Shown here: positions 1 through 64,000 of the stretch, piece after piece
Position numbering within the stretch: the first letter of the stretch is position 1
How the letters are laid out: the number at the start of each line of letters is the position of its first letter
DNA from: Planobacterium oryzisoli
GTDB taxonomy: Bacteria; Bacteroidota; Bacteroidia; Flavobacteriales; Weeksellaceae
DNA: 64,000 nt
Reading direction: 5' to 3'
NCBI RefSeq assembly: GCF_015354315.1
Contig: NZ_JADKYY010000005.1
Coordinates: 1 to 64,000 of the forward strand
Translations under genes and position numbers: made by a program
Notes under the pieces: model-generated
Seen by the model: the letters and a program-made list of their open reading frames with translations, nothing else
What the model was told of the DNA's origin: nothing
Database searches by the model: none

Positions 1-148
1 AACTGTCCTTTAATTGGTAGCTTGTTTTTGGAAATCAGTAAAAATTAAAAATTAATAAACTGATATGCAATAAGATAAAAAATAAATAATCTATAACTTA
101 ATGTTTATCGGACGAGGATGATTAATAATATAAACAACTTAGTCACTA

Positions 149-1561
149 CTATCTTCCTATTTTTCTTTTAATATACATCAGAACTCTTCTTGGCAATCTT
201 GGAGCAAGATCAAAAAAGTTTACAATCCCAAATTCTAAAATATAAGGATCCATAATCTTATGAAATACCTTTAAATCATTTTTTTCAAGTGCTTTTACAA
301 AGGCAACGTGACTTTTCTTTGCGATTTTTTCACGTAAATCATATACTAATTTACGCTTAAATGTAATCTCAAATTCATTTGGCTTAACTCTCTTTGTTGG
401 CACCCAAATTCCTCTTTTTTCTTTCTTCATTAATCTTCGTGATAAGCCATCACGTCTGTGTCTCAACCCTCCAGCTTGTGCAGAGGCTGCTTCTTCAGCA
501 GTAATTGATTCTAAAAAAATTGTATCTTGACCCAACGAATCAGATAATATTTTGTGTAATTCTTGGTTTCTAACCACAATTAATGAGGTTCCTTTTGGAT
601 CTTTTACGTATTTTTTCAACCAAGCATCACCAATTGAAATATCCGCAGTTTCAGCTAAAACATCATCACAAAAATCGCAAGGGTTAGGCTTAAAAAAACC
701 GGCTGCATAACCCGTTCCATAAATTTGACTTACATCTCTCGATTCTTGTCTTTTATTTGTAGACCAAACTTTATAAATCTTCTCATTTGCAGGTCTATTA
801 TCAAATTTTCCTCTAAAATCAATCTTTGTAAGGCTCTCAGGATGTATTCCTAACTCCCAACCAACAAGTTTTGAGTAATTAGCAGTTTTCATGCCTCCAC
901 ATACAATACCAATTGTATATTTAATCTTGCTTCGTAATTCAGGATATTGAAGGGACAGCAATCTGATTGCTTTTATATTACAAGGGACACCAGTGATTGC
1001 AAACCTTCCCTCCATTGCCTTTATCTTCTTTACAATATTTGCAAGAGTTGACGGGTGATAAGCTGATTTAGAGCCTTTAATTACTGCTTCTGCATCATTA
1101 AAAATTGCATAATCGAACAGCAAATCAGTTTGAGATTCATCTTCATTTGCTTGCAACTGAACAAAATAATCTATCTTATTTCTTTTTAATAATTCACATC
1201 CAATCCATTTTGCAAATCCTCCTGAACTTCCTTTTTCTCTAAACGAACCTTCTTTTACATATCCTGCATAGCAGGATATAAATTTTCCTATTTCTTTTGT
1301 GTATCCAATATTCTTATCAAAGAAAATATCGCTTAATTCATCTTCATTTTTAGAAACTCCAGAAAACGGACATACATCCAAAACTTTTGCAGTACTTATG
1401 CTTAGAGCTTCTTTAGAAGCAGTAGCAACAAGCTTTCCATATTTATCCAATTCAATTCTGAAAGGTGAGTCATCAACCAAGGCGCAAACACCACACCCGA
1501 TACAATAGTCGTTTGAGATAACGGTATCAAATAGTATTTTAGCTTCCATATATTTTTTCAT
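149..1561 (-). CDS. FrhB-like iron-sulfur protein of polysaccharide locus
   Basis: This protein belongs to the coenzyme F420 hydrogenase/dehydrogenase beta-subunit (FrhB) family, which is common in exopolysaccharide loci next to pyruvyl transferases. Near the N-terminus the motif YCIGCGVC is a ferredoxin-like cysteine cluster. A second motif, NPCDFCDD followed by ADISIGDAW, is typical of the family and probably binds flavin or iron-sulfur. The substrate is unknown; a redox step on a sugar or its substituent is an inference. The reading frame extends upstream to 1615 only through a TTG codon inside the preceding glycosyltransferase. I prefer the ATG at 1561, which gives about 470 residues and a 23-base overlap; another ATG lies at 1549. 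It is the last operon gene visible here. Confidence 0.8.
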   Translation of the reverse strand: MKKYMEAKILFDTVISNDYCIGCGVCALVDDSPFRIELDKYGKLVATASKEALSISTAKVLDVCPFSGVSKNEDELSDIFFDKNIGYTKEIGKFISCYAGYVKEGSFREKGSSGGFAKWIGCELLKRNKIDYFVQLQANEDESQTDLLFDYAIFNDAEAVIKGSKSAYHPSTLANIVKKIKAMEGRFAITGVPCNIKAIRLLSLQYPELRSKIKYTIGIVCGGMKTANYSKLVGWELGIHPESLTKIDFRGKFDNRPANEKIYKVWSTNKRQESRDVSQIYGTGYAAGFFKPNPCDFCDDVLAETADISIGDAWLKKYVKDPKGTSLIVVRNQELHKILSDSLGQDTIFLESITAEEAASAQAGGLRHRRDGLSRRLMKKEKRGIWVPTKRVKPNEFEITFKRKLVYDLREKIAKKSHVAFVKALEKNDLKVFHKIMDPYILEFGIVNFFDLAPRLPRRVLMYIKRKIGR

Positions 1562-2723
1562 TAATTGATAGTAAGTACAATTGTTTATATGTATTTGCGA
1601 TATTAACCCAATCAAACTGGTTGAAGTCTAATTGAGCTATATTATCACAGATATTTGTATAATTTTCTATAATTAGTTTAATTTTATTACTAATATCATT
1701 TACATTATTTGCATCCACACCATAGCCAACAAAACCATCTGTGAAAAAACCATCAAAACCTTGCCCATTTGAGTAAATAATTGGGATGCCCTGTGACAAA
1801 GCTTCTACATAAGCCAAGCCAAATGTTTCACTAAAAGAAGGCATTACAAAAATATCGTATTTAGAAATCTCATTTTGTAATTCTTCTTTACTCATACTTT
1901 TTTTCACTGAGATCCAAGAGTTTACATTACAATAGTTATCTATTTCGTTAATGTACTCTTGTGTAGTTCGACGATGTGAAAGACCTTTACCAATAATTGT
2001 ATATTCAATATTAAATCCTTTTTCGCGTAGTAATCCAATAGCATTTATTGTAGAGTGAATATTTTTATTTTTCTGTATTCCACCACAATATAAGATTTTG
2101 ACAGGGTTGTCTATTCTATGTGGTTTAACAATATTGTTACTAAAAATAGGATCTACACCATTAGGAATGATTTTTATTTTTTTTATCACAACATCGTAAA
2201 TATTCTGGGGAATTTGTTTGATAAATTCATCTTTTAATGAAGGAGAAATAAATACGATACTAGATGAATTCAATAAAATTTTATGAAAATAACTTCTTTT
2301 ATAAAAAAGCTTTTTATAGTAAAAATTAACATCCGTTCCTCTTACTGAAATAATGTAAGGAATTTTATATTTTTTCCAAATTTCATATGCTGCTCCTCCA
2401 TCTAAACATAAAGTGCTTGCATGAACTAAATTAACACCTGATACGTTCACATTTTTTCTTATTTGATTGAAAATTGTTGAAATTTTCAGAGTATAAAGAA
2501 ATTTATGAAAGTAGCTTAATGAGGTATTGTAAATGATCTGTGATTTTTTTTCTTTAAAATCTATTCTATGACTGCCAACTCTATATCGATTATCTTTATT
2601 AAGTGGAACAAAAATAGTTTGCTGTATAGAAATTTCATCTAATTTTTGAAACATATTTTTAAATACAGCGGTTCCTCCATAACTATTTGCTATGTGAAGG
2701 ACTTTGATTTTATCTAATATCAT
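1539..2723 (-). CDS. GT4-type glycosyltransferase
   Basis: This is a retaining glycosyltransferase of the GT-B fold (family 4-like), expected to add one sugar to the lipid-linked capsule repeat on the cytoplasmic face. The N-terminal Rossmann half starts with KVLHIANSYGGTAVF. The C-terminal half has PNGVDP, YCGGIQKNKN and the nucleotide-sugar site SETFGLAYVEALSQG, which contains the E-x7-E pattern. Its 394 residues are normal for the family. The ATG overlaps the end of the pyruvyl transferase gene by 14 bases, which indicates tight operon packing. Donor and acceptor sugars cannot be read from the sequence. Confidence 0.88.
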   Translation of the reverse strand: MILDKIKVLHIANSYGGTAVFKNMFQKLDEISIQQTIFVPLNKDNRYRVGSHRIDFKEKKSQIIYNTSLSYFHKFLYTLKISTIFNQIRKNVNVSGVNLVHASTLCLDGGAAYEIWKKYKIPYIISVRGTDVNFYYKKLFYKRSYFHKILLNSSSIVFISPSLKDEFIKQIPQNIYDVVIKKIKIIPNGVDPIFSNNIVKPHRIDNPVKILYCGGIQKNKNIHSTINAIGLLREKGFNIEYTIIGKGLSHRRTTQEYINEIDNYCNVNSWISVKKSMSKEELQNEISKYDIFVMPSFSETFGLAYVEALSQGIPIIYSNGQGFDGFFTDGFVGYGVDANNVNDISNKIKLIIENYTNICDNIAQLDFNQFDWVNIANTYKQLYLLSINEKIYGS

Positions 2724-3864
2724 TTAGAACTTTTTTTAATTCGTCTATAAATGGATAAAATAACCTTTTTTGGTTCTCTACTGCGGCAATCATCTTTTCC
2801 TTTTGAGGCTTTTCAAGATTTTTTTCTAGTTGCAGTATCATATTATCTATTTTTACGTGATTCTGTCTTAAATTAAAATAATTTTCTAAGAGATCTGACC
2901 TTGATAAAATGTCTGATATTTTACTCGCTCTGCCATCATAGTCAGAGTTATTATCAAATGAAACAAATGGCAGGTTATTCTTTAGACAAAAAACAGTTCC
3001 ATGAAATAATTGTGTAACACACCCTGCATATAAACTAAAACCAACCGCCCATTCTTGAGGAGACATATCTGCTATAAAGTAATCAGCGCCGTCATTAGGA
3101 TAATAAACAGCTAAAAGAAAATATTCTTTCCCAAATTTTTTCTTAATTTCTAAACCTATATTATTATTTTTTGTCATAATTGCAATAATTGGTTTATCTG
3201 TCAACTTTTTGAACTTCTTAGCAAGTGAATCTCTGTGAGAAGTGAACTCTAAATTAAAATCCATTAAAAATGTAGGATCACAATTTATATTTGTTTTCAA
3301 ATCCTTATTTAAGGAGAGTACCTGTCCTTGAGAATAATAGTCTCTTACTCCTATATAGCGATAGTTTTCAAATATTTTTTTTGTGATAGTTTGATCTTCA
3401 ATTGGTAATTTTGTGTAGTTTGCTCTGTTTGCAGATCCTGCATACGTGAATTTTGGAATAGTAACTTTTTCATTAGGCCAATAAATATTAGGAAAGGGCA
3501 TCATTCTACTTTTTCCAGCAGTAAGAACCTCATCACTTCCAACAATTATCGCTTTATAATTTTTATTTAAAAAATCACATTGTTTTCCATAGTTACTAGT
3601 TGTTATTTTTTTTGATAATTTTAATTGTTTTTGAGCCTTTGAAAAAACAGCAATTTGTTTCATATGCTTTATGAATTCTCCTTTTGGAAGTTTTGATAAA
3701 GCTTTCACATAATAAAATAATTTTTTGTAAAAAGGTGTATAATTTACCAATTCCGTTCTTATGTTTACTTCCTTTTCTACAGCATTAGTTAGAGCATAAG
3801 CCTGTAGATAAGCACCATAATTAATACTTTCATGAAAGGTAATAACACCTATTTTATTTTTCAT
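2710..3864 (-). CDS. Polysaccharide pyruvyl transferase family protein
   Basis: The N-terminus (GVITFHESINYGAYLQAYAL) and the C-terminal segment with QLFHGTVFCLKNNLPFVSFD are characteristic of the polysaccharide pyruvyl transferase family (PF04230). Members move a pyruvate ketal from phosphoenolpyruvate onto sugar hydroxyls of exopolysaccharides. The FrhB-like protein two genes downstream is a frequent partner of this family. At 384 residues it is full length. It starts with ATG and follows the secreted glycosidase-like gene by about 50 bases. The family call is firm, but some members have other activities, so the exact reaction is inferred. Confidence 0.85.
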   Translation of the reverse strand: MKNKIGVITFHESINYGAYLQAYALTNAVEKEVNIRTELVNYTPFYKKLFYYVKALSKLPKGEFIKHMKQIAVFSKAQKQLKLSKKITTSNYGKQCDFLNKNYKAIIVGSDEVLTAGKSRMMPFPNIYWPNEKVTIPKFTYAGSANRANYTKLPIEDQTITKKIFENYRYIGVRDYYSQGQVLSLNKDLKTNINCDPTFLMDFNLEFTSHRDSLAKKFKKLTDKPIIAIMTKNNNIGLEIKKKFGKEYFLLAVYYPNDGADYFIADMSPQEWAVGFSLYAGCVTQLFHGTVFCLKNNLPFVSFDNNSDYDGRASKISDILSRSDLLENYFNLRQNHVKIDNMILQLEKNLEKPQKEKMIAAVENQKRLFYPFIDELKKVLNDIR

Positions 3865-3913
3865 AAATCAATTATTTTTGTATAAACTCTGCTTAGAGTT
3901 ATTTTTTAACTAC

Positions 3914-4717
3914 TTATTTTAATATTCTTATCGTTTCAGACAACTTTGTATTAATATCTAATGTTTCCTTTGCAGGTTCCCAATATATAATTTTTTCCAC
4001 TCTTTTGTCTTTATACCTGTATTTCTTAATAGAGTTTAAATAAAATTCATATTGTTTTTGTTTCATAATATTACCACCATATTCCTTATTTGAAGGATGT
4101 ATTCTATACCATACAAAAGGATATACCTTTTTATTTAGTTTTTCAGCATACTCAAAAGCTAAATTTAAATTATCTGTCACATAGTTATGAAAAAAAACAT
4201 TACTCCGTTGCTTTTCATCATAATTTATATATAATGATGGTGCAAAAACATCTACTTCTTTTAATAATGGATAAAGTTTGCTATAATCACTTTGTCTTTT
4301 TTGAGCAAGATTATTGAATTTAAAAGGAATATTATAAATCGCTACCTTTGCATTTGGTCTTAAGGCCTTTACGAGTTTTACCATATTTATTAAGCTATTA
4401 ATATTCTGATTGTAATTAATATGCGTTATGGGGTTTGACCTTAATTCCTGATAGATTTTATTCTCAATATTTAATATAATATACCCAGAATAATTCTTAT
4501 CCTTAATGATATTTTCAATACCCGTTCTTAGCAAAACTAAATCAACAATACCTATATTTTGATTATCAAAATTAGAACGTCCTATGTAATAATAATGATC
4601 CGTTTGAGATTGGGCAGTAGTTGAATAACGTTGTGATTGTACTATGGGTTTCACATTCTGTGAAAAACAAGAATTTGATATAAATGCAAAAATTAAAATA
4701 AATAAATAAACTTTCAT
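3914..4717 (-). CDS. Secreted protein, possibly GH56 hyaluronidase-like TIM barrel
   Basis: The first 20 or so residues form a classical signal peptide (MKVYLFILIFAFISNSCFSQ), so the protein is exported. The rest looks like a beta/alpha barrel. It has a strand ending in GYIILNIENK, then VAIYNIPF, then VDVFAPSLYINYDE, then KKVYPFVWYRIHP, and a late IIYWEP. This order resembles hyaluronidase-type (GH56) and related carbohydrate-active barrels, but I cannot confirm the family. Its place between the polymerase and pyruvyl transferase genes suggests a hydrolase that trims the secreted polysaccharide. Its ATG overlaps the stop of the polymerase gene (ATGA), so translation is probably coupled. Confidence 0.55.
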   Translation of the reverse strand: MKVYLFILIFAFISNSCFSQNVKPIVQSQRYSTTAQSQTDHYYYIGRSNFDNQNIGIVDLVLLRTGIENIIKDKNYSGYIILNIENKIYQELRSNPITHINYNQNINSLINMVKLVKALRPNAKVAIYNIPFKFNNLAQKRQSDYSKLYPLLKEVDVFAPSLYINYDEKQRSNVFFHNYVTDNLNLAFEYAEKLNKKVYPFVWYRIHPSNKEYGGNIMKQKQYEFYLNSIKKYRYKDKRVEKIIYWEPAKETLDINTKLSETIRILK

Positions 4718-5946
4718 TTTAAACTAATTTTTTTAATTAATGGTAATCTACGAGATGAAAGTAGTAACAACAATGAACAAAACCAAAATAAATCATTAGA
4801 GTACAAACTCTTCGAAAATAAGCCAAGCAAAAAATATTGCAAAAACAACAATGCTATCCAAGTCAGCTCTGAGTGTTTTTTTATGATATTTATAGAAATC
4901 TTAATTCCTTTTATAATCCATAACAATAAAAAAAAACCACCTAATAACCCAGTAGCCATAAATGCTTCAACTATCAGATTATGTGGATAGCTACCTTCTA
5001 ACCCTCTTTGCTGAATTAGCATAGCATTGCCCCAAAGAGGTCCTTCAACAAAATCCATAAACCCGGCTTCCAGCAATCTACTTCGCGCCGAGTCTTCACC
5101 CATCTCAATCGAATAAAGCAAACGCTCTAAGAAATTACTTTTAAAAAAAGTGGCAAAAACTGAAACAATTTCAATAAAGTAGAAGTTAATAATCAATGCA
5201 ACAAACATTAATAAAAATGCTGATTTTATCTTACCATACCAAAATATTATAAAAAAAGTAAGCACCAAACCTAGTACTAAAAGTGGACTTTTACTAGCTG
5301 AAACTACAATACCACTAAAACCAATAAGTACTCCTAAATAATAAATTATTTTTTGGTGAAATTTAACTTTAGTTTTTATCAAATTAAATATAGAAAGAAT
5401 TACTAAACTAGCCGCATAATGACCATATGATATAAGACCAATACTAATGCCTCCAAGATTCCGTCCTTCAGAAGCAGAACCGGAACGAAATAGTAAAGTA
5501 ACAAAAACACATAAAAACAGGATTTTATAAACCCACTTTAAAATAAATCCCATATTCAATTCACTAGTCAAAACGATAAAATATACCGAAATTGCAGGTA
5601 GAAGAACCACTCCAAAAGCAAATAAAGAATAATGCGAAGCAGTAGTTTCCGGAAAAAGAACTATTGGATTAAAATATAAGTCATGAATAATTCTAATACT
5701 ATATATAAACCAAAAAAACAAAAAAGCCAACGCAGGATAAATAGATAATTTTACAAATCTTTTGGAGAAAATAGTATTTAGAAAAAAAAACAAAGAAAAT
5801 ACTACAACAAATGCACGATAGACAACTGAAAAACCACCCTCTGTTGTTCCTAAAAAAACAGAAGTTGTAGAGGTTACTAAAAAACCGACTAATAATATAA
5901 TTACATACCAATTTGCCAGCTTATCTGTAATATTTATGGTCCTCAT
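4714..5946 (-). CDS. Wzy/WaaL-type O-antigen polymerase or ligase
   Basis: This is a polytopic inner-membrane protein of 410 residues with roughly ten to twelve hydrophobic segments. The periplasmic region carries the Wzy_C signature PHNLIVEAFMATGLLGG, including the conserved histidine. Such proteins polymerise or ligate undecaprenyl-linked repeat units in the periplasm. With Wzx, Wza and Wzc encoded in the same operon, the capsule repeat polymerase (Wzy) is the most likely role. It lies 7 bases after the GT2 gene and overlaps the next gene by 4 bases. Polymerase and ligase cannot be separated by sequence inspection alone. Confidence 0.8.
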   Translation of the reverse strand: MRTINITDKLANWYVIILLVGFLVTSTTSVFLGTTEGGFSVVYRAFVVVFSLFFFLNTIFSKRFVKLSIYPALAFLFFWFIYSIRIIHDLYFNPIVLFPETTASHYSLFAFGVVLLPAISVYFIVLTSELNMGFILKWVYKILFLCVFVTLLFRSGSASEGRNLGGISIGLISYGHYAASLVILSIFNLIKTKVKFHQKIIYYLGVLIGFSGIVVSASKSPLLVLGLVLTFFIIFWYGKIKSAFLLMFVALIINFYFIEIVSVFATFFKSNFLERLLYSIEMGEDSARSRLLEAGFMDFVEGPLWGNAMLIQQRGLEGSYPHNLIVEAFMATGLLGGFFLLLWIIKGIKISINIIKKHSELTWIALLFLQYFLLGLFSKSLYSNDLFWFCSLLLLLSSRRLPLIKKISLK

Positions 5947-5953
5947 CCAATTA

Positions 5954-7063
5954 TTATTTTACCGAAGAAATTATATCTACAGCAGAATTCATATCCTTTA
6001 TATTATTAAATTGTTTCTCTACTCCAATTCTATTTTTTATAAAAACTTGTAACCTGTATAGAAAAATTTTTGTCATTAAAAAATATAAATTCAATGATTT
6101 ATTAATTTTAAAATTTTTAAATATTTCTTCAGAATGCTTCTTATGAAATACTTTTAAAAATGCATATAAATATTCAAAATTTAAACTTTCAACTGCCTTA
6201 TAATTTTGAAAAGCTTCCAATGCTTTTATTACCGACTCTGCCCAAATTGTTGGACCTGTCCAATATTTCGGAATTCTATTGTCCCAATTAACCGAAGTAT
6301 CACTAGGTAAATGTTTTACTTCTTCAATCCTAGCTACATGCTGATGCAACACTCCTGCACCTCCGGTACTTTTTGTACTCTTTCCACTAATAACTACTGG
6401 ATAATCTGTATATACAAAAGAATCAAGAACCTGTGTTAATGCCACTGCATTTGCCATATCGGGACTTGGTCCAGGAAAAAAAGTTTCTGTTTTTTTATAT
6501 ATTTTATTTAATGTTTCCCTCTTCACAATCCCATGATATAAACATGGTAAGTTTCTCAATACTGCCCCTCCTTTATTTAACGTTTTATTTAATGCGATAC
6601 TGGTTTTTACAACTTTGAAAGATTGTTTCTTCCATTCTGCATATCTAAGTACCCCTGAAGTATTATCGGATAAAAAGTTTGACTTCTGATCTGGCCAATA
6701 ATATCTTGGTTTATAAGATTTTAATGCCTTATACCCTTTTTCTTTCATCCACTTTACAACCTCTACAATATTCGGCATTACCCCATCATCATCTCCTATA
6801 AAGCAAACATATTCTCCACTGGAATTAAGTACAGCTTTATCAGAATTTTCTATTACTGAAAGATTCTCATGGGAGTGAAAATACTTTAAATTCGCATAAG
6901 CTTTCCGTTCTGAAACAAATTTCAACGCCTGCTCATTATTATCACTATTATCTTGTATAACAACCTCTATATCATCATTTAAATTAAATGACAATATCAT
7001 ATCTACAACGCTAAATAAGGTTGTATATCGATTTTTTGTGGGGATAATTATGCTTATTATCAT
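5954..7063 (-). CDS. GT2 family glycosyltransferase
   Basis: This is a GT-A glycosyltransferase. The N-terminus ISIIIPTKNRYTTL starts the nucleotide-binding fold, VVIQDNSDNNEQ follows the second strand, and CFIGDDDGVMP supplies the metal-binding acidic cluster near residue 90. About 370 residues is in range. It should add a sugar from a nucleotide donor to the growing lipid-linked repeat in the cytoplasm. The C-terminal part is basic and could associate peripherally with the membrane. The gene begins 6 bases after the acyltransferase stop. Donor specificity is not visible. Confidence 0.87.
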   Translation of the reverse strand: MIISIIIPTKNRYTTLFSVVDMILSFNLNDDIEVVIQDNSDNNEQALKFVSERKAYANLKYFHSHENLSVIENSDKAVLNSSGEYVCFIGDDDGVMPNIVEVVKWMKEKGYKALKSYKPRYYWPDQKSNFLSDNTSGVLRYAEWKKQSFKVVKTSIALNKTLNKGGAVLRNLPCLYHGIVKRETLNKIYKKTETFFPGPSPDMANAVALTQVLDSFVYTDYPVVISGKSTKSTGGAGVLHQHVARIEEVKHLPSDTSVNWDNRIPKYWTGPTIWAESVIKALEAFQNYKAVESLNFEYLYAFLKVFHKKHSEEIFKNFKINKSLNLYFLMTKIFLYRLQVFIKNRIGVEKQFNNIKDMNSAVDIISSVK

Positions 7064-7069
7064 TAAATT

Positions 7070-7876
7070 TTAATAAAGTTTATAAAAAGATTTGAAATCC
7101 ATATCTGTTTCAATATAGTCAATGTCAGAAGTCAAATAATTTAAGTCTATTGATTTTTCGCTTAAATTATTTAAAAAATATTCTTTTAATAATGATTCAT
7201 TTCTATAATTAAATATTTTTCTAAATCCATTTCCTTTGATAACTGCGGGTGACCCAACTAACAATAAACCTTCGTCTTGTTTCGAAAAATCTTTACTGAT
7301 ATAACTGTTTCTTCCTGTTATAGTATACTTTGGGAGTCTAGCGCCCTTACTTAAAACGGTGCCAGCATTAATCCAACAATACTTGTCAATAAAAATTTCA
7401 TCAAAAATATTATTAATCCTATTGTTTGCATCAATAACAAAGTGTACATTAGTATCCATTAAAACACAATTGGAAACAACTCTTGAATAGTCCCCAATTG
7501 TAATCTTAACATTGCTTTTAATAACATTTCCGGAACCAATTGATGTATATTTTCCTATATCAATAACACCTGTCCAGGATGTAATTGTTGTACCACCAGA
7601 AATTATAGTTGGACCGTTGAAAATTAACTCATTATTAACAAGCAATTTAACTGGAAGTAAAGAATTAGGAAAATGATCAAAATCTTTCCCAATAATTACT
7701 ATCCCAAAACTTATCGGATATTTTATTTTTACTTTTCCTCTTAAGCTATATAGTTTTAATCTACCAAAAACTACAATTGGCAACCTGATAGCATCTGAAA
7801 ATTTCTGTGTTTTAAAATTAATATATAGGGTTTTAATCCAATTAATCTTAAAGATTAATCGAACAATTCTAAACAT
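7070..7876 (-). CDS. Left-handed beta-helix acyltransferase
   Basis: This is a hexapeptide-repeat acyltransferase. The centre contains turns such as GPTIISGGTTITSW, IGKYTSIGSGNVIKS and ITIGDYSRVVSNCVLMD, which build the left-handed helix, followed by WINAGTVLSKGARLP. Relatives acetylate sugars or amino sugars during polysaccharide assembly. The longer frame to 7921 begins with TTG inside the flippase gene. The ATG at 7876 gives 268 residues and an 8-base overlap with the flippase stop, so I chose it. The acetyl acceptor is unknown; the amino sugar made upstream in the operon is one candidate. Confidence 0.8.
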   Translation of the reverse strand: MFRIVRLIFKINWIKTLYINFKTQKFSDAIRLPIVVFGRLKLYSLRGKVKIKYPISFGIVIIGKDFDHFPNSLLPVKLLVNNELIFNGPTIISGGTTITSWTGVIDIGKYTSIGSGNVIKSNVKITIGDYSRVVSNCVLMDTNVHFVIDANNRINNIFDEIFIDKYCWINAGTVLSKGARLPKYTITGRNSYISKDFSKQDEGLLLVGSPAVIKGNGFRKIFNYRNESLLKEYFLNNLSEKSIDLNYLTSDIDYIETDMDFKSFYKLY

Positions 7877-9359
7877 TTTTTTTATTGCTTCCACGTAGTT
7901 TGTTTTTAATAAATCCAACAAATGAGTTTATTTTTAATAGTTTTTTTAGGCGCATCATCACAAATGCAAAACTACCCAATATTATAACAGCACCAAAAAC
8001 ATATTGATATACTTCATTCAGCCTAATTGTAAAGTTTGCAGCTAATGCAAACAATAATACCAATGCAAATGTTATAAAAAAATGTTTATTAAAGCTGATT
8101 TTGTACAGCACATAGTTCAATACTTGTACTCCTATAATGTGTATAAGCATATTAATACTAAAAGTAATGCCAAGCCCAAGTATGCCGTAATACTTGTATC
8201 CTAAAATATTTAAAATAAGAAATATAGTTTGGAAAAGAAAAACAGAAACTGTAAATACCTTTGCATTGTTTTTAGCTAATAATATCATACCCATTGTTTG
8301 CGATCCAGCCTGAAAAATAATACCAAATAAAGCAATATTTACATAATCTACGGTTGCCTCGAAACCTTTAGCATAAAGAATTTCGATAACCAATGGCATT
8401 AGAAAAGGTAAAATAACTACTAATGGACAGATTAAAAGCAATGTAATAATCGCCTGCTGATTCACTTCCTGAGTGAGTTTCTCGTTATCATCCTGAATTG
8501 CCGAAATTCTCGGGAAATAATCTGTGGTCATCGATGTGAAAATAATTCCGAAATACCCTGAAATAATTTGGAAGCCTGCCTGAAAAAAACCTAAATCATC
8601 TACGCTACCGTAATTACTGATAAAAGCACGGATAATATAGCCGGAAAGTGCAACCAAAAAAGAGACCAGCATCATCGCCAGTCCTAAACGAATAAGTTCT
8701 GAAGAATTTTCTTTGGTTAATTTTACTTTTTGGGTGGCATGCTGATAATCTATTTTCTTCAGATAAATATTGGTAACGATAAAAGCAATAAATGCTCCTG
8801 AAAGTATGATATATACGATACTTTTTTCCTTAAAAAAATAAATTAACGGTATTGAAATTATAAATGAAATTAAAGAACTTAATATGGTGCTGTTGGTAAT
8901 TAACTTATACTTTCTTAATCCCTGAAGTATAGCAGATTGCCCGTTCTTTAAGATTGTAAAAAACACACAAATACCTAAAAGCACAAACGATAACCAATAA
9001 GATGAATCTCCAAAAGACCATTTACTGATCTGATACGAAAGAAGGATAGTAATTATACTACCAATTGCACCGGTAATATAAATAATTTGTGAAACTAACG
9101 AAATTGTTTTTTCAACCTCTGATTTATTTCCGGTTCCTTCAGCTTTGGCAATATTTCGAATAGAACTCTTGGAAACCCCTAAGTCCGAAATAGTTGTAAT
9201 TAATGATAAAGCATTAGTATAAATACCATATAACCCAATACCAGAAGCTCCTACGAGTACTGCAATTAGTTTACTGGTTGCAATATTTATAAGTATAGAA
9301 AGAACCCTTAAACTTGCAAATAAACCGGTGGTTTTTAATATAATCTTATATGAGCTCAT
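7869..9359 (-). CDS. wzx: Wzx-type polysaccharide flippase
   Basis: This is a polytopic inner-membrane protein of 496 residues in the MOP/PST superfamily, with about 12-14 hydrophobic segments. The N-terminus (GLFASLRVLSILINIATSKL, LVGASGIGLYGIY) is typical of O-antigen translocases. It should flip undecaprenyl-linked repeat units to the periplasm for the polymerase encoded three genes downstream. The start ATG overlaps the GNAT stop codon by one base (TAATG). A second, less similar flippase at 59.4 kb lies outside the operon. The part around 8.4-8.7 kb looks less AT-rich than its flanks, which may reflect mosaic ancestry. Confidence 0.88.
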   Translation of the reverse strand: MSSYKIILKTTGLFASLRVLSILINIATSKLIAVLVGASGIGLYGIYTNALSLITTISDLGVSKSSIRNIAKAEGTGNKSEVEKTISLVSQIIYITGAIGSIITILLSYQISKWSFGDSSYWLSFVLLGICVFFTILKNGQSAILQGLRKYKLITNSTILSSLISFIISIPLIYFFKEKSIVYIILSGAFIAFIVTNIYLKKIDYQHATQKVKLTKENSSELIRLGLAMMLVSFLVALSGYIIRAFISNYGSVDDLGFFQAGFQIISGYFGIIFTSMTTDYFPRISAIQDDNEKLTQEVNQQAIITLLLICPLVVILPFLMPLVIEILYAKGFEATVDYVNIALFGIIFQAGSQTMGMILLAKNNAKVFTVSVFLFQTIFLILNILGYKYYGILGLGITFSINMLIHIIGVQVLNYVLYKISFNKHFFITFALVLLFALAANFTIRLNEVYQYVFGAVIILGSFAFVMMRLKKLLKINSFVGFIKNKLRGSNKKNV

Positions 9360-9847
9360 TAGAATAGGCGATCATTATACTGGAAATCTGATGTAACTCC
9401 ATCATAATTATATAGCATCGTATATATATCATTATTGCCGGGATACAAATTGTCTATTAATCGCCAATCAACTTTTTTATAAAAATCTACCAATTTTTCT
9501 TTACAAAATAAAACTCCCTTTAAGCTGTTCTTATTTAGATAAGAATTTACCTCATTCATTATTATTTTACCATCTCCCCTGCCTTTATATTTTGAACAAA
9601 CATTTCCTACACCCCAAAAAGGAATCTTGGTTGATTTTTCATCTATATATACTTCTACAAGGTTTAGATAAGCAATAAGTTCATCATTCTGAAATAACAT
9701 TAAGTGAAGATCATTTTCCATAAGATTTTCACTCATCCACTTCAAATGTTGTTGAGTAGAATAGTCCCATGATTCTTGTTTGATTTTTACAATATCCAAC
9801 AAAACTTTTTCATCAATGTCGTTATTCCTTATAACTTTAATTTCCAT
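9359..9847 (-). CDS. GNAT family N-acetyltransferase
   Basis: This is a 162-residue GNAT-fold protein. The segment FWGVGNVCSKYKGRGDGKII holds the acetyl-CoA pyrophosphate loop (GRGDGK) after a beta strand, and CKEKLVDFYKKVDWR resembles the usual late 'F-Y-x-k-x-G-W' element. It overlaps the degenerate DegT gene upstream by 11 bases and the flippase downstream by one base. By analogy with PseH of the pseudaminic acid pathway, it could N-acetylate the 4-amino group installed by the DegT aminotransferase. That role is inferred from context. Confidence 0.75.
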   Translation of the reverse strand: MEIKVIRNNDIDEKVLLDIVKIKQESWDYSTQQHLKWMSENLMENDLHLMLFQNDELIAYLNLVEVYIDEKSTKIPFWGVGNVCSKYKGRGDGKIIMNEVNSYLNKNSLKGVLFCKEKLVDFYKKVDWRLIDNLYPGNNDIYTMLYNYDGVTSDFQYNDRLF

Positions 9848-10922
9848 TTCTGTTTCGACTTTTTAGATTAACCCACCAACCTGAAGGAATAGCAACAAAT
9901 TTTCTCATAAATTCATTGACTCCGGGCAAATCAATTTTATTATTAAAAACAGAATATATGTTATTATTAATGTGGACTCCTGTTGCATAAAATCCACTAT
10001 CTTTCATTTCATTAATAAATCCGAGCTTATCTTCAGCTAAAACTCCATAAACCCAATAATTCGGAGTACAATTTTCCGATATTGTAAGACTATTCACATC
10101 TGTCCTGTTTGAGAAAAAGTCTGTCCAATACCTGGCATTATCTGATTGAATTTTAAATAGCTCATCTAACTTATTCATTTGTTGTAAGCCAATAAACGAA
10201 TTTACTTCAGACATTGTCGCACCATAACCTTCCATGGTGATATCACAGTCGGGATTAATTTCCCCATTACTCAATCTAAAATTAGATCGATCTATTCCGT
10301 AATCTCTTACAAGTTTGGCTTTTTCAAATAAATCCTGATTATTAAAGGCTAGTGCTCCCCCATCTACAGTATTCGGCAATCTAACTGTTTGAAAAGAAAA
10401 AACAGTAATATCTGCATCAGTATTACCGGTAAAAACACCTTTATATTTAGTGCCAAAGCCTTCAATACAATCATCTACAACTGGGATTCCAAATTCTTTT
10501 CCGATTCTATAAATTTCTTCGAGCTCTCCGGCGTATCCACAAAAAATATTGTTGAATATTGCTTTAGTTTTAGAGGTAATCATATTTCTTAATAGGGAAA
10601 TATCCATTGTACTGGATTTTGGATCTACATCAATCCATTTGATTGATAATCCTTTCACAGCAAAGGGTTGATTACTTGCAAGACAACTGACGGGGCTTGC
10701 AATTATCTCATCGCCTGGTTTTAAATCTAATATTGATAAAACCATTAATAATGCTTGATTATAAGTAGAAGTTGTAAGAATTCTATCATTGCCAAGATAA
10801 TTTCTTAGTTTATTCTCGAATTCCTTTCCATACCTACCATATGACAGTTGTCCCGAGTGTAGAATTGTCATTAAGTCGCTATCGATACCTTGAGGCATAT
10901 AAGGTTTAAAAATAGGAATCAT
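9837..10922 (-). CDS. DegT-family protein lacking the PLP lysine
   Basis: This 361-residue protein has the whole DegT/DnrJ/EryC1/StrS aminotransferase fold but a degraded active site. The segment FSFQTVRLPNTVDGGAL aligns with FSFQ-x-x-K of the family, so the Schiff-base lysine is arginine (R181, codon AGA at 10380-10382). The phosphate-binding SGT of the neighbouring paralogue is replaced by STYNQAL, and the EDAAH motif becomes DDCIEG. Known non-aminating members such as ColD have histidine at the lysine position; arginine is different. It may be a pseudo-enzyme partner of the intact paralogue just upstream, or have a new activity. It overlaps GNAT by 11 bases and the paralogue stop by one base. 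Confidence 0.85.
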   Translation of the reverse strand: MIPIFKPYMPQGIDSDLMTILHSGQLSYGRYGKEFENKLRNYLGNDRILTTSTYNQALLMVLSILDLKPGDEIIASPVSCLASNQPFAVKGLSIKWIDVDPKSSTMDISLLRNMITSKTKAIFNNIFCGYAGELEEIYRIGKEFGIPVVDDCIEGFGTKYKGVFTGNTDADITVFSFQTVRLPNTVDGGALAFNNQDLFEKAKLVRDYGIDRSNFRLSNGEINPDCDITMEGYGATMSEVNSFIGLQQMNKLDELFKIQSDNARYWTDFFSNRTDVNSLTISENCTPNYWVYGVLAEDKLGFINEMKDSGFYATGVHINNNIYSVFNNKIDLPGVNEFMRKFVAIPSGWWVNLKSRNRNGN

Positions 10923-12010
10923 TACCAGCCTTCTTTCATTATTGAAATCATTTTATCACAATCTTCTTTAGTAACCCACCATCCACATGGAAGATGAAGC
11001 ATTTTTTTATAAAAAATATCTAAATTTGGTAGATTTGTTGGGAAATCATTTAGAAAAGTGTGTAAATCATTTCTTTTGTGAAGCTCTGATGCCATTATCC
11101 CATTGTCAGCAAACTTTTTAATCAATCGCTCTCTATTTTCTACCTTTACGGTATACAGCCAATAAGAAGGTTCAGAATCGGGATAGTATTCTAATAACTC
11201 AACGCCGGGGATATTTCTTAAATTTTCATCGAGGTACTTTCCGTTATATATATAGGCTTGAATTATTTTGTCAATACCTTGTAATTGCACGAGCCCAACA
11301 CAAGCATTAACATTATTCATATGATACTTATATCCTTGAAACTTTATATCATTTTCTAAGCGTGAGACGCCTTTATCTAAACCAAACCATCTTATTTTTT
11401 TTGCCTTTTTATAAAGCTCATCATCTTGGATTTGAAGTGCACCACCATCTATGGTTGTTAAGTGCTTAATCGCTTGAAAAGAGTATACAGTAAATGGAAA
11501 ATGATTTCCTAGCTTTCTACCTTCATATATAGCACCTAAAGCATGTGCTGCGTCTTCTATGACTGGTAAATTATATTTATCAGAAATTTGCTTAATTGCT
11601 TTTATGTTACAAGGAATTCCAGCATAATCCACAAAAATAATTGCCTTTGTTTTGGAATTAATATTATTTTCGATAGAAATGGGACAAATCCCTCCAGTAT
11701 TTAAATCAACATCTGCCCATCGTATTTTTGCCCCTGTCATTTTAATAGCAACATTTGTTGGCTCAGCGGTTAGAGGTGTTGAAATAACCTCATCTCCTTC
11801 TTGAACACCTGCCAATATCAAAGCAATATGTAATGCCGCAGTCCCGGAATTAAGTGAAAGTGTATTACCAGATCCGATATAGCTTTCAAATTCTCTTTCA
11901 AACTTTTCAACAACATCTCCTTGCGCTACGTAGCCACTATATAACACCTTTTCCAATTCAGGCATTAATAATTCTCTGCTTGGTATTGATGTTTTAACTA
12001 AAGGTAACAT
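10922..12010 (-). CDS. DegT/DnrJ/EryC1/StrS sugar aminotransferase
   Basis: This is an intact PLP-dependent sugar aminotransferase of 362 residues. It has the phosphate loop LNSGTAALHIAL, the cofactor aspartate in VIEDAAHALGA and the Schiff-base lysine K182 in FQAIKHLTTIDGGAL. It should transfer an amino group from glutamate to a 4-keto nucleotide sugar. The gene directly upstream encodes an inverting UDP-GlcNAc 4,6-dehydratase whose product is such a ketosugar, so a PseC-like reaction is likely. The next gene is a paralogue with a broken active site. There are 10 bases between the dehydratase stop and this ATG. Confidence 0.9.
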   Translation of the reverse strand: MLPLVKTSIPSRELLMPELEKVLYSGYVAQGDVVEKFEREFESYIGSGNTLSLNSGTAALHIALILAGVQEGDEVISTPLTAEPTNVAIKMTGAKIRWADVDLNTGGICPISIENNINSKTKAIIFVDYAGIPCNIKAIKQISDKYNLPVIEDAAHALGAIYEGRKLGNHFPFTVYSFQAIKHLTTIDGGALQIQDDELYKKAKKIRWFGLDKGVSRLENDIKFQGYKYHMNNVNACVGLVQLQGIDKIIQAYIYNGKYLDENLRNIPGVELLEYYPDSEPSYWLYTVKVENRERLIKKFADNGIMASELHKRNDLHTFLNDFPTNLPNLDIFYKKMLHLPCGWWVTKEDCDKMISIMKEGW

Positions 12011-12020
12011 AAATTAAAAT

Positions 12021-13034
12021 TTAGGATGCTAATTCTTTTTGTACATAATCTAGAGTCAGAAGTAATTTCTTTAATTCTTCTACATCCAGCCTGTGCGTAT
12101 TATCAGAATTATATTCGTCAATAGAAAGCTTTGGACCGTCTTGTTGAATATATTTCGTATAGTTAAGGTCTCTAAAATCTGCAGGGATTCGATAAAAATC
12201 TCCTAAGTCTTCGGCTTTTGCCATTTCTTCTTTTGAGCAAAGTGTTTCATACATTTTTTCTGCATGTCTTTCTCCAATAATCTTTATTTCATTATCTGCA
12301 TTAAATAATTCTTTAAGCGCCTGAGCCAAAGTTTCAATCGTTGCAGCAGGGGATTTTTGAACAAAAATATCTCCTGGTTGTCCATTTAAAAATGCAAACA
12401 TTACCAAATCCACAGAATCTTCTAATGACATCATAAAACGAGTCATATTAGGATTAGTTATTGTTAAAGGTTTTCCTTCTTTAATCTGTTTAATAAATAA
12501 CGGTATAATAGACCCTCTTGAACACATTACATTTCCATAACGTGTTGAAGTTATTACTGCTTCGTTCATTTTTACTCTAGGATCTCTTGCTTTTGAGACG
12601 GCAAGCTTTTCCATCATTGCTTTCGAAATACCCATAGCATTAATAGGATATACCGCTTTATCCGTACTTAAAACAACAACACGTGAAACATTATTTCTTG
12701 CCGCTGCTTCCAACACATTTTCCGCTCCCTGTATATTAGTTTGCACAGCTTGCATTGGATAAAACTCACAAGACGGAACTTGCTTAAGTGCTGCAGCATG
12801 AAATACAAAATCTACACCTGCCATTGCATGGTTTATATCATCAAAGTTTCGAATATCTCCAATAACAAAGTTTAGTTTGTCATTTTTATATTCAATTCTC
12901 ATATCTTCCTGTTTCTTCTCATCTCGAGAGAAAATCCGAATTTCTTTCAGTTCTGAATTTAAAAATCCTTTTAACATTGCATTACCGAATGACCCTGTTC
13001 CTCCTGTGATTAATAATGTTTTATTTTTAAACAT
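12021..13034 (-). CDS. UDP-GlcNAc 4,6-dehydratase/5-epimerase (CapE/FnlA/PseB type)
   Basis: This is an extended short-chain dehydrogenase of 337 residues. TLLITGGTGSFGNAML is the NAD-binding glycine motif, and AALKQVPSCEFYP and STDKAVYPINAMGISK form the catalytic region. The usual YxxxK tyrosine is methionine (MGISK), which is known for the CapE/FnlA group. These enzymes invert C5 of UDP-GlcNAc to give the 4-keto-6-deoxy-L-arabino sugar. Neither partner of the L-FucNAc pathway (CapF/CapG type) is present. The following genes are an aminotransferase, its paralogue and a GNAT, which points to a diamino-trideoxy sugar. The ATG start is followed directly by the glycine motif. Confidence 0.87.
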   Translation of the reverse strand: MFKNKTLLITGGTGSFGNAMLKGFLNSELKEIRIFSRDEKKQEDMRIEYKNDKLNFVIGDIRNFDDINHAMAGVDFVFHAAALKQVPSCEFYPMQAVQTNIQGAENVLEAAARNNVSRVVVLSTDKAVYPINAMGISKAMMEKLAVSKARDPRVKMNEAVITSTRYGNVMCSRGSIIPLFIKQIKEGKPLTITNPNMTRFMMSLEDSVDLVMFAFLNGQPGDIFVQKSPAATIETLAQALKELFNADNEIKIIGERHAEKMYETLCSKEEMAKAEDLGDFYRIPADFRDLNYTKYIQQDGPKLSIDEYNSDNTHRLDVEELKKLLLTLDYVQKELAS

Positions 13035-13096
13035 TCTTTTAAATTTAATATTATAATAACTTGTGAAAATATCTGCTGTAACAATTACTGGTCTTG

Positions 13097-14512
13097 TTAT
13101 AGGCTATTATCTGCGATACTAAGAACTCCCTTTACATCATACACAACTGCATTTTCCTTCAGGTGGAGGCCGAGGTTGAGATTGAGGAATTCTTTGTGGG
13201 CTACGCCGAGGACGATGGCGTCGTACTGGTTGCTGGTTTCTTGTTTCTCGTTGCTGGTGCTTGCCTGCGGCGTTTCCGTCAACCCTTCGACATTGCTCAA
13301 GGTGACATTCCCTTCGAGAGCCTCAAGGTGAGACGCTTCGCTCGCAATGACAGACTCGCTCGCAATGACAGGTAAGGTTGAGACACATTCAATGCCATAT
13401 TCGTGTTTTACTTCTTCAGGATTTGCCCATGGATCGTAAGTGGTGACTTTTATCCCATAGTCTTCCAATGCAGCAATGACATCTACGATTTTGGTATTTC
13501 GTACATCCGGGCAGTTTTCCTTAAAAGTAATCCCCAACATCAGCACTTCCGCACCATTCACTGAAATATTTTTCTTAATCATCGTTTTTACAACTTGTGA
13601 AGCCACATACTGCCCCATAGAATCGTTGAGTCTTCGGCCTGCTAAAATGATTTCCGGATGATAACCGAATTCCTGTGCTTTCTGAGCCAGATAATAAGGA
13701 TCTACACCAATGCAGTGTCCGCCTACCAACCCCGGCTTAAACGGGAGAAAATTCCATTTTGTACCGGCCGCTTCCAAAACGGCGCGGGTATCAATTTCCA
13801 TTAGGTTGAAAATCTTGGCCAATTCGTTTACAAAAGCGATATTGATATCGCGCTGCGAGTTTTCAATTACTTTAGCAGCTTCAGCCACTTTGATGGTTGG
13901 TGCCAAATGGGTTCCGGCAGTAATAACAGATTTGTAAATATCATCTACAATTTTACCAACTTCAGGCGTAGAACCTGAAGTTACCTTAAGAATTTTTTCT
14001 ACGGTATGTTCTTTATCTCCCGGATTAATTCTTTCGGGAGAATAACCCGCAAAGAAATCTTCATTATATTTTAATCCGGAAACTTTCTCGACCACCGGAA
14101 TACAATCTTCTTCTGTAGCTCCCGGATATACGGTTGATTCATAAATTACAATATCTCCCTTTTTTATTACCTTACCAACAGTTTCACTTGCTTTTATAAG
14201 TGGTGTTAATACCGGACGGTTATTTTTATCTACTGGAGTAGGAACAGTTATAATATATATGTTTGAGTCTTTTATATCATTTACATCTGATGAACAAAAT
14301 AAACCTTTATCCGTTTTAGAAGGATTATTTTTGACTAAACTGGATTGAAGCAATTCATCAGAAACTTCCAGTGTATCATCGTGACCATTATTGAGTTCTG
14401 AAACTCTTTTTTCATTGATATCGAATCCTACTACATGATATTTAGTAGCGAAAAGCCTTGCTAAAGGCAGACCAACGTAACCCAGCCCAATTACACTAAT
14501 TTTGTGATTCAT
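13097..14512 (-). CDS. UDP-sugar 6-dehydrogenase with repeat-derived insert
   Basis: This NAD-dependent nucleotide-sugar dehydrogenase is closest in style to WbpO/TviB (UDP-HexNAc to the uronic acid). It has the N-terminal motif [17 protein letters not shown], the [13 protein letters not shown] region and the catalytic cysteine in [18 protein letters not shown]. The C-terminal Rossmann domain runs from [17 protein letters not shown] to the end. It is interrupted after STLPV by about 47 low-complexity residues (roughly 383-429) before it resumes at [13 protein letters not shown]. Their DNA (about 13225-13370) looks like a dispersed repeat read in frame. Family members without the insert are near 425 residues. 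With the epimerase gene upstream it probably makes UDP-GalNAcA or similar. Confidence 0.88.
13225..13371. repeat. Repeat-like insertion inside the UDP-sugar dehydrogenase gene
   Basis: This stretch differs in composition from its AT-rich surroundings and contains phrases common in dispersed bacterial repeats (TCGCTCGCAATGACAG, and GTTGCTGGT twice at 13229-13237 and 13250-13258). The 16-base word TCGCTCGCAATGACAG occurs twice, at 13338-13353 and 13356-13371, separated by two bases. The encoded peptide ([11 protein letters not shown]..., [11 protein letters not shown]) has no counterpart in the enzyme fold and sits in a surface loop of the C-terminal domain. The reading frame stays open throughout. 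The boundaries are approximate. Confidence 0.7.
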
Positions 14513-14576
14513 ATTAATAATATATTTCTATCAATCTTTTCATTTGATAGTATTAGATTTGCTATAAAAGCAACAA

Positions 14577-15578
14577 TTAAGATTTTATTTCAAGGTTATC
14601 CCAATACCACTTCACCGCTTCTTTAAGTCCATCGGAAAATTCATGGGAAGGCTCATAACCCATTAGCTTTTTAGCTTTTTCAATAGAAGCCAATGAATGT
14701 GGAACATCTCCTTTACGTATTGATCCATGAAGTATCTCTACATGACCAATCTCTGAATCATATTCCGAAAGAAATCCTTTTAATAACTGAGCCACTTCCT
14801 TTATCGTAGTACGGTCTCCCACTGCAGTATTGTACACTTGGTTCAGTGCGTCAGGGTTTTCTACAGTAAGAGCTCTTAAATTCATCTGAATTACATTGTC
14901 AATGTAAGTAAAATCTCTTGAGTATGATCCGTCTCCGTTAATCGTTGGCGATTGATGATTCATCAATTGAATTACAAATTTTGGTATTACTGCTGCATAT
15001 GCACCGTTTGGATCCTGCTTTCTTCCAAATACATTAAAATAACGCAATCCGATTGTATCAAAATCATAGGATTTTTTAAAAACATCAGCATACAACTCAT
15101 TAACATATTTGGTAATAGCATAAGGCGATAGAGGCTTTCCTATAACGCTTTCAACTTTTGGAAGAGATTCAGAATCTCCATAAGTAGAAGAACTGGCGGC
15201 GTAGATAAAACGCTTCACGCCGGCATCCCGCGCTGCTACCAGCATATTCAGAAATCCGCTCACGTTCACCTCATTGCTGGTCACAGGGTCATTGATGGAT
15301 CGTGGTACAGAACCTAATGCTGCCTGATGAAGAACGAAATCTTTATGTTCACAAGCTTTCTTACAAACTTCAATATCTCGGATATCTCCTTCTACAAGTG
15401 TGAAATTTGGACTGTTTTTCAGATTTTCAATATTTTCACGTTTTCCTGTTGAAAAGTTATCCAAACAGGTAACTTTTGATCCTAATTCAAGTAAGGTTTC
15501 ACATAGATTTGATCCAATGAAACCAGCGCCACCGGTTACTAATATAGATTTATCCTTAAGCTGTTCTTTAAAATTCAT
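14577..15578 (-). CDS. UDP-GlcNAc(A) 4-epimerase, WbpP/TviC type
   Basis: This is an extended SDR epimerase of 333 residues. SILVTGGAGFIGSNLCE is the NAD site, AASSSTYGDSESLPK carries the catalytic serine/threonine, and PYAITKYVNELY the YxxxK pair. The N-terminal KEQLKDKS and the motif RYFNVFGRKQDPNGAYAAVIP match the WbpP/WbgU/TviC group, which interconverts UDP-GlcNAc and UDP-GalNAc or their uronic acids. The dehydrogenase gene follows directly, so the pair probably makes an acidic HexNAcA residue. The ATG abuts the Wzc stop codon (TAAATG). A short patch near 15.2-15.3 kb is richer in GC than the rest of the operon. Confidence 0.88.
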   Translation of the reverse strand: MNFKEQLKDKSILVTGGAGFIGSNLCETLLELGSKVTCLDNFSTGKRENIENLKNSPNFTLVEGDIRDIEVCKKACEHKDFVLHQAALGSVPRSINDPVTSNEVNVSGFLNMLVAARDAGVKRFIYAASSSTYGDSESLPKVESVIGKPLSPYAITKYVNELYADVFKKSYDFDTIGLRYFNVFGRKQDPNGAYAAVIPKFVIQLMNHQSPTINGDGSYSRDFTYIDNVIQMNLRALTVENPDALNQVYNTAVGDRTTIKEVAQLLKGFLSEYDSEIGHVEILHGSIRKGDVPHSLASIEKAKKLMGYEPSHEFSDGLKEAVKWYWDNLEIKS

Positions 15579-17954
15579 TTACAGTCTTTCCTTTAATTTT
15601 TCAATAAAGCTTTTTTCTTTAGCGCTGTAACCATATCCATATTTATTACCGTATCCAAAGTGGCTCTTGCTTACATCGTTAATCACAAATCCGACATTCT
15701 TGATTTTGCCGGCATTAACCGAATTATTGGCAAAGTCTAACAAAGATTTCTCGGTATAATCTGATCTGGTCACATAAACAGTAGCATCTGCCACATAAGA
15801 AATCAGAAATGTATCAGTTACCGGCATCAATGGGGCTGTATCGAAAATGATATAATCGTATTTACCAGTCAATTGTTCAATAAGGGTCTCCATCCGTCCG
15901 TTACTTAAAAGCTCTGTAGGATTTGGCGGAATACTTCCAGTATAAATAATATCCAGGAAATTATTATTCTCAGATTTGTGAATTATTTCATTTATAGACA
16001 TTTCCGCATCATGAAGAAACTCAGTAAAGCCATTTAGGGAACGTTCGTGATTACCATATCGCTGAAACTGCGGGTTTCTGACATCCGCACCAATAAGTAT
16101 AACTTTGTTACTTGGATTTGCCAAAGTCATCGCCAGGTTCACCGAAATAAAAGTCTTCCCTTCCCCTTTTACTGATGATGTTACAATTACAACCTTTGAC
16201 TTTTTATTCTTAGGAAGCATGAAATTTAAATTAGTAATCAATATTCTAAATGCTTCCGCCATTGGAGAAAGATCGTTCATTCCAACGATTTCTGACTGCC
16301 CTTTTTCAATACTTGGAATTTCTGCCAAAACCGGCGCGTTAACCAACTTGTCAATATCGTGTTTTGATCTAATTTTGTTATTGAATAATTCCCTCAAATA
16401 AATTACCGCAAAGGGGAATAGTACTCCTAATAGAAGTGCACCCAAGAGAACAATTGGTTTTTTAGGGGAAACCGGCACTCCAGTACTGAAAGCATGATCA
16501 ATAACACGGGCTTTATTCCCAGTAATTGCTAAAGAAATAGCCGTTTCTTCTCTTTTCTGTAGTAGTAATAGATAAAGACTTTCTTTTATTTGCTGTTGTC
16601 TTTCAATCCCTCTGAACATCTTCTCAATTGCTGGAAGTTTTGAAATCTGCCCACTGACCTTATTCTGTTCACTAATATATTCGTTCCGTGCAAGTTGAAG
16701 ACCAGTGCGATTCTGGCGTAAACTCTGTAATACAGAATTTTTAAGATTATTAATTTGCTTAGTAACATCCACTACTGTTGGATGTTCGACAGTGGCGGTT
16801 TCAATTAAACGGTTCCTTTCCAGAACTAATGCATTGTAGGTTGCAATATTTGCTGCTGCCTGAGGATTAGACAACCCCACATTGGATGGTAAAACCTGAT
16901 AGGAGCCGGATCTGCTGATATATCCAATCATGGCGTCAGTTAGTTCAAGCTGTGCATCAACTTCAAGTTGTTTCGCTCTTGCTTCCGCGGAAGATTGTAA
17001 ATTTATTCTGGTTTCAGTTTCAATATCACCAATTTTATTAGATGCTTTAAACTGTTGCTTCTGAGTTTCAACCTGTCCTAGCTCATCTGCAACTTTAGCG
17101 ATTCGCTCTTCTATAAAAGCCATCGTCTCTTTAGATTCAATCTGTTTGTCATTAACAGCATCTGCATTATAAACTTCAACAAGGGTATTAAGAATTGCTT
17201 TGGCTTTTTCAACTTTTGGATAATTCATTGCCAATTCAATAACGGTTGCGTCCTTGTTAATTAGATTAGCATCAATCAAACTCTGAATCTGCGATACCCT
17301 AGTCTCTTCTGAAACAATATGAAGTTTAACTTCTTCTATTTTATCTCCATTTCCAGGATTATACTCCGTATTTTTTGTAATTATTAGATTTGCGTATGGA
17401 AGACTGATAGTTTTACCATAGGTAGTTTCAATCTTACGAGGCAAATGCTCCGAAAATAATATTAACTTGTCCCCATTAATTTGGAGTGTAATCGGTTCTG
17501 AAGGAAAGACACCATCCTTTTTTTCGCTGATGACGTAAACCTGAACAGGATTATCTTCGCCAAATAATTCTGAGCTTCGTACTCTTCCTTCCGACATCAC
17601 AGTAGTTTGAAGCTGCTTACTATTCACAACCTCTCTAATTAGCTTTTTCGATTTAAATATTTCAATCTCATTGTCGATACTGTTGGTCGCCATTCCTCCC
17701 AGTCCTGATAAATCTTGCAATACAGCAAAATCTCCCGCCACAGACGGACTCTTCTTAGCGTCTCGTATTAGAACAGTAGACTTTATACTGTAAGTAGGTT
17801 TTGTATATCTAAGATAAACTGCCGAAAAGATTAAAAATAGTATAGCGCTGAATAAAAACCAACGCCAATGACGTATATATGGCTTAATCAGTTCACTAAT
17901 ATGAATTTGATTATTTTCGTCTAACACTTCAGTTATATTAGAATGGTTATCCAT
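15579..17954 (-). CDS. wzc: Wzc-type polysaccharide co-polymerase tyrosine kinase
   Basis: This 791-residue inner-membrane protein controls capsule chain length and export. A transmembrane segment near residues 35-50 precedes a Wzz-type periplasmic domain with long coiled coils. A second membrane segment near residue 510 ([21 protein letters not shown]) is followed by a cytoplasmic BY-kinase. The kinase has Walker A ([10 protein letters not shown]), Walker A' ([11 protein letters not shown]) and Walker B ([11 protein letters not shown]). The C-terminus has the tyrosine cluster [11 protein letters not shown], the usual autophosphorylation tail. It pairs with the Wza protein encoded 18 bases upstream. 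No cognate low-molecular-weight phosphatase is present in the window. Confidence 0.95.
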
Positions 17955-17972
17955 GGATAGAAGTCGATGTTA

Positions 17973-18794
17973 TTATTTTCTTACGATTAATGCTATAATT
18001 GTAACGACAATTGATGCAATTGATATATAGAGCGCTGAATTAGGATCTCTTTTGGCCAACCTTTCCTGGGTTTTGTTTGGGGTTACATAGATAATATCTC
18101 CTTGTTTTAAAAAATAATAAGGTGAATCAATAAATCCAGCATCTGTCAGATCTATTCGTTCTTTGGAAATTAATCCATTAACATTTCGGACAATTAGAAT
18201 ATCATCTCTCTTACCGTAAATAGTGAGGTCGCCTGCCATTCCTATAGCATTAAGAACAGTTGCTGTACCATCTGCGATTGTAAACTGTCCGGGGTTTCTT
18301 ACTTCTCCAAGAACCGTGATACGGTAATTAGTAATTCTCGCCTGAACATATGGCTCTTTTATATAACGCTTAAGTGATGATGTAATGTATTGTTTTAAAT
18401 GATCTAAAGACATACCAGCCGCTTCAATTTTCCCCAACACCGGAAAATCGATAAATCCATCTCCATCTATAATATAAGTAGGACCATTTATTGGTTGTGA
18501 GTTTGAAATAATGTTTCCTCTTGGAACAGAACTCTCACGAAATTGCTCGGTCGCCGAATAATTCTGGTTGAATACTTTTACAACATCCTGGTCCTGTGCA
18601 GAAACCAAAATAATTAGCCGATCTCCAGGCTGTAGCAAATTAACATACTGCTTTTTTGACACCTCTATCGCAACATCTTCTATATTCTTCATATATGCCA
18701 ACTCATTCTGCTCAGATCTGTTTTTTTCAAAAACTGAACATGACGTGAGTAAAAGAAAAGCTATTATAGAAGTAAATGTTTTATATAATTTCAT
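17973..18794 (-). CDS. wza: Wza-type polysaccharide export outer-membrane lipoprotein
   Basis: The first 19 residues form a lipoprotein signal ending in LLLTSC, so the mature protein is lipid-anchored. The polysaccharide export (Poly_export) domain begins at LLQPGDRLIILVSAQDQDVV, and a SLBB domain follows at YRITVLGEVRNPGQFTI. The last 20 residues are hydrophobic (SIASIVVTIIALIV), which corresponds to the outer-membrane helix of Wza-type channels. At 273 residues it is a short Bacteroidota form. It should make the outer-membrane channel docked to Wzc. It lies between the CapD-like gene and wzc in the same operon. Confidence 0.93.
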   Translation of the reverse strand: MKLYKTFTSIIAFLLLTSCSVFEKNRSEQNELAYMKNIEDVAIEVSKKQYVNLLQPGDRLIILVSAQDQDVVKVFNQNYSATEQFRESSVPRGNIISNSQPINGPTYIIDGDGFIDFPVLGKIEAAGMSLDHLKQYITSSLKRYIKEPYVQARITNYRITVLGEVRNPGQFTIADGTATVLNAIGMAGDLTIYGKRDDILIVRNVNGLISKERIDLTDAGFIDSPYYFLKQGDIIYVTPNKTQERLAKRDPNSALYISIASIVVTIIALIVRK

Positions 18795-18878
18795 AAAAAT
18801 CGCTTGGTTTACAAATATATCGAAAAGATCATATTGATATGGAGCGCACTTGTGATTTTAAATTTAAATATAGTGGAA

Positions 18879-20816
18879 CTAATCAAGTACTTCATATATG
18901 GAGTTATTACTAACGTACTCAGGAACAATTTGTTTCAAAATTTTCACAACTTCCATTTTGTTCGACTTTCCTGCTGCCTCTAAGAGTTGTTCAACGAGTA
19001 CTCTAATACTATCATAGGCCACGGTAGGATCTTCAGAAATCATAATTTTCTCGTGATGTGTAGCCAAAGACTTAGCACCATCAGTAAGGAGTTCTTCATA
19101 GAGCTTCTCTCCGGAACGTAGACCGGTAAATATGATTTTGATGTCGACATTAGGTTCAAATCCAGATAACTTTATCATTCTCTTCGCAAGATCTAGAATC
19201 TTCACGGGCTCACCCATATCAAACACAAACACTTCACCACCTTTTCCCATCGCCCCAGCCTCCAGCACAAGTTCACAAGCTTCAGGTATGGTCATAAAGT
19301 AGCGTACTATTTCAGGATGAGTGATTGTGACAGGGCCACCCCCTTCAATTTGCTTTCTGAACAAAGGTATCACAGATCCATTTGAACCTAGAACATTACC
19401 AAAACGTGTGGTTATAAATTTAGTAACGTTTCCTTCCACATTTTGCATAGACTGGACAAATAATTCTGCTGCTCTTTTGGTCGCTCCCATCACATTTGTG
19501 GGATTCACAGCTTTATCCGTTGAAACCATAACGAATCGTTCAACAGAATACTTACTAGATAGACAGGCTAAATTCTTGCTACCCGATATATTTGTCATAA
19601 CCGCTTCCTGGGGATTATCTTCAACAAGAGGTACGTGTTTGTAGGCTGCCGCATGATACACTACAGAAAATTTATACTCTTTAAACAAACACTCTAAACG
19701 TAACAAATTCCTCACATCTAGAAGTACAAACTTAAATTCTATATATGGAAAATTTTTACGGACTTCCAACTCAATTTCATACAAAGGTGTTTCTGCCTGA
19801 TCTAAGACCACTATCAATTTAGGATTAAATTGAGCTACTTGCCTTACAATCTCGCTTCCAATAGAGCCTGCTCCTCCGGTGATCAAAACTGTCTTGCCTT
19901 GATGATGGGTTTTAATCTTATTGTTTTCAATCACAATTGGACGTCGATTTAATAAATCCTCAATTTGCAAATTCTTAATAGAAGAACTTAAATCACTTTC
20001 ACGAAGCTTCTGCACTGTAGGGGCTTTAAATATCTTTATGTCTTTTGAAAGAAATAAACTAACCCAATCGTTCATTTCTTGTCTACTCATCATTTCCTTA
20101 ATTATGAGTACCCCTTCATAACCTAAGTCCTCCTTAGTATTGTTCTCAACCTTCTGTTTAGAATAAATAGGCTTTCCAAGTAAACGCACTTTTTTAGAGT
20201 CCTGACGCTCGGTGATAAATCCCACAACCTGGTAAGGCAAATGGGAATTATCCAATATAACACTACCAATTGCTACGGCCTGCTCGTCTATCCCTAGAAT
20301 AAGTATTCTCTTTTTTAAAGAGCTCCTTCGAAACTCTTTAACTATGTTGAAAAATTCTTTAACGAGTAACCTAAACATGAACAGAAAAGTAAAGGAAACA
20401 CTAAAATACACCAGTAAAACCGGTGTTCTTATAAGTTTGAAAGAAAATACAGCTGCATTTAATAAGTTTAACAGTTCTAAAGAAACTACTGTAAAAAAGC
20501 TAGCTAATAATAATTTAAATAAATCAAAAAACGTCGAATGACGAATTATTCCAGAGAATGTTTTAAAAATGTACATAAAAAGTACATTGACACATAAAAT
20601 GAGAAGATACTTCTGAGCAAATGAAATAGTATTTAAAGGACTTACACCTAAACCTAAAACAATCTCATAGGAGATAAAAATAGAAATTAAAATAATGACA
20701 ATATCTATAAAGAGTATAATCCATCTAGGTAAATACCTAAGTTCAGATATACTAACTATATTATCACCAAAATATATTTTGTTAAGTGCCTTTTTCAGCG
20801 AACTTATTCTACTCAT
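18879..20816 (-). CDS. Membrane-bound FlaA1/CapD/WbpM-type nucleotide-sugar dehydratase
   Basis: This 645-residue protein starts with about four transmembrane helices (residues 30-155). A first nucleotide-binding fold follows (RILILGIDEQAVAIGS), then the catalytic SDR domain with TVLITGGAGSIGSEIVRQV and STDKAVNPTNVMGATK. Methionine replaces the YxxxK tyrosine, as in the WbpM/CapD group. These enzymes dehydrate UDP-GlcNAc to the 4-keto-6-deoxy sugar used to start many capsule repeats. It is the first gene of the capsule operon, and the promoter at 20893-20923 lies upstream. There is a second, soluble dehydratase in the operon, so two deoxy-amino sugars may be made. Confidence 0.92.
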   Translation of the reverse strand: MSRISSLKKALNKIYFGDNIVSISELRYLPRWIILFIDIVIILISIFISYEIVLGLGVSPLNTISFAQKYLLILCVNVLFMYIFKTFSGIIRHSTFFDLFKLLLASFFTVVSLELLNLLNAAVFSFKLIRTPVLLVYFSVSFTFLFMFRLLVKEFFNIVKEFRRSSLKKRILILGIDEQAVAIGSVILDNSHLPYQVVGFITERQDSKKVRLLGKPIYSKQKVENNTKEDLGYEGVLIIKEMMSRQEMNDWVSLFLSKDIKIFKAPTVQKLRESDLSSSIKNLQIEDLLNRRPIVIENNKIKTHHQGKTVLITGGAGSIGSEIVRQVAQFNPKLIVVLDQAETPLYEIELEVRKNFPYIEFKFVLLDVRNLLRLECLFKEYKFSVVYHAAAYKHVPLVEDNPQEAVMTNISGSKNLACLSSKYSVERFVMVSTDKAVNPTNVMGATKRAAELFVQSMQNVEGNVTKFITTRFGNVLGSNGSVIPLFRKQIEGGGPVTITHPEIVRYFMTIPEACELVLEAGAMGKGGEVFVFDMGEPVKILDLAKRMIKLSGFEPNVDIKIIFTGLRSGEKLYEELLTDGAKSLATHHEKIMISEDPTVAYDSIRVLVEQLLEAAGKSNKMEVVKILKQIVPEYVSNNSIYEVLD

Positions 20817-20892
20817 CTTTAGAATACAAAAGACTTTTAATCTATTATTGTTCCACTATGAACCTCCTGCTATAAATACTTTTAATCAGCTA

Positions 20893-20923
20893 CAAAAGTA
20901 TGTCTTTATATAGTATCTCGCAA
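20893..20923 (-). promoter_or_regulatory. Predicted promoter of capsule operon
   Basis: On the minus strand a TTG (20923-20921) is followed after 20 bases by TACTTTTG (20900-20893). This matches the Bacteroidota consensus of TTG near -33 and TAnnTTTG near -7 with the usual spacing. Transcription would start near 20886, about 70 bases before the ATG of the first capsule gene. No other comparable site was noticed in this intergenic region. Confidence 0.65.
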
Positions 20924-21022
20924 TAAAATTTTAGCAATACATAAAGACTACACACCTTAAACATAGCAACAAATTAGATTTTAATGAAAAACCGCGACAA
21001 ATGTAATGATTTCCTTTATAGA

Positions 21023-21042
21023 AAATTTGTTCAAATTTGTTC
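21023..21042. repeat. Tandem 10-base direct repeat AAATTTGTTC x2
   Basis: Two perfect copies of AAATTTGTTC lie head to tail, one helical turn apart. They end just before the stop codon of the HTH gene and about 100 bases upstream of the capsule promoter. They could be a binding site for a regulator, but AT-rich DNA gives such repeats by chance too. Confidence 0.35.
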
Positions 21043-21043
21043 A

Positions 21044-22234
21044 TTACTTAATAACAAGCCTGTGCGCCATTTTTGAAAATATTTGATAGTTGGTTTTCTG
21101 TACCAGGGAAGTTGTATTCTCATCTAAAAAACCACTTGCTTTACTTGCAAAGGATGAAATAATACATTCTAAATGCTTATTATAATCATGGTACAAAAAA
21201 TCATTTTCATCGGGTACTGCTTCTACATCAATAAATATTTTATTGTGTTTTAGCACATTTATGAGATTAATAGTATCCATAACAAATGATCTATTTATAC
21301 CATAATAATGCAGGCTATTAGTTACATCATGTAGTCCGTCCAAATGAAATTCTTCAATAAGTTTGTATGCAGCAGAAATGTCTCCAAATAGAATAATAGT
21401 ATTTGCTAAGAACAGTTTTAGTTCTTGCCTTTGAAAATCAGAGTTTACATTTTCTTTCAACTCTAGGAGGTACTTCTCTAAAAGTTGATTGTATTCTTTA
21501 AAATCTCCATTTTCAAACGCCCTAATTAGCTTGAGACTAGTATAGCGCATTTCGTGAAAAGGCATAAAGATACGGAGTTTGCGGTAGTCATTATATGTTT
21601 TTTCCCATTCGGACTCAGTCGGTTTGTACTTTACATTTCCACAACTTAAAAAATCACCTAAAAGCAAAAAATTTAGTTGTGAAAGACGTACAATCGGGTT
21701 TGTAGTCGAATCCGCTTTCTGTCTAATTATTTTGCGGTAATAATCTTGAGCGAACAGGTTATAATTTGGTATCCAAGCATAAATGTAATCTGTGGCCCAA
21801 TTATTTTGTGAATACTGATGGTGGAAATATACTAATGTGTCTTTCGATTTGTAGATAATCTTCGCGTATCCATTAAAAGTATCTGTAATAGCAGTATCCC
21901 TATAATAATCTATATCATGCTTTTGTCCAGCTTCAAAAAATACCGACATATTTCTTATATACTCCATGTCCTTTTCAAGGTTGGATTCTGTATTTTCAGA
22001 ATAATCCTTATAAAAATGTTCCCAATCAAGATACCCACAGTACTTAGCAAGCAAGCTTAGAGTAGAATAGCTTAATGAGTTACCTCCAGAAATTTTTCCA
22101 AAAAAACGACGTAGAGTTTGTACGCTAAGCCCTGTATCTAGTGCTAACTGCTGTAAACTCTTTAGTGATCCAACGGGACTATTGAACCTACTTTTAACCT
22201 TTTCTTGTAGAGAATGGATTGCTTTTGTACTCAT
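21044..22234 (-). CDS. HTH-containing regulatory protein of unknown target
   Basis: This is a 396-residue protein whose first 75 residues form a helix-turn-helix: LQQLALDTGLSVQTLRRFFG followed by LSYSTLSLLAKYCGY. The rest is helical, rich in aromatic and charged residues, with no signal peptide or membrane segment, and I do not recognise a catalytic motif. Similar proteins in Flavobacteriia are annotated only as hypothetical or HTH proteins. It sits between the TPR-AraC regulators and the capsule operon on the same strand, so it might act on either. A possible -7 box (TATTTTTG) is at 22280-22273. Confidence 0.6.
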   Translation of the reverse strand: MSTKAIHSLQEKVKSRFNSPVGSLKSLQQLALDTGLSVQTLRRFFGKISGGNSLSYSTLSLLAKYCGYLDWEHFYKDYSENTESNLEKDMEYIRNMSVFFEAGQKHDIDYYRDTAITDTFNGYAKIIYKSKDTLVYFHHQYSQNNWATDYIYAWIPNYNLFAQDYYRKIIRQKADSTTNPIVRLSQLNFLLLGDFLSCGNVKYKPTESEWEKTYNDYRKLRIFMPFHEMRYTSLKLIRAFENGDFKEYNQLLEKYLLELKENVNSDFQRQELKLFLANTIILFGDISAAYKLIEEFHLDGLHDVTNSLHYYGINRSFVMDTINLINVLKHNKIFIDVEAVPDENDFLYHDYNKHLECIISSFASKASGFLDENTTSLVQKTNYQIFSKMAHRLVIK

Positions 22235-22367
22235 GAAAACTAACCTCGTGTTTACTTCTTTATATTATAAAGCAAAAATAAGGCAATGTCTTAAATTAAT
22301 CTAATCCACAAAAGCCAATTTAAAAAAATATATAATAATAAAATTCATAACAACGAAATACATTTCA

Positions 22368-22847
22368 TTATTCCGACCAAGAATTTTGTAAATCATATTT
22401 ACTAATAAAATCCTTTACCGAATATCCTGAATACTTAACAAAGTACTTGCTGAAATTCTGCCGGGAAGCCATTCCCGCTTCTTCCCCTAAAGCATCTACA
22501 GTATAGTTCATATACTTTCTATCCGAAAGCATAAGGGTTTTAATATATTCAATCCTTAATTTATTTATGTAATTGGTAAAAGATAGTTCTTTTTCCTTAT
22601 TAATCACGTGCGAAAGATGCGAACTATTAGTTTTAAATTCCTTTGCGAGAAATGACAAAGAAATATCCTTCTTTAGAAATTGCTTATCGATTTCAAAAAT
22701 CCTTAGTTTGTCCAAAAGATCCATTCGAATAGTGTCCGAAATAGGAGCTGGTTCATTCTTACTAGATTCTAAATATTTCGTAGTAGATAGTTGTTTCTTA
22801 TTGTGCCTTTTTTTCTTTTGAATATACCCAAGCCCAATAAATAGCAT
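22368..22847 (-). pseudogene. Truncated AraC-type regulator (tail of a TPR-AraC copy)
   Basis: The 159 residues begin in the middle of a membrane segment (MLFIGLGYIQKKKRH) and continue into a complete AraC-family DNA-binding domain (LSFLAKEFKTNSSHLSHVIN, then VDALGEEAGMASRQNFSKYF). That domain is about half identical to the end of the gene upstream. The TPR part found in such regulators is absent. The ATG directly follows the TAA of the upstream gene and is in the same reading frame. It looks like what remains after deletion between two tandem TPR-AraC genes. It may still be translated as a free DNA-binding domain, so the pseudogene label is a judgement. Confidence 0.6.
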
Positions 22848-24521
22848 TTAATTTTGTAAAATATTAACTTCTACCGAACATTTTTTGACTTCTTGAATAA
22901 ATTCCGACGGGGTGCTACCATTAAAGCTTTGAAACTGCTTAGTGAAAGACTGCCTTGATACAATACCACACTCTTTAGCTAATGCTTCCACTGTATAGTT
23001 CCTATACTTCGAATCCGTAGAGATCAAGTTGGTTATATACTTTATTCTTAATTCATTTATATAAGCTGAGAATCTAACATTCTTTTTGGAATTTATCACA
23101 TAAGACAAATGTGCAGTATTACTATTAAATTGAGCTGCTAGGCTATTCAAAGATAAATCTTTGTCGAGATACCCCGCCCCTTTTTCAAATAAATCAAGTT
23201 TCTTTAAAATATCCTCAATGATTTCTATTGACATTTTATTTTTTCTCTTTTCAGTGGATACATCTTTTAAACTATCGCTTGATGTTACTAATTCAGCAAG
23301 GTCGTAATATTTATCTTTAGGTATATGCCATTCTTTAATATGATTATTTACACCAAGGTACAGCACGATAAATAGTAAGAAAGCATTTCTCCATAAAGGT
23401 TCACCTTTAATTGAAATTGATTTTTGTGAAGTTGAATGATATAGCTTTGTAAATATCAACTTGGAAATTTTATTATTGGAACTATTTAGCCGCTTATCAA
23501 TCTCAAGACTTTTAGTAAGAAAACGAACCTTATCCTTTTCGGAGATATCGTTTAAGTTTAACAGCTCTTTGTAGGCAAGGTAAGTTTCGTTTACCGCAGT
23601 AGCGTGGATATTATAAAGTGAATCAATCTCATTTAATTTTTGTTTTCCTTTTAAATCCTGACCGGTCTTTAAATAAAAATTTCCTAAATAATAAGTACTA
23701 GAAATAACCCCTCTTTTATTTCCCTGTTTTCTATAAATTTGATTAGCAGATGTAATATACTGATAGGATTGAGGGTACATTTTTAAATACAAGTAATTAA
23801 TGCCCAATAACTCATTATAGCGCGCCCGTTCCAGCGCATCATTCACACCGTCCTCTAAGTGAGTTATTCCTTGTTTTATTATACTTGAAGATTTTTGGCA
23901 TAATGACAACTTGGAATAGCAGGAGGCCAGTTGATATACTGAATTGATATAGCCCTTTCGGTGGTTTTCAAAAATCGCAGAATACTGTGGCTCCATTAAT
24001 TGCGATTTATAATACTTAGCAGCACTTTCAAATAATTTAATAGCTTCCTCATTATACCCTAAATGCTGATATACTACTCCTATATGATAACGCGTTTTAT
24101 GGTATAAATATAAATCTTCCTGTTCTAAAAGGTTATATGCCTCGTTAGAGCGTATTAAATCGTTCACCGCCTTTTGGAAATTACCAAAATCTCTGTAATA
24201 GATAATTGCTCTATTTAGATATGCTGTTGCAATTAGTAATTTATCATTAGAATTTTTCGCACTTAGTACGCTTTGTGTTGCAAATTTAATCTTGCAGGAT
24301 AAGTTTGTAGAATATACTGACGCATCTTCATAAACATACGTGAGATGGTAGTAATTTTTTGCATACTGACCTTCTTTTATACTTAAATTAAGGCTTTCAA
24401 TAATTTGGTCTGGATATGCTGCTTGTGAGTACTTTTTTTCGTAAAACGAATATCCTTTAATTGTTTGAGAATATAATGTCCCTTTTAATAATACGAGCGC
24501 AGCAAACAGCAATGTCTTCAT
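22848..24521 (-). CDS. TPR-transmembrane-AraC family regulator
   Basis: This is a one-protein sensor and regulator. A signal peptide (MKTLLFAALVLLKGTLYSQ) leads into about 330 residues of TPR-like helical repeats, for example LYHKTRYHIGVVYQHLGYNEEAIKLFESA. A hydrophobic segment near residue 385 (NAFLLFIVLYLGVNN) follows, then a C-terminal AraC DNA-binding domain (SLAAQFNSNTAHLSYVIN, VEALAKECGIVSRQSFTKQF). The repeats are probably periplasmic and the HTH cytoplasmic. The frame opens upstream with GTG at 24539, but the ATG at 24521 gives a cleaner signal peptide and 557 residues. A small lipoprotein gene diverges from it 202 bases away. Confidence 0.8.
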   Translation of the reverse strand: MKTLLFAALVLLKGTLYSQTIKGYSFYEKKYSQAAYPDQIIESLNLSIKEGQYAKNYYHLTYVYEDASVYSTNLSCKIKFATQSVLSAKNSNDKLLIATAYLNRAIIYYRDFGNFQKAVNDLIRSNEAYNLLEQEDLYLYHKTRYHIGVVYQHLGYNEEAIKLFESAAKYYKSQLMEPQYSAIFENHRKGYINSVYQLASCYSKLSLCQKSSSIIKQGITHLEDGVNDALERARYNELLGINYLYLKMYPQSYQYITSANQIYRKQGNKRGVISSTYYLGNFYLKTGQDLKGKQKLNEIDSLYNIHATAVNETYLAYKELLNLNDISEKDKVRFLTKSLEIDKRLNSSNNKISKLIFTKLYHSTSQKSISIKGEPLWRNAFLLFIVLYLGVNNHIKEWHIPKDKYYDLAELVTSSDSLKDVSTEKRKNKMSIEIIEDILKKLDLFEKGAGYLDKDLSLNSLAAQFNSNTAHLSYVINSKKNVRFSAYINELRIKYITNLISTDSKYRNYTVEALAKECGIVSRQSFTKQFQSFNGSTPSEFIQEVKKCSVEVNILQN

Positions 24522-24545
24522 AAAGTACAATAATATCACGAATAC

Positions 24546-24576
24546 ATCTCAATTTATAATAATTTTTTATTGAGAT
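24546..24576 (-). promoter_or_regulatory. 8-base inverted repeat upstream of TPR-AraC gene
   Basis: ATCTCAAT (24546-24553) and ATTGAGAT (24569-24576) are perfect inverted copies with 15 bases between them, located 25 bases upstream of the TPR-AraC start codon. The word ATTTATAATAATT overlaps this element at 24552-24564 and occurs again at 24633-24645. These could be binding sites for the regulator itself. The region is very AT-rich, so chance cannot be excluded. Confidence 0.35.
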
Positions 24577-24660
24577 TTTCATTTCATTATTAAATATACT
24601 TAAAATATGGTGTAATTTATAAATCCAGTCATATTTATAATAATTCACTCCATATCAATC

Positions 24661-24691
24661 TTGTTAACTACTAAATAAGAATGTTTCTTTG
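24661..24691 (+). promoter_or_regulatory. Predicted promoter of small lipoprotein gene
   Basis: TTG at 24661-24663 and TTTCTTTG at 24684-24691 are 20 bases apart, which matches the Bacteroidota promoter with one mismatch in the -7 box (TAnnTTTG). The start would be near 24698, about 25 bases before the ATG at 24724. Confidence 0.5.
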
Positions 24692-24723
24692 ATGTAATAA
24701 TAATTTAAAAAACTTATATAACC

Positions 24724-24924
24724 ATGAAAAACTCTGTTACATTATTCATTTATGCTTTAATGCTCTTGAATCTATTTTCCTGTAGATCTGATTTTTCCGA
24801 TTCCCTTGAAACTTCGTCAAATGGAATTATAAAAAACGACTACAAATTAGAATTTGACCAGAAAAAAGATACTGTAAAACTACCACCCCGGAAAGATCGT
24901 CAAGACTGGCTAATGCAACCTTAA
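24724..24924 (+). CDS. Small secreted lipoprotein/peptide
   Basis: This 66-residue product has a lipoprotein signal (MKNSVTLFIYALMLLNLFSC) with the modified cysteine at residue 20, leaving a mature chain of about 47 residues. That part is acidic at first and ends in the basic, aromatic stretch VKLPPRKDRQDWLMQP. No known domain is visible. It diverges from a TPR-containing membrane regulator, has its own promoter-like sequence and is followed by a strong terminator at 25134-25160. A small exported ligand for the periplasmic TPR domain is an attractive but untested idea. Confidence 0.7.
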   Translation: MKNSVTLFIYALMLLNLFSCRSDFSDSLETSSNGIIKNDYKLEFDQKKDTVKLPPRKDRQDWLMQP

Positions 24925-24935
24925 TCCATTATTTT

Positions 24936-25103
24936 ATGCAAAAGACTTTCATTTACACAATAAAATCGAGGGCACTTCCAATAGTAATTCAATCTGGAAA
25001 ACCCTGTCCATACAATGGTCTGGTTCTAAAAGATAGTAAGCGAAGTAGAAAAAAGCATTTAAATAAGCTCTCCTACATAGACTTTACTTTTAGATACTTT
25101 TAA
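24936..25103 (+). CDS. Possible 55-residue ORF
   Basis: An ATG 11 bases after the small lipoprotein stop opens 55 codons ending in TAA. The product is basic (many Lys and Arg, including LKDSKRSRKKH) with no signal peptide and no recognisable family. It may be co-transcribed with the lipoprotein gene, or may be random open frame in the 3' untranslated region. No strong evidence supports translation. Confidence 0.25.
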   Translation: MQKTFIYTIKSRALPIVIQSGKPCPYNGLVLKDSKRSRKKHLNKLSYIDFTFRYF

Positions 25104-25133
25104 GAAGTAATTATATTATTTTATTTTATAGTT

Positions 25134-25160
25134 AATAGGCAGCCCGATCGGCTGCCTATT
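25134..25160 (+). terminator. Rho-independent terminator between convergent genes
   Basis: AATAGGCAGCC and GGCTGCCTATT form an 11-base-pair perfect stem around the loop CGATC. A T-rich tract (CTTTTGGATTTTTTTTT) follows on the plus strand. The right arm overlaps the stop codon of the convergent CinA-type gene. It ends the lipoprotein transcript; the minus-strand side has no T-run. Confidence 0.8.
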
Positions 25161-25659
25161 CTTTTGGATTTTTTTTTAACTCAGTCAATAAATACTCTAA
25201 TACTTTCCTAGTGTAAATGGTTTGATCTTCATTTTGAAGCAATTCTGAATCACCTTTAATTCGCTTGGACACCATTTGCCCTTCCTTAAAATAGAATGCT
25301 ACATAAGCATAACACGAATCAATCCCTTGCTCGGTAACCTCTCGTGCGTAGCCGGTAATTGCAACACCTATCTCCGAATTAAACATTTGTGCTACTTCCT
25401 TAGCCATTTTTTCAGCAATAGATTTAGAAACTGCATTACACGATTCCGCTTCTATGGGATTTACATGGAGCTGCTTTGCTTTCTGGCCAATATTGTACAC
25501 AGTAAGACCTCCTTGGAAAAACGACATAGAATCTGTCGCCTGAGATAACGCATTCTGCATTAAACCTGCCGTACAACTCTCGGCCACCGCAACACTAAGT
25601 CCGTAGGAAATCATAATATTAGCAAGTTTTTGTAAAGGCTTAAATTCTGAAAAATCCAT
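25156..25659 (-). CDS. pncC: CinA C-terminal family, nicotinamide-nucleotide amidohydrolase
   Basis: This 167-residue protein corresponds to the C-terminal domain of CinA (PncC), which deamidates nicotinamide mononucleotide for NAD recycling. The family signature VAVAESCTAGLMQNALSQ (active serine) appears at residues 20-40, then FFQGGLTVYN, and GVAITGYA near residue 115. It lacks the N-terminal molybdopterin-like domain, as stand-alone PncC proteins do. The gene is 18 bases downstream of a DUF421 gene. The glycine-rich end of the usual ITGxAGP motif is altered to ITGYAREV, so the activity is probable rather than certain. Confidence 0.8.
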   Translation of the reverse strand: MDFSEFKPLQKLANIMISYGLSVAVAESCTAGLMQNALSQATDSMSFFQGGLTVYNIGQKAKQLHVNPIEAESCNAVSKSIAEKMAKEVAQMFNSEIGVAITGYAREVTEQGIDSCYAYVAFYFKEGQMVSKRIKGDSELLQNEDQTIYTRKVLEYLLTELKKNPKE

Positions 25660-25677
25660 TTCTTATCTTATTTTGAT

Positions 25678-26130
25678 TCAATGTGTTGCCAGCTTAATCT
25701 CGGAAAGGTCTTCTATACCCTCTTCTCGCATACTTGCCTGGAGCTCGTCTTTAGTTAATAGCTCTTTTCGCATATTTTTAAGAAGGAGTTTCCCCTCCCT
25801 CACAATAGGAACTGGAGGATGCTGCAAAATTCTTTCAATAAATTTATAGTGGTAACTAAGCTGATTGACTCCGTAATTGCATGCGATAAACACTAGGATA
25901 ATAAGTATTCCATCTCCTAAACTTTTAAAATCCCCTAACGCATTGGACGCCGCTTCCGCAATAAGTAATATAAAAACCAAATCCATGGCCCCAAGTTCCC
26001 CCATAGTCCTTCGAGGAAGAATACGCAGTATAAAAAGGACAAAGAAATAAAGAACTACTGCGCGGAGAAGAATCTCCCAAAAAGACATTTCGGGAGTAAA
26101 TATTTCGGCAAAGTTAAAAGAAGTGTCCAT
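25678..26130 (-). CDS. DUF421 (YetF-like) membrane protein
   Basis: This is a 150-residue inner-membrane protein with three hydrophobic segments in the first 90 residues. LRILPRRTMGELGAMDLVFILLIAEAASNALG is split here as the motif RRTMGELGAMD and the following helix, both typical of DUF421. The soluble tail carries PVPIVREGKLLLKNMRKELLT, where family members have a small alpha/beta domain. It is at the short end for the family. The function is unknown; in Bacillus relatives (YetF type) a role with stress or spore membranes is discussed, which does not transfer directly. It is probably transcribed with pncC. Confidence 0.82.
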   Translation of the reverse strand: MDTSFNFAEIFTPEMSFWEILLRAVVLYFFVLFILRILPRRTMGELGAMDLVFILLIAEAASNALGDFKSLGDGILIILVFIACNYGVNQLSYHYKFIERILQHPPVPIVREGKLLLKNMRKELLTKDELQASMREEGIEDLSEIKLATH

Positions 26131-26237
26131 AACAGAGCAATTGAGTTATGCCCATAGACATACAAAAAAGATTCCTAATTATCTTTTTGATTGACCCCAC
26201 TCTTCTCTCCACTTTTCTGACTTATAGGAGCTCAAGC

Positions 26238-27011
26238 CTACCACCCATTTTTATTTTTGGAAATCTGCGCTATGTCCTTTTTCATACTAAGAAGCAAATC
26301 CTTTAATACAGTGAGCTCCGAACTCTCAGAGCGGATTTCCTCGGTATTGATACTGCAGGCAAATTCCCATATTTCCAATACATCGTCCCAGCGCAGTTCG
26401 TAGGGTTCGTAGAAACTGTTATCGGAACTCACGAGCGCTTCCAATCTATTTTGTTTCCGAAAACGTTTGTAGACAATACCGTCGGTTTTGGTAATAAACA
26501 CATAGGTTTTTCCTTCTTTAAGCTCCTCCTTAGATTCCACGTATCTTCCCACTATATACGTTCCGTCGGTATAAGGAGGCATGGAATCTCCCGCAGCGGG
26601 GAACGCCCGGTACTTACCGTGACGAAGAAAAGGAAGTGAAAGACTTTGCAGGCTCTCAATATATTCTGGATCACTGTATCCACTCAAATACCCCATTTGC
26701 GCTCGCTGGGGCACAAGCTCAATCTTATTCTCTCCTCTTGCATCCACCATAATAGGAAGAATCACCCGGTTATTGGGAAGAGAAGACAAATCCTCCAAAG
26801 GATATTTCTTGATATCCACCGTAAGAAGAAGATCAATGGAGACTCCAAAGAACTTGGAAATGCGGACCAGAATATCAATAGGAGGCTCGGAACTTCCGTC
26901 CTCGTACTTTACGTACCGTCCACGCGTAATCTTTAAGGCGTCTGCGGTCTTTTGTTGAGTCAGGCGGTGCCTGTCCCTTAAGACGCGTATGTTATCGGAT
27001 AAAAATGACAT
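26238..27011 (-). CDS. XRE-S24 LexA-like repressor
   Basis: This is a self-cleaving type repressor of 257 residues counted from the ATG at 27011; the longer frame to 27032 would cover the operator. Residues 1-65 are an XRE HTH (LRDRHRLTQQKTADALKITR). The C-terminal S24 domain has the catalytic serine in AAGDSMPP (S143) and lysine in DGIVYKRF (K182). The linker reads RAQMGYLSGY where relatives have Ala-Gly or Cys-Gly at the cleavage site; here it is Met-Gly (106/107). It diverges from a Y-family polymerase gene, so it probably controls that cassette and itself. Confidence 0.85.
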   Translation of the reverse strand: MSFLSDNIRVLRDRHRLTQQKTADALKITRGRYVKYEDGSSEPPIDILVRISKFFGVSIDLLLTVDIKKYPLEDLSSLPNNRVILPIMVDARGENKIELVPQRAQMGYLSGYSDPEYIESLQSLSLPFLRHGKYRAFPAAGDSMPPYTDGTYIVGRYVESKEELKEGKTYVFITKTDGIVYKRFRKQNRLEALVSSDNSFYEPYELRWDDVLEIWEFACSINTEEIRSESSELTVLKDLLLSMKKDIAQISKNKNGW

Positions 27012-27012
27012 T

Positions 27013-27053
27013 GTTACAAATTGTAACGGCAAAGTTAAAAAAAATTGTTACAA
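27013..27053. promoter_or_regulatory. Operator region of repressor/polymerase cassette
   Basis: GTTACAAATTGTAAC at 27013-27027 is a 7+1+7 perfect palindrome. A further half-site GTTACAA lies at 27047-27053, 34 bases on. The minus-strand box TAACTTTG (27037-27030) would start the repressor transcript within the palindrome. On the plus strand TAATTTTG (27061-27068) lies just before the polymerase ATG at 27074. The layout fits one repressor controlling both directions. Confidence 0.65.
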
Positions 27054-27073
27054 ACCCTAATAATTTTGACCCC

Positions 27074-28219
27074 ATGAAACGAGCAATTGTGCATATAGAT
27101 ATGGATACATTCTTTGTATCGTGTGAGAGACTGAGGCATTCTGAGCTTGTAGGAAAACCTATTATCATCGGAGGAGGTGAGCGCGGAGTGGTAGCCTCTT
27201 GCTCCTACGAAACCCGTTATTATGGGGTGCGTTCTGCAATGCCTATGAAAATGGCCTTAAGATTATGTCCTGAGGCTAAGGTAATTCGGGGAGACATGGA
27301 GTTCTATACCCAAAAATCCCGTGAAGTGACAGAGATAATTAAGGAAAACGTTCCGACTTTTGAGAAAGCGAGCGTAGATGAGTTCTACCTAGACCTCTCG
27401 GGAATGGACCGGTTCTTTGGATGCTATAAATGGAGCCAGCAGCTGGCGCAGTCGGTAGTAAAAAATACAGGGCTTCCCTTAAGCTTTGCGCTCTCCTCCA
27501 GTAAAACTGTTTCTAAAATTGGCACGGGAGAGGCTAAGCCTTTAGGAAAACTCGAGATTCTTCCTGAAGAAACCCAGCCGTTTTTAAATCCCCTTTCCAT
27601 ACGAAAGATCCCGATGGTAGGCCCTTCCACCTACCAACTGCTTTCCCGAATAGGAATCCGTAGAATCCATACCCTTTCGCAGATGCCTCTCGATGTTCTG
27701 GAAAGACTCTTAGGGAAAAATGCTCAAGACCTTTGGAGAAAGGCCAATGGCATCGACCTCTCTCCGGTAGTACCTTATTCGGAGAGAAAATCCATTTCCT
27801 CGGAACATACCTTCTCGGAAGATACTATGGACACTTTCCAGATGCAGAGTCTTTTAAACCATATGGTGGAGCAGCTTTGCTTCCAGCTCCGGAGAGAACA
27901 GTGGCTCACCTCGGTAGTGAGCGTCAAGATTCGGTATTCCAATTTCGATACGGAATCCCGGCAGATGAAAATTCCCTACTCGGCCGTAGACCATACCTTA
28001 AGCCACATCGTAAAGGAACTTTTCAAAAAAGTCTACACCCGTAGGATGCGTCTGCGCCTTGTAGGTGTACGGTTCTCGGGTCTTGTGCACGGCAGCCATC
28101 AGATGAACCTCTTTGAGGATACCGAGGAGATGATCCATCTCTACCAGGCGATGGACCGCATGAAACTTCGCTACGGAAAAAATGCAGTAGGAAGAGCCTC
28201 CGGATTTCATTTCAGTTAA
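27074..28219 (+). CDS. dinB: Y-family DNA polymerase (Pol IV/UmuC-like)
   Basis: This is a 381-residue translesion polymerase. It begins MKRAIVHIDMDTFFVSCERL with the first catalytic aspartates, and SVDEFYLDLSG has the second acidic pair. The HhH region IRKIPMVGPSTYQLLSRIGI follows, then the little-finger domain. Near the C-terminus QMNLFED is a beta-clamp binding motif. The frame is open upstream to 27005, but that part overlaps the operator, so the ATG at 27074 is preferred. A DnaE-type polymerase gene follows after 7 bases. Together with the divergent LexA-like repressor this is a damage-inducible mutagenesis cassette by family knowledge. Confidence 0.92.
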   Translation: MKRAIVHIDMDTFFVSCERLRHSELVGKPIIIGGGERGVVASCSYETRYYGVRSAMPMKMALRLCPEAKVIRGDMEFYTQKSREVTEIIKENVPTFEKASVDEFYLDLSGMDRFFGCYKWSQQLAQSVVKNTGLPLSFALSSSKTVSKIGTGEAKPLGKLEILPEETQPFLNPLSIRKIPMVGPSTYQLLSRIGIRRIHTLSQMPLDVLERLLGKNAQDLWRKANGIDLSPVVPYSERKSISSEHTFSEDTMDTFQMQSLLNHMVEQLCFQLRREQWLTSVVSVKIRYSNFDTESRQMKIPYSAVDHTLSHIVKELFKKVYTRRMRLRLVGVRFSGLVHGSHQMNLFEDTEEMIHLYQAMDRMKLRYGKNAVGRASGFHFS

Positions 28220-28226
28220 CTTGCTT

Positions 28227-31200
28227 ATGTTTTTAAATGTACATTCTTACCATAGCCTGCGCTATGGTACGCTTTCCCTGCAGGAGATTGTATCTGAGGC
28301 CTATGCCTTAGGTATTAACACTTTGGCCCTAACCGATATAAACACCATTACCGGAATCTATGAATTCTACAAGCTATGCAAGACCCACCAGATAAAACCC
28401 ATCGTGGGAATGGATATTCGTAAAGAAAGCACCCAGCTCTATATTGCCCTAGCAAAAAACCCCAGTGGACTTTGGCAGATCAATAGTCTTTTAACTTCCT
28501 ACAACTGTGAGAAAGAAGACCTCCCCTTAGCCCACCCCCCTTTAAAAGATGTATTTATACTGTATCCTTTAAGCAATGTGCCAGAGGAGCTTTCAGAGAA
28601 CGAATACATTGGTCTTCGCCCTGAGGAAATCCCCCTACTCTTTCAAAAGCAGTGGAAAAATAGGATTTCCAAGATGGTAGTCTTAAGTCCCGTAACCTTT
28701 CGAACTTCTAAGGAATACAACCTTCACCGCATTCTAAGGGCTATAGATAAAAATACACTTCTCTCTAAATTAAAGCCCGAGGAGCTATGCAGCAAAAACG
28801 AAGTATTTACCTCTACCCTCTCTCTTTTAGAGCAGTACCGCAACTATCCTCAGATTATAGAAAACACCGAAAAAATCATCTCAGAGAGCCATTTCACTTT
28901 TGACTTCTCAACTCCTAAAAACAAAAAAACCTTTACGGGCTGCAAGGAAAAAGACGCTGAGCTTCTCCGTTCCCTCGCCTATAAGGGTCTCTCTCGGCGT
29001 TATCCGGATAATCATCCAGAAGCTTTGGAGCGCTTGGAACGTGAACTTAAAGTGATTGACCAGCTCGAATTCAGCGCTTATTTTCTTATCACTTGGGATA
29101 TCGTACGCTATAGTCTTTCTCAGAACCTCATGCATGTAGGAAGAGGAAGTGGTGCTAACAGTATAGTAAGCTACTGTTTAGGTATTACGGACATTTGCCC
29201 CCTGGAACTGGATCTTTATTTTGAGCGATTCCTAAACCTAAGCCGTAAAAATCCTCCGGATTTTGATATCGACTGGAGCTGGCAGGACCGCGACAAGATC
29301 TTATCGTATATATTTGAAAAGTACGGTAGAGACCACGTAGCCTTCTGCGGCACCAATGTAGAGTTTAAATACCGCTCCATATTTCGCGAAATAGGTAAAG
29401 CCTTTGGTTTACCGAAGGAAGACCTGGACCACTTGGCTAAGAGCCCTGTGGAAGACCACGAAAAACAGCGTCTTTTTTCTCTTATAGAAAAGTACGGCAA
29501 GATGCTGGAAAAATTTCCCAACCAGCGGAGCATGCATTCCTGTGGAGTGCTCATCTCCGAAGAGCCCCTTACTAAATATACCGCTCTAGAGATGCCTCCC
29601 AAAGGATTTGCTATTGTGCAGTTCGACATGCATGTAGCCGAGGCCTTAGGGTTTGAAAAATTCGACATCCTCTCCCAAAGGGGACTGGGAACTATCGCCG
29701 ATGCCGTACAACTTATAGAAAAAAACCAAGGAGTCACCGTAGATATCCGCGACACTTCCCTTTCCAAGGACGAACCTTCAGCCAATAAATACCTTAGTGA
29801 GGGTAGAACCCTGGGGTGCTTCTATATTGAGAGTCCCGCCATGCGGGGACTCTTACGACGCCTTAAATGTAATGACTACCGAACCCTGGTAGCCGCCTCC
29901 TCCATCATCCGCCCAGGGGTGGCCCAGAGCGGCATGATGCGCGAATACATTTTTAGGCACAACAACCCTGGGAAATTCGAGTATTTTCATCCGGTATTCA
30001 AAGAACATTTAGGAGATACCTACGGTATTATGGTCTACCAAGAGGATGTCATTAAGATTGCCCTGCACTATGGAGGTGTATCAGCCCAAGACGGGGATGT
30101 ACTGAGGCGTGCGATGAGTGGCAAGACCCGCTCAAAAAAGAAACTCCTGGAAGTAAAAGACCACTTTTTTGCCTGCGCAAAAAAACAGGGACATCCCGAG
30201 GCCTTATCTAAAGAGGTATACCGTCAGATAGAGAGTTTTGCCGGATACTCTTTCTGTAAAGCCCATTCCGCGTCCTATGCAGTAGAGAGTTATCAGAGTC
30301 TTTATCTTAAGGTCCACTATCCGATCGAGTTTATGGTAGCAGCCATTAACAATGGAGGAGGCTTCTACCGAACCGAGGTCTATGTCCATGAATGCAGAAA
30401 GTCCGGAGGTATTATCCATGTACCCTGCGTCAATAAAAGCCTAGTGGAAACTACTCTCTACGGCAAAGACGTGTACTTAGGATTGGGACTTATTGAAAAC
30501 CTAGAGCACCGACTGGCCACTTTTATGGTTCAGGAGCGACTCGATAGAGGTGAATATAAAGATCTGGAGGATTTCGTAAAACGAATTCCCATTGGAATCG
30601 AATCCCTTCAGTCCTTAATCTTTTCGGGCGCTTTCTATTTCACCGGGAAAGCAAAGAATGAACTACTTATTGAGGCGCGCATGCTACTGGTTTCAGAAAA
30701 TCCTCTGCGAAAACAAAAAGACCTCTTTCAACTCACTACTACGCCTTACCGGCTTCCCGAACTTAAGCGCAGCCCCTTGGAAGATGCTTTTGATGAAATT
30801 GAGCTTTTAGGTTTTCCGGTGAGCTCCAGTCCCTTTGATTTACTCAAGACCCGTTACCGTGGGGATGTACTCGCTACAGATCTATTAAAACACCATAAAA
30901 AACAGGTTAAGATGCTGGCCTACCTGGTAGCACGAAAACACGTACCCACTAAAAAAGGCACCATGTACTTTGGAACGTGGATAGATTCTGAAGGAGAATA
31001 TTTTGATTCGGCTCACTTTCCTACGGTGCTTAAGGAGTATCCTTTTCAGGGAGGAGGCTGCTATTTACTTTTAGGTACAGTCGAAGTGGATTTTCATTTT
31101 GCCACCTTAACGGTACATAAAATGGCTAAGCTTCCTTTCATTGCAGATCCTAGATACCATGAAGATAGAGAGAAAGCGTTTGAAGTGCATCGGCGTATAA

Positions 31201-31283
31201 ACGAGGACGTTAGTATGACTTGGCGCAAGCCTTATCCACAAGAACATGAGATAGGTCTTCCAAGGCAGAAGATGCGCCCCTGA
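28227..31283 (+). CDS. dnaE2: DnaE-type (error-prone) DNA polymerase III alpha subunit
   Basis: This C-family polymerase of 1018 residues is shorter than replicative DnaE (about 1160) and close to the damage-induced DnaE2/ImuC group. The PHP domain starts at LNVHSYHSLRYGTLSL. GRGSGANSIVSYCLGIT and PDFDIDWSW carry the palm aspartates, with a third in VQFDMHVAEALGFEKFDIL. The OB region is near residue 900, and KQKDLFQL near residue 835 resembles a clamp-binding motif. An in-frame TTG at 28221 precedes the preferred ATG. The gene directly follows the Y-family polymerase and should be co-transcribed, so the two probably act together in lesion bypass. Confidence 0.88.
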   Translation: MFLNVHSYHSLRYGTLSLQEIVSEAYALGINTLALTDINTITGIYEFYKLCKTHQIKPIVGMDIRKESTQLYIALAKNPSGLWQINSLLTSYNCEKEDLPLAHPPLKDVFILYPLSNVPEELSENEYIGLRPEEIPLLFQKQWKNRISKMVVLSPVTFRTSKEYNLHRILRAIDKNTLLSKLKPEELCSKNEVFTSTLSLLEQYRNYPQIIENTEKIISESHFTFDFSTPKNKKTFTGCKEKDAELLRSLAYKGLSRRYPDNHPEALERLERELKVIDQLEFSAYFLITWDIVRYSLSQNLMHVGRGSGANSIVSYCLGITDICPLELDLYFERFLNLSRKNPPDFDIDWSWQDRDKILSYIFEKYGRDHVAFCGTNVEFKYRSIFREIGKAFGLPKEDLDHLAKSPVEDHEKQRLFSLIEKYGKMLEKFPNQRSMHSCGVLISEEPLTKYTALEMPPKGFAIVQFDMHVAEALGFEKFDILSQRGLGTIADAVQLIEKNQGVTVDIRDTSLSKDEPSANKYLSEGRTLGCFYIESPAMRGLLRRLKCNDYRTLVAASSIIRPGVAQSGMMREYIFRHNNPGKFEYFHPVFKEHLGDTYGIMVYQEDVIKIALHYGGVSAQDGDVLRRAMSGKTRSKKKLLEVKDHFFACAKKQGHPEALSKEVYRQIESFAGYSFCKAHSASYAVESYQSLYLKVHYPIEFMVAAINNGGGFYRTEVYVHECRKSGGIIHVPCVNKSLVETTLYGKDVYLGLGLIENLEHRLATFMVQERLDRGEYKDLEDFVKRIPIGIESLQSLIFSGAFYFTGKAKNELLIEARMLLVSENPLRKQKDLFQLTTTPYRLPELKRSPLEDAFDEIELLGFPVSSSPFDLLKTRYRGDVLATDLLKHHKKQVKMLAYLVARKHVPTKKGTMYFGTWIDSEGEYFDSAHFPTVLKEYPFQGGGCYLLLGTVEVDFHFATLTVHKMAKLPFIADPRYHEDREKAFEVHRRINEDVSMTWRKPYPQEHEIGLPRQKMRP

Positions 31284-31372
31284 AAAGAGTCCTCTAAAAA
31301 AAGACCTTCCGATTCCTAAGAATTCTTAGGGCCATATACTTGCGAAAAAAACATCAAAAAGACAATTACTCC

Positions 31373-32674
31373 CTATCCAAGCTCCCCATAAAGATCAAAT
31401 TCTTCTGCCGAAGTGATACGAACCTCTGCAAAATCCCCTACCGAGATGTACGTATTCTCCGCAGAAACAAGAACCGTGTTATCCACATCAGGAGAGTCAA
31501 ACTCTGTGCGTCCCACAAAATAGGCTCCCTCCTTGCGATCAAAAAGACACTTGAAAGTCTTTCCAATCTTCTCCTGGTTCTTCTCCCAAGAGATCTGAGA
31601 TTGCAGTTCCATAATTTCCTCTACGCGCTTTTCCTTTTCTTCTTGTGGCACATCATCTTCCAAAGCAAATGCGGAAGTATTCTCCTCATGCGAATAAGTA
31701 AAACAACCCAAACGATCAAAACGCTGCGTACGTACCCACTCCTTCATTTCCTCAAACCGTTCTCTGGTCTCTCCAGGATAGCCGACAATAAGGGTAGTAC
31801 GGATCGCCATATCCGGAACCTTTTCGCGGAAACGTTCCAATAGAGCATTAGTCTTCTCGTGCGTGGTTCCCCGCTTCATGGACTTAAGAATCTCCGAGTT
31901 TATATGCTGAAGTGGAATGTCAATGTAGTTACATACCTTAGGCTCTGTCTTAATCACCTCCAAAACATCTTCTGGAAATCCACTTGGGAACGCATAATGC
32001 AGACGGATCCAGGAAATCCCCTCCACTTTCACCAGTTCTTTCAGAAGATCTGCAAGTGCGCGTCTTTTATAAATATCCAGTCCGTAGTAGGTAAGATCCT
32101 GCGCAATCAGGATAAGTTCCTTGGTACCTTTCGCAGCCAGCTTGGCAGCCTCTGCCACCAAATCCTCAATAGATTTCGAGGTATGGCCTCCCCGCATCAA
32201 GGGAATAGCGCAAAACGAACAGGGCCTGTCGCAACCCTCCGAAATCTTCAAATACGCATAGTGCCTTGGGGTGGTAGTAAGGCGCTCTCCCACCAGTTCG
32301 TGGCGGTAGTCGGCACCTAGGTGCTTAAGAAGGATGGGAAGGTCCCTTGTTCCAAAGTAGTGGTCCACGTCGGGGATTTCCCGAATAAGGTCTGGCTTGT
32401 AGCGCTCCGAGAGACAGCCGGTTACAAACACCTGCTCCACTTCTCCGCGCTTCTTGGCCTCCACAAAATCCAAAATAGTATTGATACTCTCCTCCTTGGC
32501 GTTATCAATAAAGCCGCACGTATTTATAACTACCACATCGCCCCGCTCTTCATGAACTACCTCTTTGCCACTGGCCTGAAGCTGTCCCATTAGGACTTCG
32601 GAGTCTACCACATTCTTGGAGCATCCTAATGTTACAATATTGATTTTCTTTTTTCCGGTGGATTTCGTACGCAT
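31373..32674 (-). CDS. rimO: Ribosomal protein uS12 methylthiotransferase RimO
   Basis: This is a radical-SAM enzyme of 433 residues that methylthiolates an aspartate of ribosomal protein S12. The N-terminal MTTase domain has three cysteines (VTLGCSKN, INTCGF, VTGCLSER). The radical SAM cluster is GCDRPCSFCAIP, and a TRAM domain closes the protein (KIGKTFKCLFDR). The length fits RimO. The TLGCSKN motif favours RimO over MiaB. A -7-like box TAAATTTG lies at 32750-32743 about 70 bases upstream. It converges with the dnaE2 gene. Confidence 0.95.
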   Translation of the reverse strand: MRTKSTGKKKINIVTLGCSKNVVDSEVLMGQLQASGKEVVHEERGDVVVINTCGFIDNAKEESINTILDFVEAKKRGEVEQVFVTGCLSERYKPDLIREIPDVDHYFGTRDLPILLKHLGADYRHELVGERLTTTPRHYAYLKISEGCDRPCSFCAIPLMRGGHTSKSIEDLVAEAAKLAAKGTKELILIAQDLTYYGLDIYKRRALADLLKELVKVEGISWIRLHYAFPSGFPEDVLEVIKTEPKVCNYIDIPLQHINSEILKSMKRGTTHEKTNALLERFREKVPDMAIRTTLIVGYPGETRERFEEMKEWVRTQRFDRLGCFTYSHEENTSAFALEDDVPQEEKEKRVEEIMELQSQISWEKNQEKIGKTFKCLFDRKEGAYFVGRTEFDSPDVDNTVLVSAENTYISVGDFAEVRITSAEEFDLYGELG

Positions 32675-32742
32675 GGATCGGTATTATATTTACTGTGGAC
32701 CGTTAAAGAGTATGCTCCCTTAAGCCCCTAATTTTCAGGGTG

Positions 32743-32750
32743 CAAATTTA
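32743..32750 (-). promoter_or_regulatory. Possible -7 box for rimO
   Basis: The minus strand reads TAAATTTG, a match to TAnnTTTG, about 70 bases before the rimO ATG. No TTG was found at the right distance, so support is partial. The same box in the context TAAATTTGCA stands before rpsP, and TAAATTTG also stands before glyA and pyrC. Confidence 0.4.
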
Positions 32751-32815
32751 GCCAAAAAAAACCAGAATTGCTCTCGCCTTAAAAACCGAAGTAAATATAC
32801 CTTAAGCAGCAGATT

Positions 32816-33292
32816 TTAAGAATCCTCTTCTATCTCAGATAATACCTCCGTAATAAGTTCGTACTCGTACCCCCGAGATAGCAGATACCTAGTAGTCTTA
32901 ATTCTTTTCTGGTAGCCTTGAAGACCGCTTAAGTTTCCTATGTAAAAGGTGGCCAGTTTGGTAAGGGTATTTCTATAATCATCTGGATAAATTTCCTGCA
33001 TTGCAGTGCTGATAAGTTTATCACCCACCCCTTTTTGCTTAAGGCCCATTTTAATCTTGCCTTTTCCCCAGGACTTCATATAAAACTTACCCCGAGCGTA
33101 GCTTCTGGCAAACCGCTCTTCGCTTAAGAAATTCTCCCGAAGCAGGTATTCGAGGATCTCTTCCTTAACCTCTTCAATGAGTAAAAACTCACGCATCTTC
33201 TCTTCCACCTCTTTATGCGAGCGGTCCTGATAGACGCAGTAATTTACCATCTTTTGTTTTATCTCCTCAAAGGTGTAGCTCTTTTTCTCCAT
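32816..33292 (-). CDS. recX: Regulatory protein RecX
   Basis: This is a 158-residue all-helical protein made of three-helix repeats. KMVNYCVYQDRSHKEVEEKMRE is the first, with YLLRENFLSEERFARSYARGKF and WGKGKIKMGLKQKGV following; the last two are the RecX hallmark. RecX limits RecA filament growth. No recA gene is in the window. The gene lies between rimO and glyA on the same strand and ends 141 bases before the rimO start, so co-transcription is uncertain. A terminator (33303-33335) separates it from glyA upstream. Confidence 0.92.
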   Translation of the reverse strand: MEKKSYTFEEIKQKMVNYCVYQDRSHKEVEEKMREFLLIEEVKEEILEYLLRENFLSEERFARSYARGKFYMKSWGKGKIKMGLKQKGVGDKLISTAMQEIYPDDYRNTLTKLATFYIGNLSGLQGYQKRIKTTRYLLSRGYEYELITEVLSEIEEDS

Positions 33293-33299
33293 GGAATTT

Positions 33300-33335
33300 T
33301 TAAGAAAAAACGCGCGCTTGTAAAAGGCGCGCGCT
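33300..33335 (-). terminator. Terminator downstream of glyA
   Basis: On the minus strand GCGCGCG and CGCGCGC form a 7-base-pair GC-only stem around a short loop, followed by TTTTTTCTTA. This is a classic intrinsic terminator just after glyA, and it overlaps the approach to recX. Confidence 0.85.
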
Positions 33336-33358
33336 TAAGAATTTTAGAAAGTTACTAC

Positions 33359-34630
33359 CTAAAATGAAAAAAGCGGAAGACCGTCCATCATTTGATTCAC
33401 TTTAGCTTTAACATCTGAAAGAACCTTTTCGTTTTCAATATTATCTACTACGGTAGAGATAAGATCTGCAATACCGTCCATATCCCCTACGTTCATACCG
33501 CGCGTGGTGATAGCCGCAGTTCCCAATCGGATACCGGAGGTAGTGAATGCGGATTTATCGTCGTACGGCACCATATTCTTATTACAGGTAATATCGGCTT
33601 TCACCAGCGCCTGCTCGGTTTGCTTCCCGTTTACATTCTTATTACGAAGGTCCACCAGCATCAAATGGTTGTCGGTTCCTCCACTTACAATGTCAAAACC
33701 TCTATCCACCAGTCCCTTGGCAAGAGCACGGGCATTGTCGATTACGCTCTGCGTATAAACAGTGAATTTATCGTCCAGAGCCTCTCCAAAAGCCACCGCT
33801 TTGGCAGCAATCACATGCTCTAAAGGACCTCCCTGAACCCCCGGGAAAACGGCGCTGTCTAAAACGGCGCTCATCATCTTAAGCTCTCCTTTCGGAGTTT
33901 TATGTCCGTAGATGTTTTCAAAATCCTTACCCATCATAATAAGGCCACCGCGCGGACCGCGAAGCGTCTTATGCGTAGTGGTGGTTACCACATGACAGTG
34001 CGCAAAAGGAGAAGAAAGATGGCCCTTTGCAATAAGTCCTGCCGGATGGGCGATATCGGCCCATAGGGTAGCTCCTACTTCGTCGGCTATTTCTCGGAAA
34101 CGTCTGAAGTCGATATCTCTAGAATATGCGCTGTAGCCTGCGATGATCATCTTAGGCTGTACTTCGAGCGCCTTTTTTCGTACATCCTCGTAGTCGATAA
34201 GGCCCGATTCCCTTTCCACACCGTAGAAATTGGCCTGGTACTGGATTCCGGAGAAGTTTACAAAAGAGCCGTGCGTAAGGTGGCCGCCCATAGAAAGATC
34301 CAGTCCTAGAATCTTATCTCCTGGCTTAAGGATTGCAAGGTAAATCGCTGCATTGGCCTGGGAACCGGAATGCGGCTGCACGTTGGCGTAGTCTACTCCA
34401 AAAAGCGCTTTAGCTCTTTCAATAGCCAGCGTTTCGATTTCATCCACTACTTCGCACCCTCCGTAGTAGCGTCTCCCTGGGTACCCCTCGGCGTATTTAT
34501 TGGTAAGCACACTGCCCATGGCACGCATTACCTCATCGGATACAAAGTTCTCGGAGGCTATCAACTCAATACCGTGGGTCTGACGCTGACGCTCCTTTTC
34601 AATCAAATCAAAAATTACGCTGCTACTCAT
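33359..34630 (-). CDS. glyA: Serine hydroxymethyltransferase
   Basis: This is a PLP enzyme of 423 residues that interconverts serine and glycine with tetrahydrofolate and supplies one-carbon units. The N-terminal [20 protein letters not shown] and [15 protein letters not shown] are family signatures. The cofactor lysine is in [15 protein letters not shown], with [11 protein letters not shown] before it. The length and all motifs are standard. The gene stands alone, with a terminator directly after it and a possible TAAATTTG box at 34704-34697. Confidence 0.97.
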
Positions 34631-34696
34631 TTCTTTATATTATTGCTATAGGTTAAGAGGTTAGGGCTTTCCAATGTATCGGAAAGCGAAAGTTTT

Positions 34697-34704
34697 CAAA
34701 TTTA
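34697..34704 (-). promoter_or_regulatory. Possible -7 box for glyA
   Basis: The minus strand reads TAAATTTG about 65 bases before the glyA start codon. It matches the Bacteroidota -7 consensus, but no TTG is seen at the -33 position. Confidence 0.4.
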
Positions 34705-34755
34705 CGGAAATTTAAACTTATTTTAGATACATTTACAGTCTTAAACTACTGAATT

Positions 34756-35052
34756 ATGGGCGATAAGAAAAAATATAAGAAAGAGCTGATTGCAGCACTG
34801 GAAAAACTCAACCGACACGAGCACGAGATCCTAGAGACCATGACCAGTATGATGTTTCTAAAGGAGATGAAGGAAAACAACATCACCTTTGAAAAAGGCG
34901 ATACCTTCTCCTTTGACGACCACATATTTGACTACAGTCCGGACAAGAACATCGTGCGCCTTGCCAAGCTCCGCCGCAAGATGCTAAAGACCATGCTCAA
35001 GCTTTCCAATTCCAATAAATTAAAAGACAAGGATCTGGAATTCTTAGCGTAA
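34756..35052 (+). CDS. Small charged hypothetical protein
   Basis: This 98-residue protein is rich in lysine and glutamate, probably all helical, with no signal peptide. It runs from KKYKKELIAALEKLNRHEHE, through a short non-helical middle (KGDTFSFDDHIFDYSPDKN), to a lysine-rich end. I do not recognise a family. The clear ATG, a strong bidirectional terminator directly after it, and its place between two well-expressed genes support it as real. It diverges from glyA. No function is proposed. Confidence 0.65.
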   Translation: MGDKKKYKKELIAALEKLNRHEHEILETMTSMMFLKEMKENNITFEKGDTFSFDDHIFDYSPDKNIVRLAKLRRKMLKTMLKLSNSNKLKDKDLEFLA

Positions 35053-35069
35053 GAACTTCTGCGATAAGT

Positions 35070-35116
35070 AAAAAGCACGAAGCGTTTTCCCTCAGGTAAA
35101 CGCTTCGTGCTTTTTT
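35070..35116. terminator. Bidirectional terminator
   Basis: GCACGAAGCGTTT and AAACGCTTCGTGC form a 13-base-pair perfect stem with a 10-base loop. TTTTTT follows on the plus strand, and AAAAA precedes it, giving TTTTT on the minus strand. It can end both the small hypothetical gene and the convergent nrdA gene. Confidence 0.9.
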
Positions 35117-35158
35117 AATGTGTTAGTATAAGAACTACAGAGGTACTGAAGTAGCGAT

Positions 35159-36817
35159 TTAAGCTTCGCAGGCGGAGCAGCTTACAAAGTTTACCATAAG
35201 TTCTTTAGAAACCGAGGAACTTCTCTGGTAGTACAGGGTTTTCACTCCTTTCTTCCAGGCTTCAATCATTACGTAGTTCACGTCCTTCACCGGCATGGTA
35301 GAAGGAATCTGAAGGTTAAGACTCTGCGCCTGGTCTATGTACTGCTGGCGCTGCGCTGCTTGCGATACGATTTCCATAGGCGAGATTTCCTTAAAGGTCT
35401 TGAACACGGCTTTTTCTTCCTGGGAAAGCTCCTCGAGGTGTTGTACCGATCCGTGGTTCAGCATAATGGTTCTCCAAGTTTCCTCATTGTCGATGCCTTT
35501 CTCTTTTAAGAGCGCAGAGAGATACTTGTTCTTGCGCATGAAATTACCCTTGGCAAGTCCCGCTTTATAGTAATTGGATGCGAAAGGCTCGATTCCTGGA
35601 GAGGTTTGACCAAGGATCGCAGAACTCGAAGTCGTAGGGGCTACAGCCAAAAGTGTAGTGTTACGCATTCCATACCCCTTCATTACCTCAGGCTCGCCGT
35701 AGATATTGGCAAGTTCCCTGGAGGCTGCCTCGGCCTGCTCCTTGATGTGACGGAACGCGCGCGCATTGAACTGCGTAGCCTCAAAACTCTCAAATGGAAT
35801 CCGGTTTTTCTGCAAGTACGAATGGTACCCTAGAACCCCAAGTCCTAAGGCCCGGTGGCGCAAGGCAAAATTCCGCGCGCCCTGTAGGTAGTAATTCCCT
35901 TCCGTTTTTTCAATGAATTCCGAGAGCACTGCATCGAGGAAATAAATGGCGAGTTTCACGGCGCCCGTATCTTTCCACTCGTCGTAGAGCTCTAGGTTCA
36001 TTGAAGAAAGGCAGCAGATAAAGGACTCGTCCTTATTGGAAGGAAGCATGATCTCCGAGCACAGGTTACTGGCATTGATAGCAAGACCCAGGTCTTTATA
36101 AACTTGCGGCTTGTTACGGTTTACGTTGTCGGTAAAGAAAATATACGGAAGTCCCTTCTGCTGGCGGCTCTCTAGGACCCGCGCCCAGATTTTACGCTTG
36201 TCGGTATCCCCATCGATCATATCCTGCATCCAATAGTCCGGAACACAAACGCCTGTAAAAAGGTTTTGAATCGGCGAGCCAATATCTTTGATCGAGAGGA
36301 ATTCCTCGATATCTCCGTGGTCAATGTCCAGGTAGGCTGCAAAGGCTCCGCGACGTACTCCGCCCTGGGATACCACATCCATTGCGGTATCAAAGAGTTT
36401 CATGAAGGAAACGGCACCAGAAGACTTTCCGTTGTCGGTAACTGCCGTACCCCTATGGCGCAGCTCACCAAAGTAGCCGGAAGTACCTCCTCCGATTTTG
36501 GTCTGCATGATTACTTCCCCGAGCTTATGGGTAATACCCTCTATATGGTCCGGCACGTGTACATTGAAACAGGAAATAGGAAGCCCCCTTTGCGTTCCCA
36601 TATTGGCCCAGACCGGGGAGGAGAAACTGATCCATCCCTTTACGATCATTTCCTTGAACGCCGGCTGAAGCTCCGGCTTGTAGAGCCTTTTAGCTGCCGC
36701 CGTAGTGATCCTATCGATTGCCCCTTCAACAGTCTCTCCTTTCAAAAGGTATCCGCGGTTGAGCATCTGCTCGCTTTCTTCATTAAGCCACCATATATCC
36801 AGCGTGTTTTCTTCCAT
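35159..36817 (-). CDS. nrdA: Ribonucleotide reductase alpha subunit, short form
   Basis: This is a class I ribonucleotide reductase large subunit of 552 residues. PISCFNVHVPD has the first redox cysteine, NLCSEIMLPS the thiyl-radical cysteine and glutamate, and CCLSSMNLE the partner cysteine. VSCSACEA at the end is the C-terminal CxxC shuttle. LYYQRSSS-type tyrosines before it match the radical path. It is much shorter than E. coli NrdA (about 760) and has no N-terminal ATP-cone, so dATP overall inhibition through that domain is not expected. nrdB lies upstream on the same strand, 51 bases away. Confidence 0.93.
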   Translation of the reverse strand: MEENTLDIWWLNEESEQMLNRGYLLKGETVEGAIDRITTAAAKRLYKPELQPAFKEMIVKGWISFSSPVWANMGTQRGLPISCFNVHVPDHIEGITHKLGEVIMQTKIGGGTSGYFGELRHRGTAVTDNGKSSGAVSFMKLFDTAMDVVSQGGVRRGAFAAYLDIDHGDIEEFLSIKDIGSPIQNLFTGVCVPDYWMQDMIDGDTDKRKIWARVLESRQQKGLPYIFFTDNVNRNKPQVYKDLGLAINASNLCSEIMLPSNKDESFICCLSSMNLELYDEWKDTGAVKLAIYFLDAVLSEFIEKTEGNYYLQGARNFALRHRALGLGVLGYHSYLQKNRIPFESFEATQFNARAFRHIKEQAEAASRELANIYGEPEVMKGYGMRNTTLLAVAPTTSSSAILGQTSPGIEPFASNYYKAGLAKGNFMRKNKYLSALLKEKGIDNEETWRTIMLNHGSVQHLEELSQEEKAVFKTFKEISPMEIVSQAAQRQQYIDQAQSLNLQIPSTMPVKDVNYVMIEAWKKGVKTLYYQRSSSVSKELMVNFVSCSACEA

Positions 36818-36868
36818 GGTCGGTTGTGTTTTTTATTTTTAGATGTGATTGGTTGTTTTTACTTTTTA

Positions 36869-37843
36869 TTAGAACAAATCGTTCTCTGTAATACTCTTAT
36901 CGTGCTTGGTATAATCTACCGGTCGCTTGGCAAAGAAATCATCCAGCGAGTTGGCAAAGACTTCTTCTTCAAACCAGAGCATGGGTTTGTACTCCTCGGC
37001 CGAGATGCCATAGCGCGAAGCCATACCAATTTTCTTTAAGGAATCGTCTACGCGGTATTTCATGAAGTTTAATAGATCTTCCTTCGAAAAATGCTCTAGC
37101 TCTCCCAGCTCAAAGATCCAGTCCAGAATTTCCGATTCCACTTCAATGGAATGGTCTACGAGGGTATAAATGTCTTCAATATCCGATTCGGTGAGTAGAT
37201 CCGGCTGTTCCTCACGAATCTTATTGATAAGGTAGATTCCTGCGTTGGCGTGGATCTGCTCGTCCACCGAGGTCCAGGCGATAATATTGCTCACGTTTTT
37301 CATAAACCCTTTGAAGCGTGTAAAGGAAAGAATGATAGCAAACTGTGAGAAAAGCGATACGTTTTCAATAAGTATACTAAAAAGCAGAAGCGAAGAGACG
37401 TATTCTTTCTGCGTGGTGGAATTTGCTCCTCGTAGCACGTTGGAGAGAAAATCGATACGTTTTTTAACCACTGGGATCTCAATCACTTTTAAGAATTCCT
37501 CGTTATAACCAAGTACTTCCAGGAGCCTGGAGTAGGCCTCGGAGTGGCGAAACTCGCACTCGGCAAAGGTGGCTCCAAGTCCGTTAAGTTCCGGCTTAGG
37601 AAGGTGGTTGTAGAGATTCCCCCAAAAGGTCTTTACCGATACTTCTATCTGTGCGATGGCCAGTAGCGCATGCTTTACGGCTTGTTTCTCATGGGGTTCT
37701 AATTGCGAATGAAAATCCTGCACGTCGGCAGTGAAATCTACCTCGGAGTGTACCCAAAAGGCCTTATTGATTGCATCGGTAAACTGCAGTACTTCCGGAT
37801 ATTCAAACGGCTTATAACTGATTCTCTTTTCAAAAATTCCCAT
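36869..37843 (-). CDS. nrdB: Ribonucleotide reductase beta subunit
   Basis: This is a 324-residue ferritin-like radical subunit. The iron-binding set is visible: an acidic ligand near DFTADVQDF, then ECEFRHSEAY with E-x-x-H-x-x-x-Y, which holds the tyrosyl radical residue. A later ENVSLFSQFAI and DEQIHANAG complete it. The frame extends upstream to 38011 with residues unlike the family, so I start at the ATG 37843 (MGIFEKRISYKPFEYPE). No ATP-cone is present here either. nrdA follows 51 bases downstream in an operon-like arrangement. Confidence 0.94.
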   Translation of the reverse strand: MGIFEKRISYKPFEYPEVLQFTDAINKAFWVHSEVDFTADVQDFHSQLEPHEKQAVKHALLAIAQIEVSVKTFWGNLYNHLPKPELNGLGATFAECEFRHSEAYSRLLEVLGYNEEFLKVIEIPVVKKRIDFLSNVLRGANSTTQKEYVSSLLLFSILIENVSLFSQFAIILSFTRFKGFMKNVSNIIAWTSVDEQIHANAGIYLINKIREEQPDLLTESDIEDIYTLVDHSIEVESEILDWIFELGELEHFSKEDLLNFMKYRVDDSLKKIGMASRYGISAEEYKPMLWFEEEVFANSLDDFFAKRPVDYTKHDKSITENDLF

Positions 37844-38496
37844 AGCACTAGTGTTTTTATTAAATCTCTTAAAATAATTGATTTTCTTTTGGTGTCCGCG
37901 CAAAAAAGACCGCTGCACTTTTCTCGGGAAAAAGCGAGGGGCTCTTACATAAGGAAACCGCTGGAGTATTTCTATTGTGTATATACAACAGACGTAGGCA
38001 AAAATAGACAAAGCCCGCGAGCTTAAAAAGAACGAAAGTTTAAATCCCTAGTTAAGAGCGGCAAAAGTTTTCCACAATGCTCTGCAACCCTTTACTACAG
38101 CAGTTTAGCGCAAAGGCTAGAGAGAAAATGCGCAAGTACGGTGGGATTAGTATTAAACACAACACTAGTACTCCTTACCTATTAAGATTTTGCTGTTAAA
38201 CACTATGAGTAAAATAAACATTTGCATTAGATAGCCTTTCTCACTCCCTCCAGTAAATTTGAATTTTGTTCTTGGAAGGTATAACCTTTAGGCAATAAAA
38301 ACCTTTATAAACCAACCCTGCCCGTTGTGCCCTTTTAGAGGGCCAAAACCTTGGGCCAAATTGCAGAACGTAACTGGCTGCTTATAGAAAAACACTCCAT
38401 TACTTCTGGTCTCGTCAAAAGTACAATTCCTCCCCTCTGTAACATTCCCTCCGTGGTTTCTACTTATTATCTAAACCCCAAACTACAGCTCCTGCC
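37844..38496. other. Long intergenic region between nrdB and ABC exporter
   Basis: These 653 bases separate two divergent operons. Apart from the nrdBA promoter elements I see no open frame with coding character, no tRNA and no hairpin followed by a T-run. TAAATTTG at 38254-38261 could be a -7 box for the exporter but lacks a TTG at -33. An unrecognised small RNA or a long leader is possible. Confidence 0.5.
37978..38006 (-). promoter_or_regulatory. nrdBA upstream region: -7 box and palindrome
   Basis: The minus strand has TATTTTTG (38006-37999), a match to the Bacteroidota -7 box, about 155 bases before the nrdB ATG. The 10-base palindrome TGTATATACA lies at 37978-37987, near the expected start of transcription. 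The flanks do not fit the published NrdR box, so the regulator is unknown. Confidence 0.4.
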
Positions 38497-39189
38497 ATGC
38501 TCTTAATTAAAGACCTCCACAAATCCTACGATACGGGCAAAAGTAAGCTCCACGTGCTAAAAGGCATTGACCTTTCCATTGCGGAGGGTGAGTTTGTATC
38601 GATCATGGGAAGCTCGGGTTCTGGAAAATCTACGCTTCTAAATATTATAGGCATCCTGGACGAGAAAGATTCCGGCACGTACGAGCTGGACGGCATCCCC
38701 ATCGAGGACTTAAACGAGACGAAGGCAGCCGAGTACCGTAGCCGCTTCTTGGGATTTGTTTTTCAGTCCTTTAACCTTATTGGATACAAGACGGCTCTGG
38801 AGAATGTGGCTCTACCCCTGTACTACCAGAACATCCCTAGGAAGGAGCGTAACGCAAGGGCTTTGGAATACCTGGAAAAAGTGGGTCTTAGGCAGTGGGC
38901 AGACCACCTTCCCAACGAGCTTTCCGGGGGACAGAAACAGCGGGTAGCAATCGCACGGGCACTTATTACCGACCCAAAGGTCATCCTTGCCGATGAGCCT
39001 ACTGGGGCGCTGGACAGTAAAACCACCTACGATATCATGAAGCTTCTTCAGGAGATAAACCGGGAAGGAAAGACCATCATCGTGGTAACCCACGAACCGG
39101 ACGTGGCCGCAGAGACCAAGCGTAACGTACTTTTAAAGGACGGGCGCATTGAGAGCGATGAGTACATTGAGCAGCGCGTACTTTCGTAA
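38497..39189 (+). CDS. ABC transporter ATP-binding protein, MacB/LolD type
   Basis: This is a 230-residue ATPase with Walker A (GSSGSGKST), Q-loop ([17 protein letters not shown]), signature [15 protein letters not shown], Walker B ([12 protein letters not shown]) and the switch histidine (VVTHEPDVA). The [13 protein letters not shown] stretch is typical of the MacB/LolD branch, which drives export through periplasmic mechanotransmission rather than membrane passage. Two permease genes and a membrane-fusion protein gene follow, so it powers a MacAB-like tripartite exporter. The substrate is unknown. Confidence 0.92.
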
Positions 39190-39246
39190 CTCAAAAGACT
39201 AAAACTAAAGAGATAACAACCCCCAAAAGGCGCAGAAAAAGGAATT

Positions 39247-40476
39247 ATGTTTGATTTAGACCGCTGGCAGGAAATATTTGCCTCCATCCGAAGCAATATT
39301 CTTCGCACCATCCTCTCGGGATTTACGGTGGCCCTGGGGCTATTTATATTCATCGTGCTCTTTGGCATCGGTACGGGACTTCAAAATGCCTTTACCCAAG
39401 GATTTGCCCGCGATGCCCAGAACCTGATCTCCATTTTTACCGGTAACACCACTGTGGCTTATGCGGGTCTTCAGGCCGACCGGCGCGTAGTACTTAAAAA
39501 CGAAGATTTCCAGGACGTGACAAATTACGAGCCCTCCAACCTGGAATATGCTGCGCCCAGGTATTCTTCCTCGATGCTCGTACGCTATGGAAAGGAAAGC
39601 GGGACCTACCAGATCTCGGGTTCCAATGCGGAGGAGAAAAACATTGAAAACCGAAAACTCCTGGACGGACGCTACCTTTCTTCCCGGGACCTGGATCAGA
39701 AGCACTACGTGGCAGTGATTGGCCGTATGGTACAGCGCGACCTTATAAAGGACGGATCGCCCATAGGGAAAGACCTTAATATCAACGGCACTATGTTTAA
39801 AGTAGTGGGTGTGTACAGCGACGACGGGGGCGACTGGGACGAGAGGATGATTACCGTACCTATCACCACCCTTCAACAAATGAAGAAAAGTTCCGATACC
39901 ATCTCCACGGTCTTTATCACCTACGATCAGAAACTCTCTCCAAAAGAGGCCATCGCCTACAGTGACGAGATACAAAAGAACCTCAAGGCCAAGAAAAAAG
40001 TTTCTCCCGACGATGAGAACGCAGTGATCGTACGTAACAATGCCAAGAACCTGGAAGGCACCTTCCAATTCATGTTCATCCTTACCCTTATTGTGGGGTT
40101 TATCGGAATGGGGACCTTACTTGCAGGAATTATCGGTATCAGTAATATCATGGTGTATATCGTAAAGGAGCGGACTCAAGAAATTGGCGTGCGAAAGGCC
40201 ATTGGCGCCAAGCCCCGCTCCATTGTAGGGCTTATTATGCAGGAGAGCCTCGTGATAACGGTCCTTTCAGGTCTTATCGGTGTGGGCCTCGGAGTTCTAA
40301 CCTTAAGTCTGGTGGGAGATTCTTTAGAGGAATATTTCATTGTAGATCCAAGCGTGGGCTGGGGAATTATCATCACCGCCTTTGTGTGTCTGGTCTTTTC
40401 AGGCCTTATCGCAGGATTTGTACCGGCCTACAGGGCCAGTAGAATCAAACCAATTGAAGCCTTACGGGCAGAGTAA
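39247..40476 (+). CDS. MacB-like ABC transporter permease (first)
   Basis: This is a 409-residue permease with one N-terminal membrane helix (ILSGFTVALGLFIFIVLFGIG), a large MacB_PCD periplasmic domain, and three C-terminal helices of the FtsX domain. The conserved cytoplasmic loop is VKERTQEIGVRKAIGAKPRSI, read here as ERTQEIGVRKAIGAK. It ends in the usual RIKPIEALRAE. It forms a membrane unit with the neighbouring ATPase and probably with the second permease encoded 30 bases downstream. Confidence 0.9.
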   Translation: MFDLDRWQEIFASIRSNILRTILSGFTVALGLFIFIVLFGIGTGLQNAFTQGFARDAQNLISIFTGNTTVAYAGLQADRRVVLKNEDFQDVTNYEPSNLEYAAPRYSSSMLVRYGKESGTYQISGSNAEEKNIENRKLLDGRYLSSRDLDQKHYVAVIGRMVQRDLIKDGSPIGKDLNINGTMFKVVGVYSDDGGDWDERMITVPITTLQQMKKSSDTISTVFITYDQKLSPKEAIAYSDEIQKNLKAKKKVSPDDENAVIVRNNAKNLEGTFQFMFILTLIVGFIGMGTLLAGIIGISNIMVYIVKERTQEIGVRKAIGAKPRSIVGLIMQESLVITVLSGLIGVGLGVLTLSLVGDSLEEYFIVDPSVGWGIIITAFVCLVFSGLIAGFVPAYRASRIKPIEALRAE

Positions 40477-40506
40477 AAAGTATAGTTAAACCATTTAATA
40501 GAGCGC

Positions 40507-41778
40507 ATGAACATTCTTTTTAAAAGAGACACCTGGCAGGAGATCTACCACTCCCTAAGGGACAACAAGCTCCGGACCCTTCTTACCATGATTGGTGTGG
40601 CGTGGGGAATGTTTCTCTATGTAACGCTTCTGGGCGCAGCCAAGGGAATGGAAAACGGATTCAACAAGCTCTTTTCAGGGTTTGCGACCAACTCTATTTT
40701 CCTTTGGGCGCAAAACACCAGTATCCCCTACGCAGGATTTCCAAAAGGAAGGCAGATGGACCTCTACCAAAAAGACATTCAGCTTCTGACGGACCGGATT
40801 CCGGAAATCGATTATATATCGCCCCAAAATTCGCGGGGGAATTTCGGATCACCCGGAGAACAGATGTCGCGCATTGGAAAGACCGCAACCTATACCTTAA
40901 ACGGAGACCTTCCCATCGGAAATAAAATCTCGGAGAAGAAACTCATTTACGGAAGATACCTGAACGACCAGGACGTGAACCTCAATAAGAACGTCATAGT
41001 CATCGGCGAAGAAATCTACAAAAACTTCTTTGACCACAAGAAAAACGAAAACCCGATAGGCAAGTCCATCAATGTGAAAGGCACGTTCTTTACCGTCATC
41101 GGGGTATTCCGCGTAAAACGCACCGGCGGAGGAATGGAAAACGACCAGTCGGCCTACATCCCTCTTTCAAGCTTCAAACGCATGTACAACGACGGGGATA
41201 AGGTAGGCTACTACGCCATCGTCTCCCATCCCGAGGCAGATGTGGCCATAGTAGAGGAAAAAGTAAAGACCGAACTTAAAAGGCTCTATAATGCCTCACC
41301 GGAGGATACCAATGCCTTTGGAAGTTTCAACTTAGGAAAAGAGTTTAAAAAGCTTACCGGCTTTCTGGACGGCATGCAGCTTCTTACCATCGTCGTGGGC
41401 ACTCTAACCATTCTGGCCGGAGTTATTGCCATCTCCAACATCCTACTTATCACCGTAAAGGAACGTACTAAAGAAATCGGGATTCGTAGGGCCCTGGGAG
41501 CAAAACCTGCCGAAGTACGCAACCAGATTCTTCTGGAAAGTGTAGTAATCACCTTTTCGAGCGGCATTCTAGGCTTTATCCTAGGCACGCTGCTTCTCAT
41601 GGGACTGGACCTTATGACAAGGAACCAGGAGGAGTTTCCGTTCTACAATCCGACCGTGGATTATGCAAACGTACTAGGAGCCATGACCGTCATGCTTAGC
41701 CTGGGACTACTGGTAGGAATGATCCCTGCGCAGAGGGCCGTAAAGATCCGACCGATTGAAGCTTTAAGAAGTGAATAA
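40507..41778 (+). CDS. MacB-like ABC transporter permease (second)
   Basis: This 423-residue protein has the same plan as the permease before it: an N-terminal helix (MIGVAWGMFLYVTLLGAAKG), a periplasmic MacB_PCD domain and three C-terminal helices with the FtsX loop ERTKEIGIRRALGAKPAEVR, ending in RPIEALRSE. The two are paralogues, so the exporter is likely a heterodimer. The periplasmic adaptor gene follows after 30 bases. All four genes run in the same direction with short gaps. Confidence 0.9.
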   Translation: MNILFKRDTWQEIYHSLRDNKLRTLLTMIGVAWGMFLYVTLLGAAKGMENGFNKLFSGFATNSIFLWAQNTSIPYAGFPKGRQMDLYQKDIQLLTDRIPEIDYISPQNSRGNFGSPGEQMSRIGKTATYTLNGDLPIGNKISEKKLIYGRYLNDQDVNLNKNVIVIGEEIYKNFFDHKKNENPIGKSINVKGTFFTVIGVFRVKRTGGGMENDQSAYIPLSSFKRMYNDGDKVGYYAIVSHPEADVAIVEEKVKTELKRLYNASPEDTNAFGSFNLGKEFKKLTGFLDGMQLLTIVVGTLTILAGVIAISNILLITVKERTKEIGIRRALGAKPAEVRNQILLESVVITFSSGILGFILGTLLLMGLDLMTRNQEEFPFYNPTVDYANVLGAMTVMLSLGLLVGMIPAQRAVKIRPIEALRSE

Positions 41779-41808
41779 AAAAAGTAAAAATAAAACGAAC
41801 CAAACGCT

Positions 41809-43008
41809 ATGAAAAAGAAGTTCTCTTTAAAAAAAGTACTCTACATCACCCTTGCGGTAGGTCTTGCCATCGGACTTTTCGCTGGTATTGGGTACCTTAT
41901 AAAATCCAACTCCACCGAGGCGGAAGTATTCCTCACCAAAAAGCCTTCGGTGCAGAACATGGAGGATAAAGTCATGGCTACAGGGAAAATTGTACCCCGG
42001 GAAGAGATTGAAATCAAACCCAACCTCTCCGGTATCGTAGACCGCATCCTGGTAAAGGAAGGCGACCAGGTATCGGCAGGACAGCTGATAGCTACCCTAC
42101 GTATCGTTCCGAGTATTCAGAACGTAAATGCCGCGCAGCAGGAAATAAACTCCGCGCAGCTTCAGATAAGTAATGCAAGAGTGAACCTGGATACCCAGCA
42201 AAAGCAGTACGCTATGCAAAAGAGTCTGTTTGACCAGGGGGTAATCTCCCGTCAGGAATACCTCTCCGCCCAGCAGCAGCTGCAGTCTGCCCAGATTCAG
42301 CTTCGTAACGCGCAGCAGCAACTAACCACAGCCCAGAAAAGCCTGCAGATTGCCCGCACCGGAGTAACGCCCGAGCTTCAGAGCCTTGCCACTACACAGA
42401 TCCGGTCCAAATCCAACGGAACCGTGCTCGATGTACCGGTAAAGGTCGGATACCAAGTGATTGAGGCTAACTCCTTTAATGCAGGAACCACCATTGCCTC
42501 GGTAGCCAATCTCAACAGTCTGATCTTTGAGGGGGAGATCGACGAGGCGCAGGCCGGGAAACTCAAAGAAGGAATGGAGATGAATATTGTAATCGGAGCC
42601 CTGCAAAACAAAAAATTCCCAGGAAGACTCACCATGATTGCTCCTAAAGGGATTGATCAGAACGGAACGATTAAATTCCCCGTGGAAGGCGATGTATTCA
42701 ATCCTACCAATGAGTACATTAGGGCAGGATTCTCGGCCAACGGCGAGATTGTACTCTCCTCGCAGAAAAATGCGCTGCTTCTAGACGAGTCACTGATCCA
42801 GTACGAGAAGGTGGGTGGAAAAGACCAGCCTTTCGTGGAAGTAAAGCAACCTAACGGCAGCTTTGCCAAGCGACGGGTAAAACTGGGAGCATCCGACGGA
42901 ATCAATGTACAGATCATTTCCGGTCTTACCAAAGACTCCGAAGTAAAGGTTTGGAATCCGAGCGATAAGGATAAAGAAGCCCTTAAAGAGCAGCAAAAGA
43001 AAAAATAA
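41809..43008 (+). CDS. Membrane fusion protein (MacA/HlyD type)
   Basis: This is a 399-residue periplasmic adaptor. An N-terminal anchor helix (VLYITLAVGLAIGLFAGIGYL) precedes a lipoyl-like half-motif (EIKPNLSGIVDRILVKEGDQV). A glutamine-rich coiled-coil hairpin follows (residues 100-185, for example LFDQGVISRQEYLSAQQQ), then beta-barrel and membrane-proximal domains, with a lysine-rich tail. It should link the inner-membrane MacB-like permeases to a TolC-type outer-membrane channel. No such channel gene follows; a terminator comes directly after. Confidence 0.9.
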   Translation: MKKKFSLKKVLYITLAVGLAIGLFAGIGYLIKSNSTEAEVFLTKKPSVQNMEDKVMATGKIVPREEIEIKPNLSGIVDRILVKEGDQVSAGQLIATLRIVPSIQNVNAAQQEINSAQLQISNARVNLDTQQKQYAMQKSLFDQGVISRQEYLSAQQQLQSAQIQLRNAQQQLTTAQKSLQIARTGVTPELQSLATTQIRSKSNGTVLDVPVKVGYQVIEANSFNAGTTIASVANLNSLIFEGEIDEAQAGKLKEGMEMNIVIGALQNKKFPGRLTMIAPKGIDQNGTIKFPVEGDVFNPTNEYIRAGFSANGEIVLSSQKNALLLDESLIQYEKVGGKDQPFVEVKQPNGSFAKRRVKLGASDGINVQIISGLTKDSEVKVWNPSDKDKEALKEQQKKK

Positions 43009-43041
43009 CCAAAAGGACTAATAACCCCTACTATATGGTAC

Positions 43042-43076
43042 GGGCGGAAGCAACTGAGGGGCTTTCGCCCTTTTTA
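43042..43076 (+). terminator. Terminator of ABC exporter operon
   Basis: GGGCGGAAGC and GCTTTCGCCC form a 10-base-pair stem with one G-T wobble, followed by TTTTTATTTT. It lies 33 bases after the adaptor gene. The roughly 165 bases from here to the next gene show nothing recognisable. Confidence 0.85.
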
Positions 43077-43245
43077 TTTTGCTGTTACTAGTAGTCCTCG
43101 CAGCTAGGTTCCTATTTTTAGGGCAGTGCAACGTCCAGTTACAGCTCGTAAATTGTACTCGGTGAGAGATTAGAAAGGGAAAATCCTTTCATCAAATGAC
43201 CCGACTGCTCAAAATAAGTAATGAAACTTAAGCGGGGTCCATGCG

Positions 43246-43842
43246 CTATTTTCTTCGGCGCAAAAGATGGATGGTATTTAAAAACAGAAGTAAAAGGCCT
43301 AAAGTAATGGTAACGCTCTGACGCCTGTACTCTGAGCGGCGCTCTTCGATCAGCTGCGTGGAGCGTTCCGAGAGGCGCAGACTCTGGTTCATAAAGGTGG
43401 AGATTTCCAGGATCTGGTCTATGTTTTTATTCACCACGGCATGCTGAGAAAAATACACCAAGTTCCGCTTTCCCAAGTACCCTACGATCCAATACTGCTC
43501 CCAGCCTTCCCGCTGCAGATATTCCAAACGGTAATGCTCGGGACGTACTTTTCCGGGATGAATGACCTCAAAGCGCTCGGAAGGATCGCTTTTCTCTGAA
43601 ACCAGGATGATGTAAAAATCTACCGTCTGAGGCAGCTTGTTTATAAGCTGCATGGAGAGAGCCTCTTTTTTAAACGGTGGTAGTGAGCGCTCGGTAAAAA
43701 AGTAGCCGTAGTAAGATAGGGCAAGTAAAACAATCAGGATGCGTACCACTCGGGCCCGTTTCTTATTGGCTCCCGTGGGGATAGCCGTTAAGAGAAGGGC
43801 TACGATAAGAAGAAATAATACGACCGATGCCAGATGCTCCAT
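43246..43842 (-). CDS. Hypothetical membrane protein
   Basis: This 198-residue protein has two hydrophobic helices at the start (LASVVLFLLIVALLLTAIP and RILIVLLALSYYGYFF), a soluble central part of about 110 residues, and one helix at the end (TITLGLLLLFLNTIHLL) before the basic tail RRRK. The central part is probably periplasmic. No family is recognised, though similar proteins are seen in Flavobacteriia. It follows an HD hydrolase gene by 19 bases on the same strand, so the two may be co-transcribed. Confidence 0.7.
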   Translation of the reverse strand: MEHLASVVLFLLIVALLLTAIPTGANKKRARVVRILIVLLALSYYGYFFTERSLPPFKKEALSMQLINKLPQTVDFYIILVSEKSDPSERFEVIHPGKVRPEHYRLEYLQREGWEQYWIVGYLGKRNLVYFSQHAVVNKNIDQILEISTFMNQSLRLSERSTQLIEERRSEYRRQSVTITLGLLLLFLNTIHLLRRRK

Positions 43843-43861
43843 AGGGGTAAATATACGGTTT

Positions 43862-44533
43862 TTAGTCCTTTACTTGGCTCTCCACATCCTTTTGCTCCCA
43901 CTCTGAAAGGAAACGCTGTACAAACTCCTCCATAAAGGCATGACGGCCCGCCGCCATGGATTTGGAGCGCTCTAGATGCAGCATATCTTTCAGAAGAAAG
44001 AGTTTTTCGTGGAAATGATTCAGCGTGGTGCCTTCCGACTTTTTATACTCCTCTTTACTCATGGAAAGGCGCGGAGCTAGCTTTGGATCGTGCATGGGAC
44101 TACCTTTGTACCCGCCAAAATTAAAGGTGCGGGCAATGCCAATGGCGCCTAATGCGTCCAGGCGGTCGGCGTCCTGAACGACCATAAGTTCTAGAGGCAG
44201 CTCCTTTGGGGCCTGCTCTCGGTTCTTAAACGATACATGCTTTATAATGAAAAGCACCTCTTCTATAGTAGCTTCATCTACGTTTTGGGAAAGTAAAAAA
44301 TCACGGCTTACTGAAAGGGCAAGATTCTCATCTCCACCGTGGAACTTGGGATCTGCTATATCGTGTAAGAGCGCACCAAGCGCCACTACCTTTGTATCCA
44401 CCTCCATTCCTTCGCAAAGCAACATTGCGGTCTTGTATACGCGCTCCACATGAAAATAATCGTGTCCGGACTCGGCGCCAGAGAGCCTCTCTTTAACAAA
44501 ACGAATGGTGGATTCTATAAGGGGACTTTGCAT
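43862..44533 (-). CDS. HD-domain phosphohydrolase (YedJ-like)
   Basis: This 223-residue cytoplasmic protein has the full HD metal site: HDYFHVERVY near residue 24, LLHDIADPKF near residue 55, IIKHVSF near residue 95 and VQDADRLDALGAIG near residue 120. This arrangement matches the YedJ/YpgQ group, which hydrolyses nucleotide di- or triphosphates or pyrophosphate in tested members. The exact substrate is not evident. An alpha/beta hydrolase gene lies 7 bases upstream in the same direction. Confidence 0.85.
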   Translation of the reverse strand: MQSPLIESTIRFVKERLSGAESGHDYFHVERVYKTAMLLCEGMEVDTKVVALGALLHDIADPKFHGGDENLALSVSRDFLLSQNVDEATIEEVLFIIKHVSFKNREQAPKELPLELMVVQDADRLDALGAIGIARTFNFGGYKGSPMHDPKLAPRLSMSKEEYKKSEGTTLNHFHEKLFLLKDMLHLERSKSMAAGRHAFMEEFVQRFLSEWEQKDVESQVKD

Positions 44534-44540
44534 AAAAAAA

Positions 44541-45386
44541 TTACTTAGTTAAGAAATCTTCCACCTGGCTCCAGAGCGTTTTATTGTAACTTCGGAAGTA
44601 GTTGATATGGCCAATTTCTCCCTGAGGACTGTCGGTTTTTTTAAGGAGCCGGAAGGTGGGAGAAAGATTCGGATAGGTTTCTTTTAATAGGCTACGGACC
44701 CCACGGTCCGTGAGCCAGCTGTCGTCCTGCGCTCTTAAGACCAATACCTCTTGGGAGAGATTCTCCGCGTAGGTCCTCTGCTCGGGTTCCATGAGTAGAT
44801 TCGTGGACTCCTTTTCCAGCACCAGGGTGCGCCAGTTGCGCGCCGAGCCTGCAGGAAGGCTTTCTCCAAGACCAAAACGGTGGGCAGGAAAATAACCCAA
44901 AAGCCTCGTAGTAAGGGGCTGCACTACACCAAATCCTAGATATCCCATCAGCCTTGTACGCAGGTTTAAGTTGCCCACAAAGGCTTTCTGTGTCCCCACA
45001 AATACCATGCGGCTAAATTCCCTTGCATGGGGGTTCATACCAATAATTAGGGCCCCAACCGAGTGGCCTACCACGTGCATGGGTAGGTCGTGCTCTAGAG
45101 CGCGAATGTATTTAGTTACTGCTACGAAATCTTTTGTTCCCCAGTCTTTCATCGAAGCCTCAAATCCCCGCATACGTTGGGGCTTGCTTTCCCCAATTCC
45201 ACGGTAGTCGTAGGTAAGGGTAGTAAATCCACAGTCTGCCATATACTGAGCGAAGGCAAAGTAAATCTGCTGGCGAACTCCGGTTGCGGAATTAATAATT
45301 AGGGTACCTTCCAAAGGTTCCAGCGCCTGAAAAAGGTAGGAAGAGAGCACATACCCATCTTCTGTGGTTATTTCAATTTTCTTCAA
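44541..45386 (-). CDS. Alpha/beta hydrolase
   Basis: This is a 281-residue hydrolase. The nucleophile elbow is VVGHSVGALIIG, the oxyanion region begins TLIINSATGVRQQIY, TYDYRGIGESKP is a typical early loop, VLRAQDDSWLTD holds the acid and the final histidine is in GEIGHINYFR. It is related to the YheT/'serine aminopeptidase S33' type of hydrolases; the substrate is unknown. No ATG exists at the start: TTG at 45386 (followed by KKIEITTEDGYV) is the only sensible initiation codon. A -7 box TAGTTTTG at 45417-45410 stands 24 bases before it. Confidence 0.83.
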   Translation of the reverse strand: MKKIEITTEDGYVLSSYLFQALEPLEGTLIINSATGVRQQIYFAFAQYMADCGFTTLTYDYRGIGESKPQRMRGFEASMKDWGTKDFVAVTKYIRALEHDLPMHVVGHSVGALIIGMNPHAREFSRMVFVGTQKAFVGNLNLRTRLMGYLGFGVVQPLTTRLLGYFPAHRFGLGESLPAGSARNWRTLVLEKESTNLLMEPEQRTYAENLSQEVLVLRAQDDSWLTDRGVRSLLKETYPNLSPTFRLLKKTDSPQGEIGHINYFRSYNKTLWSQVEDFLTK

Positions 45387-45459
45387 CGTGCTTTTAAATT
45401 TTACGTGTGCAAAACTACAAAGGCTTGGGCTAATTATACCTTTTTAGGAGACAAAAATA

Positions 45460-46368
45460 TTAGTCTTCTCCTTCTGCTTTCACCTCAAGGTCTCTTAGGT
45501 ACGGAAGGCCACTTTGTGAGCCCCGATTGATGGCTACTTTTAGGGAAACCTCATTTCCGAATTTCACGCAGTCTTTAATGGAATTTCCATGCGCATACGC
45601 CAGGGCAAAGCCGGAAGTAAAGGCATCGCCCATTCCCATCTTGTGCAGCATATCGCTATGGTCGTTTCTAAAGTATTTCATCTCATCCCCCGTAAAATAG
45701 GTAGTGGAATTCGTATCATCCCTTACGAAAAGTTTATTGGGGTACATGCGGGTAAGGCCTTCACTGCTGGGAAGTGAGAACACAGAAGAGAGTTCCGAGC
45801 TCTTGGCAACAATAAAACTCGCATACTCCACCACCTCCGGTGAAAGAGCCATTGCAGGCGCGGCATAGATTCCTACCTTCTTTCCAAGCTCCTTGCAGAT
45901 TCTAACGGTTCTCTCTACTACCTCCATGGGTACTTCCAGCTGCAAAAGCACCAAATCGGCAGCCTGAAGGATTTCCCTGGCCGCTTCGATATGCTCGGTT
46001 TTTAGATCGTAATTGGCGGCTGGCACTACCACAATAGCGTTCTTACCGTCCGCAGCGCTCACGTAGGCGCTTCCCGTCGCATGATCGGGGCTCACGTGCA
46101 CGTGGGTGGTATCCACGCCCTCGCGCTTTAAGCTCTCCAGAACCTCTTTGCCTTGACGATCGCTACCAACCGAGCCAATGAGATAGACCTGCGCGCCGAG
46201 GCGCGCTGTTCCTACGGCCTGATTCGCGCCTTTGCCTCCGAAGAACTGCTCACTTTTAAGGGCCATTACGGTTTCCCCTGGGCCCGGATGGTGCTGGGTA
46301 TTTAAAACGAGATCCACCGAGCAGCTGCCTACAACAACAATGGTCGGACTAAAAGAAGATATATGCAT
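45460..46368 (-). CDS. PfkB family kinase, ribokinase-like
   Basis: This is a 302-residue sugar kinase. The N-terminal VVGSCSVDLVLNTQHHPGPGETV is followed by GGKGANQAVGTARLGAQV, the ribokinase signature. The catalytic aspartate and anion hole are in KMGMGDAFTSGFALAYAHG near residue 250. The two-glycine GGKGANQA motif favours ribokinase over other PfkB kinases. No ribose transport or other catabolic genes are next to it. The DUF4241 gene lies 43 bases upstream on the same strand. Confidence 0.87.
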   Translation of the reverse strand: MHISSFSPTIVVVGSCSVDLVLNTQHHPGPGETVMALKSEQFFGGKGANQAVGTARLGAQVYLIGSVGSDRQGKEVLESLKREGVDTTHVHVSPDHATGSAYVSAADGKNAIVVVPAANYDLKTEHIEAAREILQAADLVLLQLEVPMEVVERTVRICKELGKKVGIYAAPAMALSPEVVEYASFIVAKSSELSSVFSLPSSEGLTRMYPNKLFVRDDTNSTTYFTGDEMKYFRNDHSDMLHKMGMGDAFTSGFALAYAHGNSIKDCVKFGNEVSLKVAINRGSQSGLPYLRDLEVKAEGED

Positions 46369-46411
46369 AATGTGCGGGACGTATGTTTAGAATCGTTTAG
46401 CTCAAAGAGCC

Positions 46412-47050
46412 TTAAGATCCGATTTCAATAAATTCACTGACTAATTTAACGGGCTGACCCGAGGCATCAAATCCAATATAACTGCCGTAAAATCCTTCCC
46501 CGTATCCTGCTTCGAATGCAAAGATAGACCCTGCTTCCTGCTCCTGAGGTTTAAGAAACGCGTACTGGTCGATGGCGCCCTTCTGATCAAAGAACTCACC
46601 GTGGAAAAACTCTTCGTAAATTCCCATGAAATCGTCTCCTTTGCGCTCGAAAAGGGTCTGCTCCAGTCTAAAGAGTCCGTTCTGCGTAGCAGCGTCCATA
46701 AAACAGCCCATTCCACTCTCTACCGGGTAGCCAAAGATTTCTTCCTCCGAGAGATCGGATAGGTTCTGCCCCTCAGTAAGGGCCATCTCCCAGGTGGTAA
46801 CTTTCTCGGAAGAAAAACGAATCTCTACATAGGCCACGCAATTACTTTCCTTCTCCTTATGAAGCACTACCGGAAAGCTTCCGGAAGGAAAAAAGGGTGT
46901 AAATGGCGGCATATCGGTGGTGATTAATGGATCGCAGGCAACAATCCTTCCGGTGGGAAGCTCGATAGATCCCACATCGTAAGATTCTATCAGAGGATGT
47001 TCCACATCACTAGAGGAAAAAAGTTTCTGGATATTTTCTATATGGTGCAT
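46412..47050 (-). CDS. DUF4241 protein
   Basis: This 212-residue cytoplasmic protein matches the DUF4241 layout: ELPTGRIVACDPLITTD near residue 30, PSGSFPVVLH near residue 55, FGYPVESGMGCFMDAATQNG near residue 105, and FEAGYGEGFYGSYIGFD near the end. Acidic residues dominate. The function is not known; members often occur near toxin or immunity genes, but no such gene is next to this one. It is followed by the ribokinase-like gene. Confidence 0.85.
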   Translation of the reverse strand: MHHIENIQKLFSSSDVEHPLIESYDVGSIELPTGRIVACDPLITTDMPPFTPFFPSGSFPVVLHKEKESNCVAYVEIRFSSEKVTTWEMALTEGQNLSDLSEEEIFGYPVESGMGCFMDAATQNGLFRLEQTLFERKGDDFMGIYEEFFHGEFFDQKGAIDQYAFLKPQEQEAGSIFAFEAGYGEGFYGSYIGFDASGQPVKLVSEFIEIGS

Positions 47051-47270
47051 GCCTTTTAATAATATTAGTAAAGTAAAGATACTTCAATTTACACTCCATT
47101 GCAAGTCATCTATTTACTCCTCTACCGGTAAGACCCCTGCCTATTAAGAAAGTCCTTGAGCCCATCCACTCTAAATGAAACTTTCAAACCATTCTTTTTT
47201 ATCTCTGGATTTTAACTCTTTTTTAGCAACTAGTAATTTGAATACATAAAAAAACCTTCTGACTAATACC

Positions 47271-48317
47271 TTGGAGGAGCTTCGCGCGCTTTATTCAAGT
47301 GGAGATAAAAGCAAGTGGCCTAAGCCCCACCTCTTTGATGAGGCCAAGGAAAATTTTCAAGACATTGGGGTTCTTCCTAAATTCTCTTTTCCAAAAGACA
47401 ACCCGTATTCCAAAGAAAAAGAAGAACTAGGAAAGAGGCTCTTCTATGATCCGAGGCTATCGGGTTCGGGACAAATCTCCTGCGCCAGCTGCCACGATCC
47501 CGAGCTACATTGGGCGGACTCAAGGCGCGTAGCCTACGGACACGACCGCCAGCTGGGCACGCGAAATACGCCCGGCCTTATAAACATCGCATACGCTACG
47601 GCACTTTTCTGGGACGGAAGGGCAGAGGATTTGGAGACCCAGGTCAAGAGCCCTATTGAAAACCCGGTGGAGATGCACCTCCACTCCCGCATTGCTACCA
47701 AACGCATAAAGAGGATTAAAGGGTACAGAGAGCATTTTGAAGCGGCTTTTGGAGATGCAAAGATTACGCAGGAGCGCATTGCCCAGGTGATAGCTACCTT
47801 TGAAAGGACCATTAGAAGTCCTAAAACCCGATTTGACAAATTCATTGAGGGAGACAGCAGTCAGCTCACCGACTCGGAACTAAATGGAATGCACCTCTTC
47901 CGGACTAAAGCAAACTGTATCAACTGCCACAACACGCCTTACTTTTCGGATCAGAAATTCCATAATCTTGGGCTCACCTACTTAAAGAGGGACCAATACG
48001 AGGATCTGGGCCTCTACGGAGTCTCCAAAAATCCTGAAGATATCGGAAAGTTCAAGACGGCGCCGCTTCGGGAAGTATCTAAGACGGCGCCCTACATGCA
48101 CAATGGGCTGTTTCCGCACTTAAGAGGCGTACTAAATATGTACAATGCGGGCATGCCGAATGAAAAAATAAAACCGGGCACCGCGTATGGACCTAAAAAA
48201 TCACAGATGCTAAAGAAGCTGGACCTTTCCGAGTCTGAGCTTCAGGATCTGGAAAATTTCCTTGAGGCCCTTCATTCTACACAGTATAAAATGCGTGCGC
48301 CAGACCTACCAAAATAA
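47271..48317 (+). CDS. Di-haem cytochrome c peroxidase/MauG family, no signal peptide
   Basis: This protein has two haem c motifs, ISCASCHDPELHW and ANCINCHNTPYFSD, in the order of bacterial cytochrome c peroxidases, with conserved LFYDPRLSGSG, RNTPGLINIAYATALFWDGR and the late KTAPYMHNGLFPHLRGVL. About 348 residues would be close to the mature enzyme. Haem c attachment needs export, yet no signal peptide is encoded. The frame has no ATG: an in-frame TAA stands at 47247-47249, and TTG at 47271 or CTG at 47259 is the first possible start. The 5' end may be damaged, so activity is doubtful. Confidence 0.8.
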   Translation: MEELRALYSSGDKSKWPKPHLFDEAKENFQDIGVLPKFSFPKDNPYSKEKEELGKRLFYDPRLSGSGQISCASCHDPELHWADSRRVAYGHDRQLGTRNTPGLINIAYATALFWDGRAEDLETQVKSPIENPVEMHLHSRIATKRIKRIKGYREHFEAAFGDAKITQERIAQVIATFERTIRSPKTRFDKFIEGDSSQLTDSELNGMHLFRTKANCINCHNTPYFSDQKFHNLGLTYLKRDQYEDLGLYGVSKNPEDIGKFKTAPLREVSKTAPYMHNGLFPHLRGVLNMYNAGMPNEKIKPGTAYGPKKSQMLKKLDLSESELQDLENFLEALHSTQYKMRAPDLPK

Positions 48318-48379
48318 CATTAGTTAAAGGATGGAGGACTATGCATAATTACATTTCAATAGAAAAGAATAAATATTTT

Positions 48380-48420
48380 GTAAATATTTTTACATCGGCA
48401 TAATATTTACTATAACTTTG
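48380..48420 (+). promoter_or_regulatory. Inverted repeat and -7 box of AT-rich island
   Basis: GTAAATATT (48380-48388) and AATATTTAC (48402-48410) are perfect inverted repeats 13 bases apart, directly before TAACTTTG (48413-48420), a match to the Bacteroidota -7 box. A repressor bound here would block transcription of the two ORFs that follow. Confidence 0.5.
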
Positions 48421-48436
48421 CATTAAATATAGCATT

Positions 48437-48583
48437 ATGAAATCACGAACTTTAACTAAAGGGGAACGGCAAAATTGGAAACCCCTAAAAAGTATTAGAG
48501 CAACTAAAATTTCGGCTCGAAATATTAAAGGAGAAAAAGTGAATATTTCCAGCTCTGTAACTAAAAATCTGGTTATATCATAA
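48437..48583 (+). CDS. Small basic ORF of AT-rich island
   Basis: This ORF encodes 48 residues with many lysines and arginines (SRTLTKGERQNWKPLKS, then ISARNIKGEKVN) and no signal peptide. It lies 17 bases after a -7-like box and 20 bases before the 185-residue ORF, in a stretch much more AT-rich than its flanks. Small size, basic charge and position are what one sees for an antitoxin or small regulator, but no family is recognised. Confidence 0.5.
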   Translation: MKSRTLTKGERQNWKPLKSIRATKISARNIKGEKVNISSSVTKNLVIS

Positions 48584-48603
48584 TTAATCTCTGTAGAAGA
48601 GAT

Positions 48604-49161
48604 ATGTATAATATAAAATTTATTCAAAAAGATAGATGTAACGATGGTTCAGACCATCGTTTTTCTTATATATACAAGTTTTTCTGTATAGAATCTAAAT
48701 TGCATTATATTATCCGAGCTGAATACCATATTGAGGATGTTTTTGCCATAAAGTTCTACTGTAAAAAGGACAGAAAAAGTCCTTTTAAATACAATAAGAT
48801 CCTAAATAAGCACACGTACGGCACAGTAATTAAAATTTTTCACACATGTCTGTCCTTAGTTCCAATACTTTTAAAAAAGCATCCTAAGAGTAATTTTGCA
48901 ATTTACTCAGCACGAAGTGTAGATTTAAAAAATCCGAAAAGATTAACGGAGGATATATTAATAAATCAAAGGTTCCGAATTTACACTCCTTTTATACAAC
49001 AAAGAATCGGAAGTGAGACTTTTACCCATTTTAAATATGATGCGATAAGTTCCTATCTTTTAGTTAATAATCAGGTTGGAAATGTTGATATAAAAGAGAA
49101 CCAAATAAAAACGATGTTTGAGAGAACTTACCAAAGTCTCCCTGACATTAGTGGAATTTAA
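48604..49161 (+). CDS. Unrecognised protein of AT-rich island
   Basis: This is a 185-residue basic protein without signal peptide or clear membrane helix. It begins with short beta-like segments (YIYKFFCIESKLHYIIRAEY, FAIKFYCKK). A helical middle follows (KIFHTCLSLVPILLKKHP), and it ends with NQRFRIYTPFIQQRIGSETF and TMFERTYQSLPDIS. I do not recognise the family. Codon use is very AT-rich, unlike the peroxidase and valS genes beside it, which suggests horizontal gain. With the 48-residue ORF before it and the operator-like repeat it forms a compact two-gene unit. Confidence 0.6.
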   Translation: MYNIKFIQKDRCNDGSDHRFSYIYKFFCIESKLHYIIRAEYHIEDVFAIKFYCKKDRKSPFKYNKILNKHTYGTVIKIFHTCLSLVPILLKKHPKSNFAIYSARSVDLKNPKRLTEDILINQRFRIYTPFIQQRIGSETFTHFKYDAISSYLLVNNQVGNVDIKENQIKTMFERTYQSLPDISGI

Positions 49162-49312
49162 TTTACCCTATATAACCACCCATAGCCTGCACAAAAAACT
49201 CTTTGTTCCAATTAAAAGAATAAAAGAAAGTTTTTGCTTTTCCTCTTGATGAAGTAAAGTTCCAAGATTGTATTAGACTTATTATCACAATTTTAATTCA
49301 ATTAGAAAAACT

Positions 49313-51931
49313 CTATAGTGTATTGAGCTTTTCCTCTAAAAGTGCTATCTTTTCCAGCGCATCGCTTTTTTTCTTGCGCTCCATTTCTACTACTTTCTCT
49401 GGTGCCGAGGCTACGAACTTTTCATTGCCTAGTTTCTTTTCCACTCCTACCAAAAATCCTTTTAAATACTTAATCTCCTCTAAGGTTTTCTCCTTCTCTG
49501 CTTCCAGGTCCAGGGATTCACTTAAGGGAACCGCTACTTCAATGGGACCCACCAGGAACGTAAAGCACGGCTTGTCGGTCTTCTCCTTGTAATGGATGGT
49601 AGAGACTCCGCCCAGTTTCTGGATAATCTCTGGATTGGAAAGTTTCTCAGCACTGGTATAAATCTCTACCTGCTCCCTAGGGGATATTCCTTTACTTTGG
49701 CGGTAGTTTCTGATTCCTGAGATTACCTCCTGCGTTTCCTTGAAGTCCTGTACAAGCCCCGCCGGAATTTCTTTAGGCTCCGGCTGCTGGGTGATAATAA
49801 GAGCCTCCTGTTTTGTTCTTGGAGCCATGTCTTGCCATAGAGCCTCAGAGAGAAACGGCATGAAAGGGTGCAGAAGTTTCAAAAGGTCCTCAAATAAGGC
49901 AAGAGCACGCTGCTGTACCTGAAGAGAAATCTTCTCTCCGTACGGAGGCTTAATAATCTCCAGATACCACGAACAGTAATCGTCCCATATCATTTTATAC
50001 ACCAGATGCAAGGCATCCGAAATCCGGAACTTGGAGAACTGGTCTTCCACATCCACAAGCGCCGAGGAAATCTGCGCCTCCATCCATTCGCTTGCACTAT
50101 CATCCGCTATAGAAGGTCTTTTTTCTTCCGTAGTTTCCCACATCTGAAGTAGTCGGTAGGCATTGTAAATCTTCGTGGCAAAATTCCGTCCCTGAACCAT
50201 CAGTTCTTCATCAAAAAGAAGGTCGTTTCCGGCTGCAGAACTAAGCAAAATTCCCACACGTACGCTGTCTGCTCCGTAGGAATCAATAAGTTCCAGAGGG
50301 TCTGGGGAATTTCCCAGACTCTTACTCATTTTCCGGCGCTGCTTATCGCGTACGATCCCCGTAAAATACACGTTATTAAACGGTACCTCTCCCCGGAACT
50401 CCTGCCCTGCCATAATCATGCGGGCCACCCAGAAAAAGATGATGTCGGGTCCGGTGACAAGATCCGAGGTCGGATAGTAGTAGTTGATATCTTTATTTTC
50501 TTGCTCCAGTAGGCCGTCAAAGACCGAAATAGGCCAAAGCCAGGAAGAGAACCAGGTATCTAGTGCATCCTCGTCTTGTCTTAAATCCTCAAGGCCTAGA
50601 GAGGGGTTGGAAGCCTTTACTCGGGCCAGTTCTAATGCCGACTCTTTATCCTCTGCTACGACAAAGTCGTTTTCACCTTCTCCATAATAGTAGGCCGGAA
50701 TCTGCTGACCCCACCAAAGCTGACGCGAGATGTTCCAATCGCGGATGTTCTCCATCCAGTGGCGGTAGGTATTTTTGAATTTCTCAGGATAGAATTTCAC
50801 CTCATCCTCTTCCACGACGCGAAGCGCTTCTTTAGCAAACTCCTGCATCTTTAAAAACCACTGTACCGAAACTTTCGGCTCAATGACCGCTCCAGTGCGC
50901 TCCGAAGTGCCCACTTTATTTACGTAGTCCTCGCTCTTTAAAAGCAGTCCTTTCTCTTCAAGCTCCTTGCCAATAGCCTTTCGTACCTCAAAGCGGTTTC
51001 TACCCTTATAATGGAGTCCGTGGTGGGTTAAATTACCGTCCTCGTCCAGACTGTCAATAATCTCCAGACCATGCTTCTGGCCTATCTCGTAGTCGTTTAT
51101 ATCGTGCGCCGGGGTGATTTTAAGCGCTCCGGTTCCAAACTCCTGGTCTACGTACTCGTCCTGAATTACCGGTACCATTCTTCCCACGATAGGCACCTCC
51201 ACGCGCTTACCTTTAAGATGCGTGTAGCGCTCATCATGTGGATTCACGCATACGGCCGTATCTCCAAAAATGGTCTCAGGCCGGGTGGTCGCCACAGAAA
51301 GATATTCTTCCGTTCCTTCGATTTTGTATTTCAGAAAATAGAGCTTTCCGTTTTGCTCCTTGTAAATCACTTCTTCATCCGAGATGTTGGTGCGCGCCTC
51401 GGGATCCCAATTGACCATGCGGTAGCCCCGATAGATAAGACCTTTGTTGTACAGGTCTATAAAGGATTTAATTACTTGTTTAGAAAGCTTCTCCTCCATC
51501 GTAAAACGCGTACGGTCCCAGTCGCAGGAAGCTCCCAGTTTCTGGAGCTGCTTTAGGATGGTTCCTCCATAGGTATTAGTCCAGTCCCAGGCATGCCTTA
51601 AGAACTCCTCACGTGAGATGTCTTTCTTATCCACTCCCTCGCTTTTTAGCTTGGCGACTACCTTGGCCTCCGTGGCAATAGAAGCGTGGTCGGTACCCGG
51701 TACCCAGCAGGCATTGAATCCCCGCATACGGGCCCTGCGTACCAAAACGTCTTGAATGGTGTTATTGAGCATATGTCCCATGTGCAGGATCCCGGTGACG
51801 TTCGGAGGTGGGATTACCACTGTGTAGGGTGGTCGAGAATCCGGCTCGGAATGGAAATAGCGATTTTCCATCCAGTAGCTGTACCATTTTTCTTCCGTCT
51901 CTTTCGGGTTGTATTTTTCTGAAATCTGCAT
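49313..51931 (-). CDS. valS: Valyl-tRNA synthetase
   Basis: This is a class I aminoacyl-tRNA synthetase of 872 residues. The HIGH motif is HMGH in PPNVTGILHMGHMLNN, and KMSKS is in RRKMSKSLGNSPDP. The CP1 editing domain has GDTAVCVNPHDERY. The tryptophan-rich DTWFSSWLWPISVFDG and a C-terminal coiled coil (LEAEKEKTLEEIKYLKGFL) fit ValRS. A possible -7 box TATTTTTG stands at 51966-51959. It is divergent from the DUF1573 gene. Confidence 0.97.
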   Translation of the reverse strand: MQISEKYNPKETEEKWYSYWMENRYFHSEPDSRPPYTVVIPPPNVTGILHMGHMLNNTIQDVLVRRARMRGFNACWVPGTDHASIATEAKVVAKLKSEGVDKKDISREEFLRHAWDWTNTYGGTILKQLQKLGASCDWDRTRFTMEEKLSKQVIKSFIDLYNKGLIYRGYRMVNWDPEARTNISDEEVIYKEQNGKLYFLKYKIEGTEEYLSVATTRPETIFGDTAVCVNPHDERYTHLKGKRVEVPIVGRMVPVIQDEYVDQEFGTGALKITPAHDINDYEIGQKHGLEIIDSLDEDGNLTHHGLHYKGRNRFEVRKAIGKELEEKGLLLKSEDYVNKVGTSERTGAVIEPKVSVQWFLKMQEFAKEALRVVEEDEVKFYPEKFKNTYRHWMENIRDWNISRQLWWGQQIPAYYYGEGENDFVVAEDKESALELARVKASNPSLGLEDLRQDEDALDTWFSSWLWPISVFDGLLEQENKDINYYYPTSDLVTGPDIIFFWVARMIMAGQEFRGEVPFNNVYFTGIVRDKQRRKMSKSLGNSPDPLELIDSYGADSVRVGILLSSAAGNDLLFDEELMVQGRNFATKIYNAYRLLQMWETTEEKRPSIADDSASEWMEAQISSALVDVEDQFSKFRISDALHLVYKMIWDDYCSWYLEIIKPPYGEKISLQVQQRALALFEDLLKLLHPFMPFLSEALWQDMAPRTKQEALIITQQPEPKEIPAGLVQDFKETQEVISGIRNYRQSKGISPREQVEIYTSAEKLSNPEIIQKLGGVSTIHYKEKTDKPCFTFLVGPIEVAVPLSESLDLEAEKEKTLEEIKYLKGFLVGVEKKLGNEKFVASAPEKVVEMERKKKSDALEKIALLEEKLNTL

Positions 51932-51958
51932 AGGGTCGTGTGCTTACTTAAATTCTTG

Positions 51959-51966
51959 CAAAAATA
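51959..51966 (-). promoter_or_regulatory. Possible -7 box for valS
   Basis: The minus strand reads TATTTTTG, about 27 bases before the valS ATG, and matches TAnnTTTG. The -33 TTG is not clear. Confidence 0.4.
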
Positions 51967-52005
51967 GCGAAAACAAAATGTAAATTTCCGTTCCACAATT
52001 ATTTT

Positions 52006-52013
52006 TAACTTTG
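52006..52013 (+). promoter_or_regulatory. Possible -7 box for DUF1573 gene
   Basis: TAACTTTG at this position matches TAnnTTTG, with the start of transcription expected near 52020, about 65 bases before the ATG at 52085. Confidence 0.45.
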
Positions 52014-52084
52014 CGCCCTACAAGAGCATCTAAAGTAAAACTAAACTTTAAGGTGCCACACTGAAATAAAAAAAAGAAATAACA

Positions 52085-52456
52085 ATGAAGAACCTTTTAA
52101 CTACCTTATTTGTTTTGGGCTCGGTAGCAATGCTCTCGGCTCAGACCATATCGTTTGATAAAACCACTATAGATTACGGTAAAGTCCCTTACGCAGGACC
52201 TTCTGAAAAAGTATTTACCGTTAGTAACCGCGGAGATAAACCACTTATAATTAGCAAAGTAGTGGCCTCTTGTGGGTGTACCACCCCTAAGTGGAGCCGC
52301 CAGCCCATTCTTCCTGGAAAAAGCGCAAAAATCACCGTGGGTTACGACACCACCATTGCAGGAGAATTTTTAAAGCTCATCGAAGTACATTCCAACGACC
52401 CAGTGCAGGGTCGCGCCGCACTCTACATTAAGGGGAAGATCGATCCGAAGAAATAA
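52085..52456 (+). CDS. DUF1573 secreted protein
   Basis: This 123-residue protein has a signal peptide (MKNLLTTLFVLGSVAMLSAQ). The DUF1573 Ig-like fold follows: FDKTTIDYGKVPYAGPSEKVF, split by FTVSNRGDKPLIISKVVASCGCTTPKWS, where CGCT is the family hallmark, and IEVHSNDPVQGRAALYIKG. Such proteins are very common in Bacteroidota and are probably periplasmic; their function is unknown. A single-domain form and a dedicated terminator suggest a stand-alone gene. Confidence 0.92.
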   Translation: MKNLLTTLFVLGSVAMLSAQTISFDKTTIDYGKVPYAGPSEKVFTVSNRGDKPLIISKVVASCGCTTPKWSRQPILPGKSAKITVGYDTTIAGEFLKLIEVHSNDPVQGRAALYIKGKIDPKK

Positions 52457-52476
52457 ATCATTTTCAAATTAATTTC

Positions 52477-52511
52477 AACTGCAGGACTTTTAGTCTCGCA
52501 GTTTTTTTTTT
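52477..52511 (+). terminator. Terminator of DUF1573 gene
   Basis: AACTGC pairs with GCAGTT at the base and GAC with GTC near the loop TTTTA, followed by a run of ten T. It lies 20 bases after the stop codon. Confidence 0.8.
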
Positions 52512-52600
52512 GCGGTGCCTTATTCCAAATGCTGCCTTTTGAAGTTAGAAGGGCTTATTATTAAATCTTAAAAAACTATTAAGTAGGAAAAGTTTTGCAT

Positions 52601-52616
52601 TATATTTGTATATACA
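52601..52616 (+). promoter_or_regulatory. Promoter box and palindrome of toxin-antitoxin pair
   Basis: TATATTTG (52601-52608) matches the -7 box and overlaps the palindrome TGTATATACA (52607-52616). The antitoxin ATG is at 52628. Binding of the antitoxin complex here would give the usual autoregulation. Confidence 0.5.
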
Positions 52617-52627
52617 TTGATACTATT

Positions 52628-52885
52628 ATGAATACAACTGATACTACTAAAAAGGCTACGTCGCTACGAATAAATTCTCGATTGTACGCACAAATAGAAA
52701 AACTGGCAAAACAAAACAACCGAAGCATCAATAATTATATTGAGACACTTCTTTTTGATGCGGTAGGATATCATCAGCCTAACGTCCTTACGACAAAAGC
52801 AATAAATGAAGTCGAAGAAGATAATAAATCATTGAAAAGGTATTCAGATGTTAACGAACTTTTTCAAGATTTAGAGAATGAGTAA
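52628..52885 (+). CDS. Antitoxin of YafQ-type pair, ribbon-helix-helix
   Basis: This is an 85-residue protein. Its first half (KKATSLRINSRLYAQIEKLA, then NNRSINNYIETLLFDAV) is a ribbon-helix-helix DNA-binding domain. Its acidic second half ends in LKRYSDVNELFQDLENE and should wrap the toxin. The frame is open from an upstream ATG (52595), but that would place the promoter box inside the gene, so the ATG at 52628 is chosen. The toxin gene overlaps the stop codon by 8 bases, typical of coupled pairs. Confidence 0.85.
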   Translation: MNTTDTTKKATSLRINSRLYAQIEKLAKQNNRSINNYIETLLFDAVGYHQPNVLTTKAINEVEEDNKSLKRYSDVNELFQDLENE

Positions 52886-53165
52886 ATACCTGTTAGTACC
52901 GACTTCTCAATTTAAGAAAGATGTAAAAAAGTTTCTTAAGCAACCCAAAGAAAGGGCTGACATCCAATCGGTGATTTCTATTTTAGCGGAGAAAGGTCAT
53001 TCAGGACTTTCAAAAAAATTGGTCCCCCACAAATTAAAAGGAAATTACAAAGGATATTGGGAATGCCACATCAGACCCGATATGCTACTTATTTGGAAGC
53101 AAATTGAAGAACCTGAGAAAGAAATTTTTTTAACGCGCATAGGAAGTCATTCGGATTTATTTTAG
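52878..53165 (+). CDS. yafQ: YafQ family mRNA interferase toxin
   Basis: This is a 95-residue RelE-superfamily toxin. The catalytic residues known from E. coli YafQ are all present: H51 in PHKLKGNYKGYWE, H64 and D68 in ECHIRPDML, H91 and F95 in RIGSHSDLF. Such toxins cut ribosome-bound mRNA when the antitoxin is lost. The pair sits in a more AT-rich patch between housekeeping genes, consistent with mobile origin. No transposase or attachment site is seen. The 282 bases after it contain nothing recognisable. Confidence 0.93.
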   Translation: MSKYLLVPTSQFKKDVKKFLKQPKERADIQSVISILAEKGHSGLSKKLVPHKLKGNYKGYWECHIRPDMLLIWKQIEEPEKEIFLTRIGSHSDLF

Positions 53166-53447
53166 AAAAGGAATATTTTACTTTTCCTCTCCTATTAATT
53201 TCAGAAGTTACACGCGAAAAAGCCATATGTAGTACATTCTTCTTTTACGGGCATTTAAAACTTCCACTAACCATTTCAAGATCAATCCGCGGATTTTTTT
53301 GTTTCCCGCCGCTGAGATACAGTAGGGTATATGTAGGGCAAACATCCCATAAGTACATCAATTATAATATATAATGCAATTTTTGTAATCCCTGCTTGGA
53401 GCACTTCCCCTAATTTAGCTCAAACTCATTTTTTAAACTCTTTACCT

Positions 53448-54323
53448 ATGGACTATTTCTCTGCTCAGGACTTTCTATTTAAAGAAACCGACTCACTACC
53501 GGAAAGAAGTACAACCTACGAGGGACCTCTTAATAAGGAAGAGGGACAGGATATCCTTTCTAAAGAAAAAGAAAGACTTCACCAGCTACAGGAAAAACTC
53601 TATGCCGACGGTTCTAAGTCCCTTCTCATTGTACTCCAGGCAATGGATGCGGCAGGAAAGGACTCGCTCATTGAGCACGTTTTTAAAGGAGTGAATCCTC
53701 AGGGCTGCAGCGTGGCTTCCTTTAAGACACCTACCAGTAAGGAGTACCAATACGATTTTCTGCGCCGCCATATCCTGGAACTTCCCGAGAAAGGAAAAAT
53801 CGGAATCTTTAACCGCTCCCACTACGAAAGCGTTCTGGTGTGCCGCGTGCACCCCGAATACAACCTTAATGAAAAGACCTGGGAACATGTAACGGATTTT
53901 GATAAAACTTTCTGGGAAGAGCGCTACGAGAGCATCGTGGATTTTGAGAAGCATCTGAGCCGAAACGGCACCAAGATCATCAAGATCTTTTTAAATGTCT
54001 CCAGAGAAGAGCAAAAAGCTAGGTTCCTGGACCGAATTAATGAAGAGGACAAAAACTGGAAATTCTCGATGGGGGATTTAAGGGAACGTGCACTGTGGGA
54101 AGAGTACCAGAAATACTACCAGTTGGCACTGCAAAAGACCTCCAAACCGTACGCTCCCTGGTATGTGGTGCCGGCCGATAAGAAATGGTTTGCACGAATT
54201 GCCGCAATTCAGATTATCATTGAGGCTTTGGAGTCCATGCAGCTGGAATTTCCTGATCTTCCAATGGAAGAGAAGCAGCAGCTCTCGGCCGCTAAGGAAA
54301 TGCTTGAAAACGAAAGTGAATAA
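53448..54323 (+). CDS. ppk2: Polyphosphate kinase 2 family protein
   Basis: This is a 291-residue P-loop kinase of the PPK2 family, which moves phosphate between polyphosphate and nucleotides. Walker A is in LQAMDAAGKDSLIEHV, the PPK2 motif NRSHYESVLVCRVHP follows, then a lid with RINEEDKNWKFS and the WYVVPADKKWFAR end motif. The short form without a second domain fits class I or III members, so AMP or ADP may be the acceptor. It converges with the RNase P RNA gene. Confidence 0.92.
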   Translation: MDYFSAQDFLFKETDSLPERSTTYEGPLNKEEGQDILSKEKERLHQLQEKLYADGSKSLLIVLQAMDAAGKDSLIEHVFKGVNPQGCSVASFKTPTSKEYQYDFLRRHILELPEKGKIGIFNRSHYESVLVCRVHPEYNLNEKTWEHVTDFDKTFWEERYESIVDFEKHLSRNGTKIIKIFLNVSREEQKARFLDRINEEDKNWKFSMGDLRERALWEEYQKYYQLALQKTSKPYAPWYVVPADKKWFARIAAIQIIIEALESMQLEFPDLPMEEKQQLSAAKEMLENESE

Positions 54324-54330
54324 AAAAAAA

Positions 54331-54663
54331 CAGCAAGAAATTCTGTAAGCCGGATTCTGTTCCCCAAAAGGGGCGCCTGTTATTTATCTACGACGCGCAT
54401 TGCTGCGCCCCTTGAGCTGATTACCCCTCGGCAACGGACGGGCCGCCCTTAACTGCCGATATACTTACCATTGCACCGCATAGAGTTTACCTGGTTTCAC
54501 TACAGCCGAACTGTACATTCTTTCTGTTGCACTGGTCCTCGTATCACTACGGGCGGATGTTATCCGCTATGCTGCCCTACGGTGTCCGGACTTTCCTACC
54601 CCAGTACTTAAAAGACCCTTACGGGTCTTATCTCTGGAATCAACAGGCCGAATTTCTTGCTGC
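54331..54663 (-). ncRNA. rnpB: RNase P RNA (type A)
   Basis: The minus strand gives the catalytic RNA of RNase P. The universal GGAAAGTCCGGAC lies near 54600-54580. Then come the conserved GTGCAACAGAAAG and GGTAAACTC regions, and near the 3' end GTAGATAAATAACAGG and ACAGAATCCGGCTTACAG. The 5' GCAAGAAATT pairs with the 3' AATTTCTTGC as helix P1. A run of nine T (54330-54322) ends it. The 5' boundary is accurate to a few bases; a weak promoter TATCTTTA is at 54673-54666. Confidence 0.95.
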
Positions 54664-54717
54664 TGTAAAGATACTTTTTTAAAGTAAAGGTTAAAACAAC
54701 CTATCTTAATTAATTTG

Positions 54718-55260
54718 CTACTCGTCTTTCTCCGGCACTGTGGTAAACACTTCCAATAGTCCTTCCGGTAGTTCCATGGTAATAATTTTTTCCTCCCGGT
54801 TAAGATCCTTAATCCAGTCCTTGATGATCGGAACGATTACCTGTTTTCCTTCCAGGTCCAAAAGGAAATAGTGCTGGGCCGTCTGATCGTTCACAGACTG
54901 TACCACACCAAAGATCCTTCCTTCTGTATCTTTCAGGGTATAACCTACTACCTCGTGGTAGTAGAAACTTTTTCCGGAAAGGGGCGGAAGACTCTCCAGG
55001 GGAAGGTACACTTCCCTTCCTACCACCTGCTCCAAAAGCTGGGGCGTGGAGTTCTTAAAAGAAATCAGTTTGGTGTCGGATTTCAGGTACTGCTGCTTGT
55101 CTACAAAGAAAGGCACCAGCAGGCCATTGATTTCAATGAATATCCCTTCGAGTTTTTTATAGAATTCCGGTTGGTCGGTATCGAGTTTAAGTACCAGGTT
55201 GCCTTGTAGTCCGTGGGTACGCGTTACTTTTCCGAGCAAATAGCAGTCTTTTTTTTGCAT
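54718..55260 (-). CDS. rimM: Ribosome maturation factor RimM
   Basis: This is a 180-residue factor for 30S assembly that binds near S19 on the 3' head of 16S rRNA. The N-terminal barrel starts LLGKVTRTHGLQGNLVLKLD, and the PRC-barrel half contains SFYYHEVVGYTLKDTEGRIFG and LLDLEGKQVIVPI. The frame continues upstream to 55329, but the ATG at 55260 fits the family start. It follows rpsP in the standard bacterial order, with a hairpin between the two genes. Confidence 0.94.
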   Translation of the reverse strand: MQKKDCYLLGKVTRTHGLQGNLVLKLDTDQPEFYKKLEGIFIEINGLLVPFFVDKQQYLKSDTKLISFKNSTPQLLEQVVGREVYLPLESLPPLSGKSFYYHEVVGYTLKDTEGRIFGVVQSVNDQTAQHYFLLDLEGKQVIVPIIKDWIKDLNREEKIITMELPEGLLEVFTTVPEKDE

Positions 55261-55314
55261 GGCAGGTTTTTTATAAAGGTAGTTATTTTTATTCTGCGTG
55301 AAAGTCTTATAATA

Positions 55315-55343
55315 CAAGAAAGACGCCATAGGGCGCCTTCTTG
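55315..55343 (-). other. Hairpin between rpsP and rimM
   Basis: On the minus strand CAAGAAGGCGCC and GGCGTCTTTCTTG pair over about 12 positions with one bulge and the loop CTAT. No T-run follows, so it is unlikely to stop transcription. It could protect or expose the rimM start, or mark an RNA processing site. Confidence 0.5.
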
Positions 55344-55376
55344 TAGGTGTTTTGCATCACTATGCAAAAGGTTTTC

Positions 55377-55970
55377 TTAAGCTTCTTCTTTGGTTTCTTC
55401 AGAAGAAGTATCTTCTGCAGGAGCCTCAGTCGCTTCAGCGCTGGCCTCAGCAGCCTCAGCAGCTTTAGCCGCCTCTGCTTCTGCTTTCGCTTGTTCTTCC
55501 TGTGCTTTCTGCTCTGCTAGGGCTGCATCTTGTGCTGCCTGACGGTCTGCATTCACTTTTGCTTCTGCCTCAAGTGCTGCTTTCTTAGCATCTGCTTTTG
55601 CTGTGGAAAGGGATTCTTTTTTACCTTCTACTGCTTTTTCTTTGCTTTCCAGCCAAGCGTTGAATCTCTTCTCTGCTTCTGCCTCATCGAATGCACCTTT
55701 AGCTACACCCCCTTGAAGGTGCTTTTTAAGAAGTGCTCCTTTGTAGGAAAGAATAGCTCTTGCGGTATCGGTTGGCTGTGCCCCATTGTTTAACCATTTA
55801 ACGGCTGCATCAACATCTAGTTCGATGGTTGCAGGGTTGGTTACAGGGTTGTAGATACCTAATTTTTCGATGAATTTACCATCTCTTCTGGCTCTTGCAT
55901 CGGCCACTACGATGTGAAAGAAAGGTTTTCCTTTTTTTCCGTGTCTCTGTAATCTGATTTTTACTGACAT
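55377..55970 (-). CDS. rpsP: 30S ribosomal protein S16 with long acidic/alanine-rich tail
   Basis: The first 80-90 residues are normal S16 ([20 protein letters not shown], then [21 protein letters not shown]). About 100 more residues follow, very rich in alanine, glutamate and lysine (for example [20 protein letters not shown]) and ending in EETKEEA, predicted as a long helix or disordered tail. Such tails are seen in flavobacterial S16. The total of 197 residues is more than twice that of E. coli S16 (82). rimM is the next gene. A TAAATTTG box is at 56026-56019. Confidence 0.95.
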
Positions 55971-56018
55971 ACAATTAAAATTAAGGGAACTCGTCCCGGT
56001 TAAATATTTTTAAGTGTG

Positions 56019-56026
56019 CAAATTTA
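56019..56026 (-). promoter_or_regulatory. Possible -7 box for rpsP
   Basis: The minus strand has TAAATTTG followed by CA, about 50 bases before the rpsP ATG. It matches TAnnTTTG; no convincing TTG at -33. Confidence 0.4.
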
Positions 56027-56156
56027 CGATTTTATATGGAATATACATGCGGGTCGAGAAAAAAATCTTTTTACCCATTGCCATCCCTATCTTCTTAAGT
56101 ACCTAGAGCGCAGCCCCAACAAATTTTCTCACCTTCTTAGCGCTGCTGTGCTGGCG

Positions 56157-56672
56157 CTAGTAGTTTAGGGTCCCTATAAAGAAAAAGCCCAAACACTCCT
56201 GGTTCTCGCTTAAGGAAAGATGCGCTGTAAGACGGTCCTTGAGTCCTGGCGTTCCCCAATAGCACCCAAGGCCTAGACTCGTGCAGAGTAAATGCATGTT
56301 TTGCACCCCCATAGCAACAGCGGCCATCTCTTCCCAACGCGGAACGAGTCCTGAGTAGCGCACCACAAGCACTACTACGGCGCTGGAACGGCTCCACTTG
56401 GAGGAAATATCCAGGTATTTTTTTTCCAGAAACTGCTCCGGGGGCGTGGTAGCTTTATAGATCTCCGCCAGAGTCACGCCCATAGCGTCTTTTTCTTCTC
56501 CGGTAAAAAGCCGAAGATCATGAGGCATGGTTTTCTTGTGCTGCGGGGTAAGGCTTCCGCTGCGCAGTATTTCCACCAGGTGCTCGGGAGCAATGTCCCC
56601 ACCCGTGTAGTCTTTAGGAAAAATGCTCCTTCTTTTAGCTAGTAGTTCCTTTAGGGTAGTGTAACTTTCCAT
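56157..56672 (-). CDS. Nitroreductase family protein
   Basis: This is a 171-residue flavoprotein of the NAD(P)H-dependent nitroreductase family. It has KRRSIFPKDYTGGDIAPEHL (the FMN-binding RRS region), PQHKKTMPHDLRLFTG, and EMAAVAMGVQNMHLLCTSLGLGCYWGT, the dimer and FMN motif. The usual substrate is a nitro compound or quinone in vitro; the natural role is unknown. The frame extends to 56711, but the ATG at 56672 fits the family. The box TACCTTTG at 56684-56677 ends only 4 bases before it, so the leader would be very short. Confidence 0.87.
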   Translation of the reverse strand: MESYTTLKELLAKRRSIFPKDYTGGDIAPEHLVEILRSGSLTPQHKKTMPHDLRLFTGEEKDAMGVTLAEIYKATTPPEQFLEKKYLDISSKWSRSSAVVVLVVRYSGLVPRWEEMAAVAMGVQNMHLLCTSLGLGCYWGTPGLKDRLTAHLSLSENQECLGFFFIGTLNY

Positions 56673-56725
56673 CGGGCAAAGGTAGTATTTCCTGCGCAAT
56701 GCCCGGTACATACCCCGTACAGAAG

Positions 56726-57184
56726 CTAGTATACTTCTCTAATCTCCTGACGGATTTTCCCAAGAACAAGACTCTCCCCGGGCTTTTTACCCAGCATTAG
56801 GCGCGCCATGGGGGACTCAGGTGAGATTGCATAATAGCGCAGCGAGTCAAAGAAGAATTCCCCTAAGGAGATACTGATATAAAACCGGGAGTTCTGCGTG
56901 ATTACAAGAGAGCCCACCTTTACTACCTCAGTAGGCTCAGAAAGTACGCGCCGCATATTTTGCTGCATGAGTTTTAAGGAAGCCATCTGTTTGTCCAAAT
57001 GGTAGATTTCCTCCTGCATCTCCTCGCGGATACTGTCGTACTTGGAAGTCTTTTTAATCTCCCGGGTAGCATCCAGGGTGAAGTTTAGGTAATAGCTCAA
57101 GGTTTTTATCTTCCCCTGCAGCATTTCCACTACATACTCCCGTAAGGCCTTCTTATCGTATCCACCGCTAGGGTACTGTACCAT
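56726..57184 (-). CDS. GreA/GreB-like protein
   Basis: This is a 152-residue protein built like a transcription cleavage factor. An N-terminal helical hairpin (KIKTLSYYLNFTLDATREIK, then REEMQEEIYHLDKQMASLKLM) is followed by an FKBP-like C-terminal domain with VVKVGSLVITQNSRFYI and AISPESPMARLMLGKKPGES, the Gre hallmark. The hairpin tip sequence differs from the GreA acidic tip, so it may bind RNA polymerase without stimulating cleavage. Such flavobacterial proteins are often mislabelled as 3-oxoacyl-ACP synthase. Confidence 0.75.
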   Translation of the reverse strand: MVQYPSGGYDKKALREYVVEMLQGKIKTLSYYLNFTLDATREIKKTSKYDSIREEMQEEIYHLDKQMASLKLMQQNMRRVLSEPTEVVKVGSLVITQNSRFYISISLGEFFFDSLRYYAISPESPMARLMLGKKPGESLVLGKIRQEIREVY

Positions 57185-57251
57185 TCTACTTTCTTTTACT
57201 ATCGTTTAGCGCTCTAACGCTTCAAAAATGCGGCCATCTTTGCTCCTGGCA

Positions 57252-57893
57252 TTAAGTAGAAACATCCCCAGTATCTTTCAGGCCCTTAACCAGCAGCACC
57301 TGCGCCCCCACGTAGCTCAGCATAACAAGAACGGCACCAAGAGTACTTTCTGCTCCGAAAAGCTCAAAGGCAAGAATCCCATCGGAAGCCACAAAAAATG
57401 CACCTCCTAAAAATAGTTTCCAGGACCGCGTAGCGGCTGCCTGAAGGGCCATAAAAATAAGAACCCCGGCGTAAAGCACCACCGGAACCTTCAGATCCCC
57501 CAGCTCCTGCCACAACTTCCAAAGTACTGCCCCAAGAGTAAGAAGCAGCACTACAGCATAAAAGAAGTTATAGGGACGCTCCTGTCTTTTTTTTAATTCC
57601 AGTATATAGAAGATATGTGCCAAGAGAAAACTGCTCAGACCCAGGACAAACCCCCACGGGAAAAGAAGAAATAGATCCCCTAAGAAACTTAGAAGCAAGG
57701 CAAAGACTATCCAAAGGTCACGATTTCTGCTAAGAGGCCGTCCTTAAGAGTAGTACCCTAGGAGCAGAGGCATCAAAAGGGGTTTAGAAAATAGGCGCAG
57801 GTCCTCTTTATCTAGTATAATAAAGGATACATCAATAGTAAGAACCAAAAGCAGCAAATAAAGGCCCAGAGAAAATAAGACCGCCTTTTTCAT
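57252..57893 (-). pseudogene. YhhN family (lysoplasmalogenase-like) gene with in-frame stop
   Basis: Read as one frame from the ATG at 57893, the gene encodes about 213 residues of a polytopic YhhN protein, a normal length. The parts include LRLFSKPLLMPLLLGYYS, then after the stop LSFLGDLFLLFPWGF, FLLAHIFYIL and GGAFFVASDGILAFELF. Codon 50 is TAA (57746-57744), and the second part can restart only at the TTG at 57698. The ATG overlaps the dihydroorotase stop (ATGA), which supports it as the true start. It is therefore a recent nonsense mutation, or a sequencing error. Confidence 0.8.
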
Positions 57894-59224
57894 CGATTGA
57901 ATTCCAAACGCTCGCCCTGAGCCTCCCCTAAGAGCTCCCCTTCCTTGTAAACTAACTGACCGTTTACAAACGTATGGGTCACTTTGCTTTTAAGAAAAGT
58001 TCCTTCCAGTGGCGACCACCCGCATTTATAAAGAATGTTTTCTTTCTCTACCTGCCAGGGGGAGTCCAGATCCACTAGCACAAGATCGGCCTTGTAGCCT
58101 TCGCGCAGAAAACCCCGGTCCTTAATCTCAAAGAGGACTGCCGGATTATGGCACATTTTCTCTACCAAAAGCTCCAATGAAATCTTTCCCTCCAAGTGCT
58201 TTTCCAGCATCATGCACAGTGAGTGCTGCACGAGGGGACCTCCGGAGGGGGCCTTTAGATAACTCTGGGATTTTTCTTCCAGGGTATGGGGGGCATGGTC
58301 GGTGGCCACCACGTCGATGCGCCCGTCCAAAAGCGCCTTCCATAGTCCCTCACGGTCCGATTCTTTCTTTACGGCCGGATTCCATTTGATCTTGCTTCCC
58401 TTGGAGGCGTAGTCCTTGTCGCTGAACCACAGATGGTGCACGCAGACCTCGGCGGTGATTTTCTTTTCCTTTAACGGCAGTGTGTTATCAAACAATTGGG
58501 TTTCTTTCTCGGTGGAGAGATGAAACACGTGGAGTCTTGCGCCTGTTTTCTTTGCCAGTTCCACTGCCTTGGAAGAGGATTTATAACAGGCCTCTTCGGA
58601 GCGTATCACAGGGTGCATTTCCATCGGTATATCGTCCCCGTACTTCTCCACCATATCCTTTGTGTTTTGCCTAATGGTGGATTCGTCCTCGCAGTGCACC
58701 GCAATAAGAAGTTTCACTTTTGTGAAGAGCTCCTCGATGACCCTTGGATCGTCCACCAGCATATTGCCTGTAGAGGAACCCAGGAAAAATTTTATCCCAG
58801 CTACCTTTTTTGGGCTGGTCTTTAGAAGCTCCTGCAAATTATCGTTGGTTCCACCCATCATAAAGGAGTAGTTGGCATAAGAAACCTCAGATGCCCGGGT
58901 GAATTTCTCCTCCAGACGCTCCAGGGTGGTTGCCGTGGGCTGTGTGTTGGGCTGATCGATGAATGTAGTAATTCCGCCCGCCACGGCTGCCCTACTCTCA
59001 CTCTCTATATCGCCCTTATGGGTAAGGCCGGGTTCTCGAAAGTGTACCTGATCGTCTATCACTCCTGGCAGCAGCACTTTGCCCGCCCCATCAATTAATA
59101 CATCGTAGGACTCCTTGGTAAGGTCCGCTGCAATCTTTACAATACGGTCGTTTTCAATAAGCAAATCCTTGCGCTCTTTTTTACCTTCGTTTACAAGGAG
59201 GGCTCCGTGGATGAGTGTTTTCAT
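57890..59224 (-). CDS. pyrC: Dihydroorotase
   Basis: This is a 444-residue amidohydrolase of pyrimidine synthesis. The metal site begins DDQVHFREPGLTHKGD (HxR motif), the carboxylated lysine is in AGIKFFLGSSTGNM, histidines follow in IAVHCED and LHVFHLST, and the late aspartate is in VVATDHAPHTLEEK. It is of the long (class I, PyrC-like/allantoinase-related) type. The box TAAATTTG at 59300-59293 lies about 70 bases upstream. The yhhN gene overlaps its stop codon by 4 bases. Confidence 0.92.
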   Translation of the reverse strand: MKTLIHGALLVNEGKKERKDLLIENDRIVKIAADLTKESYDVLIDGAGKVLLPGVIDDQVHFREPGLTHKGDIESESRAAVAGGITTFIDQPNTQPTATTLERLEEKFTRASEVSYANYSFMMGGTNDNLQELLKTSPKKVAGIKFFLGSSTGNMLVDDPRVIEELFTKVKLLIAVHCEDESTIRQNTKDMVEKYGDDIPMEMHPVIRSEEACYKSSSKAVELAKKTGARLHVFHLSTEKETQLFDNTLPLKEKKITAEVCVHHLWFSDKDYASKGSKIKWNPAVKKESDREGLWKALLDGRIDVVATDHAPHTLEEKSQSYLKAPSGGPLVQHSLCMMLEKHLEGKISLELLVEKMCHNPAVLFEIKDRGFLREGYKADLVLVDLDSPWQVEKENILYKCGWSPLEGTFLKSKVTHTFVNGQLVYKEGELLGEAQGERLEFNR

Positions 59225-59292
59225 AGCAGTTACGGTTATTTTTTAAGTTGCAGCGTCCTTCTCTTAAGGAAATACATTATGATGCCTAGCTA

Positions 59293-59300
59293 CAAATTTA
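59293..59300 (-). promoter_or_regulatory. Possible -7 box for dihydroorotase gene
   Basis: The minus strand reads TAAATTTG, matching TAnnTTTG about 70 bases before the ATG at 59224. No clear TTG at -33. Confidence 0.35.
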
Positions 59301-59372
59301 ATTAATTTTTTTCCGGCCTTGCAGTCTGTATCTCTTAAGTTAGGCGCGCTACTTCTTGTGCGGTGGAATTAC

Positions 59373-59380
59373 TACCTTTG
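59373..59380 (+). promoter_or_regulatory. Possible -7 box for flippase-dut operon
   Basis: TACCTTTG matches TAnnTTTG and falls inside the longer GTG-started reading frame of the flippase. The start of transcription would be near 59387, which favours initiation at the TTG at 59399. Confidence 0.45.
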
Positions 59381-59398
59381 CGCCAAAGTCCGGGCATT

Positions 59399-60814
59399 TT
59401 GAAAAAACTACTTAGCGAAACGATTATTTATGGGATAGGTGCGATCCTTCCACGAATCATCCTCTTTGTATTAAACCCCCTCTACATCCTTTTTATTCCC
59501 AGGGAAGAGTTTGCGCAGTTTACCAGTCTCTATGCACTGGTATCCTTTGTAAATATCGTACTAACCTTTGGGTTTGAAACGGCCTTTTTTCGTTTTGCTT
59601 CCGAGAAGGGAAGCGAAAAAAAGGTACTAAGCACTGCGTTTTGGTTCACGGCCCTAATTTCTGGGGTGTTTCTAGTCCTAACTATACTTTTTAGCACGCA
59701 AATAGCCTCCGGACTAGGATATAGCTCCACTCCGGAATATATACGGTGGTTTGCCATGATCGCATTTTTTGATGCGCTGACGATGATACCCCTAGCATAC
59801 CTGCGATTCAAAAACCGGCCCGTTACCTACTCGGCAATTCGGGTGGGTCAGTCTCTTATTCAAACGCTCCTTGTACTTGCCCTGTTTTTTGTAATTCCCC
59901 GAGAGCTCTCGAAAGACTTTGGCCTGAAGCAGAACGTTTCTATAGCATTTTTTTCCAATCTGGTGGGAAGTATAGCCTCTGCACTTATGCTGATACCTGT
60001 TTTTTTAAGGATCCGGTTCTCTATGGATCGAGCCCTTTTAACACGGATGGTACCGTACGCCTTCCCGGTGATGGTAGCGGGGTTTGCCTTTATGGTGAAC
60101 GAAAACTTCGATAAAGCAGTACAGATTTATTTCATCTCGAAAGAACAGGCCGGGGCCTACGGTGGAGTCTACAAGCTCGCCGTAGTGATGACTCTCTTTG
60201 TTACGGCCTACCGCATGGGTATAGAGCCTTACTTTTTCAAGCAGATGCATAGGGCCAACGCTAAGAACACCTACGCCAAGATCACGGAATACTTCACGCT
60301 ATTTGGCTCTGTGGCGGCCCTTGCCATAATCACCAACATTTCCTGGCTCAAGCTCCTTTTTATTCCCAACGAGAGCTATTGGATTGCGCTGGATATCATT
60401 CCCTTCATCGTGCTTGCAAACCTCTGCTTTGGCATCTACTACAATCTTTCCACCTGGTACAAGGTCACCGACCGCACTCTGGTGGGCACCTACCTCTCCT
60501 GGCTGGGAGCGGCACTAACTATTGCTCTAAACCTTCTGCTTCTTAAGCGGTACGGCTTTATGGTATCTGCCTACGCGACCCTTCTGGTCTACTTTGTAAT
60601 GATGGTACTTTCCTACCTTCTGGGTCAAAAATATTACCCTATTCCGTACCGAGTAGGAAAAATTTCCTTAATTTTAGCCCTTTTAGTAGGAGCCTCATTT
60701 CTGTCCTTTGAAGTCTTTGATCAGAACCTTTGGATTGGGAACCTCATCCTTCTATTATTCTGCGGAACTATCCTTTTGGTTTTCCCAGGACTTTTTAATC
60801 GCAAGAGCACATGA
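59399..60814 (+). CDS. Polysaccharide-type flippase (MOP superfamily)
   Basis: This is a polytopic membrane protein of about 471 residues with 12-14 helices. [21 protein letters not shown] and [17 protein letters not shown] at the start are typical of oligosaccharide flippases. It is distinct from the capsule Wzx and sits in a conserved housekeeping group before dut, so it may serve a different lipid-linked substrate. No ATG is available: the frame runs from GTG at 59363, but TTG at 59399 lies just after a promoter box and gives [11 protein letters not shown] as the start. The gene ends with ATGA overlap to dut. Confidence 0.85.
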
Positions 60815-61245
60815 AAATAAAAGTAATCAACAAAAGCGCGCACCCCTTACCTAAGTACCAGACTCCTTGCGCTGCAGGGATGGACTTGTGCGCTAATTTG
60901 GAAGTCTCCCAGACCCTGCAACCCATGCAGCGCAAACTAATTCCTACGGGGCTCTATCTCGAACTACCCAAGGGGTATGAAGCCCAGGTACGGCCACGAA
61001 GCGGACTGGCGCTTAAAAACGGAATCACCGTTCTGAATTCTCCAGGGACTGTAGATTCCGACTATCGAGGAGAAGTGGGAGTGATTCTTATCAACCTTTC
61101 CAATCAGGAATTCACCATCAACGACGGAGACCGTATCGCTCAGATGGTAATATCCAAGCACGAGAGCTGCCAGTGGGAAATCGTCCAGGAGCTGGAAGAT
61201 TCCGAGCGGGGCGCAGGTGGCTTTGGGTCCACCAAGATTAGCTAA
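60811..61245 (+). CDS. dut: dUTP diphosphatase
   Basis: This is a 144-residue trimeric dUTPase that hydrolyses dUTP to dUMP. All five motifs are present: [10 protein letters not shown] (1), [11 protein letters not shown] (2), [14 protein letters not shown] (3, with the catalytic Asp-Tyr region), [11 protein letters not shown] (4) and [10 protein letters not shown] (5, the flexible arm over the active site). It overlaps the flippase stop by 4 bases and precedes a sugar nucleotidyltransferase gene by 32 bases. Confidence 0.97.
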
Positions 61246-61277
61246 GCGTAACTATTTTAACAAATAAACACAACCGA

Positions 61278-62294
61278 ATGAAAATCATTGTTCCTATGGC
61301 AGGAAGAGGCTCACGCCTTCGGCCCCATACCCTTACCGTTCCAAAACCCCTCATACCCATAGCAGGCAAACCCATCGTGCAGCGCCTTGTGGAAGACATC
61401 GCCAAAGTGGCGGGCGAACCCATAGAAGAAATTGCTTTTATCATCGGAGACTTCGGATCCGAAGTAGAGGCGCACCTGATTCAGGTTGCAGAAAACCTGG
61501 GCGCCAAAGGAACTATCTACACGCAGGACCAACCACTGGGAACCGCTCATGCCATCAAATGCGCTGAGAATTCCATGCAAGGGGATGTAGTGGTGGCCTT
61601 TGCAGATACGCTCTTTAGGGCAGATTTCGTACTGGATAAGAATTCCGACGGGGTAATCTGGGTGAAGAAGGTAGAGGATCCTTCGGCTTTTGGTGTAGTG
61701 AAACTGGACGACTACGGTTTTATTACCGACTTTGTGGAAAAACCCCAAACCTTTGTATCGGATCTTGCCATCATTGGAATATACTACTTTAGATCTGCAG
61801 AGACCCTTATGGCCGAAATCAACCGTATTATGGACCAGGACATCCGTGAGGGCGGAGAATACCAACTCACCACGGCCCTAGAAAATCTGCGCTCTAAGGG
61901 TGCGAAGTTTTCCCTAGGTAAGGTAGACGACTGGATGGACTGCGGAAACAAGAATGCTACGGTAGAGACCAACGGACGCATCCTTTCCTACGAAAAAGAG
62001 CAGTTCTCTCAGTTCCCTTCTTCGGCGCAGATTGAAAATAGCCTTATCATACCTCCTTGCTTTATAGGAGAAAACGTGAAGGTGATCAATTCCAAGATTG
62101 GTCCCTACGTATCGTTAGGAAACGGTACAGAGGTAAAGAACTCCAATATTGAAAATTCCCTTATCCAGGAAAACACGACCATCTGCCACGGAAATCTAAG
62201 CAATTCCATGATTGGATCCAGCGCGCAGTACCACGGCGTGTCCAGGGAAATCTCCCTTGGAGATTATTCCGTTCTTGATTTTCTAGCTAAATAA
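61278..62294 (+). CDS. Sugar-phosphate nucleotidyltransferase
   Basis: This is a 338-residue enzyme that makes a nucleotide sugar. It opens with VPMAGRGSRLRPHTLTVPKPLIPIAGKP, split here as MAGRGSRLRPHT and PKPLIPIAGKP, the nucleotide loop. GDVVVAFADTLF carries the metal aspartate, FITDFVEKP the sugar site and WMDCGNK is typical of the family. The C-terminus has left-handed helix turns (ENVKVINSKIGPYVSLGNG). It resembles glucose-1-phosphate thymidylyl- or mannose-1-phosphate guanylyltransferases; the exact substrate is not decided by sequence. Confidence 0.87.
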   Translation: MKIIVPMAGRGSRLRPHTLTVPKPLIPIAGKPIVQRLVEDIAKVAGEPIEEIAFIIGDFGSEVEAHLIQVAENLGAKGTIYTQDQPLGTAHAIKCAENSMQGDVVVAFADTLFRADFVLDKNSDGVIWVKKVEDPSAFGVVKLDDYGFITDFVEKPQTFVSDLAIIGIYYFRSAETLMAEINRIMDQDIREGGEYQLTTALENLRSKGAKFSLGKVDDWMDCGNKNATVETNGRILSYEKEQFSQFPSSAQIENSLIIPPCFIGENVKVINSKIGPYVSLGNGTEVKNSNIENSLIQENTTICHGNLSNSMIGSSAQYHGVSREISLGDYSVLDFLAK

Positions 62295-62362
62295 ATCCGC
62301 AGCTAAAAAAAACGGCTTCCTTTCCAAGGATATACACATAGGAAGCGCGTTACTCTATACCA

Positions 62363-62400
62363 GTACCACTGCGCGGCGCGCAGTGGTACTTTTCTTTTCT
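62363..62400 (+). terminator. Terminator after nucleotidyltransferase gene
   Basis: GTACCACTGCGC and GCGCAGTGGTAC form a 12-base-pair perfect stem with loop GGC, followed by TTTTCTTTTC. It separates the dut group from the lipoprotein gene. Confidence 0.9.
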
Positions 62401-62504
62401 TTGCCCTCTTAACCGAAATGTTCCCTAACTACGCCCTACACCCTAATGTATTTTGGCCCTTACTTTGTAAGAAACCTGGCAATAATTAATGTAATTTTAC
62501 CCCA

Positions 62505-63293
62505 ATGAAACCAATCCTTATCTCCCTTATAGCCCTGTTTTCAGTTCTTTCGTGCAAATCCGCTGCAGTTACTACCCCGGTGGATTCCTCCGAGGCGGTC
62601 TCGAGCGCTGCCTTCTTTAAGGAAATAGCCAAAGAGCCCACCTTTGACCAGGTGAAGATCTCAAGCCGCGTGAGCGCAGAGACGGGAAGCTATGTTCCTC
62701 CAATCGATGCTACTATCTACATTGAGAAGGATCAGAAAGTATGGATGAACATGGCCGCTGTGTTTTTTAACGTGGCGCGTGGGATCGCAACCCCTCAGGG
62801 CATTAAAGGCTATGAGAAATGGAACAAAACCTATATCGAATCCGACTACTCGTACCTGAACCGTATGCTGGGCGTAGAGTTTCTTTCCTACGAGCGACTG
62901 GAAGATTTGCTTCTTGGAAAAAGCTTTGTACCGCTGGACCCTAACTCCTTTGAGCTAAGAAAAAACGTGAGCGGCTATACCCTATCTTCACGGGGACCTC
63001 TTAGTCTGGGAGGAGAAACTTCCGGTAGAGACTACCAAATTTCCCTGCAATATGCTTCCAATTTTGACTTAAATAAAGTATTATTGCAGCAGAGTAATTC
63101 AAACAACTCCCTGGAAGTGACCTACTCCAACTGGAAGACGCTTTCAGGGCAGAGGCTACCGGGTAGCGTTAAAATAAACATAAAAGGAGAAAAAAACGGA
63201 CTGATCGGTCTGGAAAATACGAAATTTGAATTCACTCCGATAAGCACGCCCTATAGTGTTCCGGGCGATTATACAAAAGTTGAAATTCGATGA
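62505..63293 (+). CDS. DUF4292 lipoprotein
   Basis: This 262-residue protein has a lipoprotein signal (MKPILISLIALFSVLSC) and the DUF4292 body: FDQVKISSRVSAETGSY near residue 48, WMNMAAVFFNVARG near residue 83, YSYLNRMLGVEFLSYERLEDLLLG near residue 118. DUF4292 resembles a LolA/LolB-like fold that handles lipids, but the function is not established. It precedes an EnvC-like gene with a 4-base overlap, an arrangement I expect to be conserved in Flavobacteriia. Confidence 0.88.
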   Translation: MKPILISLIALFSVLSCKSAAVTTPVDSSEAVSSAAFFKEIAKEPTFDQVKISSRVSAETGSYVPPIDATIYIEKDQKVWMNMAAVFFNVARGIATPQGIKGYEKWNKTYIESDYSYLNRMLGVEFLSYERLEDLLLGKSFVPLDPNSFELRKNVSGYTLSSRGPLSLGGETSGRDYQISLQYASNFDLNKVLLQQSNSNNSLEVTYSNWKTLSGQRLPGSVKINIKGEKNGLIGLENTKFEFTPISTPYSVPGDYTKVEIR

Positions 63294-64000
63294 AAGGAAA
63301 AAGCATTTACTTTATACTAGCCATCATCTGTTCTACGGCTCTAGGGGCGCAGAGTAAGACGCAGCTCCAGGCGCAGAACAACGAGTTAAAAAAGCAAATT
63401 GCTAAGATCAATGCCAACCTGGCAAAAACCAAAAGCGAAGCAAAACTCTCCCTTGCCTACCTGGAAGAGGTAAATAAAAAGATTCAGCTCCGCGAGAAAG
63501 TCTACTCCAATACCCAAAAGGAAAAACGCCTACTGGAAGACGACATCTATCTTAAACAACTGGAGATCAACCGTCAGAAAAGAGAGCTGGCCGTACTTCG
63601 TAAGAACTATGCGGACGTTCTCGTGAAGGCCTATAAGAATAAAGGGGTACAGAATAAAGTGACGTTTATCCTCTCTTCCAGAAACTTAGGCGAGGCCCTT
63701 CGCCGCGTGCAGTACCTGAAAACCTACGGCGACTACCAAGACAAGAAAGCCGCCGAGATCATGGGCGTAGCCAGTAAAATCGAGCAGAACATCGCCTCCA
63801 GGCAAAAAAGCGTACGCGAAAAAGAAAACGTTCTCTCCTCCCAGCAAAAGGAACTCTCCACCATAGCCGCCGAGCGCAAGCAGAAAGAATCGCTGCTTGC
63901 CGAGTTCAAGAAAAACGAATCACAGCTCACCCAGGAACTGCGCCAGAAGCAGGCCGAAAGTAGGGCTCTGGAAGGTAAACTAAGATCAATCATTCAGGAG
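63290..64000 (+). CDS. EnvC-like murein hydrolase activator (partial)
   Basis: The ATG at 63290 overlaps the DUF4292 stop (ATGA), and the frame is open to the window edge. A signal peptide (MKGKSIYFILAIICSTALGAQ) is followed by a long coiled coil rich in Lys, Gln and Glu (LQAQNNELKKQIAKINANLA and later repeats). In between is VTFILSSRNLGEALRRVQYL, a segment typical of EnvC/M23 proteins. The expected C-terminal M23 (LytM) domain would lie beyond 64000. Such proteins activate amidases at the septum or are themselves endopeptidases. At least 237 residues are visible. Confidence 0.85.
   Translation, partial: MKGKSIYFILAIICSTALGAQSKTQLQAQNNELKKQIAKINANLAKTKSEAKLSLAYLEEVNKKIQLREKVYSNTQKEKRLLEDDIYLKQLEINRQKRELAVLRKNYADVLVKAYKNKGVQNKVTFILSSRNLGEALRRVQYLKTYGDYQDKKAAEIMGVASKIEQNIASRQKSVREKENVLSSQQKELSTIAAERKQKESLLAEFKKNESQLTQELRQKQAESRALEGKLRSIIQE

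Follow-up and report, generated by a model that had tools for sequence, protein, structure and literature searches.

A TPR-TM-AraC regulator and a small lipoprotein encoded divergently from it form a conserved module of the Weeksellaceae, and the two partners probably act as sensor and ligand: the lipoprotein tail would be the regulator's tethered peptide ligand, and the regulator would in turn control the lipoprotein gene. The pairing, the C-terminal motif of the lipoprotein, the covariation between this motif and residues of the TPR domain, and operator repeats that track the DNA-binding domain (DBD) were each established computationally. In the mechanism proposed here, the lipoprotein would be exported and lipidated, its lipid end serving as an anchor from which a variable linker of 30-45 residues would reach into the envelope. 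The C-terminal motif, D-P-P-x-K-D-x-x-x-W, would bind the concave groove of the regulator's periplasmic TPR domain. From there the signal would travel through the one membrane helix to the AraC domain in the cytoplasm; this domain, acting as a dimer, would occupy direct repeats with 22-bp spacing immediately upstream of the promoter of the lipoprotein gene. Under the regulator's control would be the lipoprotein gene together with, in many relatives, the genes that follow it. Physical binding, its location in the groove and this membrane topology are inferred. The ligand is taken to be tethered in the same cell rather than released as a peptide, and the evidence suits a tethered ligand no less than a released one.

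Conservation of the regulator-lipoprotein pair

The window (the whole stretch of DNA that was analysed, 64,000 nucleotides in length) belongs to a genome of 2.1 Mb, whose relatives within the family include Chryseobacterium, Epilithonimonas, Kaistella, Cloacibacterium, Elizabethkingia and some annotated simply as Weeksellaceae. The features of the locus are collected in Table 1. An earlier sequence-only reading had assigned the regulator, R1, a signal peptide, TPR repeats, a membrane helix and an AraC domain, and this architecture is borne out by Pfam and by the AF2 model (mean pLDDT 86.8): TPR_12 scores 31.9 bits against a cut-off of 30.1, and HTH_18 scores 35.6 bits against 33.6, placing the latter with AraC/XylS domains. 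The likelier start is an in-frame ATG at 24521, from which the protein begins MKTLLFAALVLLKGTLYSQ..., a sequence resembling a signal peptide. With a signal peptide before the TPR repeats and a membrane helix after them, R1 is predicted to cross the inner membrane with its TPR side in the periplasm; its transmembrane segment, AFLLFIVLYLGV, is by hydropathy the weakest or nearly the weakest in its family. Fold comparison by VIA matches the TPR domain to LGN (Z 26), Rap with Phr peptides (Z ~24), NprR (Z 22.5) and KLC1 with C-terminal peptides (Z 19), and RapF is also matched at the sequence level (E 1.2e-5). These four proteins all hold extended peptides; the common fold does not by itself prove function.

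Table 1. Positions of the module and its neighbouring features in the window.
Feature	Position	Strand	Remarks
R2, AraC DNA-binding domain with half TM helix	22368..22847	-	159 aa; 48% identical to R1 DBD
TPR-TM-AraC regulator R1	22848..24539	-	563 aa from GTG; Pfam TPR_12 and HTH_18; AF2 model
AraC-type DNA-binding domain of R1	22875..23228	-	residues 438-555; HTH_18 and AF2 (AraC fold 438-562)
Predicted membrane helix of R1 (short)	23343..23390	-	residues ~384-399 (AF2 TM-like helix 383-403)
Predicted periplasmic TPR superhelix of R1	23475..24464	-	residues ~26-355, AF2 model
Shared divergent intergenic region	24540..24723	.	between R1 and lipoprotein
Candidate Bacteroidota-type promoter of lipoprotein gene	24661..24691	+	TTG at 24661, 20 nt, TTTCTTTG at 24684; one mismatch to TAnnTTTG
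Predicted lipoprotein	24724..24924	+	66 aa; lipobox LFSC, variable linker, C-terminal motif
Conserved C-terminal motif, window version L-P-P-R-K-D-R-Q-D-W-L	24880..24912	+	positions -9 to +1 around W62
Third-gene remnant	24936..25103	+	TGxxCPxSGxWE...MPxYCG family; only first part, QSGKPCPYNG, recognisable
Intrinsic terminator between module and cinA	25134..25160	+	11-pair stem

Inspection of the sequence upstream of 30 regulator homologues revealed divergent lipoproteins of 66-92 aa with the tail D-[PE]-P-x-[KR]-[DN]-x-x-x-W. A profile built from 17 of the members found in this way gave more than 150 lipoprotein sites (E<=1.1e-10) in 296 genomes of the window's family, confirming the divergent 66-residue lipoprotein with a distinctive C-terminus that the sequence-only reading had described. 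Members of the family are mostly 66-92 aa long; Cys, Pro and Trp are invariant across the seed alignment, and the family motif is D-[PE]-P-x-[KR]-[DN]-x-x-x-W-[RK]. The 122 unique members share an order of signal peptide, lipobox Cys, often an acidic stretch (R-Q-x-[DE]-[DE]), variable linker and conserved tail. The lipobox Cys is anchored in all 122, which are thus predicted to be bacterial lipoproteins, and the motif Trp is likewise present in 122/122, being the final residue in 32; a D-[ST] element occurs in the linker of 94, compared with 37 in shuffles. The window lipoprotein ends in KLPPRKDRQDWLMQP, and its tail alone among the 122 has Leu at both -9 and +1. Neither Pfam nor NCBIfam has a model that the lipoproteins match at cut-off; these proteins are easily overlooked in annotation. 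Searching with the single 66-aa sequence returned mostly noise, the exceptions being two matches adjoining a regulator (in G067 and G037); similarly, a scan of genome contigs with a single regulator sequence found nothing, and an alignment query succeeded.

Starting from the lipoprotein, the regulator lay at the expected divergent place in all 70 loci checked first, 57 of them outside the search profile, and with 60 further loci added, a regulator or its remnant accompanied 129 of 130 (a count that includes two interrupted regulators, at L173 and L174); the remaining locus, L152, ends at a contig end. Starting from the regulator, a lipoprotein was present beside 69 of 79 loci in a sample drawn with a pattern from paired regulators, re-reading of which gave a lipoprotein at L252, a variant motif at L201 and a frameshifted remnant at L229. 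The neighbourhood for which the sequence-only reading had proposed a survey is thus conserved in both directions. If the lipoprotein were an unrelated small gene beside the regulator, common ancestry of the locus alone would yield correlated distances between the two; chance adjacency or ordinary co-inheritance is nevertheless highly improbable in view of this pairing across genera and in many paralogues, the genes flanking the pairs, which vary between loci, and the tree-aware covariation described below. In a set of 296 genomes distributed across the order, no member of the lipoprotein family turned up beyond the family to which the window belongs. Other TPR-AraC regulators, from Weeksellaceae and other Flavobacteriales, have the same domain order and a similar DNA-binding domain, but the motif lipoprotein lay beside 0 of 25 of these other-clade genes.

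The sensor domain is far more conserved in paired than in unpaired regulators, and the helices that line the groove exceed the outer helices in conservation only within the paired clade (2.80 versus 2.46 bits, compared with 1.79 versus 1.73 in unpaired regulators). About 9 of the 79 regulators have no lipoprotein nearby and still possess a conserved sensor; some regulators of this kind may use a ligand encoded elsewhere, or a different ligand. One orphan clade (L208, L240, L258, L262 and L266) has no neighbouring lipoprotein and retains conserved sensors with Q148 and mostly D109, and it may listen to a ligand encoded elsewhere.

Covariation of the lipoprotein tail with the TPR domain

By mutual information, with average-product correction, motif position -4 and residue 148 of the regulator are by far the leading pair, at 0.449 against 0.272 for the next. 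Asp at -4 is accompanied by a basic residue 148 in 115/115 cases (Lys in 110, Arg in 5), whereas K148 occurs in 0/31 of those with Asn, His, Ser or Thr at -4 (phi 0.91). On the regulator tree, motif -4 and residue 148 change at least seven and at least eight times, respectively, and simulated independent evolution on that tree reached the observed association in 0 of 5000 runs. A scan for branch co-change over ~5600 pairs placed (-2,109) first (p=7e-9) and (-4,148) second (p=2e-7), both below the Bonferroni threshold. Residues 109 and 148 are predicted groove positions (5 of TPR2 and 2 of TPR3), and the covarying predicted groove residues of R1, in window numbering, are N109, K148 and R116. 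Co-change scores of groove columns exceed those of DBD columns (p=0.001) and those of the remaining columns within these repeats (p=0.019), an enrichment that is supportive rather than blind because the groove positions, derived from canonical TPR numbering rather than from coordinates, were applied after the first covariation list had been seen. Covariation had been put forward as a check on the pair, and at the level of residues the outcome is positive between lipoprotein tail and TPR groove, with (-4,148) and (-2,109) in the lead. At the level of whole distances, the tail tracks the TPR domain (0.14) no better than the DBD (0.26) in a Mantel test; as this signal is not specific to the TPR domain, whole-protein coevolution of tail and TPR was dropped as evidence.

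In genomes with two or three pairs (G009, G037, G043, G053, G308 and two others), each lipoprotein type stays with its matching regulator. In 111 of 158 family lipoproteins, compared with 8 of 29 other lipoproteins at the same loci, positions +3 to +6 relative to the Cys include at least two acidic residues, a pattern similar to the lipoprotein export signal (LES) of Bacteroidota surface lipoproteins, C-X-K-(D/E)2 (PMC5080379), but with R/Q rather than K preceding. These acidic, export-signal-like residues therefore leave room for a trafficking monitor or a surface-displayed signal. The first is a version of the ligand model in which the regulator would read the tail only during the lipoprotein's stay at the inner membrane; efficient export, to the outer membrane or the surface, would take the tail away, and the pair would report on trafficking. 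The long linker, too, would suit a monitor of this kind, which we regard as possible, if on the unlikely side, as the presence of several paralogous pairs in one genome, each with its own tail and operator, points to separate signals and not to a single housekeeping monitor, and the window sequence CRSDFSD fits the export signal poorly. The second would entail cell-to-cell or self-recognition signalling, with a surface-displayed or protease-released tail read by the periplasmic TPR groove through several orthogonal pairs per genome, in effect a lipoprotein-based periplasmic analogue of the RRNPP systems discussed below; this we consider doubtful. If the tail were exposed at the surface, it could meet a periplasmic sensor only in transit, which counts against the tethered-ligand reading.

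The intergenic region and the wider locus

The intergenic regions of relatives have a median length of 264 bp and contain direct repeats with a spacing of exactly 22 bp, located roughly between -160 and -95 relative to the ATG of the lipoprotein gene. Strong lag-22 repeats were detected in 23 of 121 regions, all with spacing 22, versus 3 of 363 shuffles, and lag 22 is the sole peak between 8 and 45 bp (11.9 versus ~8.7). A Bacteroidota-type TAnnTTyG box is present in 111 of the 121, and the repeats lie upstream of it. AraC/XylS proteins bind direct half-sites about two helical turns apart, to which the 22-bp repeats of relatives may correspond; in the window there is no clear repeat, with 9/18 matches at lag 22 and 12/18 at lag 21. 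Operator distances have a partial r of 0.40 with the DBD and 0.12 with the TPR domain, and since the operator tracks the DBD rather than the TPR domain, the sequences support direct control of the lipoprotein gene by the regulator. Ligand-stimulated positive feedback is slightly favoured over ligand-mediated shut-off, because the repeats sit at an activator position.

The same repeats, upstream of the lipoprotein promoter and tracking the DBD, would be expected were the lipoprotein the regulator's main target gene, an effector rather than a ligand, with the TPR groove sensing some other peptide, a glycan or a misfolded protein. Genes for unrelated secreted proteins lie divergently beside several TPR-AraC genes of other clades, so that a divergent target may be a ground rule of the family. 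We judge it unlikely that the lipoprotein is a target only, as its motif covaries with TPR groove positions, the groove-lining helices are extra-conserved in the paired clade alone, and the lipoprotein is pared down to anchor, variable linker and conserved tail.

The sequence-only reading had given the lipoprotein gene its own promoter and terminator. A candidate promoter of the Bacteroidota type can be found, with one mismatch to the consensus, and the terminator exists, but it lies ~210 bp past the lipoprotein stop and beyond the third-gene remnant. A leader element, GAATTC...GGCCGGGATAA, has 12 sites in 80 genomes, 12/12 at module positions and with no control matches; it is found in the 5' leader of relatives' lipoprotein genes (also written AGAATTC...CCGGCCGGGATAA; e.g., L035 and L074) and is not present in the window. 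A search of the lipoprotein, third gene and intergenic region against Rfam, Pfam and NCBIfam returned no family.

A third small gene follows the lipoprotein in ~71 of 158 loci (examples lie among L033-L257) and encodes a protein of 53-64 aa with the consensus TGxxCPxSGxWExxGxxxTTxxxxKGxxMPxYCGKKVxWxLI. Its AF2 model is all-beta (pLDDT 90), with no Pfam or NCBIfam match and no significant fold match in the PDB; the gene also adjoins response-regulator genes away from the module (L332 and L333). The remnant in the window has a local score of 55, the maximum in 300 shuffles being 45. Among the 79 regulator-first loci (L192-L271), a MauE-domain membrane protein with a 350-aa extension is encoded downstream of the lipoprotein in 47, sometimes followed by small secreted DUF6520-like proteins, a set that is possibly a disulfide-related or peptide-production operon under the regulator. 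RteC is found behind the regulator in 33 of the 79 and small HTH_17 genes in 19, which suggests frequent location on or beside integrative elements. The MauE-domain gene and RteC are both missing from the window locus.

Directly after R1 (TAA-ATG) lies a second AraC ORF, R2, absent from the earlier reading, in which the latter half of a membrane helix and a juxtamembrane segment come ahead of the AraC domain; it is a probable remnant of a tandem regulator copy and, if expressed, would be a soluble version without the sensor. R1 keeps 29 of 65 conserved sensor sites (family mean ~62), among them K83, K148, Y151, N192, N199, E237, D306, S307 and Y323. Judged by its sequence, the window pair is recognisable and may still function at its core in a divergent, partly eroded locus, and relatives are better suited to experiments. 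The eroded R1 and unclear operator of the window count against the tethered-ligand reading, as do the unpaired regulators that have a conserved sensor. A run of same-strand genes at 149-20816 has the look of a polysaccharide cluster, for capsule or EPS, and includes a gene for a PF02719 polysaccharide biosynthesis protein (18879-20816); it ends next to the module, and the regulator could also act on this cluster. Between the cluster and R2, positions 21044-22234 encode a protein of 396 aa in which a weak N-terminal HTH, scoring below cut-off for HTH_3, is the sole known domain.

Relationship to known sensory systems

The RRNPP systems of Firmicutes (Rap-Phr, NprR-NprX, PlcR-PapR and PrgX) likewise consist of a TPR receptor adjoining the gene for a small exported precursor, and Rap and NprR, with peptides in the groove, are the best bacterial fold matches of the module's TPR domain. 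The receptor repeats and the adjacent gene for a small exported protein are common to both. RRNPP receptors, however, are intracellular proteins of 250-500 aa (PMC10075063), whereas R1 has 563 aa, most of its relatives have 545-601 aa, and the receptor is predicted to span the inner membrane with the TPR domain in the periplasm. The module differs further in its AraC output, the proposed lipoprotein ligand with a C-terminal motif, the divergent arrangement of its genes and its Bacteroidota host. Membership of RRNPP was rejected on the grounds of location, length and output domain, and the RRNPP-like logic of the sequence-only reading fails in this sense. The broader proposal of a peptide-sensing pair is upheld in part: the conserved neighbourhood, the residue covariation and the Rap/NprR-like TPR domain favour it, and the lack of TPR specificity in the Mantel test and the failure of RRNPP membership do not.

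Closer in layout are the co-component systems (VtrA/VtrC, ToxR/ToxS, TcpP/TcpH and PsaE/PsaF), in which a membrane-spanning transcription factor and a small membrane-tethered periplasmic partner are encoded side by side (PMC9214523). The module, by prediction, has the same layout of a membrane-spanning factor with a periplasmic sensor and a neighbouring membrane-tethered partner. In those systems, which belong to enteric bacteria, the partner is a folded periplasmic domain and shares an operon with a winged-HTH factor, whereas the module partner is a largely unstructured, divergently encoded lipoprotein with a linear motif, and its factor combines TPR and AraC domains. Neither the folds nor the operon order of VtrA/VtrC is found, the module sensor being a TPR superhelix and its genes divergent.

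Secreted proteins of various unrelated kinds are often encoded divergently from the TPR-AraC genes of other clades (L272-L291), a hint that divergent envelope targets may be the general rule. Distant TPR-AraC genes at L054, L057 and L058 are divergent from larger lipoproteins of 185-230 aa (~230 aa at L057 and L058), which are perhaps a related but different partner.

A literature search, with subscription journals mostly outside its reach, gave no description of the regulator-lipoprotein pair, nor, in the literature searched, of what membrane-spanning TPR-AraC regulators sense; the module is real and, as far as searched, previously undescribed. Bacteroidota hold many such regulators, for which the module supplies a concrete ligand hypothesis with named putative contact residues (motif D-4 with residue 148 and motif -2 with residue 109). 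Ready-made orthogonal signalling channels may be available in the paralogous pairs, whose residues are matched, and the module suggests peptide sensing by a TPR groove in the Gram-negative periplasm with a lipid-tethered ligand.
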